From assembly GCA_028293625.1 (NCBI GenBank), contig JAQGOL010000024.1, positions 248,001 to 312,000 on the forward strand: 64,000 bases of DNA, in the 5' to 3' direction. Below are positions 1 through 64,000 of this stretch, in pieces. Within the stretch, counting starts at the first letter, position 1. The number at the start of each line of letters is the position of its first letter. The DNA is from Chthoniobacteraceae bacterium. Lineage in GTDB: Bacteria; Verrucomicrobiota; Verrucomicrobiia; Chthoniobacterales; Chthoniobacteraceae. The position numbers were made by a program, and so were the translations under genes. Below the pieces are notes generated by a model, which did no database searches, was not told the DNA's origin, and saw only the letters and a list, made by a program, of their open reading frames with translations.

Positions 1-306
1 TTGCGCCATGTGGACGAGGGTCGGGTAGATGGCCTGATCGCCGTGGGGATGATAGTTACCCATCGTTTCGCCGACGATCTTCGCGCACTTAAGATGTTTG
101 CGATTGGGCTGCACGCCCAGTTCGTTCATGGCAAAAAGAATGCGCCGCTGGGAAGGTTTGAGTCCGTCGCGCGCATCCGGCAGTGCCCGGGAAATAATAA
201 CCGACATCGAGTAGTCGAGAAACGACTGCGACATCTCGTGGGCCACATTGACAGGGATCTCGTTGCGCGGATTAACAGGTTCGACTTTTTCGTTTGGGTT
301 GGACAT
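1..306 (-). CDS. gyrA: DNA gyrase subunit A, N-terminal part (cut by window edge)
   Basis: This is the ATP-independent strand-cleaving subunit of DNA gyrase, which pairs with GyrB to introduce negative supercoils. Read on the minus strand from the ATG at 306, it begins [10 protein letters not shown] and continues into the conserved GyrA start with [18 protein letters not shown], then [11 protein letters not shown], the [17 protein letters not shown] segment, and runs out of the window in YPTLVHMAQ. About 102 codons are present; the catalytic tyrosine lies outside. It follows gyrB in the same direction after a gap of about 190 bp in which I see no gene, so the two may be co-transcribed. Confidence 0.95.
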
Positions 307-497
307 CGGGACGGAAAGGGAATTCTGACTAAAAAAGAGGATTCGCCGGTTTAGACAGGATTAAAGAATAGGAGATGGATGCTTGAATTCCGTATAACGG
401 TATTTCAGGCGGCGGTCAGCGAAAGAGCTCGATAATCGCGGTCAGCTTGCAAGCCGCGGCTCCGCGCTGCATGGCAGAAATCGGCGCGAGGTCAGCT

Positions 498-3128
<2,631 letters not shown>

Positions 3129-3258
3129 TCAGGACTCTAGGTGCGCCAGGGGGTGGCCACAACGCTTTTTTTCCTCGCGCAAGTAGGGATTCCCATCCCC
3201 ATTTCAGCGCGTCGAAACCCATTTTCCTTCAGATGCGGGTGGACACCATTTCAACGCT

Positions 3259-4848
3259 TTGAAAAGGTCGCCCACTTTGAAATCTGCTCTCTGGATTTGC
3301 TTTTGTCTGCTCCTGGCCGGCGTCGTGCGCTGCCACAATCTGCGCGACGTCTTTGTGGGCGGCCGCGTTTACTTTGTCGACGCGGATTGTTACTCGCGGA
3401 TGACCCGGGCCCGGTCGGTGGCGGAACACCCGGGCAGCGTGGTCCGGCATCATGATTTTGAGAATTTCCCCCAGGGCATCGACTCGCATGTCACCGCCCC
3501 GATGGATTATCTGATCGTCGCCGGGAAATGGGCCGCCGATTGCACTTTGCGTATCGCGGACCCCGCCGGGACGAGCGTTTTACGAGGGCAGGAACTCGAC
3601 TTGTCCGGTGCGTTTATCTCGCCGCTTCTTGGGATGATGACATGCGCTTTCCTCGGGATCTGGGCCCGCCGTGGGAATGGGTTGCCCGGCGCGGGAGCGG
3701 TCCCGCTGCTTTTCGCAATCAGCCCGATTCTTGTGCACGGGACGGTGCTCGGGCGCCCCGACCACCAGTCGTTGTTAATTTTTCTGCTTGCCGTGGCGCT
3801 TGGAGCGGAGAGCCGGCTTTCATTCAATCTGACGCGGCGCTGGGCGATCGTCGGCGGTCTTGCGTGGGCAATGGCGCTCTGGGTCTCTTTTTATGAACCG
3901 CTTGTCCTGCTTTCCGCCGTCGCATTAGCGTGGGCGGTATGCGCGCCTAAAAAGCTGCTTACGGCCGAGCGCGGCGCGTGGCTCATCGCTTTTGGACTGC
4001 TAAGCGCCATCGCTTTCGGGATCGAAGGATGGCGCATCCATCCGGTCGATCCGGCGTTGCTTGTTTATTTCACCAATTGGAGTTCCACGATCGGCGAGCT
4101 GGGGCATCCGAGCTTTGGCGAGCTTCTGCGCTGGCTGGGATTTGGAATTGTCGCGGCGCCGGTCCTGCTCGTTTTGGCGGGACGCCATGATCGCCGTGCC
4201 TGGCCGGTTTTGGCCCTTTTGTTGATGGCCGTTGGGTTGGCGTGCTGGCAGCTGCGGTGGGGCTATTTTCTCGCGCTCCTCTTTGTCATGACGCTTCCCA
4301 TGCAGCTTGCGGTGCTGCGCCGCCGGTGGGTGATCTGGACCTGGGTGGGCATTTTGCTTTGGCCCATCGCTCAGGAGTGGGATGCCCAGTTGTTTTCGGA
4401 ATCGGATACGCGGATGGAACAGCAACGTCTCGAGCCGGTGCTCCTGCGCCAGATTGCCGGGAATATGCGCGGCGATGGGACGCAATCTTTCCTCGCGCCA
4501 TGGTGGATCTCGCCGGCGGTTGCTTATTGGTCAGGGGTGCCGGGCGTGGCGGGGAGCGCTCATGAAGGGATCAGCGGGATCGCCGATAGCGCGCGCGTTT
4601 ACCTGGCCCCGACTCCCGAAGCGGCCGCTCCGATTCTCCGGGCGCGCCGCGTCCGCTGGATCATTGCCGATGAGGCGGCGCGTGAGATCGATACTTCCCG
4701 CGTAATCCTCGGGGTTCCCGCCCCGGAACGCGCGTTTGCATCTCTGCTGCTGGAGCCGTCCGGCCCCGACGCCCCCTTCCTGCACCGCGCCTTTGCGAAC
4801 GATTTCTTCAAGCTCTTTTCTGTCGACGACTCTAAACTCCCCCAATGA
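3259..4848 (+). CDS. STT3/PglB-like GT-C family membrane glycosyltransferase
   Basis: A 529-residue polytopic inner-membrane protein resembling oligosaccharyltransferases (STT3/PglB/AglB) that use lipid-linked sugars. A signal-anchor is followed by DADCYSRMTR near residues 41-50, matching the GT-C acidic D-x-D of the first external loop, and by GRPDHQS near 165, like the STT3 DxxDH region. About ten hydrophobic segments follow. Near residue 415 is APWWISPAVAYWSG, which lines up with the STT3 WWDYG region but lacks its Asp. The TTG at 3259 is assumed as start; another TTG lies six codons on. The stop overlaps the next start (ATGA), suggesting coupling. The exact substrate is unknown; it could instead be a general GT-C/PMT-like enzyme. 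Confidence 0.75.
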   Translation: MKRSPTLKSALWICFCLLLAGVVRCHNLRDVFVGGRVYFVDADCYSRMTRARSVAEHPGSVVRHHDFENFPQGIDSHVTAPMDYLIVAGKWAADCTLRIADPAGTSVLRGQELDLSGAFISPLLGMMTCAFLGIWARRGNGLPGAGAVPLLFAISPILVHGTVLGRPDHQSLLIFLLAVALGAESRLSFNLTRRWAIVGGLAWAMALWVSFYEPLVLLSAVALAWAVCAPKKLLTAERGAWLIAFGLLSAIAFGIEGWRIHPVDPALLVYFTNWSSTIGELGHPSFGELLRWLGFGIVAAPVLLVLAGRHDRRAWPVLALLLMAVGLACWQLRWGYFLALLFVMTLPMQLAVLRRRWVIWTWVGILLWPIAQEWDAQLFSESDTRMEQQRLEPVLLRQIAGNMRGDGTQSFLAPWWISPAVAYWSGVPGVAGSAHEGISGIADSARVYLAPTPEAAAPILRARRVRWIIADEAAREIDTSRVILGVPAPERAFASLLLEPSGPDAPFLHRAFANDFFKLFSVDDSKLPQ

Positions 4849-6251
4849 GCACAGACGACTCCTACGATTTTGTGGTGATTGGCGGCGGCAGCGCCGGTTA
4901 CGCCGGGGCGGCGACCGCCGCGCAACTCGGTTTACGGACCGTAGTGATCGAGGGCGGCGAGGAGGTGGGCGGGCTCTGCATTTTGCGCGGCTGCATGCCG
5001 AGCAAGGCACTCCTGGAATCGGCAAGGCGCGCCGAATCAATCCGCCGCGCGGGCGAATTCGGATTGATGGCGGAATACTACGGGCCGGACGGGCCGATGA
5101 TCCAGGCTCGCAAGCGGGTGCTCGTCACCGAGTTTGCCGAACACCGGCGGGGCCAGCTCCAGAGCGGCCGATTTGATTTTGTGCGAGGCAAGGCGCGCTT
5201 TACCGATTCGCATTCATTGGAAGTGATGCTGACTGAAGGCGGCACACGGCGTATCACAGGCCGCGCGTTTTTGGTCGCCACGGGTTCAGAGGTCAACCAC
5301 GTCATTGTGCCGGGCCTCGATGAAACGGGCAGTTGGGATAGCGATGAGGTGCTCAACTCGGCTCACATTCCAAAATCAGTGATTGTATTGGGCGGCGGCG
5401 CCATTGCGCTGGAGTTTGCCAGTTTTTATGCCGGAATCGGCTCGGCGGTTACGGTGCTGCAACGCGGCCCGCATCTGCTCAAGGAAGTCGATGTGGATGT
5501 CTCGGAGGCGCTTCGCGAAGGCCTTGAAAAGCACGGGATCCGCGTTTTTTGCAAAACCGCCCTCGTCGGCGTGGAACGTCATGGCGCCGTAAAGCGGGTC
5601 ACATTTTACAAGGACGGCGAACGGCAAACGGCGGAAGCGGAGGAAATCATTTACGCGCTTGGGCGGCGTCCAATGACCGAGGGATTCGGACTCGAGGAAG
5701 CCGGTGTAAAACTCAAGGATTGCGCGATTGAGGTGAACGAACGGCAGCAATCGAGTCACGAGCACATTTTTGCGGCCGGCGATGTTTGCGGTCCATTTGA
5801 GGTGGTGCATATCGCCATCCAGCAGGGCGAAATGGCCGCCCGCAATGCCGCCCGGTTGCTTGGGCTTAGGGCGGATGCATGGGAGATGATGGATTATAAG
5901 CAGAACCTTTTTGTGGTCTTCACCCATCCTGAGGTTGCCGTGACAGGCCTGACCGAACACGAGGCCGTCGCCAGGGGAGTTGACATTGTCACCGCTTCCT
6001 ATCCGTTCGCCGATCATGGGAAGTCGCTTGTCCGCGGCGAGACCGACGGGTTTGTGAAATTGTTGTGCGCGCGCGATTCACGGCAAATCCTGGGCGCGGC
6101 GGTGATTGGGCCCGCGGCTTCCGAACTGATTCACGAGGTGGCTGTGGCGCTGCATTTCGGGGCAAAAGCGGGGGATCTGGCGCGGGTGCCGCATTATCAT
6201 CCGACGCTGAGTGAGATCTGGCTTTATCCGGCGGAAGAACTGGCCGGGTAG
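4845..6251 (+). CDS. FAD/NAD(P) disulfide oxidoreductase (dihydrolipoamide dehydrogenase-like)
   Basis: A 468-residue class I pyridine nucleotide-disulfide oxidoreductase. It has the N-terminal FAD Rossmann motif (VIGGGSAGYAGA), the redox-active pair in GLCILRGCMPSK, a second GxGxxA-type NAD(P) site (VLGGGAIALEFASF), the FAD-contact FAAGDV, and the C-terminal dimerisation region with HYHPTLSEIW, which supplies the His-Glu pair typical of dihydrolipoamide dehydrogenase. No HMA domain or C-terminal Cys pair of mercuric reductase is present. There are no 2-oxoacid dehydrogenase genes nearby, so the substrate is unclear. The start ATG overlaps the stop of the STT3-like gene by 4 nt, linking it to an envelope context. 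Confidence 0.9.
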   Translation: MSTDDSYDFVVIGGGSAGYAGAATAAQLGLRTVVIEGGEEVGGLCILRGCMPSKALLESARRAESIRRAGEFGLMAEYYGPDGPMIQARKRVLVTEFAEHRRGQLQSGRFDFVRGKARFTDSHSLEVMLTEGGTRRITGRAFLVATGSEVNHVIVPGLDETGSWDSDEVLNSAHIPKSVIVLGGGAIALEFASFYAGIGSAVTVLQRGPHLLKEVDVDVSEALREGLEKHGIRVFCKTALVGVERHGAVKRVTFYKDGERQTAEAEEIIYALGRRPMTEGFGLEEAGVKLKDCAIEVNERQQSSHEHIFAAGDVCGPFEVVHIAIQQGEMAARNAARLLGLRADAWEMMDYKQNLFVVFTHPEVAVTGLTEHEAVARGVDIVTASYPFADHGKSLVRGETDGFVKLLCARDSRQILGAAVIGPAASELIHEVAVALHFGAKAGDLARVPHYHPTLSEIWLYPAEELAG

Positions 6252-6309
6252 GGGAGGGGGAGAAAAGAAGCGTTTGACCGATAAATTTTGAATGATAAAT
6301 CAGGCGGCG

Positions 6310-6337
6310 TTGACACCCTAGCGGTGGCGGGTAAGAG
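6310..6337 (+). promoter_or_regulatory. Candidate sigma-70 promoter for the bactofilin pair
   Basis: A perfect -35 hexamer TTGACA at 6310-6315 is followed after 16 nt by TAAGAG at 6332-6337, a weak -10. Transcription would begin near 6344, which argues that translation starts at the ATG at 6443 rather than the GTG at 6344. The weak -10 keeps confidence low. Confidence 0.35.
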
Positions 6338-6442
6338 TCGCGCGTGTTCAGCCGAATTCTCCCTCCGAAGCCTACCGCTCCGGTGGTTTCACACACCTCA
6401 CACTCCGACGACCCCCCGTCGTCAACAACCGCATCCGAAGAT

Positions 6443-6862
6443 ATGTCCGAGACTTATAGCAGTAACAATCCAAGCAACCGCAACATCCTCTCCGCCGATG
6501 TGGAGATCAAAGGATCGATCAAATTCACCAACGACCTGACCATCGACGGCAAGGTGGAGGGTGAGATCACTTCCCAGGGCATCCTGACTGTGGGCGAGAA
6601 CGCCGAGATCCGGGGCGAAATCAAAACCAAATCGGCCACCGTCCATGGCCGTGTGACAGGCAACATCACCGTGGAAGAACGCTGCGAGCTCAAAGCCCGC
6701 GCGGTGCTCCATGGCGATTTGAAAGCCACCCGTCTGGTGATCGAAGAAGGCGCCACCTTCATCGGCAAATCGGAAGTTTCCCCGAACAAAGTCACCGCAA
6801 TGAAGCCTGACGCTGGCCGCCCTGCTGAGCCAGCCAAAGTGGCCGCCGTCACCGCGCGCTAA
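6443..6862 (+). CDS. Bactofilin (polymer-forming cytoskeletal protein)
   Basis: A bactofilin of about 139 residues: a short polar lead, then a beta-helix core of hydrophobic/Gly alternating rungs (VEIKGSIKF, LTIDGKVEGEI, LTVGENAEIRGEI, ATVHGRVTGNI, VLHGDLKATRLVIEEGATF) and an Ala/Pro/Lys tail. Bactofilins self-assemble into filaments without nucleotides and scaffold cell-shape or envelope proteins. The ATG at 6443 is preferred over the upstream in-frame GTG at 6344 because the bactofilin homology begins just after it and a GAAG purine stretch lies 5-8 nt upstream. A second, zinc-ribbon bactofilin begins 12 nt after the stop, so the two are an operon and may co-polymerise. Confidence 0.9.
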   Translation: MSETYSSNNPSNRNILSADVEIKGSIKFTNDLTIDGKVEGEITSQGILTVGENAEIRGEIKTKSATVHGRVTGNITVEERCELKARAVLHGDLKATRLVIEEGATFIGKSEVSPNKVTAMKPDAGRPAEPAKVAAVTAR

Positions 6863-6874
6863 GCGTGGCCCATT

Positions 6875-7735
6875 GTGGCCAGCAGCAATACCCCCAAGCA
6901 GCTTGAGAAGATCAGTGCGGACTGCCCGCATTGTGGCTTTAGCCAGCTTGAATCGGCTTACGCCAAGTCGACATTTTGCCGCAAGTGCGGCGAGCATTTC
7001 AGTATCGAAAAACTTTTGTTAAAAGAAGCGACGAGCCTCAAGGGGCCCTCCTTCTTTGACAAACTTTCGAAGCTGGTTTCGCGTGAAAAAATCCGGACAG
7101 TCACCTGCTTTAGTTGTCACGCCAGACAGCAGGTCAGCACCGAAGCGCAGTCTACTTCGTGTGCGCAGTGCGGGTCATATATTGATCTGCGGGAATTTAA
7201 AATTGACGGTCCTTTCGGACGCAGCATCCAAACGCAAGGCGAGGTCATCATCACTCCCAAGGGCGATGTGGCCAGTTCGCGCATTGCCTGCGGCTCCGCT
7301 TTTATCGAAGGCAAATTCAAAGGAACCCTCTTTTGCACCGGCATCGCCCGGGTGCGGATGAAGGGGAAATTTGTCGGCGCCGTGGAGAGCGAAGCTCTTG
7401 TGATTGAGAAAAAGTCCGAAGTGGAATTTGTCCGTGCCGTAAAGGTGCGTTCGCTTGAAATTAATGGAAAAACGATCGCGCATGTTGAATGCGACGGGCG
7501 GGTGACTATTAACAAAGGCGGCGCTCTGGAGGGTTCCGTTCATGCGCGAGCTATCACCATCGAAAAGGGTGGCAGCTTTAGCGGCGAACTCTCCATCGGA
7601 TTACCCGAAGGGGAACAATTGCCTGAACACGCGCAAGTGCCCGAAAGTGAGCAGCCGCCCGGGCAAGCGCTTCAAATCCCGCAGGACTCTGAATTAACCC
7701 GCGATCCGGAAGTCAACGCGGCAACCGAGGCCTGA
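6875..7735 (+). CDS. Bactofilin-domain protein with two N-terminal zinc ribbons
   Basis: A 286-residue protein starting at a GTG. Residues 17-38 hold CPHC and CRKC separated by 14 residues; residues 78-99 hold CFSC and CAQC with the same 14-residue spacing, so there are two zinc-ribbon modules joined by a basic linker. From about 110 to 245 is a bactofilin-like beta-helix (VIITPKGDVASSRI, FIEGKFKGTL, MKGKFVGAVES, LEINGKTIAHVECDG, GALEGSVHARAITIEKGG). The tail is Pro/Glu-rich. It likely adds a protein- or nucleic-acid-binding head to a bactofilin polymer formed with the upstream gene. A strong terminator follows 50 bp after the stop. Domain calls are by pattern. Confidence 0.85.
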   Translation: MASSNTPKQLEKISADCPHCGFSQLESAYAKSTFCRKCGEHFSIEKLLLKEATSLKGPSFFDKLSKLVSREKIRTVTCFSCHARQQVSTEAQSTSCAQCGSYIDLREFKIDGPFGRSIQTQGEVIITPKGDVASSRIACGSAFIEGKFKGTLFCTGIARVRMKGKFVGAVESEALVIEKKSEVEFVRAVKVRSLEINGKTIAHVECDGRVTINKGGALEGSVHARAITIEKGGSFSGELSIGLPEGEQLPEHAQVPESEQPPGQALQIPQDSELTRDPEVNAATEA

Positions 7736-7783
7736 AACTGCCTGGTCACGCCTCCCAGGCGCGACCCTACTGACCAAACCATT

Positions 7784-7825
7784 TTCCTCGTCCCGGACTT
7801 AAGTTCCGGGACGAGGAATTTTTTT
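7784..7825 (+). terminator. Rho-independent terminator after the bactofilin pair
   Basis: A 14-bp perfect stem (7784-7797 with 7805-7818) around a 7-nt loop is followed by seven T residues at 7819-7825. On the other strand the stem is followed by A residues, so it serves the plus-strand bactofilin operon. Confidence 0.92.
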
Positions 7826-7835
7826 GTCTATTTGG

Positions 7836-8387
7836 TTAGCAAAGCCGCCGCAACCGCCGCCATCCGGCCAGCACGCCAAAGCCGCCTAACAACATCACAG
7901 CCGCGCCAGGCTCCGGGACGACGGTCAGGGTTCCCGCACCGGAGAAGTATTCGTCGTTCTTGAAGAGCGCGCTGCTTAAACTGCTGCCGTAAGTGCCGGC
8001 CGGCTGCGCGATCGCGCCTAATACCAGGCTGCCGGCAATTTCACTGACGCCCGCTCCAAGTTGGAGGTAGCCGAAGTCCGCGGTGCCAGCCGTGCCTCCG
8101 CCGGCCAGGGTGAGCGTGGCACTATCGGAGATCGCATTAAGCACACCGGATTGAATGCTGAATTTAATGGCGCTGCTTTGGACAGTGATATTCCCCGTGC
8201 CGATTGAACTGCCGGCTCCCGACACGGCAAGCGTGCCTTTGGTGATCGTCGTTAATCCTGTATAAATGTTCGTTCCCAAAAGGGTCAGCGTGCCAGCGCC
8301 CACTTTGGTTAGCTTGGCGCCCACCGATGTCGCGCCACCGGCCCCCGCGTTTTCCGGTGAGCACGCCTTCGATGCCGTGGAAAACAA
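7836..8387 (-). pseudogene. 5'-truncated autotransporter-strand/PEP-CTERM protein
   Basis: The 183-residue frame carries the C-terminal part of a secreted beta-helix protein. LTKVGAGTLTLLGTN with YTGLTTITKGTL matches the autotransporter-associated beta strand repeat, and the end VPEPGAAVMLLGGFG...GWRRLRR is a PEP-CTERM sorting tail (Pro-Glu-Pro, one membrane helix, basic end) recognised by exosortase. No signal peptide or upstream beta-helix is present; the frame begins abruptly with MFSTASKACSPENAG. The 5' end abuts another truncated gene on the opposite strand. I read it as the 3' remnant of a larger gene, although it remains open and could in principle be expressed. Confidence 0.7.
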
Positions 8388-8407
8388 ATTCCAGCAAGGG
8401 CCACCTC

Positions 8408-8871
8408 ATGGGCTTCCTTTTCCAGGACAAAGGCGCCGGTGGTTTTGACGGCGGTTCAGTCGTGCTGAGCGGACCGCTGAACCGCACCCTCGTTACCGAT
8501 GCCACGGGTTTTTTTGGCGCAGTCGATTTGCCCACCGGCACTTATACCTTGTCGGTCAACGAGCCAGGTTACCGTCCCTTGAGTCGAACCATTGTTGTCG
8601 CGGGAACGGCCGTGGCGCAAACCACTCTCTTACCCGCCGTGGTGCCGCTTGAGTTTACCTCCGTTGTTCGCGCCTTCGCTCCATCGCGGCTCACCGTGAC
8701 TTGGTATTCGGTGCCGGGCCGCACACCTATCGCATTGAGGGCACGAATGATTTGCTGGCATGGTCGCCGGTGGCGTCCGGCGTGGCTGCCGCCAGCGCCT
8801 CAACGACGTTTTCTTACACACTTCCCGACGCTTGGAACGCTCAGGCTTTCCTGCACGTGACCGAAGAGTAA
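8408..8871 (+). pseudogene. Frameshifted, 5'-truncated carboxypeptidase-regulatory-like protein
   Basis: From about 8440 the frame encodes a CarboxypepD_reg-like beta-sandwich (GGSVVLSGPLNRTLVTDATG, then DLPTGTYTLSVNEPGY). After LTVTWYSVPGR the family pattern continues only in another frame as TYRIEGTNDLLAWSPV and ends VTEE at the TAA at 8869-8871. The shift fits a duplicated AC dinucleotide at 8723-8726 in acac. There is no signal peptide, and the 5' end runs into the truncated PEP-CTERM gene on the other strand. Both defects indicate a pseudogene. Confidence 0.75.
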
Positions 8872-8982
8872 GCGCTTGCTTATCAATTTAAAAAGCAGGC
8901 AGCCGGAAAGCCGGACACTCTGAACTTGCGCAAACCCACAGATGGCTTGGGCGCTTTCCTGCCCATGTTATAACCTGGACGG

Positions 8983-10008
8983 TTATTGCTTTTCGGGAGC
9001 CGGGGCCGGTTCGGCTGCTGCGGGAGCCGGCGCGTTGCTGGCGTCCGATTTCGGCTCCACAGGCGGCGTTGCCGGAACAGGTGCCGCGGGTGCAGGAACC
9101 GGTGCCGCGGGTGCAGGAACAGGTGTGGCGGGCGTCGGAACAGGTGTGGCGGGTGCAGGAATCGGTGCGGCGGGTGCAGGAACAGGCGCGGCGGGCGTCG
9201 GAACCGGTGCGGCGGGTGCCGGAACAGGCGCGGCGGGCGTCGGAGCAGGTGCGGCGGGTGCCGGAACCGATGCGGCGGGTGCCGGAACCGATGCGGCGGG
9301 TGCAGCTTCCGGAGCGGGTGTGGTTGGAGCAGGCGTGACTTCCGGCGCAGGCGTCACTGCTTGTTCAGCAGACGGAGTCGCGGCGGATTCCGCGGCCTTC
9401 AGCTTTTTGCTCTCGGAGCGCGCTTCCATCGCAAACTGGGTCTGACCGAATTGGGAAGTGACCTGATCGTAAAGCCGGCGTGCCTGATCGATCTGGCCTT
9501 TGCCTTTTTGGATGCGTGCCTGGGCGAGAAGCGCGATCGGCGCGCTATAGGCAACCGGGTAAGTGGTGGCGACTTTCTGATACGTGCTCAGCGCCTCATC
9601 GATCTTGCCCTGGGTTTCAAGATTCAATGCAAGACTCAGCCACGCGCCACTAATAAGCGGATGCTCAGGATGCCCGGAGGTAAATTTTTGAAGATTTACT
9701 GCCGCTTCATCATATTTTCCCTCGTTGCGGAGTTGTTCAGCAAGAAGCAGTTCGGCGTTTGCCGCCACGACCGAACGGGGATGCTCAGCGATGACCTTGC
9801 TGAGTTCTTCGTTGCTCTTGGCCGCGGCAAATGCGCGCTCAGCCGATTCCCGTGCTTTGCGCTGCGTGTATTCAAGAACTCCGAACACGATCAGCGCGGC
9901 CACAAGCAGCACGGCAAAGAGCTTGATCTTGCTTTTGTGCTGAAGCCAAAAAACTAGGGGATCAAAACCGGTCTCTTCAGGTTGCGTCGAATCGGCGGGG
10001 CTGGACAT
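8983..10008 (-). CDS. Membrane-anchored TPR protein with Pro/Ala repeat tail
   Basis: A 341-residue protein with a short cytoplasmic lead, one membrane helix (IKLFAVLLVAALIVFGVL), then a periplasmic tetratricopeptide-like domain (EHPRSVVAANAELLLAEQLRNEGKYDEA and two further repeats). This layout resembles the YfgM/BamD-type TPR proteins that help envelope assembly. The C-terminal third is low-complexity, repeating APVPAPA/APVPTPA, encoded by a 21-bp tandem repeat. The ATG at 10008 is preferred to the TTG at 10047 because the preceding 13 residues look non-coding. The tail may span peptidoglycan or act as a flexible spacer. Confidence 0.8.
   Translation of the reverse strand: MSSPADSTQPEETGFDPLVFWLQHKSKIKLFAVLLVAALIVFGVLEYTQRKARESAERAFAAAKSNEELSKVIAEHPRSVVAANAELLLAEQLRNEGKYDEAAVNLQKFTSGHPEHPLISGAWLSLALNLETQGKIDEALSTYQKVATTYPVAYSAPIALLAQARIQKGKGQIDQARRLYDQVTSQFGQTQFAMEARSESKKLKAAESAATPSAEQAVTPAPEVTPAPTTPAPEAAPAASVPAPAASVPAPAAPAPTPAAPVPAPAAPVPTPAAPVPAPAAPIPAPATPVPTPATPVPAPAAPVPAPAAPVPATPPVEPKSDASNAPAPAAAEPAPAPEKQ
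9076..9306 (-). repeat. 21-bp tandem repeat, eleven copies, coding
   Basis: Eleven near-identical 21-bp units, for example aacaggtgccgcgggtgcagg, run without a break and encode seven-residue Pro/Ala units in the TPR protein tail. All units keep the reading frame. Units differ mainly at a few positions and alternate between two sub-types (gtgcagg and gcgtcgg ends), as expected from past unit duplication. Confidence 0.9.
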
Positions 10009-10054
10009 AAGGGGGAGGAACTTTTCAAAGCCTCTGGCGCAGCGCAAGCATTGA

Positions 10055-10732
10055 TCAGTCGCGACGTGCGATCAATTCGTGATTTTGCCGGCTCTTAACG
10101 ATCGTATTCTCAGGAGCGACGCCCTGCCACTGGGTTCCGGGATAAAGAATGGCGCGGCGTCCTATCATCGAGCCGGGATTAATCACCGAGTTGCAGCCGA
10201 TCTCCGCATGATCGCCAATGACGGCGCCAAACTTGCGCAACCCCGTCGCCACGAGGCCGTCCTCGCTCATGATTCGAATCTCGCCGCGATCGAGCCGCAC
10301 ATTGGAAAGAATCACGCCGGCTCCGAGGTGCCCGCGAAAGCCGACGATCGAATCCCCCACGTAGTTAAAATGCGGGATCTGCGCCTGGTCAAAAATGATC
10401 GAGTTCTTGAATTCGCATGCGTTGCCGAGCACGCAGCCCGAACCGACGATCACATTCTCGCGGATGTAGCAGCCGTTGCGAATTTCGCATCCTTCACCGA
10501 TCCACGCCGGCCCTTTGATCATGGCGCCTTGTTCAATGACGGTTCCTTTGCCGATAAAAACCGCGCCGCTGATAAATGGTTTTCCGATCAGCCGTCCATG
10601 GATGCCGGGCTTGAGGCGGAACTGGAGATAGCTGGGGATTTGCTTGAGGGCATCCCAGGCATGGACCGCGTTATCAAAGAGCATGCGGTGCTCAGTGTGA
10701 TTTAGATCGAGATATTTTTCCGGAGCAAACAT
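10055..10732 (-). CDS. Left-handed beta-helix (hexapeptide repeat) transferase-like protein
   Basis: A 225-residue protein built largely from hexapeptide repeats of the [LIV]-G-x-x-x-x type (VFIGKGTVIEQGAMI, AWIGEGCEIRNGCYI, VIVGSGCVLGNACEF, AVIGDHAEIGCNSVI, SMIGRRAILYPG), the fold of GlmU C-terminal and LpxA-type acyltransferases and of sugar-nucleotidyltransferase tails. It lacks a nucleotidyltransferase N-terminal domain. The middle segment IPHFNYVGDSIVG followed by HLGAGV resembles the GlmU acetyltransferase region. It is probably an acyl- or acetyltransferase acting on a nucleotide sugar. The substrate cannot be told from the sequence. Confidence 0.75.
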   Translation of the reverse strand: MFAPEKYLDLNHTEHRMLFDNAVHAWDALKQIPSYLQFRLKPGIHGRLIGKPFISGAVFIGKGTVIEQGAMIKGPAWIGEGCEIRNGCYIRENVIVGSGCVLGNACEFKNSIIFDQAQIPHFNYVGDSIVGFRGHLGAGVILSNVRLDRGEIRIMSEDGLVATGLRKFGAVIGDHAEIGCNSVINPGSMIGRRAILYPGTQWQGVAPENTIVKSRQNHELIARRD

Positions 10733-10850
10733 GGCAAAAGCGGCGCGGCTGGTTGGCGTCGTCGGCTGGTTCTTAGACCGGATTCAAAAGATTGACAGGC
10801 TAAAAGCAAGCGCGAGGGGAACGCCTTGGAGCGTCGCCACGCGTCCTGTT

Positions 10851-12251
10851 TTACTTCGGCATTAACTTCGGACCTTCTTTGGTGTCCTTGACGATCCAGC
10901 CAAGCGCGGCAATCTGATCGCGCAATTGATCGCTGAGCGCCCAATCGCGGGCGGCACGCGCCTGCTGGCGTTTCTCCAGCAACTCGACGGCTTCGGCGGG
11001 AATGGCCGCTGTATCGCGCTGAAAAGCCAGCACGGCATTGATGCGTTCCCAGCTTGCAAGCAGCGTGGCGGCTTGTCCGGGTGAAAGGCGTCCTTCATCG
11101 AGCGCCTTGTTGCTCTCCCGAATGAGGTCAAAGAGATGGCCCATCGCACCGGAGATATTCAAGTCATCGTCAAGCGTGTCGAAAAACCGGTCGGCTTGCG
11201 CGCCAAGTTCGATAGGCTCGGGATTCGCGTTGGCTTTATGGTCGGTGAGCCGTTCGACCCATCCATCGATTCGCGCCAGGGCGGTGCGCGAAGCTTCCAG
11301 TCCGGCGAGCATGAAATTGCATGGGAGCCGGTAATTGACCGTAAGCAATGCATGACGCACTTCCCGGCCGGTAAACCCTTTTTCAATCAAGTCGCGCAGC
11401 GTATAGAAGTTGCCAAGCGACTTGGACATCTTCTGGCCTTCCACCATGAGATGCGCGCAGTGAAGCCAGTAACGGACAAACTTCTTACCCGAGCAGCATT
11501 CCGACTGGGCAATCTCCGCTTCGTGATGGGGAAAGATGTTATCGACCCCGCCGCAGTGGATGTCGAGTTCAGGCCCAAGCAGCGTGTTGGCCATGGCGCT
11601 ACATTCAATGTGCCATCCGGGACGGCCCGGCCCCCAGGGAGATTCCCAGCGCACATCGCCATCGTTCTCATCCCATGCTTTCCAGAGTGCGAAATCACCC
11701 ACGCTCTCCTTCTCGTATTCATCACTGCTGATCCGGCCACTGGGACGCAATTCATCCAGGTTGAGATGCGCAAGCTTGCCGTAGTCGGGAAACTTCGAAA
11801 GCCGAAAGTAAACAGACTTGTCCTCAGCCTGATACGCTGCCTGCATCCCGATGAGTTGAGTGATCATCTCAATCATCTTTTTAATGAAACGCTCTTCAGT
11901 GGCCGCCGGATAATGATCCGCCGGTTTGATTCTTAAGGTTCCGATATCCTGAAAAAAGGCGTCCTTATAGATCTGGGTGAAATCGGTGAGCCGCCTGCCA
12001 GCCTTGCGTGAATCGCGAATGGTTTTGTCGTCGACATCAGTCAGATTCATGACGCGGTTAACTTGATAACCGCGTGCTTCCAGATGGCGCTGAAGCAGAT
12101 CTTCGAAAATATAAGCGCGAAAATTGCCTATATGGGCATGGTTATAAACCGTCGGCCCGCACGTGTACATCTTGACGTTTTTGCCCGCTTCATCAAGTGG
12201 CCGGAATTCTTCGAGCTGTCGTGAGTAAGTATTAAAAAAACGGATCGGCAT
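10851..12251 (-). CDS. cysS: Cysteinyl-tRNA synthetase
   Basis: A 466-residue class I aminoacyl-tRNA synthetase that charges tRNA-Cys. It has the zinc-binding Cys and HIGH signature in CGPTVYNHAHIGN, the WHIECSAM zinc-ligand block, the HCGGVDNIFPHHE segment and the KMSKS loop. The open frame extends about 47 codons upstream, but MPIRFFNTYSRQ at 12251 is the family start; the extra part overlaps ispF. It is the last gene of a suhB-ispF-cysS group, 64 bp after ispF. The only tRNA gene in the window is also tRNA-Cys, about 13 kb away. Confidence 0.97.
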   Translation of the reverse strand: MPIRFFNTYSRQLEEFRPLDEAGKNVKMYTCGPTVYNHAHIGNFRAYIFEDLLQRHLEARGYQVNRVMNLTDVDDKTIRDSRKAGRRLTDFTQIYKDAFFQDIGTLRIKPADHYPAATEERFIKKMIEMITQLIGMQAAYQAEDKSVYFRLSKFPDYGKLAHLNLDELRPSGRISSDEYEKESVGDFALWKAWDENDGDVRWESPWGPGRPGWHIECSAMANTLLGPELDIHCGGVDNIFPHHEAEIAQSECCSGKKFVRYWLHCAHLMVEGQKMSKSLGNFYTLRDLIEKGFTGREVRHALLTVNYRLPCNFMLAGLEASRTALARIDGWVERLTDHKANANPEPIELGAQADRFFDTLDDDLNISGAMGHLFDLIRESNKALDEGRLSPGQAATLLASWERINAVLAFQRDTAAIPAEAVELLEKRQQARAARDWALSDQLRDQIAALGWIVKDTKEGPKLMPK

Positions 12252-12315
12252 GAGCTGTTTTAGGTCGGCAACCGCGCACTTCGGTTCGCGGCTGGCTTCT
12301 CGATTGTTGGCGCGG

Positions 12316-12795
12316 CTATTCGGGCTGATCGACACTGGCGACAGCCATCGCGGCGATTCCTTCCTGGCGGCCCAGGAACCCCATCCGCTCATTGGTTGTC
12401 GCTTTTACACCCACCCGCGCCACTGGGATCTGCAATGCTTCGGCCAGATTCTCTCGCATCTCGGCGACGTAAGGCCCTATGCGCGGTTCCTCGGCGATCA
12501 AGGTGGCATCGATATTGATGACCCGGGCGCCGCGCTCGGTGATCAGCGAGGCAATCTTGCGCAGGATATCAAGGCTGCTGATACCGCGGATCGACTCGTC
12601 GGTATTAGGGAAATGATGGCCTATATCGCGTTCCCCGATCGCCCCCAGGACCGCGTCGGCGATTGCATGGGAGAGAACATCAGCATCCGAATGACCATCC
12701 AGGCCATGGGTATGGGGAATCTCGACGCCGCCTAAAATCAGAGCGCGTCCTTCCACCAACTGATGCACATCATATCCAATTCCAACCAGGTTCAC
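12316..12795 (-). CDS. ispF: 2-C-methyl-D-erythritol 2,4-cyclodiphosphate synthase
   Basis: IspF closes the cyclic diphosphate in the MEP isoprenoid pathway. The 159-residue product matches the usual length and begins MNLVGIGYDVHQL, with the metal-binding DxH (GYDVH) and GLDGHSDADVLSHA, then GDIGHHFPNTD and the C-terminal KATTNERMGFLGRQEGIAA. The GTG at 12795 is chosen because homology starts there; the longer upstream frame overlaps suhB in another frame. GTG overlaps the suhB stop in the form GTGA, so translation is probably coupled. Confidence 0.96.
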   Translation of the reverse strand: MNLVGIGYDVHQLVEGRALILGGVEIPHTHGLDGHSDADVLSHAIADAVLGAIGERDIGHHFPNTDESIRGISSLDILRKIASLITERGARVINIDATLIAEEPRIGPYVAEMRENLAEALQIPVARVGVKATTNERMGFLGRQEGIAAMAVASVDQPE

Positions 12796-13544
12796 GGTTC
12801 CACCTCCAGGTCGATGAGTCCGCTTGAGGCGCAGACGGAAATTTTTCCGGGATGATCTTCGCGCGGAGTGGCCTTGAATTTTCCGCCGGCGGTTTCCACG
12901 AGGATTTGGCCCGCGGCAATATCCCAAAGGCTGACAGATTGCTCAATATAAGCATCGAGCCGGCCGGAGGCGACATAAGCCAGGTCGAGCGCCGCGCTCC
13001 CCATCAGCCTGCACTTGCGGGCGCGTTGCGCGAATTTTTCGAGCAGCGGCATGCCGGCGGCAATGGTGGTTTTGGTTTTTGAAAAGCCAACGGAAAGCAC
13101 CGCATCGGAGAGCTTGGTGCGTGTGCTGACCGCGATTGGTTTGCCATTGAGCATGGCGCGCGTGCCTTTGGAGGCCTCCCACATTTCGTCCCGCATCGGA
13201 TCGTAGATGACACCCACGACGATCTCTTCGCGATGGCGCAACGCGATTGAGATGCAGAAATGAGGGATGCTGTAGAAGTAATTCACAGTCCCGTCGATTG
13301 GATCGACAATCCATTGCCAGTCGCTCTCCTGATTGCCCGCGATGCCTTCCTCTCCGAAAATGGCGTGATCAGGAAAGCATTCCAGAAGGATCCCCGTGAT
13401 GAGTTCCTGGGACTGGACATCAAGAGCCAGTTTGATGTCGTGGGATTCAAACGAATTGACGTCCAGCGGTGTGCCAAAGTGCTCGCGGAGGAGTTCGCCA
13501 GCGGCTCTGGCGGCCTTCACCGCAGCTTCAAGATAAGAGTTCAT
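12792..13544 (-). CDS. suhB: Inositol monophosphatase family protein
   Basis: A 250-residue Mg-dependent phosphatase of the FIG/IMPase fold. Metal ligands are visible in GEE (about residue 64), the signature WIVDPIDGTVNY, and the C-terminal WDIAAGQILVETAGG. The substrate may be inositol-1-phosphate or a related sugar phosphate; E. coli SuhB also acts in rRNA antitermination. It is the first gene of a three-gene minus-strand set with ispF (4-nt overlap) and cysS. The symbol is by family resemblance. Confidence 0.88.
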   Translation of the reverse strand: MNSYLEAAVKAARAAGELLREHFGTPLDVNSFESHDIKLALDVQSQELITGILLECFPDHAIFGEEGIAGNQESDWQWIVDPIDGTVNYFYSIPHFCISIALRHREEIVVGVIYDPMRDEMWEASKGTRAMLNGKPIAVSTRTKLSDAVLSVGFSKTKTTIAAGMPLLEKFAQRARKCRLMGSAALDLAYVASGRLDAYIEQSVSLWDIAAGQILVETAGGKFKATPREDHPGKISVCASSGLIDLEVEP

Positions 13545-13577
13545 AAATGGTTGAGAAGATCGGGGAGCAGTCTGCGT

Positions 13578-13614
13578 AAAAGAAATGGGAGGAGAAACGA
13601 ATTTCTCCTCCCAT
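13578..13614 (-). terminator. Terminator of the histone-like gene
   Basis: A 13-bp perfect stem (13585-13597 with 13602-13614) around a tetraloop lies just downstream of the minus-strand histone-like gene. Read on the minus strand the stem is followed by TTTCTTTT-like sequence. It separates that gene from suhB. Confidence 0.8.
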
Positions 13615-13640
13615 TTTAAACTAAGACTTCTCTGAAGGGG

Positions 13641-13940
13641 TTACTTCTTTGAAGCCGCTTTTTTCGCCGCGGGCTTCGCTGCTGCTTTTGCAGCAGGCTT
13701 GGCCGCCGCTTTCGCGGCAGGTTTCTTCGCTGCGAGTTTCTTGGCTGGTGCCTTCGCGGCCGGAGCTGCTTTGGCTGGAGCCGCCTTTGCAGCCGCCGGT
13801 TTGGCCGGAGGTGCTGCTTTTACAGGAGCCGCTTTCGCCGCAGGTGCCGCCTTTTTAACAGGAGCCACTTTTTTAGCGGGCGCTGCTTTGGCAGCAGGCC
13901 CCGCTTTCTTTGCAGGAGCTTTTTGAGTTTTAGTCGCCAT
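13641..13940 (-). CDS. Histone H1-like Lys/Ala/Pro-rich protein
   Basis: A 99-residue protein of very simple composition made of AAPAKK/AAKPAAK-type repeats, without a folded domain. It resembles the C-terminal tails of eukaryotic histone H1 and bacterial Hc1/AlgP-like proteins, which bind DNA through lysines and condense the nucleoid. A strong Shine-Dalgarno run of six G residues and an A lies 7-13 nt before the ATG, unusually good for this window and suggesting high expression. It is a single-gene unit with its own terminator. Function is inferred from composition only. Confidence 0.8.
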   Translation of the reverse strand: MATKTQKAPAKKAGPAAKAAPAKKVAPVKKAAPAAKAAPVKAAPPAKPAAAKAAPAKAAPAAKAPAKKLAAKKPAAKAAAKPAAKAAAKPAAKKAASKK

Positions 13941-14285
13941 TAATAATCCCCCCTTTCAAACCGCAGTAGCGGTTAACCGATATATTGAGAGCATAGACAT
14001 CACGCTTCAAGATCTGGGTAATGACATACGTATGAAGCGTCAACTATTATTTGCTTACCTGGTCGTCTTTTTTTCGTTTTTGCGCAGAGCTATTGAACCT
14101 AAAGGAAAGAAGCTTCAGTCCGCGCTTCTCTTTTGCGCTCCAATGCAGCGATCGTGAATCCGGTGTGGAGGCCGTTTGGCGCTCAATCGCTATCCAGCCT
14201 AATGCGGAATAAAATAAACAAACCAGGCGCTTGTCGGCGGGCTTTGCAAAGCCGGAATTATTTCAACCGGCCGCGATCGCTATTC
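13941..14285. other. Intergenic region upstream of the histone-like gene
   Basis: This AT-richer stretch of 345 bp contains no convincing gene. It should hold the promoter of the histone-like gene: on the minus strand TTGAAG is followed after about 17 nt by CAATAT roughly 45 nt before the ATG. An 8-bp inverted repeat lies just upstream of that. The left-hand side of the coaC 3' end shows no clear terminator. Confidence 0.5.
14002..14040. promoter_or_regulatory. Inverted repeat, possible operator of the histone-like gene
   Basis: ACGCTTCA at 14002-14009 and its exact complement TGAAGCGT at 14033-14040 are separated by 23 nt. They lie 62-100 nt upstream of the histone-like start, next to the putative -35. 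The spacing is about three helical turns centre to centre, which would suit a dimeric regulator, but an 8-bp match can arise by chance. Confidence 0.3.
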
Positions 14286-14843
14286 TTACCGCTTACTTCC
14301 AGCAACCAGCTCCATTGCCCGCTCCACGATTTCATCAATCTTCCATAACCGGCCAATTCCTTCATAACCGCACGCGAGCATTCCTTCTTCAGGGCCGATA
14401 AATTCGGCTCCACGCGAACGTAGCAGAGCTGCGTTGTGTTGAGTGGCCGCGTGAAGCCACATCTTTCCATTCATGGCGGGTGCGATAAGCAGCGGGGCCA
14501 GCGTGGCCAGAGCGATTTCGGTTAATGGGTTGCTGGCAAATCCGTGCGCGAGTTCAGCCAGGATATTGGCCGTGGCCGGGACAATCAAAAGAAGGGCGGC
14601 GCGATCCGCCAGCGCGATGTGCGCCGGTTTCCATTGGCCCGGATTTTCAAAGACGCTGCTGATCACAGGGTTTCTTGAAAGCGTCTGAAAGGTGAGGGGG
14701 GTGATAAATTGCTGGGCGCCGTGGGTCATTGTCACATGCACCTCGCATCCGCGCTTAACCAGTTTGCTGACAAGATCCGCAGCTTTATAGGCGGCAATAG
14801 AGCCGGTGATTCCAACAATGATTACCGGCGGCTCCTGGTTCAT
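14286..14843 (-). CDS. coaC: Phosphopantothenoylcysteine decarboxylase (CoaC-type flavoprotein)
   Basis: A 185-residue flavoprotein that decarboxylates phosphopantothenoylcysteine in coenzyme A synthesis. It shows GITGSIAAYKAADL at the N-terminus, the FMN-binding and active-site region PATANILAELAHGFASN, the catalytic PAMNGKMW and the substrate clamp ACGYEGIGR. Only the CoaC half is present: the protein ends where bifunctional CoaBC would continue into the synthetase domain, so CoaB must be encoded elsewhere. The ATG overlaps the stop of gmk (ATGA), so it is coupled to gmk. Confidence 0.9.
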   Translation of the reverse strand: MNQEPPVIIVGITGSIAAYKAADLVSKLVKRGCEVHVTMTHGAQQFITPLTFQTLSRNPVISSVFENPGQWKPAHIALADRAALLLIVPATANILAELAHGFASNPLTEIALATLAPLLIAPAMNGKMWLHAATQHNAALLRSRGAEFIGPEEGMLACGYEGIGRLWKIDEIVERAMELVAGSKR

Positions 14844-15469
14844 ACCCGGATAAGCCGCCGGCTCAGATAGCGCTCGGCCCGCATGATGGCGCGGAATTTG
14901 AGAAGGTCTTCTTCAATGGAGCCGCTAATGATCGTGTATTTGTAAGCATGCCACGCTTCCATCTCGGTTGCGGCATTAGCCAGCCGGGTCTCGATTTGCT
15001 CCGCGGTCTCGGTCCCGCGCTTAACAAGCCGGCGCCGTAGTTCCTCAAGGCTCGGCGGCATGATGAAAATATCTGCAAGCGCGGAGCCAATTGCGCCGCC
15101 ATCTTCGCGAATATGCAAGGCGCCTTGCACGTCGATATCGATAAGCACATCGACGCCTTCCTCCAGATTTCGGAGCACCGTCTCCCGCAGTGTCCCGTAG
15201 TAATTGCCGTGGACGTGCGCGTGCTCGATGAAGTCGCCCGCTGCTATCCTGCTTTCAAAGTCGGCTTTGCTTAAAAAGAAATAATCTTCGCCTTCCATTT
15301 CCCCGGGCCTCGGAGAGCGCGTCGTGCAGGAGACTGAGTAAACAAAATCGGGAGTCTGCCGAAGCGAATTCAACAAGGTGCTTTTGCCGGCCCCCGAAGG
15401 TGCTGAGACAACAAAAAGGATCCCGTGACGGCGGAATGCATGGGTGGGTTCAATGACGGTATCGGGCAC
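14840..15469 (-). CDS. gmk: Guanylate kinase
   Basis: A 209-residue kinase converting GMP to GDP. It has the P-loop SAPSGAGKSTLLN, the GMP-binding TTRSPRPGEMEGEDYFF and the LID segment RLVKRGTET. It lies between yicC (7 bp upstream) and coaC (4-nt overlap), the common bacterial order yicC-gmk-(rpoZ)-coaBC. The rpoZ gene usually found here is missing. Confidence 0.96.
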   Translation of the reverse strand: MPDTVIEPTHAFRRHGILFVVSAPSGAGKSTLLNSLRQTPDFVYSVSCTTRSPRPGEMEGEDYFFLSKADFESRIAAGDFIEHAHVHGNYYGTLRETVLRNLEEGVDVLIDIDVQGALHIREDGGAIGSALADIFIMPPSLEELRRRLVKRGTETAEQIETRLANAATEMEAWHAYKYTIISGSIEEDLLKFRAIMRAERYLSRRLIRV

Positions 15470-15476
15470 GGGATCG

Positions 15477-16352
15477 CTATTCTATGTTTTGAATCTGCTC
15501 GCGGATCTTTTCCATCTCGGACTTGCAGATGACAACCAGCTGGGAAATTTCCACATCGTTGGCCTTGGCGCCAAGCGTGTTGAATTCACGTCCAATTTCC
15601 TGGGTCATAAATTCAAGTGTCCGGCCCACGGGTTCGTTCTTTTTAAGATGGGTTGCCACTTGCACGAAATGGCTTTCAAGCCGGGTAAGCTCTTCAGTGA
15701 TGTCGCTCTTCTCGGCAAAAAAGATCACCTCGCGAGTGAGCCGCTCATCATCAATTGGCAGTTCCACGCCGGCCCGCTGGATCCGTTCATGGAGCGATTG
15801 CCGGTACCGTTTCACGACCACCGGCTGCAGTTCAGTGACTTTGGTCACCGCGTCGCGCACCACCTTGAGCCGCTTGGCGAGGTCCTTGGCCAGATGTTTG
15901 CCTTCGTTCTCGCGCATCTTGATCAGGTCACTAAGCGCTTCCTTGAGCGCGGCCTCCACGTGCGGCCATGCCTCTTCAATATCCATCTCTTCCTCGGGAA
16001 TCCGCAGGACGCCAGGCGCCCGGAGCACCGTCTCAATGCTGACCTCGCCCGCGGCACCGATTTCACGTTGAAGCTCCAGCATCGCCTTGTAGTAGGTGCG
16101 CGCCAGATCCGCATCGAGCGAGAGGTTCTGGGCCGCGGCGGCGCCCCGGTGAAAAGCGATTACCACGTTGAGCCTGCCCCGGGAGACTTCGGCATTGATG
16201 ACATCGCGCACGCGCGGCTCGAGTTCGCTCAGTTCGCGCGGAAGTTGAACGACGACATCGCTCTGCTTACGATTGACCGAGTTGAGCTCGACGCTGAATT
16301 TACTTCCGTTGTTGACGCTTTGGCCCCGGCCATAGCCGGTCATACTTCTCAT
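15477..16352 (-). CDS. yicC: YicC/YloC-family endoribonuclease
   Basis: A 291-residue protein with the diagnostic N-terminus MRSMTGYGRG and ELNSVNRKQ, a long central helical region and the conserved C-terminal block FMTQEIGREFNTLGAKAND ending in KSEMEKIREQIQNIE. Family members are RNases or adaptors involved in small-RNA turnover. The ATG at 16352 is preferred to 16388 because the family always starts MRSMTG. It is the first gene of the yicC-gmk-coaC operon. Confidence 0.93.
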   Translation of the reverse strand: MRSMTGYGRGQSVNNGSKFSVELNSVNRKQSDVVVQLPRELSELEPRVRDVINAEVSRGRLNVVIAFHRGAAAAQNLSLDADLARTYYKAMLELQREIGAAGEVSIETVLRAPGVLRIPEEEMDIEEAWPHVEAALKEALSDLIKMRENEGKHLAKDLAKRLKVVRDAVTKVTELQPVVVKRYRQSLHERIQRAGVELPIDDERLTREVIFFAEKSDITEELTRLESHFVQVATHLKKNEPVGRTLEFMTQEIGREFNTLGAKANDVEISQLVVICKSEMEKIREQIQNIE

Positions 16353-16660
16353 GGCCTTGCAGAGTATGGAGGCGCCTGCGGAGTGCAATTCCGCATTCGG
16401 CCAACCTGCGCTCTTTGCGGCATCTACCGGGTATGATTGCGCGCGAGCTCTTCCACAAACTTGCCGTAGCCCGGGCTTAACCTGCTGTTGGCAAGTTCCT
16501 GGGACGTCACCACGTCCAGTGGCCGCTTGCCACGTCGAGAATCGCGCCTTTCATCCGCAAGCGCATCTTCTGCGATTCATCCGGAATGAAACGAGCCGGC
16601 AATCGGCACCCAGGAAAAGAGGGGACAAGGCGCGATTTCATGTCCCGGGAGGGGCGAATG
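16353..16660. other. Gap between trpB and yicC, possible coding remnant
   Basis: No intact gene is visible. On the minus strand, 16424 to about 16530 can be read as GKRPLDVVTSQELANS, then RLSPGYGKFVEELARNHTR and a stop. A frame slightly upstream reads FIPDESQKMRLRMKGAILDV. Both look protein-like and could be the 3' end of a broken gene, but I do not recognise the family. Confidence 0.35.
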
Positions 16661-17881
16661 TCAGCCGGCTACATTCTGGGGCGGCTGCTTAAGGAGCATG
16701 TCGGCGGCTTGACTGACATCTTTGTCTCCGCGGCCGGAGAGGTTCACGATGATCACTTCTTCCTTCGACATCGCAGGCGCCGCTTTGAGGACGTGCGCAA
16801 TGGCGTGCGAGGATTCAAGCGCCGGGATGATTCCTTCCACCCGCGAGAGTCTCTGGAACGCGGAAAGCGCTTCGTCATCGGTTGCGAAGTCATACTCAAT
16901 CCGATTCAGATCACGCAGGTAGGCGTGCTCTGGCCCAATGGCGGCGTAGTCGAGTCCGGCTGAAATGGAATGGGTCAGTTGAATCTGACCATCTTCATCG
17001 GCGAGCAGGTAGGTCTTCGTGCCTTGCAATACTCCAAGTTTGCCACCCTGAAAGCGCGCGGCATGATCGCCGTCGCGAATGCCACGGCCGCCAGCTTCCA
17101 CGCCGACCATTTTTACATCGGTGTCATTGAGGAAAGGCCAGAAAAGCCCGATGGCATTGCTTCCGCCCCCGACACAGGCCACAAGCAGCTCGGGCAGGCG
17201 TCCTTCCCGCTCAACGATTTGCCGGCGCGCTTCATCCCCGATCACGCGATGGAAATCGCGCACCATCATCGGATAAGGATGAGAACCGAGCGCCGAGCCA
17301 AGGATGTAATGAGTGGTGCGCACGTTAGCTACCCAGTCGCGCATCGCTTCATTGATCGCTTCTTTTAGTGTCGCCTGGCCCGCTGTCACGCCGACTACTT
17401 TGGCGCCCAGAAAACGCATCCTGGCTACATTCAGCGCCTGCCGCTCCATATCGACAGCGCCCATATAGACTACGCATTCGAGTCCGGCTCGCGCCGCCAC
17501 GGTGGCTGTGGCCACGCCGTGCTGGCCAGCGCCGGTTTCCGCGATGATCCGCTTTTTGCCCATCCGTTGCGCGAGCAGGATCTGGCCAAGCGCGTTGTTG
17601 ATCTTGTGGGCGCCCGTGTGAAGAAGGTCTTCGCGTTTAAGGTAAATCTTTGCGCCGCCGAGTTCTTTTGTGAGCCGTTCCGCCAGGTAAAGCGGCGTCG
17701 GCCTTCCGGCGAAGTCTTTAAGCACCGCGGCCAGATCGGCCTGGAAGCCGGGATCTTTGCGCGCTTTTTCATATTCAGCGGTCAGTTCATTCAGCGCTGT
17801 CATCAGCGTTTCGGGGACGAACATTCCGCCGTACGGGCCGAAGTGCCCATGCTTGTCCGGCAGCAACTCAAGGTCGATCAT
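16661..17881 (-). CDS. trpB: Tryptophan synthase beta chain
   Basis: A 406-residue PLP enzyme that condenses indole with serine. It starts with [16 protein letters not shown], has the PLP lysine in [15 protein letters not shown], the [13 protein letters not shown] loop, the phosphate-binding [10 protein letters not shown] and the C-terminal NLSGRGDKD. Its length matches TrpB1. No other trp gene lies next to it, so it is separated from trpA here. Confidence 0.97.
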
Positions 17882-17975
17882 AAGGGTCGCAGAGTAGGCG
17901 GAGGCTTGAAGAGGTGCAAAGGGGAATTGAAGCGAATCAGCGATACAAGCCCGAAGCCATTAACTCCAGGCCCGG

Positions 17976-18437
17976 TTAGTAGACGAGTGGATCGGGAAGC
18001 TGGAAGGCATCGCTCACGATGTGAATTGAAATCCCGCCCTCTTCAACAAGCACTTCAACAATGTCGAATCGGAAACGGATCTCCGGATAATTGAGCATCC
18101 GCAGCCAGGCCATTGCACCCCGGGAAATCAGATGCTGCTTCTTTAAATCGACCGCCGCCGAGGGCGAACCGTAGTCCAGAGTGCTGCGCGTTTTGACTTC
18201 CACAAAAACGAGCGTCTTCTCCCGCTTGTCCCGGCAGACGATGTCGACTTCGCCTCCACGCGGCGGACGAAAATTGCGGTAAAGAATCTTATACCCGTTC
18301 CTGCGCAAATGCCGGGCGGCGAGCTCTTCACCGCGTCGGCCGAGTTGGGCGCTGCGATTTAACTCAGGCTTCCGCGAAGGGAAACAGCGCCTGGCGAACC
18401 GGCAAAAACGTGCGGCGATGAATCGGACACGGCCCAT
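17976..18437 (-). CDS. yraN: YraN/UPF0102 family predicted endonuclease
   Basis: A YraN-family protein with the core LGRRGEELAARHLRRNGY, the nuclease-like metal site GGEVDIVCRD and FVEVKTRS, as in Holliday-junction-resolvase-like folds. The homologous part begins about residue 30 of this call. No ATG, GTG or TTG occurs in frame after the upstream rnhB stop, so translation must start inside rnhB; the ATG at 18437 gives 153 residues and a 74-bp overlap. The open frame extends to 18515. Pairing with rnhB is common in bacteria. Confidence 0.85.
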   Translation of the reverse strand: MGRVRFIAARFCRFARRCFPSRKPELNRSAQLGRRGEELAARHLRRNGYKILYRNFRPPRGGEVDIVCRDKREKTLVFVEVKTRSTLDYGSPSAAVDLKKQHLISRGAMAWLRMLNYPEIRFRFDIVEVLVEEGGISIHIVSDAFQLPDPLVY

Positions 18438-18990
18438 GCTCTTTAAGTCGTTCCAGATGGAGCGCTGTGCCGTAACCTTTATGCCGGGAAAAGTCGTAAC
18501 CGGGATGGAGTTCATCCATTTGGGCCATGATACGGTCCCGGGTGACCTTGGCGATCACACTCGCGGCGGCGATGCTATAACTTAGACCGTCGCCGCCGAC
18601 GAGAGCCGTGTGCGGCAACGGAAAATGCGGCACGGGCAACCCGTCGATCAGGACATGATCAGGTTGCGGAAAAAGCCGCCGGGCCGTGCGGCGCATCGCT
18701 TCGTGCGTGGCCCGAAGAATGTTGATGCGGTCGATCTCTTCGTTCTCAACCACTTCCACGGCCCAGAACAGATTCTTTCGCGTGGTCAGTTCGCTGTAAA
18801 TCTCGTCGCGCTGTTTATGCGTGAGCTGTTTTGAGTCGCGCAGGAAGCCGTGTCGAAAATTGGCGGGAAGAATGGCGATGGCCGCCACCACCGGCCCCGC
18901 GAGCGGTCCGCGTCCCGCCTCATCGATTCCGGCCACGATATTGCAACCGTTTGTGCGCAGGAGTTTTTCGTGGCGGAGGCTGCATTTCAT
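18364..18990 (-). CDS. rnhB: Ribonuclease HII
   Basis: A 208-residue RNase HII, which removes ribonucleotides from DNA. Catalytic residues are visible in AGIDEAGRGPLAGPV (Asp-Glu), in HVLIDG and in SIAAASVIAKVTRDRIM; the C-terminus has the YDFSRHKGYGTALHLE block. The ATG at 18990 gives MKCSLRHEKLL. yraN starts inside its 3' end, and rplS lies upstream beyond a terminator. Confidence 0.95.
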   Translation of the reverse strand: MKCSLRHEKLLRTNGCNIVAGIDEAGRGPLAGPVVAAIAILPANFRHGFLRDSKQLTHKQRDEIYSELTTRKNLFWAVEVVENEEIDRINILRATHEAMRRTARRLFPQPDHVLIDGLPVPHFPLPHTALVGGDGLSYSIAAASVIAKVTRDRIMAQMDELHPGYDFSRHKGYGTALHLERLKEHGPCPIHRRTFLPVRQALFPFAEA

Positions 18991-19004
18991 AAACCGTTTT
19001 CCAG

Positions 19005-19080
19005 AAAAAAAAGAGGCCCCGATCCGCGTTCATATTCGGCGGCGAAAAAGCCATCGAAAAGAAGCGCCAATCAGGGCCTC
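19005..19080 (-). terminator. Rho-independent terminator of rplS
   Basis: On the minus strand, GAGGCCC at 19080-19074 pairs with GGGCCTC near 19013-19020, forming an 11-bp stem with one G-U pair. The large loop holds a smaller GGCG/CGCC hairpin. The stem is followed by eight T residues (A run at 19005-19012 on the plus strand). It lies 20 bp after the rplS stop. Confidence 0.75.
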
Positions 19081-19099
19081 ATAAAATTGGATGAAAGGT

Positions 19100-19462
19100 T
19101 TACTTCTTTCTGAGGACGATTTTCTCGCGAACAGCCATTGCCTGCTTGCCCTTGCGACCGCGGAGATAGTTGAGCTTGGAACGGCGTGCCGTGCCAGCCG
19201 TTTCCACTTCGATCTTGGAGATGCGAGGGGAGTGGACCGGGAATACGCGTTCAACACCTTCACCGTATGAAATGCGGCGAACAGTGAACGACGACTCAAG
19301 CAAAGTGCCTTTGCGTCCAATCACGATGCCTGTGAAAATCTGCACGCGCTCCTTTTCGCCTTCTTTCACGATGGTGTGCACGCGGACGCTGTCGCCGATA
19401 TTAAATCGGGTCACGTCCTGCTTCATTTGTTCCTGCTGGATATTCTGAATGATCTTGTTCAT
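19100..19462 (-). CDS. rplS: 50S ribosomal protein L19
   Basis: A 120-residue L19 with the family patterns FNIGDSVRVHT, EKERVQIFTGIVI, TVRRISYGEGVERVFPVHSP and KLNYLRGRKGKQA. A GAGGG Shine-Dalgarno element lies upstream of the ATG at 19462. The usual neighbours rpsP, rimM and trmD are absent, although rnhB follows as in many bacteria. Confidence 0.97.
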   Translation of the reverse strand: MNKIIQNIQQEQMKQDVTRFNIGDSVRVHTIVKEGEKERVQIFTGIVIGRKGTLLESSFTVRRISYGEGVERVFPVHSPRISKIEVETAGTARRSKLNYLRGRKGKQAMAVREKIVLRKK

Positions 19463-19506
19463 GGCGCAAATCCCTCACGATGGGAGTGGAAAGGGGTGAG
19501 ATGAGT

Positions 19507-20030
<524 letters not shown>

Positions 20031-20038
20031 AGCGCGCC

Positions 20039-21010
20039 TCACACAATCAGCATGCAATCGCCGTAGCTGTAGAAACGATAGCGTTCCCGCACCGCTTCCG
20101 CGTAGGCTTCGAGGGCAAACTCGCGCCCGGCAAAGGCGCTTACCAGCATCAACAGGGTTGATTTTGGCAGATGGAAATTGGTCAGCAGGCCGCCAATGAC
20201 CCGGAGCTGGCTGGGCGGATAAATGAAGATGTCGGTGGCGCCTTCGCCGGCTTTTAATGGAAGGCCGCACGCTTCAAGCACCCGCGTGGTCGTGGTCCCC
20301 ACCGCAATGATCCGTTTCGCCGCATTGATCGCCGCGGCTGCTTCACTGGAAACCCGGTAGCGTTCCGAATGCATCCGGTGCTCGGAAAGCGACTCCACCT
20401 GGACCGGCCGAAACGTCCCGACGCCGACGTGCAAGGTCAGAAACGCGTGCGGCACCCGGGCCAGGATTTCCGGCGTGAAATGGAGTCCTGCGGTCGGGGC
20501 AGCCACGGCGCCGCGTTCGCTCGCATAAACGGTCTGGTACCGCTCGGCGTCGGCCGCTTCCACCTCGCGCTCAAAATAAGGCGGCAGCGGCAGTTCCCCC
20601 GCCTGGTCGAGATCGATTGGACGGTCAAAGGCAATGATGCGTTCGCCTTCCGGACAGATTTCCAGCACCTCGCCGGTGGCCCCCATGACCGTCACTTTTC
20701 TCCCGATCCGCATCCGGCGTCCCGGTTTAACCAGGCATTTCCAGACGTTTTCACGCACCGCTTCAAGGAAGAGGAGCTCAATCTGGCCATCATCGGAGTA
20801 AACCCGCGCGGGAATAACCCGGGTGTCATTGAGGACGACCAGATCGCCGTCGCGAAGGAACGTGGGAAACTCGGCGAAATGCCGGTGCTCGATCCGTTGT
20901 TCGGCGCGGTAAAGCACCATCATTCGCGAATCGTCGCGGCGCGGCAGGGGATGCCTGGCGATGAGTTCTTCCGGAAGCGGATAGTCGTAGTCGCGGGTAA
21001 AAGCGCTCAC
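20039..21010 (-). CDS. queA: tRNA preQ1(34) S-adenosylmethionine ribosyltransferase-isomerase
   Basis: A 323-residue QueA that transfers the ribosyl part of SAM to preQ1 in queuosine synthesis. Family signatures include YDYPLPEELIARHPLP, DGDLVVLNDTRVIPAR, PPYFEREVEAADAERYQTVYA, the GAVAAPTAGLHFTPE block, LHVGVGTFRPV and GLLTNFHLPKSTLLMLVSAF. It is slightly shorter than typical (about 340-350) but all motifs are there. No other queuosine gene is adjacent. Confidence 0.96.
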   Translation of the reverse strand: MSAFTRDYDYPLPEELIARHPLPRRDDSRMMVLYRAEQRIEHRHFAEFPTFLRDGDLVVLNDTRVIPARVYSDDGQIELLFLEAVRENVWKCLVKPGRRMRIGRKVTVMGATGEVLEICPEGERIIAFDRPIDLDQAGELPLPPYFEREVEAADAERYQTVYASERGAVAAPTAGLHFTPEILARVPHAFLTLHVGVGTFRPVQVESLSEHRMHSERYRVSSEAAAAINAAKRIIAVGTTTTRVLEACGLPLKAGEGATDIFIYPPSQLRVIGGLLTNFHLPKSTLLMLVSAFAGREFALEAYAEAVRERYRFYSYGDCMLIV

Positions 21011-21022
21011 TCGATTGCAAGA

Positions 21023-23626
21023 TCAGACGGCAGCCTTGGCACGGCCGCGCTCACCGTGGACGCGCTGCAAATCGCATCGGTTCGCGGCGGCGATGACCAG
21101 GTCGGCCACGCGGCGTTTAAGCCGCCAGGCGCGTGCGTAAATGACAAAGGCAAAGACGATATAAGCCGTCCACCACCAGATGTCGCCCGCAAGATTATGC
21201 TTGGAGGCAAACGCCTGGCGGTAAAGCAAGGCCGAGAGCGCGATGAAATTGGTGAGGAACGTGGTGACGACCATTTTATAGCGCAGTTGCACCCGGGTCA
21301 GGCACTTCGGCCCACCGTGATACTCGGTCACGGTGTGTAACTTGATGATCCACCAGACATTGCCGTAGATCTGCACGTCCCAGCTCTTCCAACCGGTATC
21401 GGCCGAGTAACGCCACCCTTCGCCTTCCAGAAGCGCAAAGATTTCCGTGAGCAGGCTTTCACGGCCCTGGCCTGTTTCATTCCAGAAATTGAGCCGTGAA
21501 ATGCTTCCGGCATGGCTGGCTGCAGTGACGCCGCGCTCGGGGGCCGCGATGACTTCCGCCGGAGTGCGTTTGTATTTGAGCCAGGTAAAGTAGCGCGCCC
21601 ATCCGCGGCCGAGCGGCTGCATGAAAGCCAGGAACGCCACCAGCAGACGTGCGCGGATGGTGTCAAACTTCGTTTCAATGCGGGCATTGACCATGTAACT
21701 GAGCCCGACAAGGAACGTGCCGCCAATCATCAGCAATGGAACAATGCGCAGATTCGGGAAAGCCACGGTCACCAGGAAAATGAAAACCGTGAGCCCAACC
21801 CACTCAATGCTCCCGAGATAATTGGCCACCGCGCTTTGGGAAGCCGGGTAGATCGACTGGAAAAGTCCCTGCCCGAAAACACCGTGGTAAATGACAGGCC
21901 GATTCAACAGCCATGTAAACCGCGGCGCTCCGTAAATCTGCCCTTTCCATTTGGCCTGCCCGGTTGGCCCGAAAAAGATGAGGTGTTTAAAACGCAGCAT
22001 CGCCTCCGCTTCGCCATAACCTTCCTGCTGTTTGCGGAATGCCTGGAGCGTGAACCGCCGGTAATGCCAGACAATCGCACTGGGACTAAATGCGATGACT
22101 CCGCCGTTTGTCTGGAGCCGCCAGCAAAAATCGACGTCATCGCCCGCTTTCCGGTATTCAATATCAAATCCGCCGACGCTCTCAAACGCCCAGCGATGAA
22201 ATGCCATGTTGCACCCGGGAATGTGTTCGGCCACCACGTCGGTCAGGAGCACGTGGCTCGGTCCACCGGGCGCGGCGCAGACAGCCGCCTGAATCCAGCT
22301 CACGGCCGGCGGGGAAATGTTCGGGCCGCCGACTCCCGCATAATCGCCGCTCAACAACGTGCCAACCAGATAATAGAGCCAGTCGGGATCGGGCATGCAG
22401 TCCGAATCGGTGTAGGCAAAGATTTCTCCCAACGCGGCGTGCGCGCCGGCATTGCGCGCGTAGCTCAATCCCATGTTCGGCTGCACGATGCTCTGAAACT
22501 CAGGAAGCGAACGCAACGGATCGGCGCACCGCTCCTCCAGCCACGTTTTGACAATCTCCTGGGTGCGATCTTTTGAACCGTCATCCACCAGTACGATTTC
22601 AAAGTTGGGATAACTCACGTTATCGAGCGCTCGCAGACAATCGCCCAGTGTCTGGCCGCCATTGTAGCTGCAAACAATGACCGACACCTTCGGATATGCC
22701 CGCAGTTTCACCCGCGCAGTGACCGAATCCTCCCCGGCAAGCTTCTCTTTTAAAACATGGAAAGCCTGCTTCGGCTCCCGATCGCGGGTTACCAGGCCGA
22801 ACTCCCAGTCGGTGATCTCATGGCCGCCAGTGAACCATTCGTCGGTCCACGAAAAGAAAATCGTCCCGGCGGCGCCCCCTTTGACAACGACATCGAGGTG
22901 CCAGTCGAGCACGTCGGCTTGCATCTCCTGGCCCTTTCTCTGCGTATCGAGGCCGAACTCGCCAAGGATCAGCGGTTTATCTTCCGCCAGGTTCTGCAGC
23001 CGCGCCAGGTAACGCTCAAAATCCCCGCGCCGCTCCAAATAGACGTTAAACGTGTAAAAATCGACGTTCTGGGGAAGGAGATATTCGGTCGGCGGATAGC
23101 TCGCGTAGCTGTAGAGCGGCCGGGGATCGGTCTCGCGCGCCACGGCGATGAGCTTTTCCAGAAACTCGATGACACGCGGCGCTCCCAGCCAGCGCACCAT
23201 CGTGGTCGGCACTTCATTCCCAACCAGATACGCAAAGATGGCCGGGTGCCCTTTATGTTTGGCCACCGCATTCCGCACCGTCTGGATGATCTGGGCGCGC
23301 AGCTTTCGGTCATTCAGGAACTCCACGTGCTGTGTCCACGGGATGGAAATAAGCACGCGCAGGCCAAATTCAGCCGCCAAATCAAGCAGCCATCCGGGCG
23401 GCGCATGGTAAAGCCGGATCAGGTTGACGCCTAACTCGCGCATCAACGCAAAATCGATGCGCGCCTGTTCAGGAGTGGAAATCAGGTCGCCATCCGTGTT
23501 GGGCCGGAATGGACCGTAGGTGACTCCTTTTAAAAACCATTTGCGGTCACCTTCAAAAAAGAATTTCGCGTGAACTCGAATCGGTTCGAGCATGGAGACG
23601 GACGGGACGCTAAGGGTGGCTGGCAT
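21023..23626 (-). CDS. Glycoside hydrolase-like barrel fused to GT2 glycosyltransferase with membrane helices
   Basis: An 867-residue fusion. Residues 20-300 look like a clan GH-A TIM barrel of the GH2/GH5 kind: LKGVTYGPFRPN, ELGVNLIRLYH, the acid/base Glu138 in LVGNEVP, Glu223 as likely nucleophile in ILGEFGLD, and FFSWTDEWF. Residues 312-560 are a family 2 glycosyltransferase with SVIVCSYNGG, VLVDDGSKDRT, the D-x-D-type TDSDC (407-409) and GDDVDFCWRL. About 640-690 and 800-845 are membrane helices. One chain may therefore elongate and trim or anchor a surface polysaccharide. Barrel and GT2 topology relative to the membrane cannot be decided here. No polysaccharide operon surrounds it. Confidence 0.85.
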   Translation of the reverse strand: MPATLSVPSVSMLEPIRVHAKFFFEGDRKWFLKGVTYGPFRPNTDGDLISTPEQARIDFALMRELGVNLIRLYHAPPGWLLDLAAEFGLRVLISIPWTQHVEFLNDRKLRAQIIQTVRNAVAKHKGHPAIFAYLVGNEVPTTMVRWLGAPRVIEFLEKLIAVARETDPRPLYSYASYPPTEYLLPQNVDFYTFNVYLERRGDFERYLARLQNLAEDKPLILGEFGLDTQRKGQEMQADVLDWHLDVVVKGGAAGTIFFSWTDEWFTGGHEITDWEFGLVTRDREPKQAFHVLKEKLAGEDSVTARVKLRAYPKVSVIVCSYNGGQTLGDCLRALDNVSYPNFEIVLVDDGSKDRTQEIVKTWLEERCADPLRSLPEFQSIVQPNMGLSYARNAGAHAALGEIFAYTDSDCMPDPDWLYYLVGTLLSGDYAGVGGPNISPPAVSWIQAAVCAAPGGPSHVLLTDVVAEHIPGCNMAFHRWAFESVGGFDIEYRKAGDDVDFCWRLQTNGGVIAFSPSAIVWHYRRFTLQAFRKQQEGYGEAEAMLRFKHLIFFGPTGQAKWKGQIYGAPRFTWLLNRPVIYHGVFGQGLFQSIYPASQSAVANYLGSIEWVGLTVFIFLVTVAFPNLRIVPLLMIGGTFLVGLSYMVNARIETKFDTIRARLLVAFLAFMQPLGRGWARYFTWLKYKRTPAEVIAAPERGVTAASHAGSISRLNFWNETGQGRESLLTEIFALLEGEGWRYSADTGWKSWDVQIYGNVWWIIKLHTVTEYHGGPKCLTRVQLRYKMVVTTFLTNFIALSALLYRQAFASKHNLAGDIWWWTAYIVFAFVIYARAWRLKRRVADLVIAAANRCDLQRVHGERGRAKAAV

Positions 23627-23764
23627 GGAGAAGCGCGATTTCTAAAGGTGCGGGCCGTTCACGGCAACCCTGCGCAGTATCGAATTTGGAATTCGCACGC
23701 CGTCGGGAACCGAACAGACCAAATCAACAGGGATTAAGCGGCGGACAAATGGGGTGCGGATGCC

Positions 23765-25036
23765 TCAGGCACCCAGTGCGCGTTCGACAATTTGCGCGGT
23801 CTTCACCAAGTCCTCGCTCGTGTGGGCCAGCGACAGAAAGCCTGCTTCAAACTGTGATGGCGCAAAGTAGACGCCCGCTTCCCGGCACGCATGGAAATAC
23901 CTGGCGAACCCGGCGCGATCGCTGCGTTGGGCGTCGGCAAGATTCCAGACTTCGCCACTGGTGAAGTAGAGGCAGAACATCGAGCCGATCCGCTGGAAGA
24001 CATAATCGCGGCCCGCTTTTTTCAAGGCAACCCGCGTCCCCTCTTCAAATTCCGCGCCGATCGCCTCGAGCTTGTCCCAAGCATTGAGCCGTTCTAGCTC
24101 GTGCAACTGGGCCAGCCCGGCCGCCATTGCCAACGGGTTGCCGGAAAGAGTGCCGGCCTGGTAGACGGGCCCGTCAGGCGAGAGCTGGTCCATGATTTCA
24201 GCCCTTCCGCCAAAAGCTCCCACCGGCAGGCCGCCGCCGATGATCTTGCCCAGCGCCGTCAGGTCGGGAGTAATGCCGCACCGTTCCTGATACCCGCCAC
24301 GGGCAAGCCGGAATCCGGTCATGACTTCATCGAAAATAAGAAGCGCGTCGTAGGCGCTGCAAAGCTCCCTCAGTAATTCAAGGAAACCGGGCCGCGGCAG
24401 ATAAAGCCCCGCGTTGGCTGGAATCGGCTCAACAATAACGGCGGCAATCTGGCTGCCTTCACGGGCGAAAATGGCGCGCAATGCCTCGGGATCATTGAAA
24501 GGGAGGGTGATCGTCAGTTGCGCCAGGGCTGCGGGGACACCGGCGCTGTCAGGCTGCCCATGGGTAAGCGCGCCGCTGCCCGCTTTTACCAGAAGCGAGT
24601 CGACGTGCCCATGGTAGCACCCTTCAAATTTTACGATCTTGTCGCGTCCGGTAAATCCGCGTGCAAGCCGGATGCTCGACATGGTCGCCTCGGTGCCGCT
24701 GTTGACCATGCGGACTTTTTTAATGGACGGAACCCACTCTGTGATTGTGCGCGCCATCTCCACCTCAAGCGGGTTGGGAATTCCGAAGCTGACTCCTTTC
24801 AAGGCAGCCGCCGCGATCGCTTCCTGGATCACACCTGGGGCATGGCCGAGGATCGCGGGTCCCCACGTTCCGACATAATCAATGTATTCCTTTCCCTCGA
24901 TGTCCCAGATATGGGCCCCTTTGGCCCGATCTACAAAAAAGGGTTCGCCGCCCACACCGCGAAAAGCGCGCACGGGAGAATTAACGCCGCCGGGAATGTA
25001 TCGACGGGCTTCAGCAAAAAGGGTTTGGGAAGTCAT
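23765..25036 (-). CDS. hemL: Glutamate-1-semialdehyde 2,1-aminomutase
   Basis: A 423-residue PLP enzyme that makes 5-aminolevulinate in the C5 heme pathway. It has YIPGGVNSPVRAFRGVGG, NSGTEATMSSIRLARG, FEGCYHGHVDSLLVKAGSG, IFDEVMTGFR and the PLP lysine in LGKIIGGGLPVGAFGG. The product is of standard length. It is the last minus-strand housekeeping gene before tRNA-Cys; hemA and hemB are not nearby. Confidence 0.97.
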   Translation of the reverse strand: MTSQTLFAEARRYIPGGVNSPVRAFRGVGGEPFFVDRAKGAHIWDIEGKEYIDYVGTWGPAILGHAPGVIQEAIAAAALKGVSFGIPNPLEVEMARTITEWVPSIKKVRMVNSGTEATMSSIRLARGFTGRDKIVKFEGCYHGHVDSLLVKAGSGALTHGQPDSAGVPAALAQLTITLPFNDPEALRAIFAREGSQIAAVIVEPIPANAGLYLPRPGFLELLRELCSAYDALLIFDEVMTGFRLARGGYQERCGITPDLTALGKIIGGGLPVGAFGGRAEIMDQLSPDGPVYQAGTLSGNPLAMAAGLAQLHELERLNAWDKLEAIGAEFEEGTRVALKKAGRDYVFQRIGSMFCLYFTSGEVWNLADAQRSDRAGFARYFHACREAGVYFAPSQFEAGFLSLAHTSEDLVKTAQIVERALGA

Positions 25037-25144
25037 TGAAATGGGATGGCGTTTGAGTCTGAAAGGTTTTCTCCAAACTGCCAGAGTCGAGTCGCGTCGA
25101 ATCGCGCTTTGCGAAGGGAAGCCGGTAAATTTTCATCAAGTGCG

Positions 25145-25173
25145 TTGACGAGCGCGCAAAGTTTCACTACCTA
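25145..25173 (+). promoter_or_regulatory. Candidate tRNA-Cys promoter
   Basis: TTGACG at 25145-25150 is followed after 17 nt by TACCTA at 25168-25173, 17 nt before the mature tRNA 5' end. The -35 is good, the -10 weak; position relative to the tRNA is right. Confidence 0.4.
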
Positions 25174-25190
25174 AGCCTCTCTTCTGCAAT

Positions 25191-25265
25191 GGCGGGGTAG
25201 CCAAGTGGTAAGGCTCGGCTCTGCAAAAGCCGCATTCGGGGGTTCGATTCCCCCCCCCGCCTCCA
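25191..25265 (+). tRNA. tRNA-Cys (anticodon GCA)
   Basis: A complete cloverleaf: acceptor GGCGGGG (25191-25197) pairs with CCCCGCC (25255-25261), D arm GCC/GGC around AAGTGGTAA, anticodon stem CGGCT/AGCCG with loop CTGCAAA (GCA at 25223-25225), T arm GGGGG-TTCGATT-CCCCC. The discriminator is T at 25262 and CCA is encoded at 25263-25265. The U73 discriminator and GCA anticodon are identity elements for CysRS. Confidence 0.98.
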
Positions 25266-25440
25266 TTGTACAGCCCCAGAGGGTTACGCCAAAACCCCGG
25301 CCCGAGCGGCGAAAGTGCAAACTTGTCCGCGAGTATTCGCCCTTGTTCAAGGGTGTTCGAGAGCGTTCAAGCTCATATTCACTACGACTGGCACAGGCTC
25401 AGTTTCACCCGTCCCTTACTCCTCATTGGTTTAAGCAGTT

Positions 25441-25971
25441 TCATTCCGGGCTGCGCCGGAACAAAATTTCAGGGTTAGGCGCGTTGGATGTGAGTGAAGC
25501 AAACGCCGGGGAAAACCATCCGCGCGCGAATGCAAAAGATAGAATAACGCACAGGACGCCCAAGAGAGTGAGTAACATGCCAAGCGCACGGAGTCCGGTG
25601 CCGCTGCCAGGCAGCATGACGCGCCAACCGCTGAGAAAGAATGCAAGGGCCAGTAATCCGAAGACAATGGGCGAAATGATGAATGGGGCTGAGCTGACAT
25701 AAAGAATGCCATCACGCTCGTTGATAACGAGATGCTTGGTGGCCGCGATCATGTCGAAGACCTCGCACGGAGTTTTGTCATCCACGCGCAGGGTGACCTT
25801 GCCGCTGATCTCGCTGGCGATGATGAGCTTGATGTTTCCTTGGAGGGCAAGCGCGCGAAGGGCAACTGAGATATCGTCGTCCTGAAAGTCGTAGAGACGC
25901 GAAACTCCGGGAGAAAGCTGCGCGTGCGCCGAGACCGCGAAGAAGAGTAGAAGTAATAGCAGTTGGTTCAT
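25441..25971 (-). CDS. Secreted STN-domain protein with C-terminal membrane helices
   Basis: A 176-residue protein with a signal peptide (MNQLLLLLLFFAVSAHAQ), then a short secretin/TonB N-terminal (STN) domain, FQDDDISVALRALALQGNIK, SGKVTLRVDDKTPCEVFDMI and a strand ending ILYVSS. Two hydrophobic segments follow (IISPIVFGLLALAFFLSGW and LRALGMLLTLLGVLCVILSFAFA). The ATG at 25971 is chosen because the signal peptide starts there; the frame is open up to 26037. The last residues (ILFRRSPE) are encoded by a repeat also found at 26379-26411, so the 3' end may have been replaced. The STN domain alone, with no barrel, suggests a sensing or adaptor role. Confidence 0.7.
   Translation of the reverse strand: MNQLLLLLLFFAVSAHAQLSPGVSRLYDFQDDDISVALRALALQGNIKLIIASEISGKVTLRVDDKTPCEVFDMIAATKHLVINERDGILYVSSAPFIISPIVFGLLALAFFLSGWRVMLPGSGTGLRALGMLLTLLGVLCVILSFAFARGWFSPAFASLTSNAPNPEILFRRSPE
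25444..25476. repeat. Dispersed 33-bp repeat, copy 1
   Basis: This 33-bp segment and 26379-26411 match at 29 of 33 positions in the same orientation. Both contain the hairpin TTCCGG-N6-CCGGAA. Copy 1 is followed at once by GTTAGGC (25474-25480 overlapping its end), which fits the integron attC R' consensus, and preceded by GTTTAAG (25429-25435), one base from the R'' consensus. Confidence 0.75.
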
Positions 25972-26137
25972 AGGATGCGCGTGGCAACGCCTCATATTAT
26001 GATTGGACAGCCGCTGACTTTCCGAGCCTTTACGCACCCAAAAGGGGGATTGGCACCTCTCAAGCTACCGGCATTGGCAACGCCTGTTTACTGTGCCCAA
26101 AGAAAAACTTCATTTATAGGGCTATTATGTTATCTGC

Positions 26138-26320
26138 TCATGACCGCCTTCCGAACAGCAGAGCGGCCAATGCACCGAGTCCCCAGCCGCCGAAAGCGCA
26201 GACGTTCATGTGTCCGGTCATAAATCCCATGCTAACTCCGAAGGTAGTGCCCACCGCAACGGCCATCCACCAAGGGAACAAACCGTTCTTGCGTTCATTT
26301 TGATTCTTCGGATTGGGCAT
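26138..26320 (-). CDS. Small membrane protein, 60 residues, unknown
   Basis: From the ATG at 26320 the product is polar for 13 residues (MPNPKNQNERKNG) and then has two short hydrophobic segments separated by a turn (WWMAVAVGTTFGVSMGFMTG and VCAFGGWGLGALAALLFG) ending in two Arg. The Gly-rich second helix resembles small holin-like or stress membrane peptides, but I do not recognise a family. The frame is open to 26362. It lies in a row of small same-direction genes behind tRNA-Cys. Confidence 0.5.
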   Translation of the reverse strand: MPNPKNQNERKNGLFPWWMAVAVGTTFGVSMGFMTGHMNVCAFGGWGLGALAALLFGRRS

Positions 26321-26378
26321 ATTGCGAGTGATGTGAATTGCCTGAAAAACGAGCTTTGGCAATGCGTGGCGCTGGGAA

Positions 26379-26411
26379 TTCCGGGGTGCGCCGGAACGAA
26401 ACTCCAGGGTT
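26379..26411. repeat. Dispersed 33-bp repeat, copy 2
   Basis: Partner of 25444-25476 (four differences). It is followed by GTTTAAC (26409-26415) and GTGCCTTTAGGCGG, which resembles the 3' side of Vibrio-type attC sites. Between the two copies lie the STN gene and the 60-residue membrane gene. Confidence 0.75.
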
Positions 26412-26468
26412 TAACGTGCCTTTAGGCGGACGTGGACCAGGCGAATAGCATGACGCATCAGCCAGGAT

Positions 26469-26840
26469 TCAGTAGTTACGTGATTTTGCGACGACCTGGA
26501 AATTGTCTTTATAAACGATCATGCCCGGGCGGCTTGTGGTGAGTGTCGCTACTTGAAAATCTGAATCCTCGAGGATCGCGATCACTTCGCGAAATACCCA
26601 AATCCATTCCTTTGCGGTATCTTTAAACCAACAAACATGATCGGCGTTCCATCCGTTCTTCCTGAATGGAGGGCATGGCATATCACGGTTGAGTCGCTCG
26701 AAAATCTCCTGAGCATAGTCGACATGATAATCCGGCAGCCGCCCTGCTTCTCCAAGCATCCGCAGACTCGCAATAACGCCTGTGCATCGAGTCGGACATG
26801 AATGATCAGAACGCACAATGAAGCGAATGTAACGGGTCAT
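26469..26840 (-). CDS. Hypothetical protein, 123 residues
   Basis: An ORF from the ATG at 26840 with balanced composition and a protein-like pattern (RYIRFIVRSDHSCPTRCTG, ARQEIFERLNRDMPCPPF-like middle, WFKDTAKEWIWVFREVIAIL, PGMIVYKDNFQVVAKS). The end reads as a helix followed by two strands. I do not recognise the family. It starts only 15 nt after the stop of the NTF2-like gene, in the same direction, and ends about 55 bp from repeat copy 2. Confidence 0.6.
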   Translation of the reverse strand: MTRYIRFIVRSDHSCPTRCTGVIASLRMLGEAGRLPDYHVDYAQEIFERLNRDMPCPPFRKNGWNADHVCWFKDTAKEWIWVFREVIAILEDSDFQVATLTTSRPGMIVYKDNFQVVAKSRNY

Positions 26841-26855
26841 TCTTTGTCGAACAGG

Positions 26856-27242
26856 TTAGGTCGGGCGGTCAGGTGGACAGACTTCCATGGCTTGGATCAA
26901 GCCGTGCGCCATGGTGAAACGATGACCAACGCGCTCATCGGCAAGAATGGTTCCAGCCATGTCGCGCACGACCTGATGCACCTCGACCAATATCCGCTCG
27001 GCGTCCTCCACGTGAAAAGCTAGCGGCTCCACATTCGGGTTAATCTCACTCCACTGCTCCGTCCAGTAAGCGCGGACCTCGTTTGGGCCACGGACAAAAC
27101 CGCCTTTGAACGCTCGCGGCCAAGCCACGTCCGGCGTCATAAGGGGGACGGCGGCGTCAATGTCCCGTGCGTTGAAGGCCGCGTAGGCTGCGCGGAGTAG
27201 TTCGATTTGTGGTGAAGAGTTATCTGGTGGTCTGCTTGGCAT
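26856..27242 (-). CDS. SnoaL/NTF2-like protein
   Basis: A 128-residue protein of the NTF2-like (SnoaL, ketosteroid-isomerase) cone fold: LLRAAYAAFNARDIDAAVPLMTPDVAW, then RGPNEVRAYWTEQWSEINPNVEPLAF and HQVVRDMAGTILADERVGHRFTM. Members bind or isomerise small hydrophobic molecules and many are of unknown function. The ATG at 27242 gives MPSRPPDNSS; a start at 27263 is possible. Its stop lies inside ACCTAAC, an R''-like heptamer. Confidence 0.75.
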   Translation of the reverse strand: MPSRPPDNSSPQIELLRAAYAAFNARDIDAAVPLMTPDVAWPRAFKGGFVRGPNEVRAYWTEQWSEINPNVEPLAFHVEDAERILVEVHQVVRDMAGTILADERVGHRFTMAHGLIQAMEVCPPDRPT

Positions 27243-27356
27243 AAGTGTGAGTAGCAAAGTCATAGAATGTTTCTATAACCCAACATCCTTATTGGGAGTA
27301 GTTGCCTTTTCGAGCGTTTATATGTCCGAATAGCGAAGGGGCAATACTCAAGCGAC

Positions 27357-27373
27357 AGGCGTTGGCAACGCCT
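27357..27373. repeat. Palindrome with a motif repeated in the cluster
   Basis: AGGCGTT and AACGCCT flank a 3-nt centre. The GGCAACGCCT part recurs at 25983-25992 and 26076-26085, all in the spaces between the small genes. AACGCCT/GGCGTT elements are typical of integron attC sites, but may also belong to a REP-like family. Confidence 0.55.
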
Positions 27374-27515
27374 GAACCCGGTTAGGAATTGCTCGGTTAC
27401 GGTCAGATGACGACTTGTGAACCCGAGAGCCAGCGAGGGCAGCTGACCCTCAGAAATGTATGGGCACTAGCGAAGAACCTGTGAAAATCGCGTAGCTGCC
27501 AATGACCACTGCTCC

Positions 27516-27686
27516 ATGAAACTTTCTACCGCAATCTCCGCCGCTGCTTTCCTTGTCGTTCTGATATTCGCTGTCTCAAACCGGTACACTCTCTCCGAGG
27601 ATGGCCAGATGAGGTTAGACCGCTGGACGGGAAAATCCCGTCTGCTTATCAGTCCGCCTGAGACTGTTCCAATCGCCAAACCGTGA
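27516..27686 (+). CDS. Small single-pass membrane protein, 56 residues
   Basis: A plus-strand ORF of 57 codons: MKLSTAISAAAFLVVLIFAV is a signal-anchor, followed by a short tail with MRLDRWTGKSRLL and a Pro-rich end. The RLDRWTG pattern occurs in many small bacterial inner-membrane proteins of the type 'Y-R-L-D-R-W-T-G', whose role is not known to me. Base composition and the coherent topology argue that this is real and that the longer minus-strand frame over it (27467-27742) is the shadow. A hairpin with arms GCCGCGAGA and TCTCGGCGGC starts 20 nt after the stop. Confidence 0.65.
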   Translation: MKLSTAISAAAFLVVLIFAVSNRYTLSEDGQMRLDRWTGKSRLLISPPETVPIAKP

Positions 27687-28044
27687 CGCCCCAGGAACAG
27701 ACTGGCGCCGCGAGACGCAATCTCGGCGGCCGGAGTAGCCAATCTCTAGTCTGGATTTAGAAAACGTGGCCAAGCCGGTTTCCGGCCCGGCTCGAAGTCA
27801 GCGGCCTGCTTGACTTGGCGCATCCGGCTCAAAAGGTGTGCGCGTTGATGCTGTGGGGAACGAACGGTCTAAAAGAGTGCTATTCCTCTCCAACTATTTA
27901 CTCATCTCTTAAGTCCCCACTCTGCTCGTGGAGAGTATAAACCTGCTTTCCTCTCGCTGGCGTGTAGCATGAAGATTGTTCCAACCGGCTTCCTGGCCGC
28001 GCTCAAAGTTCGAGTCAGCAATAGCGCCCCGGCCATCAAATAGA
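27687..28044. other. Gap with no clear gene
   Basis: Apart from the hairpin at 27707-27730, I see no gene. Two stretches, near 27774 (CCGGTTTCCGGCCCGGCTC) and 27990 (CCGGCTTCCTGGCCGCGCTC), are similar and may be decayed copies of one element. Confidence 0.4.
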
Positions 28045-29637
28045 TTAACCGCCTTGCCTGGCTTGTTTCGCGAGAGCTGCCACCGTAGCGACGAGCTCCA
28101 TCGCGTCCACCGGCTTGGGGAGGAGGATCTGGAAGCCGGCGCACATCGCCTGCACCCGATCTTCCACGCGGGTGTACGCCGTCAGCGCGGCGGCGGGAAT
28201 TTTGCCACCTTTTTCGGGAGGCCTCGCCCTTAGTTCCTCTAGAAAGGCGTAGCCATTTTTTTCCGGCATGCCGATGTCGCTCACGAGCACATCTGGAAGA
28301 CTGATGTCCAAAAGTCGCAACGCCTCATCCGCACTGCCCGCAGTGCTGACCTTGGCTCCGGCCTTTTCCAACGTCTTGGCAACCATCATCCGGGAATCCT
28401 GGTCATCGTCGACGATGAGCACCGTGATCGCATGCAACGCAGGGATGGGATGGCCCTGAAGATCCGCCTCGTTACCCTCCCGGCGGGCCAAGGCGAAACT
28501 CTGCTCGGTAACCGCAGTGAAAGGAAGGACAACCGAGAATGTCGCTCCCTGTCCTGGTCCCGGACTTCTCGCGAAGACATTTCCTCCATGCAACTCCACC
28601 AGGTGTTTCACAATGGAGAGTCCCAGTCCCAGGCCGCCGTGACTGCGGCTGTTGGATGCATCGGCCTGACGAAACCGATCAAAGACGTTTGGCAGGAAAT
28701 CGCCGACGATCCCGATTCCGGTGTCGGTGATGCTAGCTTCGAGATGGGAGTCGACCCGCTGCAGGGTCACGTCAATCTGTCCGCCGCGCGGGGTAAACTT
28801 GATTGCGTTGGTGAGCAGGTTCCAAAACACCTGCTGCATTCGCTGCGGATCGCCTGTGATGGTCGTCGCCGCACTATGGACGAACGCGTGAATCTTTACG
28901 CCCTTGCTCTGCGCCGCGGGGCGCACCGTTTCCAGTGCGGCTTCCAGCACAGTGGCCAGCTCAATCTTCTGCACATCCAGCCGCACTTTTCCCGAGAGAA
29001 TCCGGCTCATATCGAGCAAGTCTTCGATGATGTGTTGCTGCGCCTTGGCGTTGCGGCCGATAACCTCCAGACCCTGAGCCAATTCACCCTCGCTGAGATC
29101 GCCTACTTGCAGGATTTGCACCCAGCCGACGATCGATTGCAAGGGTGTGCGCAACTCGTGCGAGAGGGTCGTGAGGAACTCGTCTTTCAGCCGGTTTTGC
29201 CGAACCGTCTCATCATTGGCCGTTGCCAGAATTTGCGCCGCTTGTGTCTGCAAAGAAATGTCACGGGCAATCTTGGAGGCACCGACAATCTCGCCCGCCC
29301 GGTTCTTGACCGGAGAGATCGTGAGGGAAATGTCGAGCTGATGGCCATCCTTGTGGCAGCGCTTTGTATCAAAGTGATCGACCCGTTCGCCATGACGCAG
29401 CCGTTGCAAAATGGCGGGCTCCTCTTGTTTTCGCTCGGCGGGAATCAGCCGCAAGATCGGCTGGCCGATCATTTCCTCAGCCGTGTATCCAAAGATCCGC
29501 TCGGCGCTCTTGTTCCAGCTCGTTACAATCCCATTCAGGTCCTTGGTGATGATAGCGTCGTCCGACGAGTCGATGATCGCGGAGAGAAAATGCTCTGCAC
29601 TGTCAAAGCCGAAGGGAAGGTTAGATGGAGGCGTCAT
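28045..29637 (-). CDS. PAS-domain hybrid sensor histidine kinase
   Basis: A 530-residue soluble hybrid kinase. After a short lead comes a PAS domain (FLSAIIDSSDDAIITKDLNG, WNKSAERIFGYTAEEMIGQ) with PAC segment, a HisKA domain with the phospho-acceptor His near residue 160 (LSHELRTPLQSIVGW), an HATPase_c domain (NLLTNAIKFTP, ITDTGIGI, SHGGLGLGLSIVKHL) and a C-terminal receiver (VLIVDDDQDSR, Asp in VSDIGMPEKNG near 452, LPKPVD). No membrane helix is present, so the signal is cytoplasmic. The ATG at 29637 is preferred over the long upstream frame (to 29862), which overlaps the next gene. No separate output regulator is adjacent. Confidence 0.93.
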   Translation of the reverse strand: MTPPSNLPFGFDSAEHFLSAIIDSSDDAIITKDLNGIVTSWNKSAERIFGYTAEEMIGQPILRLIPAERKQEEPAILQRLRHGERVDHFDTKRCHKDGHQLDISLTISPVKNRAGEIVGASKIARDISLQTQAAQILATANDETVRQNRLKDEFLTTLSHELRTPLQSIVGWVQILQVGDLSEGELAQGLEVIGRNAKAQQHIIEDLLDMSRILSGKVRLDVQKIELATVLEAALETVRPAAQSKGVKIHAFVHSAATTITGDPQRMQQVFWNLLTNAIKFTPRGGQIDVTLQRVDSHLEASITDTGIGIVGDFLPNVFDRFRQADASNSRSHGGLGLGLSIVKHLVELHGGNVFARSPGPGQGATFSVVLPFTAVTEQSFALARREGNEADLQGHPIPALHAITVLIVDDDQDSRMMVAKTLEKAGAKVSTAGSADEALRLLDISLPDVLVSDIGMPEKNGYAFLEELRARPPEKGGKIPAAALTAYTRVEDRVQAMCAGFQILLPKPVDAMELVATVAALAKQARQGG

Positions 29638-29801
29638 CCTGAAGAAGTTATCGCATGCCGAGGGGTGCGTCGATGCGTCCGACGTGCATCGTGCCCGGCC
29701 TGGCTCTTGGACGCATTTCTTCCTCAGATCCAGCAGTGCCGCGGAGCGCCATAGCGGGAGCGGTTCGCTGCAGCGCATGGTTGGCAGTGGCGCTTCATTA
29801 C

Positions 29802-30209
29802 CTATGGTCGCTCCCGGTTCAATCGTGCAACCAGAAGCAGGATCGGTAATAGAAAAATCCAACAGCCCAAGGCGTCAGCGATCACAAAAAAAACGGGAAC
29901 ACCGGAACGCATGCCCGCAAAGATCCCAACCGCAGACAGGATCATAATGGCGACTGCTTGATACCTGATGATGCTGCTGAATGGCCGAACATCGCGAGCA
30001 AGCATTAAAAGGAGCCCTCCGTAAAAGGCGCATAATGCGCAAACTGAGCGGGCAAGATACTCTGCGATAGGTGCTGTGGGAAAGTCGCCAAGCCCGAGGA
30101 GCCAGTGGCCCCCGTCGAGCCAGCTCCGAGGCGCAAACAGTGGAATCAATGCCAACACGCAAATCCCGCCAAGCATGCGCAGAAGCAATCTGAGCCACGA
30201 CTCAATCAT
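29802..30209 (-). CDS. Four-helix membrane protein, unknown function
   Basis: A 135-residue protein with four predicted membrane helices (MLGGICVLALIPLFA, AFYGGLLLMLARDV with preceding helix, YQAVAIMILSAVGIFAG, VFFVIADALGCWIFLLPILLLVA). It resembles small unannotated integral membrane proteins of the DoxX/DUF type, but I cannot place it. The intervening 165 nt before the kinase hold no gene. Confidence 0.65.
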   Translation of the reverse strand: MIESWLRLLLRMLGGICVLALIPLFAPRSWLDGGHWLLGLGDFPTAPIAEYLARSVCALCAFYGGLLLMLARDVRPFSSIIRYQAVAIMILSAVGIFAGMRSGVPVFFVIADALGCWIFLLPILLLVARLNRERP

Positions 30210-31004
30210 ATTTTAAATACAGGCAGAGAAGGCTTTTGAAGGCGAGGCTGAAAACCGTGAACCGAAGTGCTTGGAAGTTTGGCGCCGCTCATAAAGAAGT
30301 GCCGTTGATCTTGTTGATAACCCGGCGCATCAACCTGCCGGTCTTTATGTAGTTGTTGGTAATCTCAACGGCGGACCCGGCCGAGGCCAACGATCCTGTT
30401 CCGCTGCGAGTGAAACCTTTTAGCTTTGGCTGGAACGTGATGTTGACAAAATTACACGAGTGCCGCCAGCGACGCTTCCATCGTGTGGCCCAGTTTTCCG
30501 CTAAGGTTCAACTCAATAAGAACCGCGATTTGCGCCGGCCCATGCCGAGCCAAACATATTCCAGCAATCCAGCGGGGCACCTGATATATGAGGTTGGGTT
30601 TGCAAGAGGCGGGGAAGTCGAGAGCGAGTCTCAGCTGACAGCAACATCACGTCTGTCCGCGATTATCTGAGGACGCAATGTAATGATAGCCCGTCACTCA
30701 GCGTAGCGAAGAAAACTTTCATTTGGCTCCCTGTTGTGACGGGTCTTGTTTGGGAATTTGCCGGCTTCAGGCTGGGTGGGACGGGCTGATTGAAGGGGGG
30801 ACGGAGAAGCTTTATTTTTTTTCTGAGCGGAGATGATAAAAATGTGAGTTGAGGCACTTGCACACCCATTCGATCACGATTAAGGAGTTGCCAGACGGAA
30901 TGGAAAAACGCTTTGCGCCAGTGATTTGTGTTTTCCCAAATCCGCCACCCCGCCAGGCAATTTTTTTCACGCAAGCCCCTTTTAGCGCCACCCACTCCGC
31001 ATTT
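30210..31004. other. Long non-coding stretch upstream of the surface-protein operon
   Basis: About 800 bp with no gene I trust. Frames at 30353-30670 (plus, TTG start) and 30663-31079 (minus) lack recognisable domains. An 8-bp inverted repeat (CCCGTCAC at 30690-30697, GTGACGGG at 30736-30743) is followed by TCTTGTTT and could be a weak terminator. The right-hand end, with an A/T-rich patch at 30810-30840, should hold the promoter of the surface-protein operon. Confidence 0.5.
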
Positions 31005-34000
31005 ATGAAGTCTGTTACCTCCTTTTCCTGTGTCGAACCGCTTGAGTCGCGTATCGCTCCTGCCGCTGTTGTTTTCCAATCCGGCTCTTCAGGGCACAAG
31101 ATTGGTGAGATCGATTACACGGATGTTGATAGCGCCGCGGAAGATGCAGTTTTTATCAACACGGAAGCTGATCCGAGTGATCCGATCTCCGCGCTCATGG
31201 GAATCGGGGCGCCCGGAGTTGCGGATACATTCTACGTAAAGCTGACGACAAACAGTCTCCTCAAGGTATTCAATCAAACGGGTTTTCAGCCCTTGATCAG
31301 CGGCGATATCACAGGGAATGCCGGCATCACGGGAACGTTGATCGCATTTTTTGTGGATAAAAATTTGGATAACGAGGTGCAGCTCAATGAGTTGACCGGC
31401 CTTGCGCTGGGTAAAAACGTCCAGGCAATCATCAGTGGAAGCGTCGACGGCGACGTGGTCTCCAATTTTAATGATGCGCTCAACAAGCTGGGCGGCGCTA
31501 ACGATCAGCCGGGTCAGGCTCACGATCTTCTGCTTAATCCGATCACGAGTTTGGTGGTGTCGGGCAATGTGAACGGGAGCGTGATCAGCGGCGGCCAGAT
31601 CAACAAATTGAGCGTTGGCAGTGTCAAGCAAGTGCTTGCGGGCACGGCGGCCAACGGTGTTTCTTTTGATTTTAACGGAGCGGTGACTGGTGGCGGCGAC
31701 CTGCTTGCAGTTGCTTCCCCGGCGCCGGGGATCAAAGGGGTTTCAATCCTGAATACTTCGATTGGCACTTTAAATCTGATGCAGGCTGGTGATGGCGGCG
31801 CGGGAGCCATTGGCGGCGCTCTGACAAATATCACGTTGATTGCCGCCCAGAGCGGCTTCCTGTTGCAATCGGGTGATGGAGGGAGCGGCGTGGCGGCCCG
31901 ACATAACGGCGGCGCGGGCGGTTTGATTTCAGGAGTGATCATCAACGGACTGCGGGCCAGCGAGGTGGATCAATCGGCCAACTCGTTGATCCGGATCGTG
32001 GCCGGCGATGGCGGCGATAATTTCCTTGGAAGCACGGGTCTGGGCGGCGTGGGTGGTAGTCTTCAAAACGTTTTTGTGGGTTATGAAACTGTCCCGGGTA
32101 AAACCGCTCCCCAGCAATCTTTGACCGCCTTGAGTGACGCGGTCTTGATCCAGGGCGGCCTTGGTGGCGACGGCCGGATTGCGGGGGCTGGCGGCTCCAT
32201 CAAGAGCGCCTCGGTTTTCGCGTCACCAAGTGGCGCTGGAAACGACATCGATCTGTTTGGCGGAGTCGGTGGCGCAACCACCGTGGCCAGCACTGCGGCA
32301 AAAGCGGGGGCTGGAGGTTCGGTGAGTGGAATATTGGTTTTGAATCCGGGAAATTCGATTGAAGCAGAGGCTTCGAAAATCGTTGTGGCTGGAGGAAATG
32401 CTGGTTCCGCCTCAGTGGGCGGCTCAGGAAATGCAGGCGGGTTTGTGAGTGCGGCCAATTTGATTGGATCGCAGACGCTGTTGCGGGGTGGTGACGGCTC
32501 GACCGGACAGCGGCTGGGCGGCAATGGGGGATATGTGTCCGCAGTGATTGTCCAATCAAGTTCACAAGGGGTGCATCCTGAGTCAGTGATTATTGATGCC
32601 GGCCATGGCGGTGACGCTTCAGCCGGAAGAGGTGGCAGTGGCGGGCGTGTTTTTGATCTCACCGTGCGAAACGGCGATCTTCGCGAGCTTTTGATCAACC
32701 AGACCGCGGGCGCCGGAAATGGCGGTATGAGCCAATTGGGCGCAGGCGGTGTGGGCGGTACAGTTTCTATGCTTGATATCACTGAGTCCGATACTGGCAA
32801 CGCGGGTGCGGCTCAGATTCGCTCGGGTTCCGGCGGAACCGGTGGTGTCGGTGGAGGCGGTCGCGCAGGCGGTGCTGCCGGCGCAATTTCCACAGTGAAT
32901 ATCAGCGGGGTCCAGCTCGATTTGACCGTCACAGGAGGAGAGGGTGGCTTGGCAAGGTCCAATGCCGCCGGCGGCAAAGGTGCTGAGATCAACGGGCTTT
33001 CCTTTGTCAGTTACAAGCAGCAGGACGGCAACGAGGTGAATGCAACAATTTTGGGAGGAGTGGGTGGCGATGGCGCTGGAACCGGCGCGGGCGGTATTGG
33101 AGGGGCGGTAAGCAATGCCTCGATCACAGTTGGCCGTTCTGTCTCCGTGCTTGTCGGCGGAGTTGAATCCGCGCTGGTGGATGGTGGCAATATCGTTGTG
33201 ACGGCTGGCATCGGAGGCGATTCAACAGGAGGCACTTCCGGGGCAGGTGGTGCGATTGTTAATTCCAGCTTTATTTCATATGCCGGCGACGTCACCGCTT
33301 CCGCCGCAAACGCAGGGAGCGGAGTCAAAGCCGCCACCGGCGGGCGGATCGATAACCTGGCTGTTCAGGTCGGACGGAATGTCTCCATCTCCTCGGGAAA
33401 TGGCGGCGGCGGCGGTTCCGGTGGAGATATCCTTCACGCGGGCTTTGTCCGGGCCGAGGAAGAGTTGAACGTGATCGGCAGCATAATCGCCGCAGCTGGA
33501 CCCGCGCCGCTTGGCGCCATCTCTCTGCTTGCCGGTGCCGGTTCAGGCGCGGGCAAACTCGCAGGCAACGGCGGTTCCATTATCGATGTAAGCGGTTACG
33601 TCGGGATTGCAGGGGCCACCACTTTTACCGCCGGCAATGGCGCCGCGGTGGCAGCCAAAGCGGGCAACGGCGGCAGCATTTCCGGGATCGGATTACTCGG
33701 CGGCGGTGGCGCCGGTGCTGTGGTGCGCATTTCGGCCGGCAACGCCGTTGATTCAAGCAGCGCGAAAATCGGCGGCGCCGGCGGAGACGTGATCGACGTT
33801 GGCCTCGGGGTAAATATCTTTAATAAAGCGAATCCTGCCGATCCCGAGAATGCTCTCGCGCTTGATCCGCTCACTGTGATTCAGCATGTCTCCGCCGGCG
33901 ACGGTGGCGGAACCGGGCTCGCTTCCGGAAAGGGCGGCAGAGGCGGCGATGTTCGCGCACTCAATACGCATGAAGATATCGGGATCCGTTCGGGAGTCGG

Positions 34001-34592
34001 GTTTGGCTTTGATACCATGGGCGGAATCTTTGCCGGATCGGGCGGACTAAATACCTCGATCACACATACGGCGACTACTCTTGAAGCAAGAGACGGCCAG
34101 TCCGGGAGCGTGCTTCAGGTTACCGCAGATGCAATCGCGGCGATAGTCGCTGGCAAACCGCAGGCGGGCGATATTTTAACTGTCCGCAATCTTGCTGCGC
34201 GAGTGGATGACATCATCCTCAATGGTCTCAATGTAGCCACACGGGTGGATGCCAACGGAACCTTCCTTAACTTTAACACCGCCAATCTGATTGGTGGCGT
34301 GGTCAACCCTTCGGATGCCGGCGCTGCTTATAATAGCCCAGGGACACCTCCGGTGCTTCATCCCCATGCCAATACTTTTGATGCGATCAATGGCGAGTTC
34401 ATCGACACCAACCCTGATGGCGTCTTTGGCCTTGGAGATACCCTGACTGCCAAGACAGACGGGTTCATTGCAGCACTTAGTTTCATTAACAACGCCGCCA
34501 ATGTCCGGCCCGAGGCGGTTCTGACCTCGATTGGCGGTGTTGTCACCTTTGTCGATCTTAACAATACGAATGGCCAGTTGGTGCAACCGTAA
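31005..34592 (+). CDS. Giant Gly-rich repeat surface protein A (EPLESRIAPA type)
   Basis: A 1,195-residue secreted protein. It opens MKSVTSFSC-VEPLESRIAPA (motif at residues 11-20), resembling the LEPR-XLL N-terminal element of large bacterial surface proteins. Residues 118-129 (DKNLDNEVQLNE) look like an EF-hand loop. From about 300 to 1,010 runs a Gly-rich array, in units of about 45-55 residues of the pattern A-G-D-G-G-x-G-x(3)-G-G-x-G-G-x-[IV], probably parallel beta-helix rungs. The C-terminus is non-repetitive and lacks PEP-CTERM or an autotransporter barrel. The ATG at 31005 is used; the frame is open from 30849 but that part has no signal. A paralogue starts 26 bp downstream. Confidence 0.8.
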   Translation: MKSVTSFSCVEPLESRIAPAAVVFQSGSSGHKIGEIDYTDVDSAAEDAVFINTEADPSDPISALMGIGAPGVADTFYVKLTTNSLLKVFNQTGFQPLISGDITGNAGITGTLIAFFVDKNLDNEVQLNELTGLALGKNVQAIISGSVDGDVVSNFNDALNKLGGANDQPGQAHDLLLNPITSLVVSGNVNGSVISGGQINKLSVGSVKQVLAGTAANGVSFDFNGAVTGGGDLLAVASPAPGIKGVSILNTSIGTLNLMQAGDGGAGAIGGALTNITLIAAQSGFLLQSGDGGSGVAARHNGGAGGLISGVIINGLRASEVDQSANSLIRIVAGDGGDNFLGSTGLGGVGGSLQNVFVGYETVPGKTAPQQSLTALSDAVLIQGGLGGDGRIAGAGGSIKSASVFASPSGAGNDIDLFGGVGGATTVASTAAKAGAGGSVSGILVLNPGNSIEAEASKIVVAGGNAGSASVGGSGNAGGFVSAANLIGSQTLLRGGDGSTGQRLGGNGGYVSAVIVQSSSQGVHPESVIIDAGHGGDASAGRGGSGGRVFDLTVRNGDLRELLINQTAGAGNGGMSQLGAGGVGGTVSMLDITESDTGNAGAAQIRSGSGGTGGVGGGGRAGGAAGAISTVNISGVQLDLTVTGGEGGLARSNAAGGKGAEINGLSFVSYKQQDGNEVNATILGGVGGDGAGTGAGGIGGAVSNASITVGRSVSVLVGGVESALVDGGNIVVTAGIGGDSTGGTSGAGGAIVNSSFISYAGDVTASAANAGSGVKAATGGRIDNLAVQVGRNVSISSGNGGGGGSGGDILHAGFVRAEEELNVIGSIIAAAGPAPLGAISLLAGAGSGAGKLAGNGGSIIDVSGYVGIAGATTFTAGNGAAVAAKAGNGGSISGIGLLGGGGAGAVVRISAGNAVDSSSAKIGGAGGDVIDVGLGVNIFNKANPADPENALALDPLTVIQHVSAGDGGGTGLASGKGGRGGDVRALNTHEDIGIRSGVGFGFDTMGGIFAGSGGLNTSITHTATTLEARDGQSGSVLQVTADAIAAIVAGKPQAGDILTVRNLAARVDDIILNGLNVATRVDANGTFLNFNTANLIGGVVNPSDAGAAYNSPGTPPVLHPHANTFDAINGEFIDTNPDGVFGLGDTLTAKTDGFIAALSFINNAANVRPEAVLTSIGGVVTFVDLNNTNGQLVQP

Positions 34593-34618
34593 ACCCCCTG
34601 CCTTCCACCATTACGAAA

Positions 34619-37600
34619 ATGAAATCTTCCACTCCTCTGTTAGCAAAAACGAACATCCCAAGCTGCATCGAGCCGCTGGAATCGCGGATTGCGCCCGCTG
34701 TTCTTCCAATTACTCACGTCATTGGCGCCGTCGCCAATGCCCCGCTCTCCCTGCACGCCGGCGACATGCTTTCCACGAGCGAAGCGGGCGGCTCTTATCT
34801 TCTCTTTATCGAGAAGGGGAGTGCGGTCATCTATACAACCGATCTGAATGGAAACAATCAGGTCGATTTTAATGAAATCACCGGGATCTCTGCCGGCGAT
34901 GGCCTGCGTCTTATCTCGTTTGTCGATATTCACGGCGACATTGTCACAAACCTGAAGTCAAACGGGACCCTAACCGATTCAGATAACAATGCCGGCAACG
35001 GACTTGATGGCAGGACGCTTCTCAACAGCCGTATTGAGAAAATTGAACTGCGTTCCCTGACTCAGGAAGATCTGCCGGTTGGGAGTAGTGTTTCTGATCG
35101 GCTCGCTTTGAGCACCTATTCCATTTTCGGAAATATTTATGCAGGTGCCGGGTTTGGAGCAACGGATGGTGGACTTATTATTGATGTCACCGGCAAATCG
35201 CTTCAACGGGAGAAGTTCACCGGCACAACCGGCATCGCGCAGTTTGTTGAGGTCGCCCCTTCCATCGCATCCATCAAGGTAGGCACATCCGCTTCAGGTG
35301 AGATATTTTCCTTTGGCACGTCGGCAGCCGGCCGCGGTCTTGGGTTCCAAGGCGAAGATGTGGAAGGCATAATACAGGCTTTCCATCCGGATTCCGGTCA
35401 AAACGGGGCGGATATCATTGGTGTGAAAATTGCCGACGGGATCTCGAAGTTCAATCTGGGAACTCTACAGGCTGGCGATGGCGGCTTTAACGGCCGGGGC
35501 GGACATATCATGAATGTCACGGTGACAGGCGATATGGCGGGTGGCTATAAACTGATTGCCGGCAACGCGGGGGATGGAAATACCGGCAAAGAAGGCGGCT
35601 CGATTATTAACTTTTCGGATTTGGGATCTATCACGAGCGAAGTAGTCCTGCAGTCCGGCAACGGCGGCCATGGTCTCTTTGGCGCCGGAGGTCCGGGCGG
35701 AAATATTGATCTTGTAAACGAGACTTCGATCCAGATCGCCGGACGCCTCATTGTTAACCTCGGAAATGGTGGCGACGGCCTGACGGCAGGTGGAGCGGGC
35801 GGCAGTCAGAAATCGGGTTCCTTTACAACGCCTGAAGGCGGTATCCCGTTTGGAGTGAATTTGGTAAGCAGCACGCATCAGTCCGGCGACATCTATAATA
35901 CAAAGCCAGGCACGCAGGTTATTCGCGGGTTTGATTTTGATCTCGATGGCTTTAATGACGTTGTTTATAGCTCCGGATCGCCAAGCCAGCTGGTGGTGCT
36001 ATTTGGTTCCGCCACCGGATTCGATGAACAGGGAACCCGCTATCCTGGAGCCCCGGGCACAATCTATCTAAACGGTCCCGCCAATGCGGAGGCCCTCGTT
36101 GTAGCCGACCTGAATGGAGATGGATTCGCCGACATCGCGACTGCTTCCTCAAACAATTCGGCGGCCGGAGTCAGTGTCTTTTTAAGCAGTTACACTGTCG
36201 ATCCGGTCAGCGGTAAGTCGACCTTTGCCGGATTCCATGATCCCTCTTTTAACGCACTGCCTGCGCTATCGGACTTTTCCTTCTTTGAAAAAGCTTTGAA
36301 GATCACGGCAATCAGTGCCGGAGATTATGATGGCGACGGCGTGGTCGACCTGGTGATCAATACTCAGCAGCATGATTTCACGCAGCTGGATCCCGAAGCT
36401 TCCTTCGGCAGCAATGTGATTATCGTAATGAAGGGTGATTCTTCGGCGCTCACTGCGCCTCAGGGAACCGGTCATTTCTATGCTGATTTCGTGAATGGTT
36501 CGCCCATATCGATTCTTTCGCCGGACACAAATAAGGTGGTGCTAAAAAGCACTGCACTGATCGCCGGGGCACAGGATTATTTTGTGGCCGGTGTGGAGAG
36601 AGCCAATTCGCTGGTTGTCTATAATTATACCAGTGGATCGCTTGCGGGCACCAAGATCGGGCTTGGCCAGATTGATACGGAGCGTGAAGTCAGTGATCCT
36701 GGCAAACGGGATCGCATCTCGCTGGTCAACGCGCAGCTTGCTGACTTCACGATTTTGGATGTGGACGGCGATCAACGTGCCGACATCGTAGCGCTTACAG
36801 CGGAGCCTGCCGGATTCCTTGTGGCTCTCAAAGGCGATGGAACCCCAGGTGTTTTAAACGAGGACGGGAGCGTTACAGGCGGCTTCGTAATTGCCTCCAA
36901 TGATCTGAGTGACGATACCTCTTCCCGTGCTGGGGAAAACAGCGGAATCGATCTTCAGGATGCCGCCCCAAAAGGACTTAATATCACAGGATCCCTCGTC
37001 GGAATCCTGACAACCTCGGCGCAAACAGATGGCCGCGGCAATGACATCTCCGTTGTGAGCTACGAAAAGGGAGTCCGGTTTGTAAACCTGAGCTTTCCCG
37101 CCAACGATTTCTTCAAAGCGTCAATAGCGAACACCAAACCCGGTATCGCATTTTCGGCGGACCCGGTTGGGACTATCCAGGCTTTTGATACTTACAGGCC
37201 TGTGGAAAGTAACACGGGAAATGTCGGGTTTGGATTTGCCGTCCCATTGCTTGATGACGATTTTGATGTGATTAAAACCACGGTCTCTGTTCGAAGCCAC
37301 TCGATTGCCAATAACGGTTTTTTTATTACCGCCGGAGATGGTGGCGACTCGGCCATTGGAAAAGGTGGAGCGGCCGGGCAAGTGGGCGATCAGTTGAGTG
37401 CGGTGGACGGCCAGCCTCTTGGAACCTTGAATATTGTTTTGCCATCGCAACCAGCATTTGAGCCTGTGGTGCGGCTTGTGGCCGGGAATGGTGGAAATGG
37501 CTATACGGGCGGCGGTGCAGGTGGTGATGTCAAAGGCGTCACGATCAGCGCTATAAACCAAGGCTCTTCCAATGTCGGCTCCCTCCTGTTTGCAGGTGAC

Positions 37601-39259
37601 GGCGGCGATAGCGTCAAGGGAGCTGGTGGCGCAGGAGGCAATCTCAATTCGCTCTCTGTTTTAGGCGGTCAGAGCTTTGTTGGCGGTGACGGCGGCCGTG
37701 GCGTTATTGGCGGCCAGGGAGGCTCAATCACAGGCAACAAGATTGCCGGACTTCCCGATACCACCAATGCGCAGACTGTCAGCTTGGCGGTCCAGGGCGG
37801 CAAAGGCGGAGCCGGCCTGAAAACTGGTGGTGCCGGCGGTGGCATCATTAATTTCACTCCGGATATCCAGGCAGTGACCGGCGGGGAATCTAATACGGTG
37901 CTCTTTTACCGGGGTGGGACTGGTGGAAATGCGCTTTCGGGAGTCGGCGGTGCCGGTGGCTCGATCATTAATAGCAGTCCGGTTAGCACAGAAAACAACC
38001 TGGTGTCCGACATCCAGCTGGAAGGCGGCCGTGGTGGCAATGGTCTTACCGGTGGTAAAGGAGGAAGTATTTCCAATTTCCTTAACTCCCCTGGACAAGG
38101 CTCCCTTCCTTATGGAGTCAGCGTGCTGGCCGGCTACGGCGGTATTGGAACTGCCCGCAATGGTGGCAGTGGCGGGGATATTACCGCGGTGAATATTACG
38201 GGTCGCGGTGTCGGCTTTGTCTGGACGATGGATTTTACGAATCCTGAGAAGATTGAGGCGTTTCCCGGGATCCGCAGTGATGCGATTACGTTCGGCCGTT
38301 ATATCGCCGGTGAAGGCGCAGTCAGTTACGGTGCGACGGGCGGTACTGGTGGCAATATCAGTTCTGTAACCGGTGTCGCAACCAGTGCTTCGTTTGCCGT
38401 GGCAGCGGGCAAAGGTGGCGACGGCCTGCGGGAAGGTGCAGCTGGCGGCAACGTGACGGCTGCTTCCATCAATGCGGCGGCTACGCTGGGTAAAGTGCTG
38501 GTTATCGGCGGAGACGGCGGCGATGTCTATGGATCGCTCTCCACGGCCAACGATCCGTTGGCATTTGGCGGCCTCAATGGAGCAGGCGGAAATGGCGGCA
38601 GTATTTCCGGGGTCACTCAAAATGCGAGTCAAAGCACGATTGTCGATATCATCGCCGGAGGCGGTGGCAGCACGATCAACCACGGCACTTCCCTGGATCT
38701 GACAACTAAAGCAGGTCGCGGCGGTTCCATTAGTAACGTCGATGTGGCCGGCGATATCGGTGACGTCGCGCCTTCCGCGGCAATTGTTGCTTACAACAAC
38801 ATCAAGACTGGTGAACTCATCGCTGACTTCGTTACCCGCACCCTAATCCAGAGCCCCGGGGCAGATCTCCGGGCAGCTGGAAATGTTGGCATCGTTGTTG
38901 GCGCAACGGGACGGGTGAAGGACAATAACGGCGATGGAATTCTTGATCCCGCATCCGTGGGACTCAATGGTTCGCTCAGCAATGTGCTTGCAAGTAACAT
39001 CATGTCAGCCATCGCCGGCTCGGTTGACCGCATTGCTTCGATTGAAAATCTGATCAATGTGCGCACCCGTTCCGAAGGGGCTATTTACGGTGCGGATAAG
39101 TCCGTGCCGCTGCCTGCCTCGACCGGTACGCTCGATTACCTTGATGAAGCCGGCAATCGCGTCCAGGCGCCTGTGCTTGGCGGCGAACTGCTTGATGGCG
39201 CTGTGATAGCCAAAAATGATCGCCCGCTAAAGAGCATCCGCGATTTCGTTCGGCGCTAA
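34619..39259 (+). CDS. Giant Gly-rich repeat surface protein B with FG-GAP insertion
   Basis: A 1,546-residue paralogue of the preceding protein. It starts with MKSSTPLLAK, has EPLESRIAPA at 18-27 and an EF-hand-like loop DLNGNNQVDFNE at 75-86 in the same relative place. Gly-rich beta-helix units follow, then a block at about 430-740 with four FG-GAP/VCBS-like repeats (FDFDLDGFNDVVY, VVADLNGDGFADIAT, AGDYDGDGVVDLVI, LDVDGDQRADIVAL) of the calcium-binding propeller type, then Gly-rich units again to about 1,370. The end is non-repetitive (LKSIRDFVRR). A calcium-stabilised extracellular adhesin or S-layer-like role is likely, but inferred. It forms an operon with protein A. Confidence 0.8.
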   Translation: MKSSTPLLAKTNIPSCIEPLESRIAPAVLPITHVIGAVANAPLSLHAGDMLSTSEAGGSYLLFIEKGSAVIYTTDLNGNNQVDFNEITGISAGDGLRLISFVDIHGDIVTNLKSNGTLTDSDNNAGNGLDGRTLLNSRIEKIELRSLTQEDLPVGSSVSDRLALSTYSIFGNIYAGAGFGATDGGLIIDVTGKSLQREKFTGTTGIAQFVEVAPSIASIKVGTSASGEIFSFGTSAAGRGLGFQGEDVEGIIQAFHPDSGQNGADIIGVKIADGISKFNLGTLQAGDGGFNGRGGHIMNVTVTGDMAGGYKLIAGNAGDGNTGKEGGSIINFSDLGSITSEVVLQSGNGGHGLFGAGGPGGNIDLVNETSIQIAGRLIVNLGNGGDGLTAGGAGGSQKSGSFTTPEGGIPFGVNLVSSTHQSGDIYNTKPGTQVIRGFDFDLDGFNDVVYSSGSPSQLVVLFGSATGFDEQGTRYPGAPGTIYLNGPANAEALVVADLNGDGFADIATASSNNSAAGVSVFLSSYTVDPVSGKSTFAGFHDPSFNALPALSDFSFFEKALKITAISAGDYDGDGVVDLVINTQQHDFTQLDPEASFGSNVIIVMKGDSSALTAPQGTGHFYADFVNGSPISILSPDTNKVVLKSTALIAGAQDYFVAGVERANSLVVYNYTSGSLAGTKIGLGQIDTEREVSDPGKRDRISLVNAQLADFTILDVDGDQRADIVALTAEPAGFLVALKGDGTPGVLNEDGSVTGGFVIASNDLSDDTSSRAGENSGIDLQDAAPKGLNITGSLVGILTTSAQTDGRGNDISVVSYEKGVRFVNLSFPANDFFKASIANTKPGIAFSADPVGTIQAFDTYRPVESNTGNVGFGFAVPLLDDDFDVIKTTVSVRSHSIANNGFFITAGDGGDSAIGKGGAAGQVGDQLSAVDGQPLGTLNIVLPSQPAFEPVVRLVAGNGGNGYTGGGAGGDVKGVTISAINQGSSNVGSLLFAGDGGDSVKGAGGAGGNLNSLSVLGGQSFVGGDGGRGVIGGQGGSITGNKIAGLPDTTNAQTVSLAVQGGKGGAGLKTGGAGGGIINFTPDIQAVTGGESNTVLFYRGGTGGNALSGVGGAGGSIINSSPVSTENNLVSDIQLEGGRGGNGLTGGKGGSISNFLNSPGQGSLPYGVSVLAGYGGIGTARNGGSGGDITAVNITGRGVGFVWTMDFTNPEKIEAFPGIRSDAITFGRYIAGEGAVSYGATGGTGGNISSVTGVATSASFAVAAGKGGDGLREGAAGGNVTAASINAAATLGKVLVIGGDGGDVYGSLSTANDPLAFGGLNGAGGNGGSISGVTQNASQSTIVDIIAGGGGSTINHGTSLDLTTKAGRGGSISNVDVAGDIGDVAPSAAIVAYNNIKTGELIADFVTRTLIQSPGADLRAAGNVGIVVGATGRVKDNNGDGILDPASVGLNGSLSNVLASNIMSAIAGSVDRIASIENLINVRTRSEGAIYGADKSVPLPASTGTLDYLDEAGNRVQAPVLGGELLDGAVIAKNDRPLKSIRDFVRR

Positions 39260-39296
39260 ACCTGAAGCTTGCCGGTCTAAGACCGATGCCTTGTCA

Positions 39297-39325
39297 CCCG
39301 GAGGCGTTTTCGATACGCCTCCGGG
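39297..39325 (+). terminator. GC-rich hairpin after the surface-protein operon
   Basis: An 11-bp perfect stem (CCCGGAGGCGT at 39297-39307 with ACGCCTCCGGG at 39315-39325). It ends the surface-protein operon but lacks a T tract and touches the ATG of the next gene at 39326. It could be a terminator, or a structure occluding the MFS start. Confidence 0.45.
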
Positions 39326-40589
39326 ATGTTGATTTCCCCCCCAGGAAACAAAGCTCCGCCCGCGGCTGCGCTTACTCGCGGCCAATGGTCGGTATTGATC
39401 GCGGCGCTTCTTGGCTGGCTCTTTGACGGATATGAGATTGGGTTGTTTCCCGTGGTCGCGCGACCCGCGCTGCAGGAGATTCTCGGTGCGGGCGGCGATG
39501 GACGGATCGGTTTTTGGATGGGCGTTATTACGGCCTGTTTCCTGGTCGGTGCAGCGCTTGGAGGCGTGCTTTTTGGCTGGCTGGGCGACCGGATCGGCAG
39601 AGTGCGCGCCATGGCATTCAGCATCCTGACTTACTCACTGGTTACTGGATTTGGCTATTTTGCGGACTCGGGAGCGCAGCTGGGAATTGTAAGGGGCATC
39701 TCGGCCCTTGGAATGGGCGGGCAATGGGCGCTCGGCGTGGCGCTCGTGATGGAATGCTGGCCGGAGCGTTGGCGTCCTTTACTGGCTGGCATTATGGGGG
39801 CAGCCGCCAACTTCGGCTTCCTGCTCGTTGGCGCGATCGCAAAGTTCTTTCCGGTCACTCCCTCTTCGTGGCGCTGGATGATGTTACTGGCGGCGATCCC
39901 GGCGCTCATTGTGTTTTTCATCATCGGCTTTGTTCCGGAGTCAGAACGCTGGCGTGTTGCGCGCCGGGAGAATGTTAATCCATTGAAAGAAATCTTCGGG
40001 AATCATCTGCGCAACCGGACGCTGGTCGGCGTGGCACTGGCATCGGTCGCGTTGATCGGTACATGGGGTTCCGTGCAATGGCTGCCACTCTGGGCTGATC
40101 AGCTGGCGGGGTCGGGCAAATCCAGGCGCCAAGGCCGAGACGCAGATGTGGCAGGCTGCGGGAGCCATTGTCGGCGCGTTTATCGCTCCATTGATCGGCG
40201 CTCATATTGGACGGCGCCTTTCGTATTTCCTGCTTTGCTTACTTTCGCTTGGGCTTTGCGCGGTGCTCTTTCGTACCGTCTCAACGTTTGGTCCCGCATT
40301 CCTGGTCTGGGCGTTTGCCGTAAGTGGGGCAACCGCCTCTTTCTATGGATGGTTCCCGCTTTATTTTCCCGAGCTATTTCCCACGCATGTTCGCGCTACT
40401 GCACAGGGCCTTTGTTACAATGCAGGCCGGATTCTGGCAGCAGCCGGCGCCCTAACCCAGGGGCAGCTTGTCGGCCATTTTGGAGGGAGTTACGCGCAGG
40501 CCGGCTCCGTAGTCACCCTGATCTACCTGGCCGGGATGCTCGTAATTTGGATGGCGCCGGAAACAGAAGGCCAGGCGCTGAGCGATTAG
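39326..40589 (+). pseudogene. MFS transporter with single-base frameshift
   Basis: A major facilitator of the sugar/aromatic-acid:proton symporter type, split by a frameshift. The first part (to about 40115) has LFDGYEIGLFPVVARPAL in helix 1, the motif A loop GWLGDRIGRVRAM and six helices. The second half continues in another frame from PGAKAETQMWQAAGAIVG through GAHIGRRLSYFLLC and the family block LYFPELFPTHVRATAQGLCYN to EGQALSD and the stop at 40589. Removing one A from the AAA at 40118-40120 restores a 420-residue protein. It may be a true pseudogene, a slippage site or a sequencing error. Confidence 0.85.
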
Positions 40590-40624
40590 CAGCTGAGGCT
40601 GAATTAGAGGAGGTGCTCGTATGA

Positions 40625-40663
40625 GTACAAAAGAAAGCGAGGATACCAGTGGCATCCTCGCTT
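40625..40663 (-). terminator. Terminator of the winged-helix protein gene
   Basis: A 10-bp perfect stem (AAGCGAGGAT at 40635-40644, ATCCTCGCTT at 40654-40663), extended inward by CCA/TGG, lies 27 bp after the stop of the minus-strand gene. On the minus strand it is followed by TTCTTTTGT. It also sits 45 bp after the MFS stop, so it may separate the convergent genes. Confidence 0.78.
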
Positions 40664-40689
40664 GCTAGGATTGACTAGGTCAAAGAATG

Positions 40690-41406
40690 TTACGCAGCGA
40701 GACGATAGGTCGCCTTGCCGATTTTCTCCACTCCAAGCCCTTTTTTGCCGGTGGTGGAAAACCAGATGTAGACGTTTTTGTATTTGGTTCCGAGCTTGTC
40801 GGCCAATTCACGCACGGTGATTCCTTCGTTCCCAGCCGAAGCCAATTCGCTCAGAATCTGAGACTTCAGCGCTCCGCGGCGGCTGCCCTCCGCGGGCGCT
40901 TTTACTTCGGCTTTCTGGCTCTTTGCCTTGCGGGTGGGTTTGCTTGAAGTGGAGGCGGCACTGGTTGAAGCGTCTTCGAGACGATAATGACCGCCCGTTA
41001 ATTTCTTAATAGCCGGGTTGCGTTTGATATTCGAATGAAACCAGGAATGGATATTGACTGGCTTGGTGTTCAACGCAGCTGCCAATTCCTTGACATGAAC
41101 TCCCTCGGCGCCGGCGGCCGTTAATGCGTTCATGACTTTGTCTTTTAGCAGACCAGACCCAAAAGTGCGGCGGCGGCCGGCGGCCTTGGCGGGAGCAGCC
41201 GTTGCGGCGCCCGAGCTTGCGCGGCCTTTAACAGCCGACGGCGCAGCAACGACAGCTGGTGCGCTTGAAAGTCCTCCGCTGATCTGGCTTTTAAGTGCCG
41301 TGAGTTGTTCCGACAACTCGCCAAGTTCCTGTTCCAAACTCTCACGCCGCTCTTCAAGTGATAGCATCTCTTTGAGGCGTTCGATTCGGGGATTGTTAGA
41401 TTTCAT
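40690..41406 (-). CDS. Coiled-coil protein with two tandem winged-helix domains
   Basis: A 238-residue protein. Residues 8-44 are a charged coiled coil (RLKEMLSLEERRESLEQEL), 45-85 an Ala/Lys-rich linker. Two homologous helix-turn-helix units follow at about 86-143 and 179-236. Both fit the pattern LK-x(2)-[IV]-[ML]-x(2)-L-x(2)-AG-x-EG-[VI]-x-V-x-ELA-x(2)-L-x-TK with a central N-x(3)-WF and a final YRL, separated by a Lys/Ala-rich linker (KPTRKAKSQKAEVK). This layout suggests a dimeric, H1-like DNA-bridging nucleoid protein or a regulator. The family is not known to me. A 320-bp AT-rich region precedes it and a terminator follows. Confidence 0.8.
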   Translation of the reverse strand: MKSNNPRIERLKEMLSLEERRESLEQELGELSEQLTALKSQISGGLSSAPAVVAAPSAVKGRASSGAATAAPAKAAGRRRTFGSGLLKDKVMNALTAAGAEGVHVKELAAALNTKPVNIHSWFHSNIKRNPAIKKLTGGHYRLEDASTSAASTSSKPTRKAKSQKAEVKAPAEGSRRGALKSQILSELASAGNEGITVRELADKLGTKYKNVYIWFSTTGKKGLGVEKIGKATYRLAA

Positions 41407-41729
41407 TTAGGGCAATGTTCTGCATAGGTTCATTAGCTGCAAGGCTAAAAGTATGACATCTAATGAATTGGCTTATTAAAGGCTACCTTGCGGCATTGTA
41501 TCGGTCTGTTCCCGTGTTTTTCGTCTCGTCGATCTTCGCTTTAATCACTCTGGCATCTGTATTTTAGGTGACATCAGTTTGTTGATGCTGGTTAAGGAGT
41601 TTGCACGGTAACTGTTGCTTCTATTACCTCTCTTTTGCTGCCTAAAAACCGGCTGTAAGCTTACTCGCTATTTAGTCTCCCGTCTTTTCCCGCGCGAAGC
41701 CTCGCTGTTATTCTCCTGCAAAGTGGGGA
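41407..41729. other. AT-rich intergenic region
   Basis: About 320 bp, visibly more AT-rich than the surroundings, with no gene. It contains the 5' side of the winged-helix gene and the 3' side of the phosphopentomutase-like gene. I see no strong terminator or known riboswitch fold. Confidence 0.5.
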
Positions 41730-42914
41730 TCAAGATCCGAAGGTTTGGTTAATGCGGCGGCGCCGCTGCCTGGCTGAACGCAGGAATGAAGTGCCAGCGG
41801 GCCATTGTTCAGCAAGGGAGAAGAAGTCGCCCAGGCTGGCGCTTATATCGGCAAAGGTTCCGCGTGTGCCGAGCGGCGCGCGGAGCTTGTCATGAATAAT
41901 CATCAGCGGCACCTCTTCCCGCGTCGAATGGATGCCGCCAAAAGCAGGATCCCCACCACAATCCGCGGTAATGATGACTAGATCGTCAGATTCAATTTGG
42001 TTAAGAAAGCGGGCGAGCCAGCTGTCGAAACTGATCAGGGTGCGTGCAAATCCTTCATAATTACGCGGAACTCCGAAAATTGTCTCTTCGAGCGTGGCAA
42101 AAAGAAGTCCTTCCTCCAGTGCCGGCCAGAGCCCGTCGATTGCCGTCAGTACCTCCGCGCTGGAAGTGGCTGCAATGGCATCGGTAATGCCGCTGCCGGC
42201 AAAGTGTTCGCATACCTTTCCAATCCCGTGGACGCGACTTCCGGCATCAGCAAGGGCGTTGAGAATGGAGCGTGGCGGTACGATCGGGTAGACGAGTTGT
42301 TCAGCGGTTAGCTCGAAAAATCCTGCTTTTCCCTTGAATGGACGCGCCACCACCTGGCGGATATGCCATTGCCGGGCATGCCGGCGGGCAATATGACAGA
42401 TTTGCCCGAGCTGCTTTTTGCCTAACAGCTCCTCGTGCACGGCGATCTCCAGACTGGAGCCTGCGGAGCTGTAAAGGAGTGGCCGGCCGCATTGCAGATG
42501 TTCTTCACCAAGCTCTTCAAGGATGCGCCGGTGATCCTGGCGATAGTTGCCGATGAACTTGATGCCGGTCTCTTTTTCAATCGCCTCAACCAGCTCGTTG
42601 GGAAAGGCATCGAAGTCGGCAAAAGGCTCACGACGAAGGATGCCGGCAATTTCCCAATGGCCGGTGGTGGGATCGCTCCCGTGTGATTGAGGCCGCATCC
42701 GGCCATAACTTGCGCGAGTGTGTTGGGAGCGCGGGTCGAAGACATCGCTGGTCAGGATCTTCCATAAGCCTAGCGAGAAGAGCGAGGGAAGCTGAAGGGA
42801 GGGCTGCGCTTCAAAAAGGTGGCCTAAAGTGTTAGCGCCGGCATTGCTGTAATTGCTGGCATCCGGTGCGTTGCCGCAGCCGGCTCCGCCCAATAAAAGA
42901 AGTAACGCGCGCAC
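41730..42914 (-). CDS. Phosphopentomutase homologue lacking catalytic residues
   Basis: A 394-residue member of the DeoB/phosphopentomutase family (alkaline phosphatase superfamily). The fold is recognisable throughout: NAPDASNYSNAGANTLGH, TTGHWEIAGI, FIGNYRQDHRRILEELG, VARPFKG and TFADISASL. Compared with B. cereus DeoB, the metal ligand Asp13 is Gly9 (LLLGGAGCG), the nucleophile Thr85 is Pro82 (GSDPTTGHWE), Asp286 is Glu, His291 is Val (TIFGVPRN), His328 is Cys (TADCGGD) and His339 is Ser; only Asp327 remains. It should be inactive. The GTG at 42914 fits the family start; the open frame extends to 43025. The upstream aldehyde-dehydrogenase-like gene ends 56 bp away. Confidence 0.88.
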   Translation of the reverse strand: MRALLLLLGGAGCGNAPDASNYSNAGANTLGHLFEAQPSLQLPSLFSLGLWKILTSDVFDPRSQHTRASYGRMRPQSHGSDPTTGHWEIAGILRREPFADFDAFPNELVEAIEKETGIKFIGNYRQDHRRILEELGEEHLQCGRPLLYSSAGSSLEIAVHEELLGKKQLGQICHIARRHARQWHIRQVVARPFKGKAGFFELTAEQLVYPIVPPRSILNALADAGSRVHGIGKVCEHFAGSGITDAIAATSSAEVLTAIDGLWPALEEGLLFATLEETIFGVPRNYEGFARTLISFDSWLARFLNQIESDDLVIITADCGGDPAFGGIHSTREEVPLMIIHDKLRAPLGTRGTFADISASLGDFFSLAEQWPAGTSFLRSARQRRRRINQTFGS

Positions 42915-42970
42915 GATTGATAAAGAGAACCGCTTTTTTCGGATGACAACGATCCGGTCTCTTATCGCAC

Positions 42971-43840
42971 TTAGGTTCCAATGGGATGCCAGGCAGTTTT
43001 GAATTCGATGGTATCCAGAATCCAATAAGGATCCTCCGCCTTCGAACTAAACCAGTCGCCGGGAGGCATCGTCCGGCTCGCGTGCCGCTTCATATTGCAG
43101 GCGCTTCCGCGTCGTCCTTCAACGGCAGCTGTTAAATCGCCACTCCCGTCCACAATCGCATTAATATCCATGTGCGTCGCGAAATGGGGAACCAGCTCCG
43201 CTCGTTTCCCCGTCAGGATATTAACCACGCCTGGTGGCAAATCGCTGGTTGCAAGAATCTCCGCAAAACTTATTGCGGGCAGCGGCGCGGATTCCGATGC
43301 AAGCAACACGGCGCTGTTGCCGCTGAGAATGACTGGCGCAAGCAGCGATACAAGCCCAAGAAGCGACGGTTTGTCGGGGCAAATGATCGCCACGACACCG
43401 GCCGGTTCGGGTGTCGTGAAATTAAAATGCGGTGTCGCCACCGGATTTACGCTGCTGAAAAGCTGGGCGAACTTGTCTGCCCAGCCCGCATGATAGACAA
43501 GCCGGTCAATTGCCAGTTCCACTTCCCGTTCCGCTTCGTCTGTGCCGCCGCGAGCCAGTTCATTACTAAGTTCGCCACGCCGCTGTTCGGCTATCTCTGC
43601 AATCCTGTATAAGATCTGGCCGCGCAAATAAGCGCTCGCCTTGGCCCAGCCAGGCTGTGCCGTGCGCGCGGCAGCGGCCGCTTCCCGGAAGTCTTTGCGC
43701 GAGGCGAGGCAGAAGTTGCCGGGACTGCGGCGGCCCTCGCCTGGTTGGGCGGGGGCAACGCGGCCGCTTTCTCCGCGGGGAAATTTGCCGCCAATAAAGA
43801 GTTTATAAGTCTTGAGAACTCTTAAGCGCTGAGTAGCCAT
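42971..43840 (-). CDS. Half-length aldehyde dehydrogenase paralogue without catalytic Cys
   Basis: A 289-residue protein homologous to the NAD-binding half of aldehyde dehydrogenases: YKLFIGGKFPRGESG, QPGWAKASAYLRGQILYRIAEI, NFTTPEPAGVVAIICPD, LVSLLAPVILSGN and LPPGVVNILTG. It stops before the catalytic domain, so there is no GQ-x-C nucleophile, and ends in EFKTAWHPIGT. From memory, such short paralogues with a KT-x-WHP end occur beside a full-length aldehyde dehydrogenase in deoC-type deoxyribose clusters, perhaps as a second subunit. Here neither deoC nor a full-length partner is in view. The ATG at 43840 (MATQRLRVLKTYK) is the family-like start. Confidence 0.82.
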   Translation of the reverse strand: MATQRLRVLKTYKLFIGGKFPRGESGRVAPAQPGEGRRSPGNFCLASRKDFREAAAAARTAQPGWAKASAYLRGQILYRIAEIAEQRRGELSNELARGGTDEAEREVELAIDRLVYHAGWADKFAQLFSSVNPVATPHFNFTTPEPAGVVAIICPDKPSLLGLVSLLAPVILSGNSAVLLASESAPLPAISFAEILATSDLPPGVVNILTGKRAELVPHFATHMDINAIVDGSGDLTAAVEGRRGSACNMKRHASRTMPPGDWFSSKAEDPYWILDTIEFKTAWHPIGT

Positions 43841-44009
43841 TCGCAAATCAAGAGCCGAATAAGGTGCGCTTGAAAATAACCGAATTGGCCGGCTCTCCCG
43901 CCTGTCGTGAGTAAGAGCAGTTCTCCGTCTATTCCGGGCCCGTGGCCGCAGCCAAAGGTTGCGTGTGTAAAATCCGTCCGTATTCTGGTTGCCTTCGCGT
44001 GTGGCTGGC

Positions 44010-44957
44010 ATGATAGCGTCCGCCGTGCAGAATTCAGACCTGATATTTGTTGCCGGACACCGTGGCCTGGCGGGTGGCGCCATCGCGCGCGAACTCGCTT
44101 CCGGCGGCTACACCAACATTATCACTCAAACCCGCTCGCAGCTCGATTTGCGGGAGCGCGACGCGGTGCGCCGTTTTTTCTCGGAAACGCGTCCGGGGGT
44201 TGTTGTGCTGGCGGCGGCCAAAGTAGGAGGAATCAAGGCCAATAACGATTTCCCCGTCGAGTTTCTCCTCGAGAACCTTAAGATTCAGAACAACGTGATT
44301 GAAGCGGCGCGCGACTTTGAAGTCGGCAAGCTGCTTTTCCTGGGCAGCTCATGTATATACCCAAAATTTGCCGCCCAGCCTATTGAGGAGTCCTCGCTGC
44401 TAACGGGCTCCCTTGAGCCGACCAATGAAGCGTATGCGATTGCAAAAATCGCGGGGATCGAGCTCTGCCAGGCGTATTCGCGCCAGTATGGATGCAATTT
44501 TATCAGCGCGATGCCGACCAATCTGTATGGGCCGGGTGATAATTTTGACCTTGCAAGCTCCCATGTGCTGCCGGCGCTTCTGCGGAAAATATACGAAGCC
44601 AAACTTCATGGGGCCTCCGAGGTGAGTGTATGGGGAAGTGGAACGCCGCGGCGGGAGTTTTTACACGTTGAGGATTTGGCCGGCGCGTGCCGTTTTTTGC
44701 TTGAACATTACAATTCGCCGGAAGTGGTGAATGTAGGTTGCGGCGAAGACGTATCTATCCGCGAGCTCGCCGAGTTGATTTGCGAAGTGGCCGGATTTTC
44801 CGGAAAACTGGTTTTTGATCCGAGTAAGCCGGATGGCACGCCTCGCAAGCTATTGAGTATTGAGAGGCTCAAAAAGCTCGGCTGGGCACCGCGGATTGGA
44901 CTTCGCGAGGGGATCTCCCGCACTTACGATTGGTATCGCGATTCACTAAAAGGATAA
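44010..44957 (+). CDS. fcl: GDP-L-fucose synthase
   Basis: A 315-residue short-chain dehydrogenase/reductase that converts GDP-4-keto-6-deoxymannose to GDP-L-fucose using NADPH. It has the nucleotide site [34 protein letters not shown] with the catalytic Ser, [11 protein letters not shown] with the Tyr-x3-Lys pair, and [12 protein letters not shown]. The ATG at 44010 is preferred to the TTG at 43989. gmd, which makes its substrate, is not in the window. It is transcribed divergently from the aldehyde dehydrogenase paralogue. Confidence 0.95.
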
Positions 44958-45154
44958 TCCAGACTGTATCAGAGCGTGCCTCTCGCTGGCGGCGATGGAT
45001 TCAATCTGTTTAAACGATTTTGCACGAATTTGTCGATTAAGCGCGCTTGATAAATTTTCAGGTAGAAACAAGTAGCGGCCTTTAGTATTCCCGCTCAGAT
45101 TCTTCCGGCCAGCTGGATGGCGCCCTCCCTAATCCCCGTTTTTTTGTTGAATTC

Positions 45155-45817
45155 ATGACCGGCTCCCCAACGCGAATTCTATTGATCGACGATCACGAAG
45201 TAGTCCGCCGTGGACTGCGCTCCATGATTGAGGCGCACGGCGAGCTTGAAGTCTGTGGAGAGGCGGCCGATGGCCGGGCAGGGGTTCAGCTCGCTTTCGC
45301 CCTTCAGCCCGACATTGTGATCATGGACATCGGGATGCCTGAGCTCAACGGCTTGGAGGCCACGCGCAAAGTGCTCGAGTGCTCGCCTAAATCCGAGGTG
45401 CTGGTTCTTTCAATGCATTACTCCGAGCAGTTCGTGCGCGATGTAATTATCGCCGGCGCACGCGGTTATGTGGTCAAATCGGATGCCGCCCTTGACTTGG
45501 TCGACGCTCTGGAGGCGCTGCGCAATCGCACCCCATTTTTCTCCAAGTGCATCCTTAAAATGATCGATCCCGCTGTCTTGCGTGATTTAAGCCTCTTCGG
45601 GCAGCCTGCAAAGCCGTCAAACGGCCTTACTCCCCGTGAACGGGAAATCATGCAGCTTCTGGCCGAAGGCAAAAGCAACAAAGCGGTCGGCCGGCTGCTG
45701 GGGATTTCAGTGAAAACCGCGGAAACTCACCGGGCCCGCATTATGAAAAAGCTGAAGATGGATTCGGTGGCCGACTTGGTGCGTTATGCCATTCGTAATC
45801 AAGTGATTCAGGCGTAA
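45155..45817 (+). CDS. NarL/FixJ-type response regulator
   Basis: A 220-residue two-component regulator. The receiver domain has LLIDDHEVVRRGLR, the phospho-acceptor Asp in IVIMDIGMPELNG and the Lys in GYVVKSDA; the LuxR-type HTH is LTPREREIMQLLAEGKSNKAV followed by SVKTAETHRARIMKKL. No kinase is adjacent; the hybrid kinase at 28-29.6 kb is a possible but unproven partner. The stop is 10 bp from the stop of the convergent corA gene, with no hairpin between. Confidence 0.95.
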   Translation: MTGSPTRILLIDDHEVVRRGLRSMIEAHGELEVCGEAADGRAGVQLAFALQPDIVIMDIGMPELNGLEATRKVLECSPKSEVLVLSMHYSEQFVRDVIIAGARGYVVKSDAALDLVDALEALRNRTPFFSKCILKMIDPAVLRDLSLFGQPAKPSNGLTPREREIMQLLAEGKSNKAVGRLLGISVKTAETHRARIMKKLKMDSVADLVRYAIRNQVIQA

Positions 45818-45827
45818 ACCGGTTGCC

Positions 45828-46904
45828 TCAGAGCCACTTCTTACGGCGAAAGAAGAGCACCTGGACGATGCTGATGGCGAGCATGACTCCAAGGCAGGCC
45901 ATATAGCCCCAAGGTTTGTGAAGCTCGGGCATGTTCCACGGCATTTTACCTCCCTCGAAGTCGAAATTCATGCCATAGAGGCCCGCGACGAAAGTCAGTG
46001 GAATAAAGATGGAGGAGACAACGGTAAGCACGCGCATGATCTCGTTTGTGCGCATGCTTACACAGGAAAGATACATTTCCAACAGCCCCGAGGTAATGTC
46101 CCGGTAGCTCTCAATGAGGTCCATGATCTGGATGGTGTGATCGTAGCAATCGCGCAAATAGACCTTGGTTTGCGCAGCGATAAGCCCGCTTTCGTCGTGC
46201 ATCAAGGCGCTGATCACGTCGCGTTCGGGCCATACAAAGCGCCGGAAAACCATCAGTGTGCGCCGAAATTCGTGAAGCGTCCGGACACAGTCCGGCGAGG
46301 GATTGCTTAACAGCACGTTTTCGAGTTCCTCGACTGCCTCGCCGAGTTCTTCGAGTGCAGGAAAGCAGTGATCAATCATGGCATCCAGAAGGGCGTAGGC
46401 AAGGTAGTCAGCGCCTTGCTTTCGGATAAAGCGTTTTCCGCCGCGCAACCGCTCGCGGACCGGCGTGAAAACGTCGTTTCGCGCTTCCTCCTGGATGGTA
46501 ATAAGAAGATTTGGGCGAAGGAAAAAGCTGATTTGCTCCGTGCAAAGGATTCCTTCCTCGTCGTTGTAGAGCATCTGTCCGACGATGAAGAGGTGCTGAT
46601 CGTAAGGCTCTGTCTTGGGCCGCTGCCCGGTATGAAGGACGTCTTCGAGGGCGAGGGGATGAAGGTCGTATTTTTCGCCGAGTGCCTTGAGGACCTCGAC
46701 GCTGCCGAGCCCGCTCATATCAATCCAGCGCACACAACTCTCATCGGGCTCGGGCAGTTCGGCCACCGTGGCGACCGTGCGCTCGTTAAGATACTCCGCG
46801 TTGTATTCAATGAGGGTTAGCACCGGCTCGGAGGCTTCCCCCGGAGCAAATGGCGTGAGGGTGGCCGGCGCGGTGCCCGGGTCTGCATAGCGCATCTTGA
46901 ACAT
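45828..46904 (-). CDS. corA: CorA-family magnesium/cobalt channel
   Basis: A 358-residue CorA-type pentameric cation channel. The cytoplasmic domain contains YDLHPLALEDVL and a long stalk helix; two C-terminal membrane helices carry the signature YGMNF (FVAGLYGMNFDFEGG) between them, and the end is basic (FFRRKKWL). The ATG at 46904 (MFKMRYADPG) is preferred; the open frame runs to 47195 but overlaps the divergent promoter. The TTGACA-type promoter of the next gene lies about 90 bp upstream on the other strand. Confidence 0.93.
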   Translation of the reverse strand: MFKMRYADPGTAPATLTPFAPGEASEPVLTLIEYNAEYLNERTVATVAELPEPDESCVRWIDMSGLGSVEVLKALGEKYDLHPLALEDVLHTGQRPKTEPYDQHLFIVGQMLYNDEEGILCTEQISFFLRPNLLITIQEEARNDVFTPVRERLRGGKRFIRKQGADYLAYALLDAMIDHCFPALEELGEAVEELENVLLSNPSPDCVRTLHEFRRTLMVFRRFVWPERDVISALMHDESGLIAAQTKVYLRDCYDHTIQIMDLIESYRDITSGLLEMYLSCVSMRTNEIMRVLTVVSSIFIPLTFVAGLYGMNFDFEGGKMPWNMPELHKPWGYMACLGVMLAISIVQVLFFRRKKWL

Positions 46905-46991
46905 GGCTGGCAAAATAGGCGGCAGGCGGGTGATTGAAAGTCTGGACACGCGTTCAAGTCGCGCAATCCGAACCCAATCCTTGAGCCTTCG

Positions 46992-47020
46992 TTGACAACA
47001 CTCCGACTCGTTTCGATAAT
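46992..47020 (+). promoter_or_regulatory. Near-consensus sigma-70 promoter, probably leaderless
   Basis: TTGACA at 46992-46997, a 17-nt spacer and GATAAT at 47015-47020 match the sigma-70 consensus in 11 of 12 hexamer positions. Transcription should begin at about 47026-47028, and the ATG of the UVR-domain protein is at 47028, leaving no room for a ribosome-binding site. Confidence 0.75.
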
Positions 47021-47027
47021 CGAGCCC

Positions 47028-47780
47028 ATGAGTCTCGATTTGAACGATCTGCTGCACGATTGGCCCCATGAGCCTGGCTTGATCAAAGTGCGTAAAATAC
47101 TCGGAAGCGATGGGCGTGAAAAACTTCAACTGCGCATCGACCTGGGGCTGATCCAGATGGAGGCGATTGGCCGGCCTGACGGAATTGAACCTCACGATTG
47201 CGAGTCACTTCTTGAGTACCACCAGCAACGCGCCCTCAAGGCGGGTAAAAAGGAGCAGGCATTCACCCTGACTTCGGAGGAAATCAACGAACTTCAACAG
47301 GAAGGCGTTCAGTATTATCATCGCTATATTTCCCTGTTTCAAATCAGCGATTACCTGGGTGTCATCCGCGATACACACCGCAACCTCGAAATGTTCGAGT
47401 TTGTCGCCAAGCATGCTCCCAATGAAGAACTCGCCTGGTCGGTCGAACAATTCACGCCGTACGTGCGAATGATGAATACCCGCGCCAAGGCCACGATCGC
47501 CATCGAGCGTGCCGATTTCGCCGAAGCCGTTAAGCTGATCGAAAAAGGGATGGAGAAAATCCGCGCTTTTTACGCCGAATGCAGCAACGCGGAAATGGAA
47601 TCGCAGAGCCCCGAGCTCGGCTTTCTCAGTGAATGGCTTGAAGAGGTGCGCAAAAAGCAGCCGGTGACGAAGTTGGAGAAGATGCAGCGCGAGATGGATA
47701 CCGCCGTGGCGACTGAAGCCTACGAACGCGCAGCAGAACTCCGCGACGCCATCCGCCAGCATCTCCAAAACCAGAAATAG
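47028..47780 (+). CDS. UVR-motif (UvrB/UvrC interaction) domain protein
   Basis: A 250-residue soluble protein. The N-terminal 75 residues (LNDLLHDWPHEPGLIKVRKI, LQLRIDLGLIQMEAIGRPDG) are conserved-looking but unassigned. The middle is helical, with TPR-like character (ELQQEGVQYYHRYISLFQISDY). At the C-terminus LEKMQREMDTAVATEAYERA followed by ELRDAIR is a UVR motif as in UvrB, UvrC and McsA, which mediates protein contacts. It may be a stress or repair adaptor. It starts at the presumed transcription start of a strong promoter. Confidence 0.8.
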   Translation: MSLDLNDLLHDWPHEPGLIKVRKILGSDGREKLQLRIDLGLIQMEAIGRPDGIEPHDCESLLEYHQQRALKAGKKEQAFTLTSEEINELQQEGVQYYHRYISLFQISDYLGVIRDTHRNLEMFEFVAKHAPNEELAWSVEQFTPYVRMMNTRAKATIAIERADFAEAVKLIEKGMEKIRAFYAECSNAEMESQSPELGFLSEWLEEVRKKQPVTKLEKMQREMDTAVATEAYERAAELRDAIRQHLQNQK

Positions 47781-47804
47781 CCCGCGCACATTTTGCCGGA
47801 AGGT

Positions 47805-47846
47805 CACGCCGCGGTTTGGAGCCGATCGCTTTTTGAAAGCGGCGTG
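47805..47846. repeat. Inverted repeat between UVR gene and ABC operon
   Basis: CACGCCGC (47805-47812) and GCGGCGTG (47839-47846) form an 8-bp stem enclosing a smaller CGCTTT/AAAGCG hairpin, 25 bp after the UVR stop. No long T tract follows, so a terminator role is uncertain. Confidence 0.4.
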
Positions 47847-47908
47847 TTGGCTTTCCCGGTCATTCGCCGTTTGCATCGCCAGCGAGGTATGGTGATAGTG
47901 CGCGCCCG

Positions 47909-49924
47909 ATGAAGAAAGTGTGTCTTTTGCGTTTGGCGGAGCTCTCCGGCGTGGCGCGTCCGTGCCTGGCCGCCATCTGGTTGCTGGCGTTCCTGCTGAC
48001 CGGCTGCCACAACGACCCCAACCCGAAGCCATGGCGCGAAAAGCGGGCGGATGGCAAGCCTTGGGTGGTTCGCTATGCATCGATGCCCGAAGAGGTCCGC
48101 TCGCTCGATCCACAAGTCTCTTACGACTCGATCAGCCGCATGGTGCTCGAGCCCGTGCAGGATTGCCTGCTCGAGTATGCGCCGATGAAAATCGATCCGT
48201 ATGAGCTGCAGCCTTGCCTGCTCGAATCGATTCCCTCGCGGACGATGAATGCCGATGGGACCGTCGATTACCTTTGCAAACTTAAGCGGGGGATTTTCTT
48301 TCACGACGATCCCTGTTTTCCCCGCGGAAAAGGCCGCGAACTCGTTGCTGCGGATGTGCACTTTTCCATCCAGCGTCTCTGCGATCCCAAAGTGGAAAGC
48401 CCGATTTCTGCCAACCTGGCTGAATACATCGCCGGGATGACGGAAGCCACTGACGCCGCGAAAAGGAATGGCGAGCGCTTTGATTATGCGACGATGAAAG
48501 TAAGCGGGGTGGAGGCGCTTGATTCGCATACCTTCAAACTTCACCTGCTTAAACCGTATCCGCAGATCCTTTATTGGATGGCGATGCATTTCATGGCTCC
48601 TGTGGCGCAGGAAGCCGTCAACTATTACGATGGGCTGCCGCATGCCGATGGATCGAGGGGCGAGATGATATCGCGCCCCCTGTTTAGATTTCATCCCGTT
48701 GGCACCGGCCCCTTCAAGATTGTCGAATGGGTGCGCGGCCAGCGGTTCCGGTTCGTGCGCAATGAGAATTATCGCACCACGGTCTTTCCGAGTGAAGGCT
48801 GGCCGAAGGAGCGCGATGCGGTAAACGGGCCGCTTGCCGGGCACGCTTTGCCATTGGTCGATGAAGTGCAGCTTGGCATTTTCCGCGAGCTGCTGCCGAT
48901 GTGGCTGCTCACGCGCCAGGGCTACCTTGACCGATTCGCCGTGCAAAAGGACGCTTTTAACTCTCTTATCAGCGCGACTAAAGGGCTTACACCCAAGTAT
49001 GCGGACCGCGGGCTTAAGCTTGAAAAGGCGGTCGAAGTCAGCACTTTTTATATCAGCTTCAATCAGCAGGATCCGGTTATCGGCACTAACAAGAAGCTCC
49101 GGCAAGCCCTGTCGTGCGCGTACAATCCGCAAGGTTTTATCGACATCCTTTATGGCGGCGTGGCGCCCATCGCGCAGCAATTGCTTTCTCCCGGTGTCTT
49201 TGGCTACCAAAAGGATTTCAGGAATCCGTATGCGTTTAATCTTGAGAAAGGCCGCCGCCTTATCGCGGAAGCCGGCTATCCCAACGGAATCGACCCGGCG
49301 ACTGGGCAGCCGTTGAAGATCACCATGGATACGACCGCGAACAGTTCCGCGGAGCGCCAGTTGGCCGAATATGAGCAGCGCCAGCTCGAACAACTCGGGA
49401 TTCATGTGGAAGTGGTGGAAAATACCTTCGCGCGAATGCTCGAAAAGGAAGACCAGGGTAACTTTCAGATCGCTGCCGGCACCGGTTGGGGGGCCGATTA
49501 TCCGGACCCGGAAAACTACTTCTTTCTTTTTGCTTCGAGCAACTTCCCGCCCACGGGCAAAAACATCAACCGGTATAAGAACCCGGAGTTTGACCAGCTT
49601 TTCGAGAAGATGGCATCGATGGAAAACAGCCCGGAGCGACTGGAGATCGCCCGCAAGCTAAACGAAATCCTGATCGAGGATTGCCCGATGGTTTTAAACT
49701 TTCACAAGGCTTACTTTGTCGTCACGCAGCCATGGTCACCGGAGACCCAGGTAAACATGATGCTGGAAGGCGGTTTTAAATACATGACAGTCGATCCCGC
49801 GCTTCGAGAGCAGAAACGCCGGGAATGGAATGCCGTGGCGCTCTGGCCAATCCCGGTCGCGATCGCTCTGGTGATTGCCGGACTCGGTTACGCTGTCTAC
49901 ATCAATCGCCGCCGCAATGTTTAG
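47909..49924 (+). CDS. ABC transporter substrate-binding lipoprotein (peptide type, SBP family 5)
   Basis: A 671-residue extracellular solute-binding protein family 5 member (OppA/DppA type). A signal sequence ends in the lipobox LLTGC (Cys33). SBP signatures include RSLDPQVSYDSIS, VGTGPFKIVEW and LRQALSCAYNP. Unusually, the C-terminus has an additional membrane helix (WPIPVAIALVIAGLGYAVYI) and a basic end, so it may be anchored at both ends. It is longer than typical (about 540). It starts a four-gene importer operon; the next start overlaps its stop by 8 nt. Confidence 0.9.
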   Translation: MKKVCLLRLAELSGVARPCLAAIWLLAFLLTGCHNDPNPKPWREKRADGKPWVVRYASMPEEVRSLDPQVSYDSISRMVLEPVQDCLLEYAPMKIDPYELQPCLLESIPSRTMNADGTVDYLCKLKRGIFFHDDPCFPRGKGRELVAADVHFSIQRLCDPKVESPISANLAEYIAGMTEATDAAKRNGERFDYATMKVSGVEALDSHTFKLHLLKPYPQILYWMAMHFMAPVAQEAVNYYDGLPHADGSRGEMISRPLFRFHPVGTGPFKIVEWVRGQRFRFVRNENYRTTVFPSEGWPKERDAVNGPLAGHALPLVDEVQLGIFRELLPMWLLTRQGYLDRFAVQKDAFNSLISATKGLTPKYADRGLKLEKAVEVSTFYISFNQQDPVIGTNKKLRQALSCAYNPQGFIDILYGGVAPIAQQLLSPGVFGYQKDFRNPYAFNLEKGRRLIAEAGYPNGIDPATGQPLKITMDTTANSSAERQLAEYEQRQLEQLGIHVEVVENTFARMLEKEDQGNFQIAAGTGWGADYPDPENYFFLFASSNFPPTGKNINRYKNPEFDQLFEKMASMENSPERLEIARKLNEILIEDCPMVLNFHKAYFVVTQPWSPETQVNMMLEGGFKYMTVDPALREQKRREWNAVALWPIPVAIALVIAGLGYAVYINRRRNV

Positions 49925-50891
49925 TTACCTCATCCGCCGCATCCTTTACGCCGTGCCGATTTTGCTCGGAGTCATGGTGCTTACGTTTTTTCTCTTCTTC
50001 GTCGTGCAGAAGCCGGAGACCATGGCGCGCAACGTCCTTGGAAAACGCGCCACCCCGCAAACCATTGCCGAATACTTGCACAAGCGCGGTTACGATAAGC
50101 CGCGCTTTATCAATCGTGAACCCGGCCAGCCGTTCTACGATTCCATCTTCTTCACCCAGCTGCAGAAGCTTGCCACGTTTGATCTGGGCGTGTCCGATGT
50201 CACCGGCCGCGATCTGAAGACCGTTTTTAAAGAAGGTGCCATCCCGTCGCTACTACTGACGTTGCCGGCCTTTTTTGTGGGATTTATCATGGCGGTCGGA
50301 CTGGCGCTTTACCTGGTTTTTGTGCGTGAGACCAGGCTTGATGCGGCCGGCGCCCTGGTCAGCATTGCCCTTATGAGCGTGCCGCCCATGATCTATATCA
50401 TTTTTGGCCAGGCGGTCATCGCGCTGACATTCAACTATTTTCCCGCGTTCGGTTTTGAACTCAGCGGACTTACGACGCTCAAATTTCTGCTCTTGCCGGT
50501 CTCGCTTATTGTCGTGATGGGGCTTGGAAGCGATGTGCGGCTGTATCGGGCGATTTTCCTGGAGGAAATCGGCCAGGATTACGTCCGCACAGCCCAGGCG
50601 AAAGGGGTTTCCAGCACGCGCCTGTTATTGGTTCACGTCCTTAAAAACGGCATGATTGCATTGATCACCCTCGTTGTTGCGCACCTGCCGTTGCTGGTCA
50701 TGGGCTCGCTTTTAATTGAAAATTTCTTCGGTATCCCGGGTCTGGGCAACCTTCTGGTTTCCGCCATTCAAACTTCGGATTTCGCAACTGTTCGCGCCTC
50801 GGTCTACCTCGGCTCGATCCTTTACCTGATCGGGCTGGCAGCCACTGATGTCTGTTATGCGCTGGTCGATCCGCGCATCCGCTTAAGCTGA
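49917..50891 (+). CDS. ABC peptide transporter permease (OppB/DppB type)
   Basis: A 324-residue permease beginning MFSYLIRRILYAVPILLGV, the characteristic OppB/DppB N-terminus, with six helices and the EAA loop containing YVRTAQAKGVSSTRLLLVHVLKNG. The end IENFFGIPGLGNLLVSAIQ is family-typical. The ATG at 49917 overlaps the binding-protein stop. Confidence 0.92.
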   Translation: MFSYLIRRILYAVPILLGVMVLTFFLFFVVQKPETMARNVLGKRATPQTIAEYLHKRGYDKPRFINREPGQPFYDSIFFTQLQKLATFDLGVSDVTGRDLKTVFKEGAIPSLLLTLPAFFVGFIMAVGLALYLVFVRETRLDAAGALVSIALMSVPPMIYIIFGQAVIALTFNYFPAFGFELSGLTTLKFLLLPVSLIVVMGLGSDVRLYRAIFLEEIGQDYVRTAQAKGVSSTRLLLVHVLKNGMIALITLVVAHLPLLVMGSLLIENFFGIPGLGNLLVSAIQTSDFATVRASVYLGSILYLIGLAATDVCYALVDPRIRLS

Positions 50892-50927
50892 CATGAACGC
50901 GATTACTTCACTCTCCCGCGTTTTAAT

Positions 50928-51938
50928 ATGAGCGGCTTCTTCGATCAACTCTGGGTTCAAAACGCGTTGCTGTTTCTTGGCTTCGGTCTGTTTGCCGCCC
51001 TCATCGTTTCGGGTTCGCGCAACGAACGCTGGCAACGCGCCGGCCGCTATCTTCGCGGCGACCGGACCGGAATGGTTTCCGGTGCGATCATTGCCATCTA
51101 TTTATTGGTTGGCGCGCTCGAGACCCTCCAGTTTCCTTATCAGAATGGCACTGTAAGCGTGATTGGATGGTTCTTTCGCAACGTGCCAATTGAAAGCACC
51201 TACAGCGCCCCACTCGCCGCCACCACGCTTTCCACTTCAGATCCGCAACCGCTTAAAGGGCGGCACCTGCTCGGCACTGACGCACTTGGTAAAGATACTT
51301 TCGCTCAGACGATTCGAGCGTGCCGCACGGCCCTGATCCTCGGTGGCTTTACCAGCGCCATCTATATTCCGCTTGGAACGTTGCTCGGGATTCTGGCCGG
51401 TTACTACCGGCGCTGGGTCGACGATATCATCCAGTATGTCTACAGCGTTGTGGCATCCGTTCCTGAGATTTTGCTGCTCGTGGCTATCATCATTGTATTG
51501 GAGAAGGGACTTGGAACCATGTCGATTGCCTTGGGCACCACCGGCTGGGTCGGCCTTTGCAGGTTGATCCGGGGGGAAACCATGCGCCAATCCGAGCGCC
51601 CTTATGTCGCCGCGGCGCGCGCTTTGGGGCAATCCCATTGGCGCATCATCACCCGGCATCTGCTTCCCAATGTCATGCATCTGGTGCTCATTAATTTTGT
51701 GCTCGGCTTTTCCGGCTTGGTTCTCGCGGAGGCAACTCTCACATATCTTGGAGTAGGTTCGCCCATCGGCACCGCGAGTTGGGGAATCATGATCGATGGG
51801 GCCCGCAGCGAACTCAGCCGCGAACCGGTAGTCTGGTGGAATCTCACAGCCGCCACGTTTGCGCTTTTTGGCCTGGTTCTTTCCCTCAACCTTTTCGGCG
51901 ACGCCCTGCGCCGCGCATTCGATCCCAAACGCGGCTAA
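50928..51938 (+). CDS. ABC peptide transporter permease (OppC/DppC type)
   Basis: A 336-residue permease with the OppC-type features HLLGTDALGKDTFAQTIRACR, the EAA loop YVAAARALGQSHWRIITRHLLPN and the C-terminal LAEATLTYLGVG with WGIMI. It has one additional N-terminal hydrophobic segment ahead of the usual start. It lies 36 bp after the first permease and 14 bp before the ATPase. Confidence 0.92.
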   Translation: MSGFFDQLWVQNALLFLGFGLFAALIVSGSRNERWQRAGRYLRGDRTGMVSGAIIAIYLLVGALETLQFPYQNGTVSVIGWFFRNVPIESTYSAPLAATTLSTSDPQPLKGRHLLGTDALGKDTFAQTIRACRTALILGGFTSAIYIPLGTLLGILAGYYRRWVDDIIQYVYSVVASVPEILLLVAIIIVLEKGLGTMSIALGTTGWVGLCRLIRGETMRQSERPYVAAARALGQSHWRIITRHLLPNVMHLVLINFVLGFSGLVLAEATLTYLGVGSPIGTASWGIMIDGARSELSREPVVWWNLTAATFALFGLVLSLNLFGDALRRAFDPKRG

Positions 51939-51952
51939 CCTTTTTTTCAACC

Positions 51953-52801
51953 ATGACCGCTCCGCTCCTCGATATTCGCAACCTTTGCATTCAATTCACC
52001 ACCGAAAATGGCGTGGTCAACGCGGTCAAAGGCATCTCGTTTTCCATGGAGGCGGGAGAAACCCTGGCCATTGTGGGCGAAAGCGGCAGCGGTAAAAGCG
52101 TGACAGGTCTTGCACTGACCAGGCTTTTGCCGGAGCCGCCGGTCATTTATAGTTCGGGCGAAATCATTTTCGGCGGGCGCGACGTTTTGAAAATGTCGCC
52201 GGGTGAATTGCGGGCAATCCGGGGAAACAAAATTGCCTATATTTTCCAGGAACCTTCGACCTCGCTCAACCCGGTTTTTACGATCCGCAATCAGATTGCG
52301 GAGGCGATCCGGTTACATCGGCCGGAGGTAAAAGATATAGATCGTGAAGTGGTCAAATACCTCGACCTGGTGGGCATCGTGGATGCGGCGAAGCGGATGC
52401 ATGATTACCCGCATCAACTCAGCGGCGGCATGCAGCAGCGGGTTATGATTGCGATGGCGCTCAGCTGCGAACCCGATCTTCTGGTTGCCGATGAACCGAC
52501 CACCGCCCTTGATGTCACCATTCAGGCGCAAATCATCGATCAGCTTAAGGAACTCAAGGCGCGGACAAAAATGTCGATCATTTTGATTACCCACAACTTC
52601 GGGATCATCAGCGGGATCGCCGACAAGGTAGCGGTGATGTTCCGTGGGAAGATTGTCGAGTATGGCGAGACAGCTACGGTATTAAAAAATCCGCAGCATG
52701 CCTATACGAAGGCGTTGATTGAATGCATTCCCCAGCTTGGGGTGCGTCGCAAACGCCTGGCCACGATCGATCATGCAGCGCTTGAACTGCTCGATCGCTA
52801 G
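51953..52801 (+). CDS. ABC peptide transporter ATPase (OppD/DppD type)
   Basis: A 282-residue ATPase with Walker A GESGSGKS, Q-loop FQEPSTSLNP, signature LSGGMQQRV, Walker B LLVADEPTTALDVT and switch His in ITHNFG. It ends shortly after QHAYTKALIECIPQLG, before the complete oligopeptide C-terminal (oligo_HPY) region with its cysteines. The usual second ATPase (OppF/DppF) is absent, so it may work as a homodimer or borrow a partner. The ATG at 51953 is used; the frame is open from 51779 within the permease gene. Confidence 0.92.
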   Translation: MTAPLLDIRNLCIQFTTENGVVNAVKGISFSMEAGETLAIVGESGSGKSVTGLALTRLLPEPPVIYSSGEIIFGGRDVLKMSPGELRAIRGNKIAYIFQEPSTSLNPVFTIRNQIAEAIRLHRPEVKDIDREVVKYLDLVGIVDAAKRMHDYPHQLSGGMQQRVMIAMALSCEPDLLVADEPTTALDVTIQAQIIDQLKELKARTKMSIILITHNFGIISGIADKVAVMFRGKIVEYGETATVLKNPQHAYTKALIECIPQLGVRRKRLATIDHAALELLDR

Positions 52802-52802
52802 C

Positions 52803-54017
52803 TTAAAGCGAATCCTTGAGCAGCTTGAAAATATCCGTGTTGTCGAGAAAGCCGTGCAGTTTTTCCGTGCCATCACCCCGGCCGATGGCGATCACATCTT
52901 CAGCTGTATTGAGAGCTGAAGGGGTTTGAAAGGCCGCGGGTTCGGTCTTTGAACCGGGACCATTGGGACCCGTTGCCCAGGTAATCGAAGGGTGTCCCGC
53001 CGCGCTGGTGCCAAGAAGCGCCACGCCGTGGTTTTGTTTTGGCGGATAACCATTGAGGCTGAGTCCGCCAACCGCGTGTTTGCCCACCGCGATAATAAGC
53101 GATTTGTCGCCCGCATACTTGGCCGCCGTGGCAATGGCGCGATCAAGCACAAGGGTTTCGTTGATGGTGCGTTCGCCTTGATTGGTCTCGGCCGCCCGTG
53201 TCCCAAGGCCTTCGTCCACCACCAGCACGTAGCCATTGCGGTTGACCTGAAGAAACTCAATGCCGCGCCGGACCATGTCGGCAAGGGACGGTTGCTGGCT
53301 GACCGATTCAATCTGATCGCTAAAAGCCAGGGGTCCCTGGCCAAATATCCCAATGATGCTGCCGGTCCTGAATGCCGCGGCATTTTCCAGTTCCGCCTTG
53401 GAGGAAACCCACTCGCGCCCCCTCGCTTTTAGTTCATTCAAAAGGTTGCGCTGATCTTTACGTTTGCCGCCGCTTTTTTCGGGCGTGAATTCGTCACTGC
53501 CGCCGCCCAGGGCCACGTCAAGAAAGGATTGCGAGGCAAACTGCACGGCGATCTGGTCGGTATCGCGAGCATCGGCGATATGGGCGTAAAAAGCCGCCAC
53601 ACTCGGATCGGTGAGCTGGCCGGTGGTGACGATCCCCACCGAGCGGCCTTCCGCCTTGGCCGCTTCAAGGATCGTTTCGATGGGAAGCCGTTTGGTTGGA
53701 TCAAATGAGACGTTGCGATGGTTCACCTTCACGCCCGTGGCCAGCGCAGTGGCGCCGGAGGCGTCGTCGCACACGGCAAAATCGCGGGCCGCATTGGAGA
53801 CCATGGCGAGATTGGGAAAAGATTCCAGCGCAAGCCGGTGATCGGCGCCTCCCTCGTATAACCGGGCTGCTGTCAGATGTTGGACAACCATTCCGTCACT
53901 AACAAACAGAATGATCCCAAAAGGTTTTTGCACCACCCAAAGCCGCACATAAAAGACCCCAAAGGCGGCAAACACCAATAGACAGAATAGGGCGAGCAAT
54001 TGATTGCGGAGCTTCAT
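52803..54017 (-). CDS. Membrane-anchored alkaline phosphatase-fold protein, probably inactive
   Basis: A 404-residue protein with an N-terminal signal-anchor (LLALFCLLVFAAFGVFYV) and an alkaline phosphatase fold: ILFVSDGM (Asp51 equivalent kept), CDDASGATALATGVK, GIVTTGQLTDPSVAAFYAH and the family ending LHGFLDNTDIF. Against E. coli PhoA, nucleophile Ser102 is Asp85; Asp327 and His331 of Zn1 fall on Arg and Thr in EGLGTRAAETNQ; Asp369 is Lys (VGKHAVGG), His370 is kept. Phosphatase activity is therefore unlikely. The ATG at 54017 fits the anchor. Its stop is 1 bp from that of the convergent ABC ATPase gene. Confidence 0.85.
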   Translation of the reverse strand: MKLRNQLLALFCLLVFAAFGVFYVRLWVVQKPFGIILFVSDGMVVQHLTAARLYEGGADHRLALESFPNLAMVSNAARDFAVCDDASGATALATGVKVNHRNVSFDPTKRLPIETILEAAKAEGRSVGIVTTGQLTDPSVAAFYAHIADARDTDQIAVQFASQSFLDVALGGGSDEFTPEKSGGKRKDQRNLLNELKARGREWVSSKAELENAAAFRTGSIIGIFGQGPLAFSDQIESVSQQPSLADMVRRGIEFLQVNRNGYVLVVDEGLGTRAAETNQGERTINETLVLDRAIATAAKYAGDKSLIIAVGKHAVGGLSLNGYPPKQNHGVALLGTSAAGHPSITWATGPNGPGSKTEPAAFQTPSALNTAEDVIAIGRGDGTEKLHGFLDNTDIFKLLKDSL

Positions 54018-54090
54018 CAAAAGGGCGGATTCAAAGGGCCACGCCCGCGAATGGCAATGATTTCTCAACACAACTGTGAATGGATCAAGT

Positions 54091-54132
54091 CGGCGGCCGG
54101 TCTCCGGCGTTTCCGGACCGCCGTTTGTTTTT
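54091..54132 (+). terminator. Hairpin with T tract upstream of the metal-resistance genes
   Basis: A GC-rich imperfect hairpin (CGGCGG to CCGCCG, inner TCCGG/CCGGA) at 54091-54123 is followed by TTTGTTTTT at 54124-54132. No plus-strand gene precedes it closely, so it may be a leader attenuator for the genes starting at 54182 rather than an ordinary terminator. Confidence 0.5.
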
Positions 54133-54181
54133 GCAAAGGCGCCTTGACCAATCCCTAAAAAAGGACGCATCTGGTTGAAGA

Positions 54182-54616
54182 GTGAAACCGCGTTTCAACT
54201 TCCAAACCTTTGCCCTCGTGCTGTGCATTCTTGCACTGTTCACGGCGCAGCTGTTTGGTATGCAGCGCGGGTATGTCTGCATGTGCGCGGGAAAAGCGGT
54301 GCTTACGCAGACAACGCATTGCCATGGCCCGCATGGATCACAGTGCCATGCCTCTAATTCAGCCGAATCCCATAGCGAAGAGGGCCAGGGAAGCAGGGAA
54401 GAGCATGCCTCGCTCAAAGGGGATCTGACCCTGCGATCCGTTGAAGTGGCTCCGCAGTTCGTGGCCGCCCCCTGCGTATTGGTAGGGAGCCTTCCATTGT
54501 TTGAGGTCCTGATTGCGCCGTCCCGGGCAGAGGTTCCGATGCGGGCTTTTTTACGCGATGAAGGTCCGCCGCCGTTTGGAGTCACGGTTGCTCGCACGAT
54601 CGTTTTTTTGATTTGA
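54182..54616 (+). CDS. Secreted Cys/His-rich small protein of the metal-efflux operon
   Basis: A 144-residue protein from a GTG, with a signal-anchor (FALVLCILALFTAQLFGM) and then a cluster of possible metal ligands: YVCMCAGKA, THCHGPHGSQCHA and a His/Glu stretch. The rest is unassigned. The Cys/His cluster and position just ahead of a CusCBA-type set suggest a periplasmic metal chaperone or sensor; this is inference. It is 100 bp from the outer-membrane factor gene. Confidence 0.65.
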   Translation: MKPRFNFQTFALVLCILALFTAQLFGMQRGYVCMCAGKAVLTQTTHCHGPHGSQCHASNSAESHSEEGQGSREEHASLKGDLTLRSVEVAPQFVAAPCVLVGSLPLFEVLIAPSRAEVPMRAFLRDEGPPPFGVTVARTIVFLI

Positions 54617-54714
54617 AGCCTGGGTGACGATGGCACTCGCCATTGTCATTGGCCGTTTCATGCCGGCGCATTTTCGCGCCTGCGTGCCTCTTCCCGCACC
54701 CAACCCATGCTTCC

Positions 54715-55935
54715 ATGTCTTTTCGCTTATTCCTTACTCTTATCTTTTGCACACGCGCGGCGTGGGCAGCTTCTCTGCCGCTTTCAATTGAAGGCGCCGC
54801 CGACTACGCTTTAAAACATAATCCCACGCTCGCCGCCGCCCGGTTTCGCATTGAAGAAGCTCGGGGCCGGCTTCAGCAAAGTGGACGGCTCAGCAATCCT
54901 GAGCTGGAGCTCGATTCCACCCGCAACCTGAGGAGCCGCGAGGGATCGATTGGTATCACGCTGATGCAACGCTTTCCGGTGACCGAGCGGCTCCGTTATG
55001 AAAAGGCGGTTTCCCGCGCGGAAGTCGCTGCTGCGGAAGCCGAGGTGCGCGACGTGGAACGGAAGCTTGCCGCCGAAGTGCGCGCTGCCGCCGTGAGGGT
55101 ACTCGCGATCGAGGCTCAGCGTGAATTGCGCTCAACGCAACTCGCCAATAGCCGTGAACTGGCCGGTTTTCTCGTAAAACGCGTGGAAGTTGGCGAGGCA
55201 TCCGTGGTCGACGCTTCGCAAGTAGAGCTTGAGACGCGGCAAATCGAGATTGAAAGCCTTCAACTTGCCGCGGAGCAGGTCGCACTGATCGGCTCATTGC
55301 GTCCACTGCTTGGTTTCTCCGGTGATGGCGGGATTAAGATCACCGGTGCGCTGCCCGGCACGGCGGCGCCTCCGGCTTTAAAGGGAATCGCAAATCGCCC
55401 CGACATCCAGGCCGCCGAGTATCGCGCTGAAGCAGCCGCCGCCGCTGTGCTTCAACAACGCTCCAACCGCTGGCAGGATATCGGCGTGGGCGCCTCGTAT
55501 TCTCTGGAGCGTTCCAAGGATGAGCCGGATCCCATTGAAACCGAGCAGATCGCCGGTTTGAAAATCAGCATTCCATTGCCTGTTTGGAACGATAACGCCG
55601 GGCGGATCCGTGAGGCGGAAGCAGCGGCGGCCCGTGCCGCCAAGGAAGCCGGGGCAACAAAGTTGACGGCCCGTTCGGAAGAGAACAGTGCGCGCTCCGA
55701 GATGGCTGCGCTGGCCAAGCTCATTGGTGAGCTCGATTCGGCGGTCCTTCCAAAAGCGGAGCAGATTGAAGAGCTGCTTCGCTCCAATTACGCGGCTGGC
55801 CTCACCCCGCTTCCCGAGGTGCTTCGCGCCCGCACCCGCCGTCTTGAGCTCCAACGCCTGCGTCTTGATGCGCTGCGTGATTACCAACTGGCGCGGATCC
55901 GCCAGAACGCTGCCGTCCTTAACTCCTCCAAATAA
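54715..55935 (+). CDS. TolC-family outer-membrane efflux protein (CusC/CzcC type)
   Basis: A 406-residue outer-membrane factor with a signal peptide (MSFRLFLTLIFCTRAAWA), two structural repeats of long Ala/Glu-rich helices, and the typical ALKHNPTLAAARFRIEEARG start and SIPLPVWNDNAGRI strand. It would form the exit duct of the RND pump. The ATG at 54715 is chosen for the signal peptide; the frame is open from 54643. Its stop TAA overlaps the next ATG by 1 nt. Confidence 0.9.
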   Translation: MSFRLFLTLIFCTRAAWAASLPLSIEGAADYALKHNPTLAAARFRIEEARGRLQQSGRLSNPELELDSTRNLRSREGSIGITLMQRFPVTERLRYEKAVSRAEVAAAEAEVRDVERKLAAEVRAAAVRVLAIEAQRELRSTQLANSRELAGFLVKRVEVGEASVVDASQVELETRQIEIESLQLAAEQVALIGSLRPLLGFSGDGGIKITGALPGTAAPPALKGIANRPDIQAAEYRAEAAAAAVLQQRSNRWQDIGVGASYSLERSKDEPDPIETEQIAGLKISIPLPVWNDNAGRIREAEAAAARAAKEAGATKLTARSEENSARSEMAALAKLIGELDSAVLPKAEQIEELLRSNYAAGLTPLPEVLRARTRRLELQRLRLDALRDYQLARIRQNAAVLNSSK

Positions 55936-57077
55936 TGAGACGCATCTTTTTGATTCTGATAGCCATGGCGAATCTTGGCATTGCCGCGGAGAAAACCGGG
56001 AACAGCCGCGCGACAAATACCGTCGTTTTGAATGAAGCCGGGGCGAAAAATCTTCGCATCGAGAGTGTGGAAGTGGAAGAGGCAGACTTTGAGGAGATCA
56101 TCTTCTCGCTGGGACGCATCGAGCCGATTCCAGGCAAAGTGGTGGCGGTGAGCAGCCGCATTTCGGGGCGGGTAATCGAATTAAAAGCCACGGCCGGCGA
56201 TCAGGTCACGGCTGGTCAGGAAGTGGCGCGGCTGGAAAGCCGGCAGCCGGGCGATCCGCCGCCGACCATTACGTTCAAGGCGCCCATTGCGGGCCTGGTG
56301 ACAAAGGTGAACGCGCATCTTGGCGATCCGCTTGAGCCGGACAAGGCGTTGATGGAAATTACGGATTTGAGCGAGGTTTATGCGGTGGCTCGTGTCCCTG
56401 AGCATCAGGCGGGCGGAATGAAACCGGGGATCCTCGCGCATATCAAAGTCGCGGCATTGCCGAATGAAAACTTCGACGGCGAGCTGTTGCGATTTGGCAC
56501 TTCCGCGGACAAACAGAGCGGGACCATTGACGCGATTTTCCGGCTGCCCAACCGGGACGGCCTGTTGCGAACCGGCATGCGCGCGGAATTTTCCATCGTC
56601 CTGAACAAGCGGGATGGCGTGATGAGTGTGCCTCGCAGCGCATTGCAAGGCGAGCCGTCGAACCGCTTTGTTTATGTCGAGGATTTTGAGCTGAAATACG
56701 CGTTTGTAAAAACGCAGGTCGAGGTCGGGCAGATGAATCATCGTTCCGTGGAAATCACGAACGGCCTTTTTCCCGGAGACAAGGTGGTGACGCGAGGCGC
56801 TTATTCGCTCGCCTTCGCGGGCGGCGGCAGCGTCTCGCTCAAGGCGGCACTTGATGCGGCGCATGGGCATGAACACGCCGCTGACGGGTCCGAATTAAAA
56901 CCGGGCAGCAGCGTGAAAAAGACCGCGCCCGGTGAAGACGCGCATGAGGAAGGCCATCATGAAAGTCCGTTTTGGAAGATGGTGAGCGGAGCGCTTTTTA
57001 TCATGCTGATTTTTTCGGTGCTGATAAAGCGGCGCGCCTCGGCCGCAGTGCGTGGCCGAAGTGAGGAGGCGCTGTAA
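55935..57077 (+). CDS. RND efflux membrane-fusion protein (CusB/CzcB type)
   Basis: A 380-residue periplasmic adaptor: signal peptide, barrel-sandwich (VSSRISGRVIELKATAGDQV, FKAPIAGLVTKVNAHLGD), beta-barrel (FDGELLRFGTSADKQSGTI) and membrane-proximal domain. The C-terminus is unusual: two His-rich patches (HGHEHA, EDAHEEGHHES) and then a membrane helix (GALFIMLIFSVLI) with a basic end. The His patches may bind the transported metal. It overlaps genes on both sides by 1 nt. Confidence 0.92.
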   Translation: MRRIFLILIAMANLGIAAEKTGNSRATNTVVLNEAGAKNLRIESVEVEEADFEEIIFSLGRIEPIPGKVVAVSSRISGRVIELKATAGDQVTAGQEVARLESRQPGDPPPTITFKAPIAGLVTKVNAHLGDPLEPDKALMEITDLSEVYAVARVPEHQAGGMKPGILAHIKVAALPNENFDGELLRFGTSADKQSGTIDAIFRLPNRDGLLRTGMRAEFSIVLNKRDGVMSVPRSALQGEPSNRFVYVEDFELKYAFVKTQVEVGQMNHRSVEITNGLFPGDKVVTRGAYSLAFAGGGSVSLKAALDAAHGHEHAADGSELKPGSSVKKTAPGEDAHEEGHHESPFWKMVSGALFIMLIFSVLIKRRASAAVRGRSEEAL

Positions 57078-60000
57078 TGCTCAATAAGATGATTCATTGG
57101 TCGCTCGCAAACCGGGCGATCATCATCGGCATCTCGCTGATCCTGATGATGACAGGATTAAAAACCGCGACAGGATTGCCGGTGGAGGTGTTGCCCGATC
57201 TGACCAAGCCAACCGTTATTATCCTGACTGAAGCGCCGGGCCTTGCCCCGGAGGAAGTCGAGTCGCGGGTAACGCAGCCAATTGAAAGCGCGCTTATGGG
57301 CGTGGCCGGGCTGACGCGATTGCGCTCGAACTCCGATGTGGCGCTCTCGCTCGTGTATGCGGAGTTCGGTTGGGGCACCGACATTTACAAGGCGCGCATG
57401 CTGGTGCAGGAGCGCTTGCAGGGAGTGCGCGAACAACTCCCGGAAGGCGTGCAGCCGTTCATGACACCGGTGGCGTCGCTGATGGGCGAGATCCTCTTGG
57501 TTGGCGTGCGCTCGACCTCCAAGGAAGGCGAGCCCGGTTACCTCAACCCACGCGATGTGCGCTCCCTGGCGGACTGGACCATCAAGCGCCGTTTGCAGAG
57601 CGTTTCCGGCATTGCCGAAATCCTGAACATGGGCGGCGGCGTAAAGCAGATTGAGATTCAGCCCGATCCGTTCCGCATGCAGGCGAACGAGGTTGGGTTT
57701 GAGGATCTGGAAAAGGCCGCGCGGGGAGCCGCGAACACAACCACCGGCGGATTCATCAATACCGGTCCGACGGAAATCATGGTGCGCAATCTGGCGATGA
57801 CCACCCAGCTGGCCGATATCGCGAGCACGGTGATTAAAAACGTCAATGATCGGCCGATTCGCATTTCCGACGTGGCAGCTGTCGTATGGGGAGTCGAGCC
57901 GATGCGGGGCGACGCCACGGTAAGCCAGAATCCGGAAACGGTGCCGACTTATGGGGTCATCATGTCGATCACCAAGGCGCCCGGTTTTGACACGCGCGCA
58001 CTGACCGGGCAGATCAACGCGGCGCTTGAGGATCTGAAAGCGGCGTTTCCAAAAGGGGTCGAGACGACGCTGCTTTTTCAGCAGAAAGACTTCATCGACC
58101 ACGCCATCGGCAACCTGCAGGAGGCGATCCGGGACGGCGCCATCATGGTGACCATTGTCATTTTTCTGTTCCTGCTCAATTTCCGCACGACGTTCATTAC
58201 ACTGATGGCGATGCCGCTTTCTTTTGGCATCACGATGCTGGCCTTTCGGTGGTTCGATATTTCAGTCAACTCGATGACGCTCGGCGGCCTGGCCGTCGCG
58301 ATCGGCATGGTCGTTGATGATGCGATTGTCGATGTGGAGAATGTCTTCAGACGCTTGCGGGAAAACGCGTCGCTGCCACACCCGCGCCCGAGGCTTCACG
58401 TCATCGCGCAAGCCTCCGGGGAAGTGCGTAACTCGATCCTTTACGCGACCATCCTGATCATCCTCGTCTTCCTGCCGCTGCTCGGTTTGAGCGGGGTGGA
58501 AGGCAAACTTTTCGCACCGATCGCCATCGCCACGATCATTTCGATGGTGGCGTCGTTCATTGTTTCGCTGACCGCAATCCCGGTGCTTTGCTCCTTTCTT
58601 CTGAATCCCAAAGAAGGCGCCGAACATCACGACGGACGCCTCGTGCGCGGGATGAAATGGCTGCTCGAAAATACGCTGCTCCGCTTTGGCCTCGGTCAGC
58701 CACTGCTTATGCTTGCGCTCGTGGCATTGATTGTTGCCGGCGCCTTTTCGCTTTACCCAAAAATGAGCAAGGATTTCCTGCCCGCCTTCAAGGAAGAGAC
58801 CGCGCTGATTGCCGCGACAGCCGCGCCCGGGACCTCGCTGGAGGAAATGAACAAGATTTCCGACGTGCTCGAGCAGCAGATCCTCGCCGTGCCGGAAGTT
58901 CGCAAAGTAGGCCGCCGACTTGGCCGCGCGGAACGCGGCGATCATGTGGTGCCGGTTTCCACCGTGGAGTTCGATGTCGATTTCCGCGAATCAAAGGGCC
59001 GCCATAGCGCCAAGGAACGAAGCCGCAAGGCGATTATCGACGATCTCAATCAGCGTCTTCGTTCCGTGCCCGGTGTCTTCGCCGTGGTCGGCGGTCCGCT
59101 GGCGGACCGGATCGGCCATATGCTTTCGGGAGTCTCGGCGCCTGTGGCGATCAAGATCTTCGGGCCGGACCTCGACAAGCTACGCCAGCTTGGCATTGAG
59201 GTGCAGGCGATCGCGAAAACCATTCCCGGTTTTGAAGATGCGAAGCTTGATCAGCAATCGAGCATTCCGCAGCTGCGCATTGAGGCGGATCGGGATCGCG
59301 CCGCGGCATACGGGATTGCGCCCGGTCATCTGAATGAGCAGCTCTCCGAGCTGATTGGTGGCAAGGAAGTGGCGGAATTGCGCGAAGGGCAGCGGGCGGT
59401 GAACCTTGTGATGCGTCTTCCCATTGAATGGCGCGATTCTCCGGAAAAGATCGAGCAGCTTCCCATCGAGACGATGTCCGGCCAGCACATTCCGCTCTCC
59501 CTGGTGGCCGATGTGCGCGAGGCAAAAGGGCCAAATGTCATTTTCAGGGAAGACAGCCAGCGGCGTTTTACCATCGCGATCAAACCGAGCGGACGCGATG
59601 CAGGCGTCCTGGTCCAAAAACTGCAACAAGCGGTCTCCGAGAAAGTCAAACTGCCCGAAAGTTACTTCATCAAATATGAGGGGGAATTCCAGGCGCAAAA
59701 GGACGCGACGCAACGCATCCTGATCTTTTCCTCGCTGATCCTGGTGGTCATTGGTTTTCTGCTTTACGGTTATTTCAGGACGCCGTTCTTCGCCCTCCAG
59801 GTCCTCTGCGACATTCCGCTGGCGCTGGTCGGCGGTCTTGTTTTGACCTACCTGAAGCTCGGCAACATCAGTATCGCCACACTTGTTGGGTTCATTGCCG
59901 TGGCCGGCGTGGCTGCTCGCAACTCGATTATGCTTCTCAGCCATTACCTGCATTTGATGGCGGTCGAGGGTGAAAGCTTTACCAGGGAGATGGTGGTTCG

Positions 60001-60247
60001 CGGCACCAAGGAGCGGCTCGTGCCTGTTCTGATGACTGCGCTTGCCGCCGGTATTGGCCTTATTCCGCTGGTGCTTGCCGCGGATCAGCCGGGGAAGGAA
60101 ATCCTTCACCCGGTTGCGGTTGTCATTGTAGGCGGCCTTATCACCAGCACGTTGCTTGGCCTCGGGGTGACTCCCACTGTCTTCTACACGTTTGGCCGCA
60201 AGGCGGCGCAAAAATCGGTGGAAAACGAAGCTGCTGCCGCCCACTGA
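57077..60247 (+). CDS. RND heavy-metal efflux pump (CusA/CzcA type)
   Basis: A 1,056-residue inner-membrane RND transporter of the HME family with twelve helices and two large periplasmic loops. It begins NKMIHWSLANRAIIIGI and has the helix-4 proton-relay region AIGMVVDDAIVDVENVFRRL. The double Asp differs from CusA (Cu/Ag) and CzcA (Zn/Co/Cd) signatures I recall, so the metal cannot be assigned. It forms the pump with the preceding two genes. Confidence 0.95.
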   Translation: MLNKMIHWSLANRAIIIGISLILMMTGLKTATGLPVEVLPDLTKPTVIILTEAPGLAPEEVESRVTQPIESALMGVAGLTRLRSNSDVALSLVYAEFGWGTDIYKARMLVQERLQGVREQLPEGVQPFMTPVASLMGEILLVGVRSTSKEGEPGYLNPRDVRSLADWTIKRRLQSVSGIAEILNMGGGVKQIEIQPDPFRMQANEVGFEDLEKAARGAANTTTGGFINTGPTEIMVRNLAMTTQLADIASTVIKNVNDRPIRISDVAAVVWGVEPMRGDATVSQNPETVPTYGVIMSITKAPGFDTRALTGQINAALEDLKAAFPKGVETTLLFQQKDFIDHAIGNLQEAIRDGAIMVTIVIFLFLLNFRTTFITLMAMPLSFGITMLAFRWFDISVNSMTLGGLAVAIGMVVDDAIVDVENVFRRLRENASLPHPRPRLHVIAQASGEVRNSILYATILIILVFLPLLGLSGVEGKLFAPIAIATIISMVASFIVSLTAIPVLCSFLLNPKEGAEHHDGRLVRGMKWLLENTLLRFGLGQPLLMLALVALIVAGAFSLYPKMSKDFLPAFKEETALIAATAAPGTSLEEMNKISDVLEQQILAVPEVRKVGRRLGRAERGDHVVPVSTVEFDVDFRESKGRHSAKERSRKAIIDDLNQRLRSVPGVFAVVGGPLADRIGHMLSGVSAPVAIKIFGPDLDKLRQLGIEVQAIAKTIPGFEDAKLDQQSSIPQLRIEADRDRAAAYGIAPGHLNEQLSELIGGKEVAELREGQRAVNLVMRLPIEWRDSPEKIEQLPIETMSGQHIPLSLVADVREAKGPNVIFREDSQRRFTIAIKPSGRDAGVLVQKLQQAVSEKVKLPESYFIKYEGEFQAQKDATQRILIFSSLILVVIGFLLYGYFRTPFFALQVLCDIPLALVGGLVLTYLKLGNISIATLVGFIAVAGVAARNSIMLLSHYLHLMAVEGESFTREMVVRGTKERLVPVLMTALAAGIGLIPLVLAADQPGKEILHPVAVVIVGGLITSTLLGLGVTPTVFYTFGRKAAQKSVENEAAAAH

Positions 60248-60319
60248 ACCTTTTTTGCCGCGTGGTGCCGTTTGGACGCCGCGCCGGTTTCTTCATCCAA
60301 ACCCCAAAAAACAAACCAA

Positions 60320-60784
60320 ATGAAATCGCTCATATTCAATCTAGTCACCGCCCTGGCGTTCGCTCTCCCGGGTTTTGCCGCCGACAAACACGAAGCCAAG
60401 GCGGGTCCCAATGGCGGTCGTGTGATCAGCGCCGTGGAACCGCATCTGGAGTTCTTTGTCACCAAGGAGCGCAAAGTGGAGATCACGGCGTTGGATGAAG
60501 CGCTGAAGCCGGCTAAATTCACCGGCCAGGTGATCGCCGTTACCGCGGGCGAGCGGAGCAAACCGACAAAGCTCGAGTTCAAGGAGGAAGGCGGCAAGCT
60601 GGTCTCCAGCAATACACTTCCCGAAGGAAACGACTATCCGGTTTCTGTGAGCATCAAGCCCGCTGCAAGCGGCAAGGCGGTGTATGAGAAGTTCAATCTG
60701 AACCTGGAAAAGTGCCCGACCTGTAAGTTCCAGGAATACGCGTGCATCTGCGAACACGCGAAAGAGGACGACAAGAAAAAGTAA
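60320..60784 (+). CDS. Secreted small protein with C-terminal Cys cluster
   Basis: A 154-residue protein with a signal peptide (MKSLIFNLVTALAFALPGFAA). The mature part starts with a His/Lys segment and GPNGGRVISAVEPHLEFFV, as in small proteins beside CzcCBA pumps. It ends with a Cys cluster, KCPTCKFQEYACICEH, then acidic/basic residues. It is probably a periplasmic metal-binding accessory. The ATG at 60320 is chosen for the signal peptide. Confidence 0.75.
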   Translation: MKSLIFNLVTALAFALPGFAADKHEAKAGPNGGRVISAVEPHLEFFVTKERKVEITALDEALKPAKFTGQVIAVTAGERSKPTKLEFKEEGGKLVSSNTLPEGNDYPVSVSIKPAASGKAVYEKFNLNLEKCPTCKFQEYACICEHAKEDDKKK

Positions 60785-60799
60785 GTCAGACTCCGTGAG

Positions 60800-60840
60800 C
60801 GGGGAGCAGCTTTTTAAACTGCTCCCCGGCCTCGCGGGAT
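60800..60840 (+). terminator. Hairpin between pump operon and P-type ATPase
   Basis: A 10-bp perfect stem (60800-60809 with 60819-60828) with a 9-nt loop lies 16 bp after the stop. The T-rich stretch ATTTTGTTT comes only 11 nt later, so termination may be partial. Confidence 0.5.
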
Positions 60841-60915
60841 TTTGTTTCGCCTTCCATCCGCTCTGTTGGAGAAGTCGACGGCTCTCACCTCACGCAATCC
60901 CATTCTGTTGAATTT

Positions 60916-63141
60916 ATGATTACCGGCCACACCGACAAGCACGAGGAGAGTTGTTGCGCCCACGATCACTCCGTCGAGGCGCCAAAGAAAATCGCCCTTA
61001 ATCCCGAGGCGGAAGGGACGTTTGAAACAACGCTGCGCATCGCCGGCATGGACTGCGCGGATGAAGTCGAAGCCCTTGAGCAGGTATTCCGGCCATTGAA
61101 GGGCGTGCGCGAAGTGCGCGTCAACCTGATGGGCGGCAAAGTGACCCTCGTTCACGATCAGAGCGTGACGCCGGATCAACTCATCGGCGCGGTCGCCACG
61201 ACCGGCATGAAAGCCGCCCGCGACGGCGCCGACACCCACCCGGATTTGGAAGGCGCGAAGCGGATGCGGCAATTTTCCGTTGGGATTTCCGGCGTGTTAA
61301 CAGGCCTCGGTTTGCTCGCGCAATGGTTTAAGATTTTGCCATTGGGCGCGGATATCGCGTTTGCCGGCGCGATAATTGCCGGCGGCTGGTTTGTGGTGCC
61401 GAAGGCATGGCGCGCATTGCGGCGTTTCGCCCTCGATATGAATGTGCTCATGACGATTGCCGTCGTAGGCGCGCTTGCAATTCACCAATGGTCGGAAGGG
61501 GCGGCGGTTACCTTTCTTTTCGCCCTCTCGGAATTGCTTGAGGCCTTCAGCCTTGCGCGGGCGCGGAAGTCGCTTCAATCGCTCATGCAGCTTACGCCTG
61601 AAACGGCGCTGCTTAAAACAGGCTCGGACTTCCAGGAAGTGCCTGTTGAGCAAGTGGCCATCGGCGGGATCATTGCCGTAAAATCCGGATCGCGTATTCC
61701 GCTCGATGGCGTGGTGACATCCGGGGAGTCGTCGGTCAATCAAGCCCCGATCACCGGCGAATCGATGCCCGTGGAGAAAAAACCGGGGGACGCGGTATTT
61801 GCGGGAACAATCAACGGCGAAGGTTCGCTTGAAATTCGCACTACCAAAGGGCACGCCGACACGACGATCGCAAAGATCATCCATCTCGTCGAGGAGGCGC
61901 AGTCACAAAAGGCGCCCTCGCAGCGTTTTGTGGACAGCTTTGCCCGATACTATACGCCGTCTGTCATGGTGGCCGCGTTGCTTGTGATGCTCGCGCCGCC
62001 GCTGCTTTTTGGCGGCGATTGGCTTGCCTGGTTCTATCGAGGCCTCGTTCTCCTGGTGATTGCCTGCCCGTGCGCGTTGGTCATCTCCACACCGGTCTCC
62101 GTCGTTTCCGGGCTGACCGCAATGGCGCGGCGCGGCGTGCTCATCAAAGGGGGCGCGGTGCTGGAAGCGGTGGGCAAACTGCGGGCGCTGGCGGTGGATA
62201 AAACCGGGACGATTACCGAAGGCAAACCACGCGTCACAAAAGTCATTGCGCTGAATTCCAAAACCGAGGCCGAGATTCTGCGCATCGCCGCCGCGATCGA
62301 CACCCATTCGGAGCACCCGCTCGCCAGGGCGGTCGTCGCGTATGCCAACGAGAAAAAGGTGGAGTTTCCGCGCGGCGAAAATTACGTGGCAAAAAGCGGC
62401 CGCGGCGCTGAAGCGATGATTGACGGGCACGCTTATTTTGTCGGCAACCACCGGTCTACGCATGAGCTGGCAGTCTGCTCGCCGGAAATCGAGCGGCAGC
62501 TCGCGGAGCTCGAAACAGAAGCGCAATCGGTCGTGATCGTCGGTCATAAGCCTCATGCGGACTGCAAAGGCGAAGTGCTTGGTATCCTGGCCGTGGGCGA
62601 TGCGATCCGTGAAAATGCAGCCCAGGCCATTGCTTTGCTGCACCGTGCCGGTATTCAGAAAATCGTCATGCTCAGCGGCGATAATCAGCGCACCGCAAGT
62701 GCCATCGCAAAAAAAGCGGGCATTGATGAAGCACACGGCGACCTGCTTCCGGATCAGAAAATTGAATGGGTCAGAACGATGCTTGGCGAGTTTCGCCACG
62801 TCGGGATGATCGGTGACGGCGTGAACGATGCGCCCGCGATGGCTGTCGCCACGGTTGGAATCGCGATGGGCGGCGCCGGCACGGATACAGCGATTGAAAC
62901 CGCCGACCTGGCGCTGATGCAGGATGATCTGAGCAAAGTAGCCGAAGCCATTCAGCTTGGCCGCCGCACCGTGGGAATCATCAAGTTTAATATCGGTTTT
63001 GCGCTTGCCCTCAAAGCCCTCTTTCTTCTCCTCGCGTTAGCCGGACACGCGAGCCTTTGGATGGCGATCGCGGCCGACACCGGAGCGACATTGCTTGTCA
63101 TCGCCAACGCGCTTCGACTGCTTGGAACCCGTCGTGCTTGA
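60916..63141 (+). CDS. Heavy-metal P1B-type ATPase (ZntA/CadA type)
   Basis: A 741-residue metal-exporting ATPase. The N-terminus has a His/Cys patch (HEESCCAHDH) and an HMA domain whose site reads GMDCADE, with a single Cys. Then come the actuator loop TGESMPVEK, the metal-transport motif ACPCALVIST near residue 383, the phosphorylated Asp in DKTGTITEGK near 428, HSEHPLARA and the hinge MIGDGVNDAPA. CPC with DCADE fits Zn/Cd/Pb rather than Cu exporters. It would feed metal to the periplasm for the RND pump. Confidence 0.94.
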   Translation: MITGHTDKHEESCCAHDHSVEAPKKIALNPEAEGTFETTLRIAGMDCADEVEALEQVFRPLKGVREVRVNLMGGKVTLVHDQSVTPDQLIGAVATTGMKAARDGADTHPDLEGAKRMRQFSVGISGVLTGLGLLAQWFKILPLGADIAFAGAIIAGGWFVVPKAWRALRRFALDMNVLMTIAVVGALAIHQWSEGAAVTFLFALSELLEAFSLARARKSLQSLMQLTPETALLKTGSDFQEVPVEQVAIGGIIAVKSGSRIPLDGVVTSGESSVNQAPITGESMPVEKKPGDAVFAGTINGEGSLEIRTTKGHADTTIAKIIHLVEEAQSQKAPSQRFVDSFARYYTPSVMVAALLVMLAPPLLFGGDWLAWFYRGLVLLVIACPCALVISTPVSVVSGLTAMARRGVLIKGGAVLEAVGKLRALAVDKTGTITEGKPRVTKVIALNSKTEAEILRIAAAIDTHSEHPLARAVVAYANEKKVEFPRGENYVAKSGRGAEAMIDGHAYFVGNHRSTHELAVCSPEIERQLAELETEAQSVVIVGHKPHADCKGEVLGILAVGDAIRENAAQAIALLHRAGIQKIVMLSGDNQRTASAIAKKAGIDEAHGDLLPDQKIEWVRTMLGEFRHVGMIGDGVNDAPAMAVATVGIAMGGAGTDTAIETADLALMQDDLSKVAEAIQLGRRTVGIIKFNIGFALALKALFLLLALAGHASLWMAIAADTGATLLVIANALRLLGTRRA

Positions 63142-63172
63142 TGTCTTTTCGCCGGCTGATTGCTCGCTTTTC

Positions 63173-63222
63173 TTCACACCGCTTTGCCAAACGAACTTTT
63201 GGCAAAGAGGGTGAACCGTTTT
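63173..63222 (+). terminator. Terminator after the P-type ATPase
   Basis: CTTTGCCAAA (63182-63191) and TTTGGCAAAG (63198-63207) form a perfect 10-bp stem, extended by TTCAC-CC/GGGTGAA outward. A short T run (63219-63222) follows. It separates the ATPase from the MoxR gene. Confidence 0.65.
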
Positions 63223-63314
63223 AGCAGAGTGCTCAGTAAGGGTGCGCCCTGATAACATCACCATTGGCGTCTTTGCCGAAGTTCGATACGGTCCGCGGGC
63301 TAGGAGTTTTTCAA

Positions 63315-64000
63315 ATGATTCACCTCTCGCCTCAGTCTGTTCGTGACGCTTACCATCGGATCACCGCTGAGCTGGGCAAGGTGATGGTGGGCCAGGAGCA
63401 GATCATCTCGTTGTTGCTCGTGAGTTTATTCTCGCGAGGTCACTGTTTACTTATTGGTGTTCCCGGTTTGGCAAAGACCCTTTTGGTGCGTAGTCTGGCT
63501 GATACTTTGCAATTAAGTTTTAAACGCATCCAATTCACCCCGGATCTGATGCCGAGCGACATCATAGGCTCGGAGTTGCTTCAGGAACGCGATCATAAGA
63601 TCGAGTTTGAATACGTGCAGGGACCGATCTTCGCGCATCTGCTCCTTGCCGATGAAGTCAATCGGACGCCGCCCAAGACCCAAAGCGCCTTGCTTGAAGC
63701 GATGCAGGAACATCGGGTCACCATCGCGGGAGTTTCGCGCGATTTGCCCGATCCCTTCCTCGTTGTCGCCACGCAGAACCCGATCGAACAGGAAGGCACC
63801 TATCCGCTTCCTGAAGCGCAACTCGATCGGTTTATGTTTTCACTCAATCTCGATTACCCGACGCACGAGGATGAAGTGGAGATTGTCAAACGAACCACAT
63901 TGCGCGTCTCGGAAACGCTCGCGCCGGTGGTTTCTCTGGATGAAATCCTGGCCGTGCAGCGCCTTGTTCTGGCGGCGCCGGTTTCGGATCATGTCATCGA
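63315..64000 (+). CDS. MoxR-type AAA ATPase, N-terminal part (cut by window edge)
   Basis: A MoxR-family AAA+ ATPase that usually acts as a chaperone with von Willebrand-domain proteins. Reading from the ATG at 63315 gives MIHLSPQSVRDAYHRI, then VMVGQEQIISLLL, Walker A GVPGLAKTLL, Walker B LLADEVNRTPPKTQSALLEA and sensor 1 VVATQNPIEQEGTYPLPEAQ, followed by LDRFMFSL. AGGAG eight nt before the ATG is a good ribosome site. The 3' end lies beyond the window. The gene starts a new transcription unit. Confidence 0.96.
   Translation, partial: MIHLSPQSVRDAYHRITAELGKVMVGQEQIISLLLVSLFSRGHCLLIGVPGLAKTLLVRSLADTLQLSFKRIQFTPDLMPSDIIGSELLQERDHKIEFEYVQGPIFAHLLLADEVNRTPPKTQSALLEAMQEHRVTIAGVSRDLPDPFLVVATQNPIEQEGTYPLPEAQLDRFMFSLNLDYPTHEDEVEIVKRTTLRVSETLAPVVSLDEILAVQRLVLAAPVSDHVI

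Follow-up and report, generated by a model that had tools for sequence, protein, structure and literature searches.

A putative phosphopentomutase pseudoenzyme and a second, separate loss of the DeoB active site in the same bacterial family

Main finding

We analysed a window of 64,000 nucleotides, i.e. the whole stretch of DNA considered here (G000:C9:248001-312000, G000 being the window's own genome, with an assembly of 6.8 Mb that is 96.4% complete). It carries a deoB-derived gene that is probably that of a pseudo-phosphopentomutase, whose protein is still under selection or has been so for most of its catalytically dead life. Missing from this DeoB are the phosphoryl acceptor, five of the six metal ligands and a portion of the substrate pocket, with the fold predicted to be kept. 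A second lineage, the genus g8, retains a protein without the DeoB active site. In two lineages, the reaction of a well-known salvage enzyme would thereby have disappeared with the gene still open, which offers a testable system for metabolic enzymes turning into binding proteins. Pseudoenzymes are well known; no description of a DeoB pseudoenzyme was found in the open-licence literature searched.

The window gene and its active-site residues

The following features were located, DeoB positions being numbered as in Bacillus cereus DeoB (3m8w) and the residues found at them by the window protein's own count:

41730..42914, minus strand (read 42914..41730): deoB-derived open reading frame of the putative pseudo-phosphopentomutase, 394 aa, GTG start
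41732..41730, minus strand: stop codon of this frame
42888..42890, minus strand: position of Asp13 (metal ligand), Gly9 by alignment to 3m8w
42669..42671, minus strand: position of Thr85 (phosphoryl acceptor), Pro82 by alignment to 3m8w
42459..42461, minus strand: position of Asp156, Gly152 by alignment
42069..42086, minus strand: Asp286 (Glu277) to His291 (Val282), adjoining an in-frame two-codon gap relative to the family
41925..41963, minus strand: Asp327, kept as Asp318, and His328 (Cys319) to His339 (Ser330)

Inspection of the frame revealed zero internal stops and no frameshift, and the plus-strand frame of the same interval contained many stops. Base composition by codon position (0.64, 0.47, 0.61) resembled that of the neighbouring genes. 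A phmmer comparison aligned the protein with residues 2-380 of 3m8w (E=4e-65), in agreement with the sequence-only reading of an intact phosphopentomutase homologue of 394 residues. The Pfam match was Metalloenzyme (PF01676, E 7e-15). Among the NCBIfam models, NF003766 (phosphopentomutase) was reached with 297.9 bits for a cut-off of 256, and TIGR01696 (deoB) was missed with 270.9 bits for a cut-off of 341.2. Since NF003766 accepts the window protein as a phosphopentomutase, a pathway reconstruction could credit a step that the organism probably lacks, and the match to a curated model should be read with this warning in annotation. A frame or sequencing artefact was ruled out as the cause of the losses described below, all of which are substitutions within the open frame. 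The own assembly (96.4% complete) contained a single DeoB match, so that the second, intact deoB that the sequence-only reading had thought would fit was not found.

The eight active-site residues of B. cereus DeoB were taken from Table 2 of PMC10121223, which prints A327 where 3m8w has Asp. When aligned to 3m8w, the window protein kept one of the eight, Asp327, and showed the changes D13G, T85P, D156G, D286E, H291V, H328C and H339S, the register of D286E being less sure owing to the two-residue gap alongside. The six residues that had been aligned by eye beforehand (Gly, Pro, Glu, Val, Cys and Ser at D13, T85, D286, H291, H328 and H339) proved exact on this numbering, as did the retention of Asp327; the loss of Asp156 is additional. 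Thus, among the six metal ligands (D13, D286, H291, D327, H328 and H339), D327 alone was kept, and the phosphoryl-accepting Thr (or Ser) at position 85, a position confirmed by the T85Q and T85E variant chains 3un2 and 3un5, was replaced by Pro82. The position of Asp338 was occupied by His. The catalytic motif is lost from this homologue of an enzyme, which is one of the features of a pseudoenzyme.

The losses were concentrated in the active site, with 7/8 of its residues changed versus 36/134 of the other family-invariant columns (Fisher one-sided p=0.001). In a leave-one-out control, 14 of 15 active family members changed 0-6% of the columns invariant in the rest, and the fifteenth, G016, whose N-terminus lies in another frame, changed 13.9%; the window copy changed 30% of 141 such columns.

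DeoB in the family, order and class

A DeoB match was obtained in 25 of the 40 family genomes and none in the other 15, some of which are incomplete. Matches were likewise present in 50/213 genomes of the order and in 52/384 genomes of the class sample, 28 of these 52 being outside the order. At the level of the order, the examination covered 47 sequences; they came from 45 of the 50 genomes with a match, the five with fragments only (G026, G028, G104, G139 and G166) being left out. Each covered active-site residue was kept in 41 of the 47 (T85 as T or S). Coverage did not extend to D13 in G016, G131, G132 and the second G092 piece, nor to T85 in the last three. Position 85 is covered in 38 of the 41 intact sequences, and each of these has T or S there. 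The six exceptions were the window copy and all five g8 genomes examined (G034-G038). Outside the order, all eight residues were kept in 11/11 class genomes inspected (11 of the 28, all of family f15).

Two other genomes of the window's genus bear on the history of the gene. DeoB of G002 keeps all eight residues, with Ser at 85. The native DeoB of G003 keeps the metal ligands and has 0/8 active-site changes, with 33/134 of the other invariants changed, and may represent an initial step of such a loss. The G003 loci concerned are L036 (8352-9506) and L042; in the native gene, position 85 is Ser, D84 is replaced (D84N) and the YTSADS motif is altered. The second DeoB of G003, its motifs unaltered, groups with that of G010 and is located near a deoA-like gene. 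In G016, deoB is split between two frames (L034, about 7598-8780), with unaltered active-site residues and no PyNP match in the genome.

A separate loss in genus g8

The g8 genes were open in 5/5 genomes over matches of 350-386 residues, and their proteins kept 0, 3, 1, 3 and 2 of the eight active-site residues in G034, G035, G036, G037 and G038, respectively (T85 as T/S), with no common set among them. None of the five reached the cut-off of either NF003766 or TIGR01696. Under a codon model, omega in g8 was 0.118 over 377 codons, omega=1 being worse by 2dlnL 580. The g8 pair G035/G037 gave 0.106, and pairs of active genes gave 0.088 (G031/G032), 0.075 (G030/G033), 0.061 (G018/G020) and 0.080 (G025/G027); the estimates for G000/G002 and G036/G034 were saturated at the bound. 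Across g8, 120 alignment columns were fixed, and PL(I/L)TF was present near the C-terminus of 5/5 proteins. Enrichment of changes in the active site was significant in only two of the five (p 0.005, 0.23, 0.024, 0.23 and 0.12 for G034-G038), because much else changed too.

In a protein tree of 45 rows (LG+C20+F+G4), the window copy paired with G002 (97/98) and g8 formed one side of a branch (100/100). G003 joined g8 at 89/99, both being long branches, a grouping that may reflect long-branch attraction. We further listed the states that all g8 copies share and that none of 14 active family members has: of these 19, the window copy had 0 and G003 two. Since the window copy pairs with the intact G002 and shares 0/19 g8 states, catalysis was lost at least twice. 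A single origin of the two losses is ruled out by the support values and the lack of shared derived states, and the clade with the window's own substitutions, for which the sequence-only reading had proposed to look, was not found. For the Dis3/RNase II pseudonucleases, too, catalysis is described as having been lost more than once independently within a clade that retained the protein (PMC8097288); unlike the DeoB case, those are fungal RNA-binding proteins.

Decay or retention of the window copy

The explanation that best rivals retention is a recent pseudogene, i.e. a deoB that functioned along most of its branch and now decays unselected, its frame being open by luck. We consider it unlikely, and the evidence on it is divided. 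DeoB turns over within the family, as indicated by the genomes lacking a match (some being incomplete); the gene of G016, in a genome without PyNP, is split between frames; the MFS gene neighbouring the window copy is frameshifted; and the window's substitutions are shared by no relative found. Against decay, the window gene is free of stops and frameshifts, the gap next to D286 is in frame, the changes are concentrated in the active site and the codon-position composition is like that of the neighbours.

The window copy had 40 of 139 ungapped invariant sites changed and 99 unchanged. With the codons of G002, G039 or G022 as the starting point, neutral decay was simulated, with substitutions only, until 40 sites had changed. 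An average of 2.4-4.2 stops arose, and 0.9-8.7% of the runs stayed free of stops, a test that is weak alone. Fourteen of the 40 changed sites require two or three base steps; the simulations from G002 gave 3.7-3.8 such sites on average and, in 9000 runs, never more than 12. Therefore, some sites changed repeatedly while the 99 invariants stayed, and neutral decay fits the window copy badly.

On the window branch, omega=1 was rejected (2dlnL 71) with the free fit at its bound (t=60, omega 0.01); when the branch length was tied to G002, omega was 0.107 versus 0.071 (2dlnL 215). Because synonymous change is saturated, the omega of this branch carries little weight. A similar mean could result if a long period of activity had been followed by a brief neutral one, so that the branch mean is compatible with a late neutral phase. 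We nevertheless favour retention: the protein was probably kept by selection in the window lineage. The earlier proposal of a non-catalytic role beyond simple decay has thus gained from the five open g8 genes under purifying selection and from the misfit of neutral decay to the window copy, and is qualified by the room that a saturated branch leaves for late decay.

Predicted fold, substrate pocket and other functions

The window protein is a full-length homologue of the phosphopentomutase DeoB, a member of the alkaline phosphatase superfamily (3m8w of B. cereus), sharing its length and predicted to keep its fold, with 34-35% identity in structural alignment. Its AlphaFold2 model, built from an 11-row alignment, had a mean pLDDT of 88.5 and a pTM of 0.88, and the first 16 PDB matches were all DeoB (TM 0.81-0.86 by query). 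The pLDDT fell below 50 at residues 279-283, i.e. the old D286-H291 loop. The model of a g8 protein was less sure (pLDDT 76.9), its first 16 matches again being DeoB (TM 0.72-0.77).

We take D156, V158, R193, R208, H213 and K240 to be positions lining the pentose-phosphate pocket; for V158, this is also suggested by the engineered variants named in PDB titles. Five of these positions were altered in the window protein (D156G, V158S, R193Q, R208L and H213L), and K240 was kept, as were the ARPF and GN motifs. In g8, R208, H213 and K240 were lost in 5/5 proteins and R193 was kept in 4/5.

A rewired enzyme, with a new metal or nucleophile site serving another phosphoryl-transfer or hydrolytic reaction, seems quite improbable to us. 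Glu277, Asp318 and Cys319 stand at old ligand positions, a His precedes the position of the lost His339 by one residue and the lost Thr85 is directly followed by two Thr. E276/E277, D318, C319 and H329 could form a rewired metal site, and catalytic residues have migrated in some pseudoenzymes (PMC10211241). For D13 and H291, however, no substitute is evident, confidence in the model is lowest in the 286-291 loop, and g8 shows no common set of the eight residues. Least credible of all is the sugar-phosphate sensing suggested by the sequence-only reading, with ligand binding kept after the loss of catalysis, which is not favoured because the pocket positions are altered too, both in the window copy and in g8, despite the predicted persistence of the fold and the motifs and residues kept (K240, ARPF and GN in the window, R193 in most of g8).

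Gene neighbourhood, pathway context and proposed role

Two neighbouring genes of the window are relevant here:

42971..43840, minus strand: half-length aldehyde dehydrogenase (half-ALDH), directly 5' of deoB on the same strand
43989..44957, plus strand: fcl (GDP-L-fucose synthase-like), divergent from the half-ALDH/deoB pair

The half-ALDH covers positions 22-210 of 461 of Pfam Aldedh. Its copies were 65-72% identical in 10 family genomes. In relatives whose deoB has a complete set of active-site residues and follows the half-ALDH, the latter was open and 68-72% identical. The C-terminal motif WILDT.E.KTAWHP.G was found in the window copy and in 9/11 aligned relatives, the other two having a variant. 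Its best solved match was to residues 501-766 of a 767-aa ALDH (6mvr/6mvu), for which reason the half-ALDH may be a split-off ALDH16-like domain. The entries 6mvr-6mvu are presumably ALDH16, with its non-catalytic ALDH domain; the window half-ALDH differs in being free-standing, beside deoB.

Gene order was established by tblastn of nine marker proteins versus 19 stretches. A recurring order was recovered in pieces: fcl divergent, then half-ALDH, deoB and deoA, and also deoA-ribBA-ribH-nusB-ftsY. Thus deoA neighbours deoB in relatives, and fcl was also near deoB in G002, G003, G016, G019, G020 and G033. In the window genome, the half-ALDH and the dead deoB lie beside fcl, and deoA heads the riboflavin block elsewhere (L065). 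In 4/5 g8 genomes, deoB lies directly 5' of ribBA-ribH-nusB-ftsY, deoA being missing there; in G038, it is near rpoA.

The own genome has a pyrimidine-nucleoside phosphorylase (PyNP; L065:5553-6791; TIGR02644 473.9 vs cut-off 409.05), and DeoC and purine nucleoside phosphorylase (PNP) were over their cut-offs; the genome therefore has enzymes both before and after the DeoB step. In g8, PyNP had no match and PNP none over the cut-off in 5/5 genomes, and DeoC was found in 2/5. In G016, the frame-split deoB abuts ribBA. Loss of deoA may free deoB; the residues of the window copy were lost in a genome that still has PyNP, so that its route differs from that of g8 and G016. Replacement of DeoB by an extra alpha-phosphohexomutase was considered; the own genome has two PGM_PMM_I matches, like 36/40 family genomes (itself included), and therefore no extra gene, but one of these two usual proteins could do DeoB's work.

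Judging by its residues, the window protein would lack phosphopentomutase activity, and the pentose-1-phosphates of PyNP and PNP would therefore not be passed by it to DeoC or the pentose-phosphate pathway. E. coli lines without ribonucleotide reduction repeatedly lost deoB function and gained by it, and DeoB loss is argued to keep deoxyribose-1-phosphate for phosphorylases and not for DeoC (PMC10121223). By analogy, the loss may be tolerated or even useful in the window lineage, as deoxyribose-1-phosphate would stay available to phosphorylases. The protein body would then be selected for a non-catalytic role, in which it most likely binds the products of adjacent genes or takes part in their assembly. 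Our best guess is indeed such a binding or assembly role, and non-catalytic modes of this kind are among those reviewed for pseudoenzymes (PMC10211241). The candidate partners, by position alone, are the half-ALDH for the window copy and RibBA, RibH, NusB or FtsY for g8. A wider reading, in which the family's DeoB turned non-catalytic more than once and that of g8 was recruited as a cistron immediately upstream of the riboflavin genes, serving their products as a subunit in regulation or assembly, is in our opinion rather doubtful; RibBA uses a pentose phosphate.

A search for known RNA elements returned one tRNA only in eight loci and one tRNA only in the window, and a promoter and terminator scan gave 0 promoter-like and 2 terminator-like signals, neither above shuffles. 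About 1 kb from the window deoB, an MFS transporter is found as two halves in different frames (39326-40624 and 40146-40589, plus strand), with a frameshift near 40115-40146 for which a real break and an assembly error are both possible; open frames of 416 codons or more exist in relatives. Between this transporter and deoB, positions 40690-41406 (minus strand) encode a 238-aa Ala/Lys-rich protein with only weak winged-helix-like Pfam matches.
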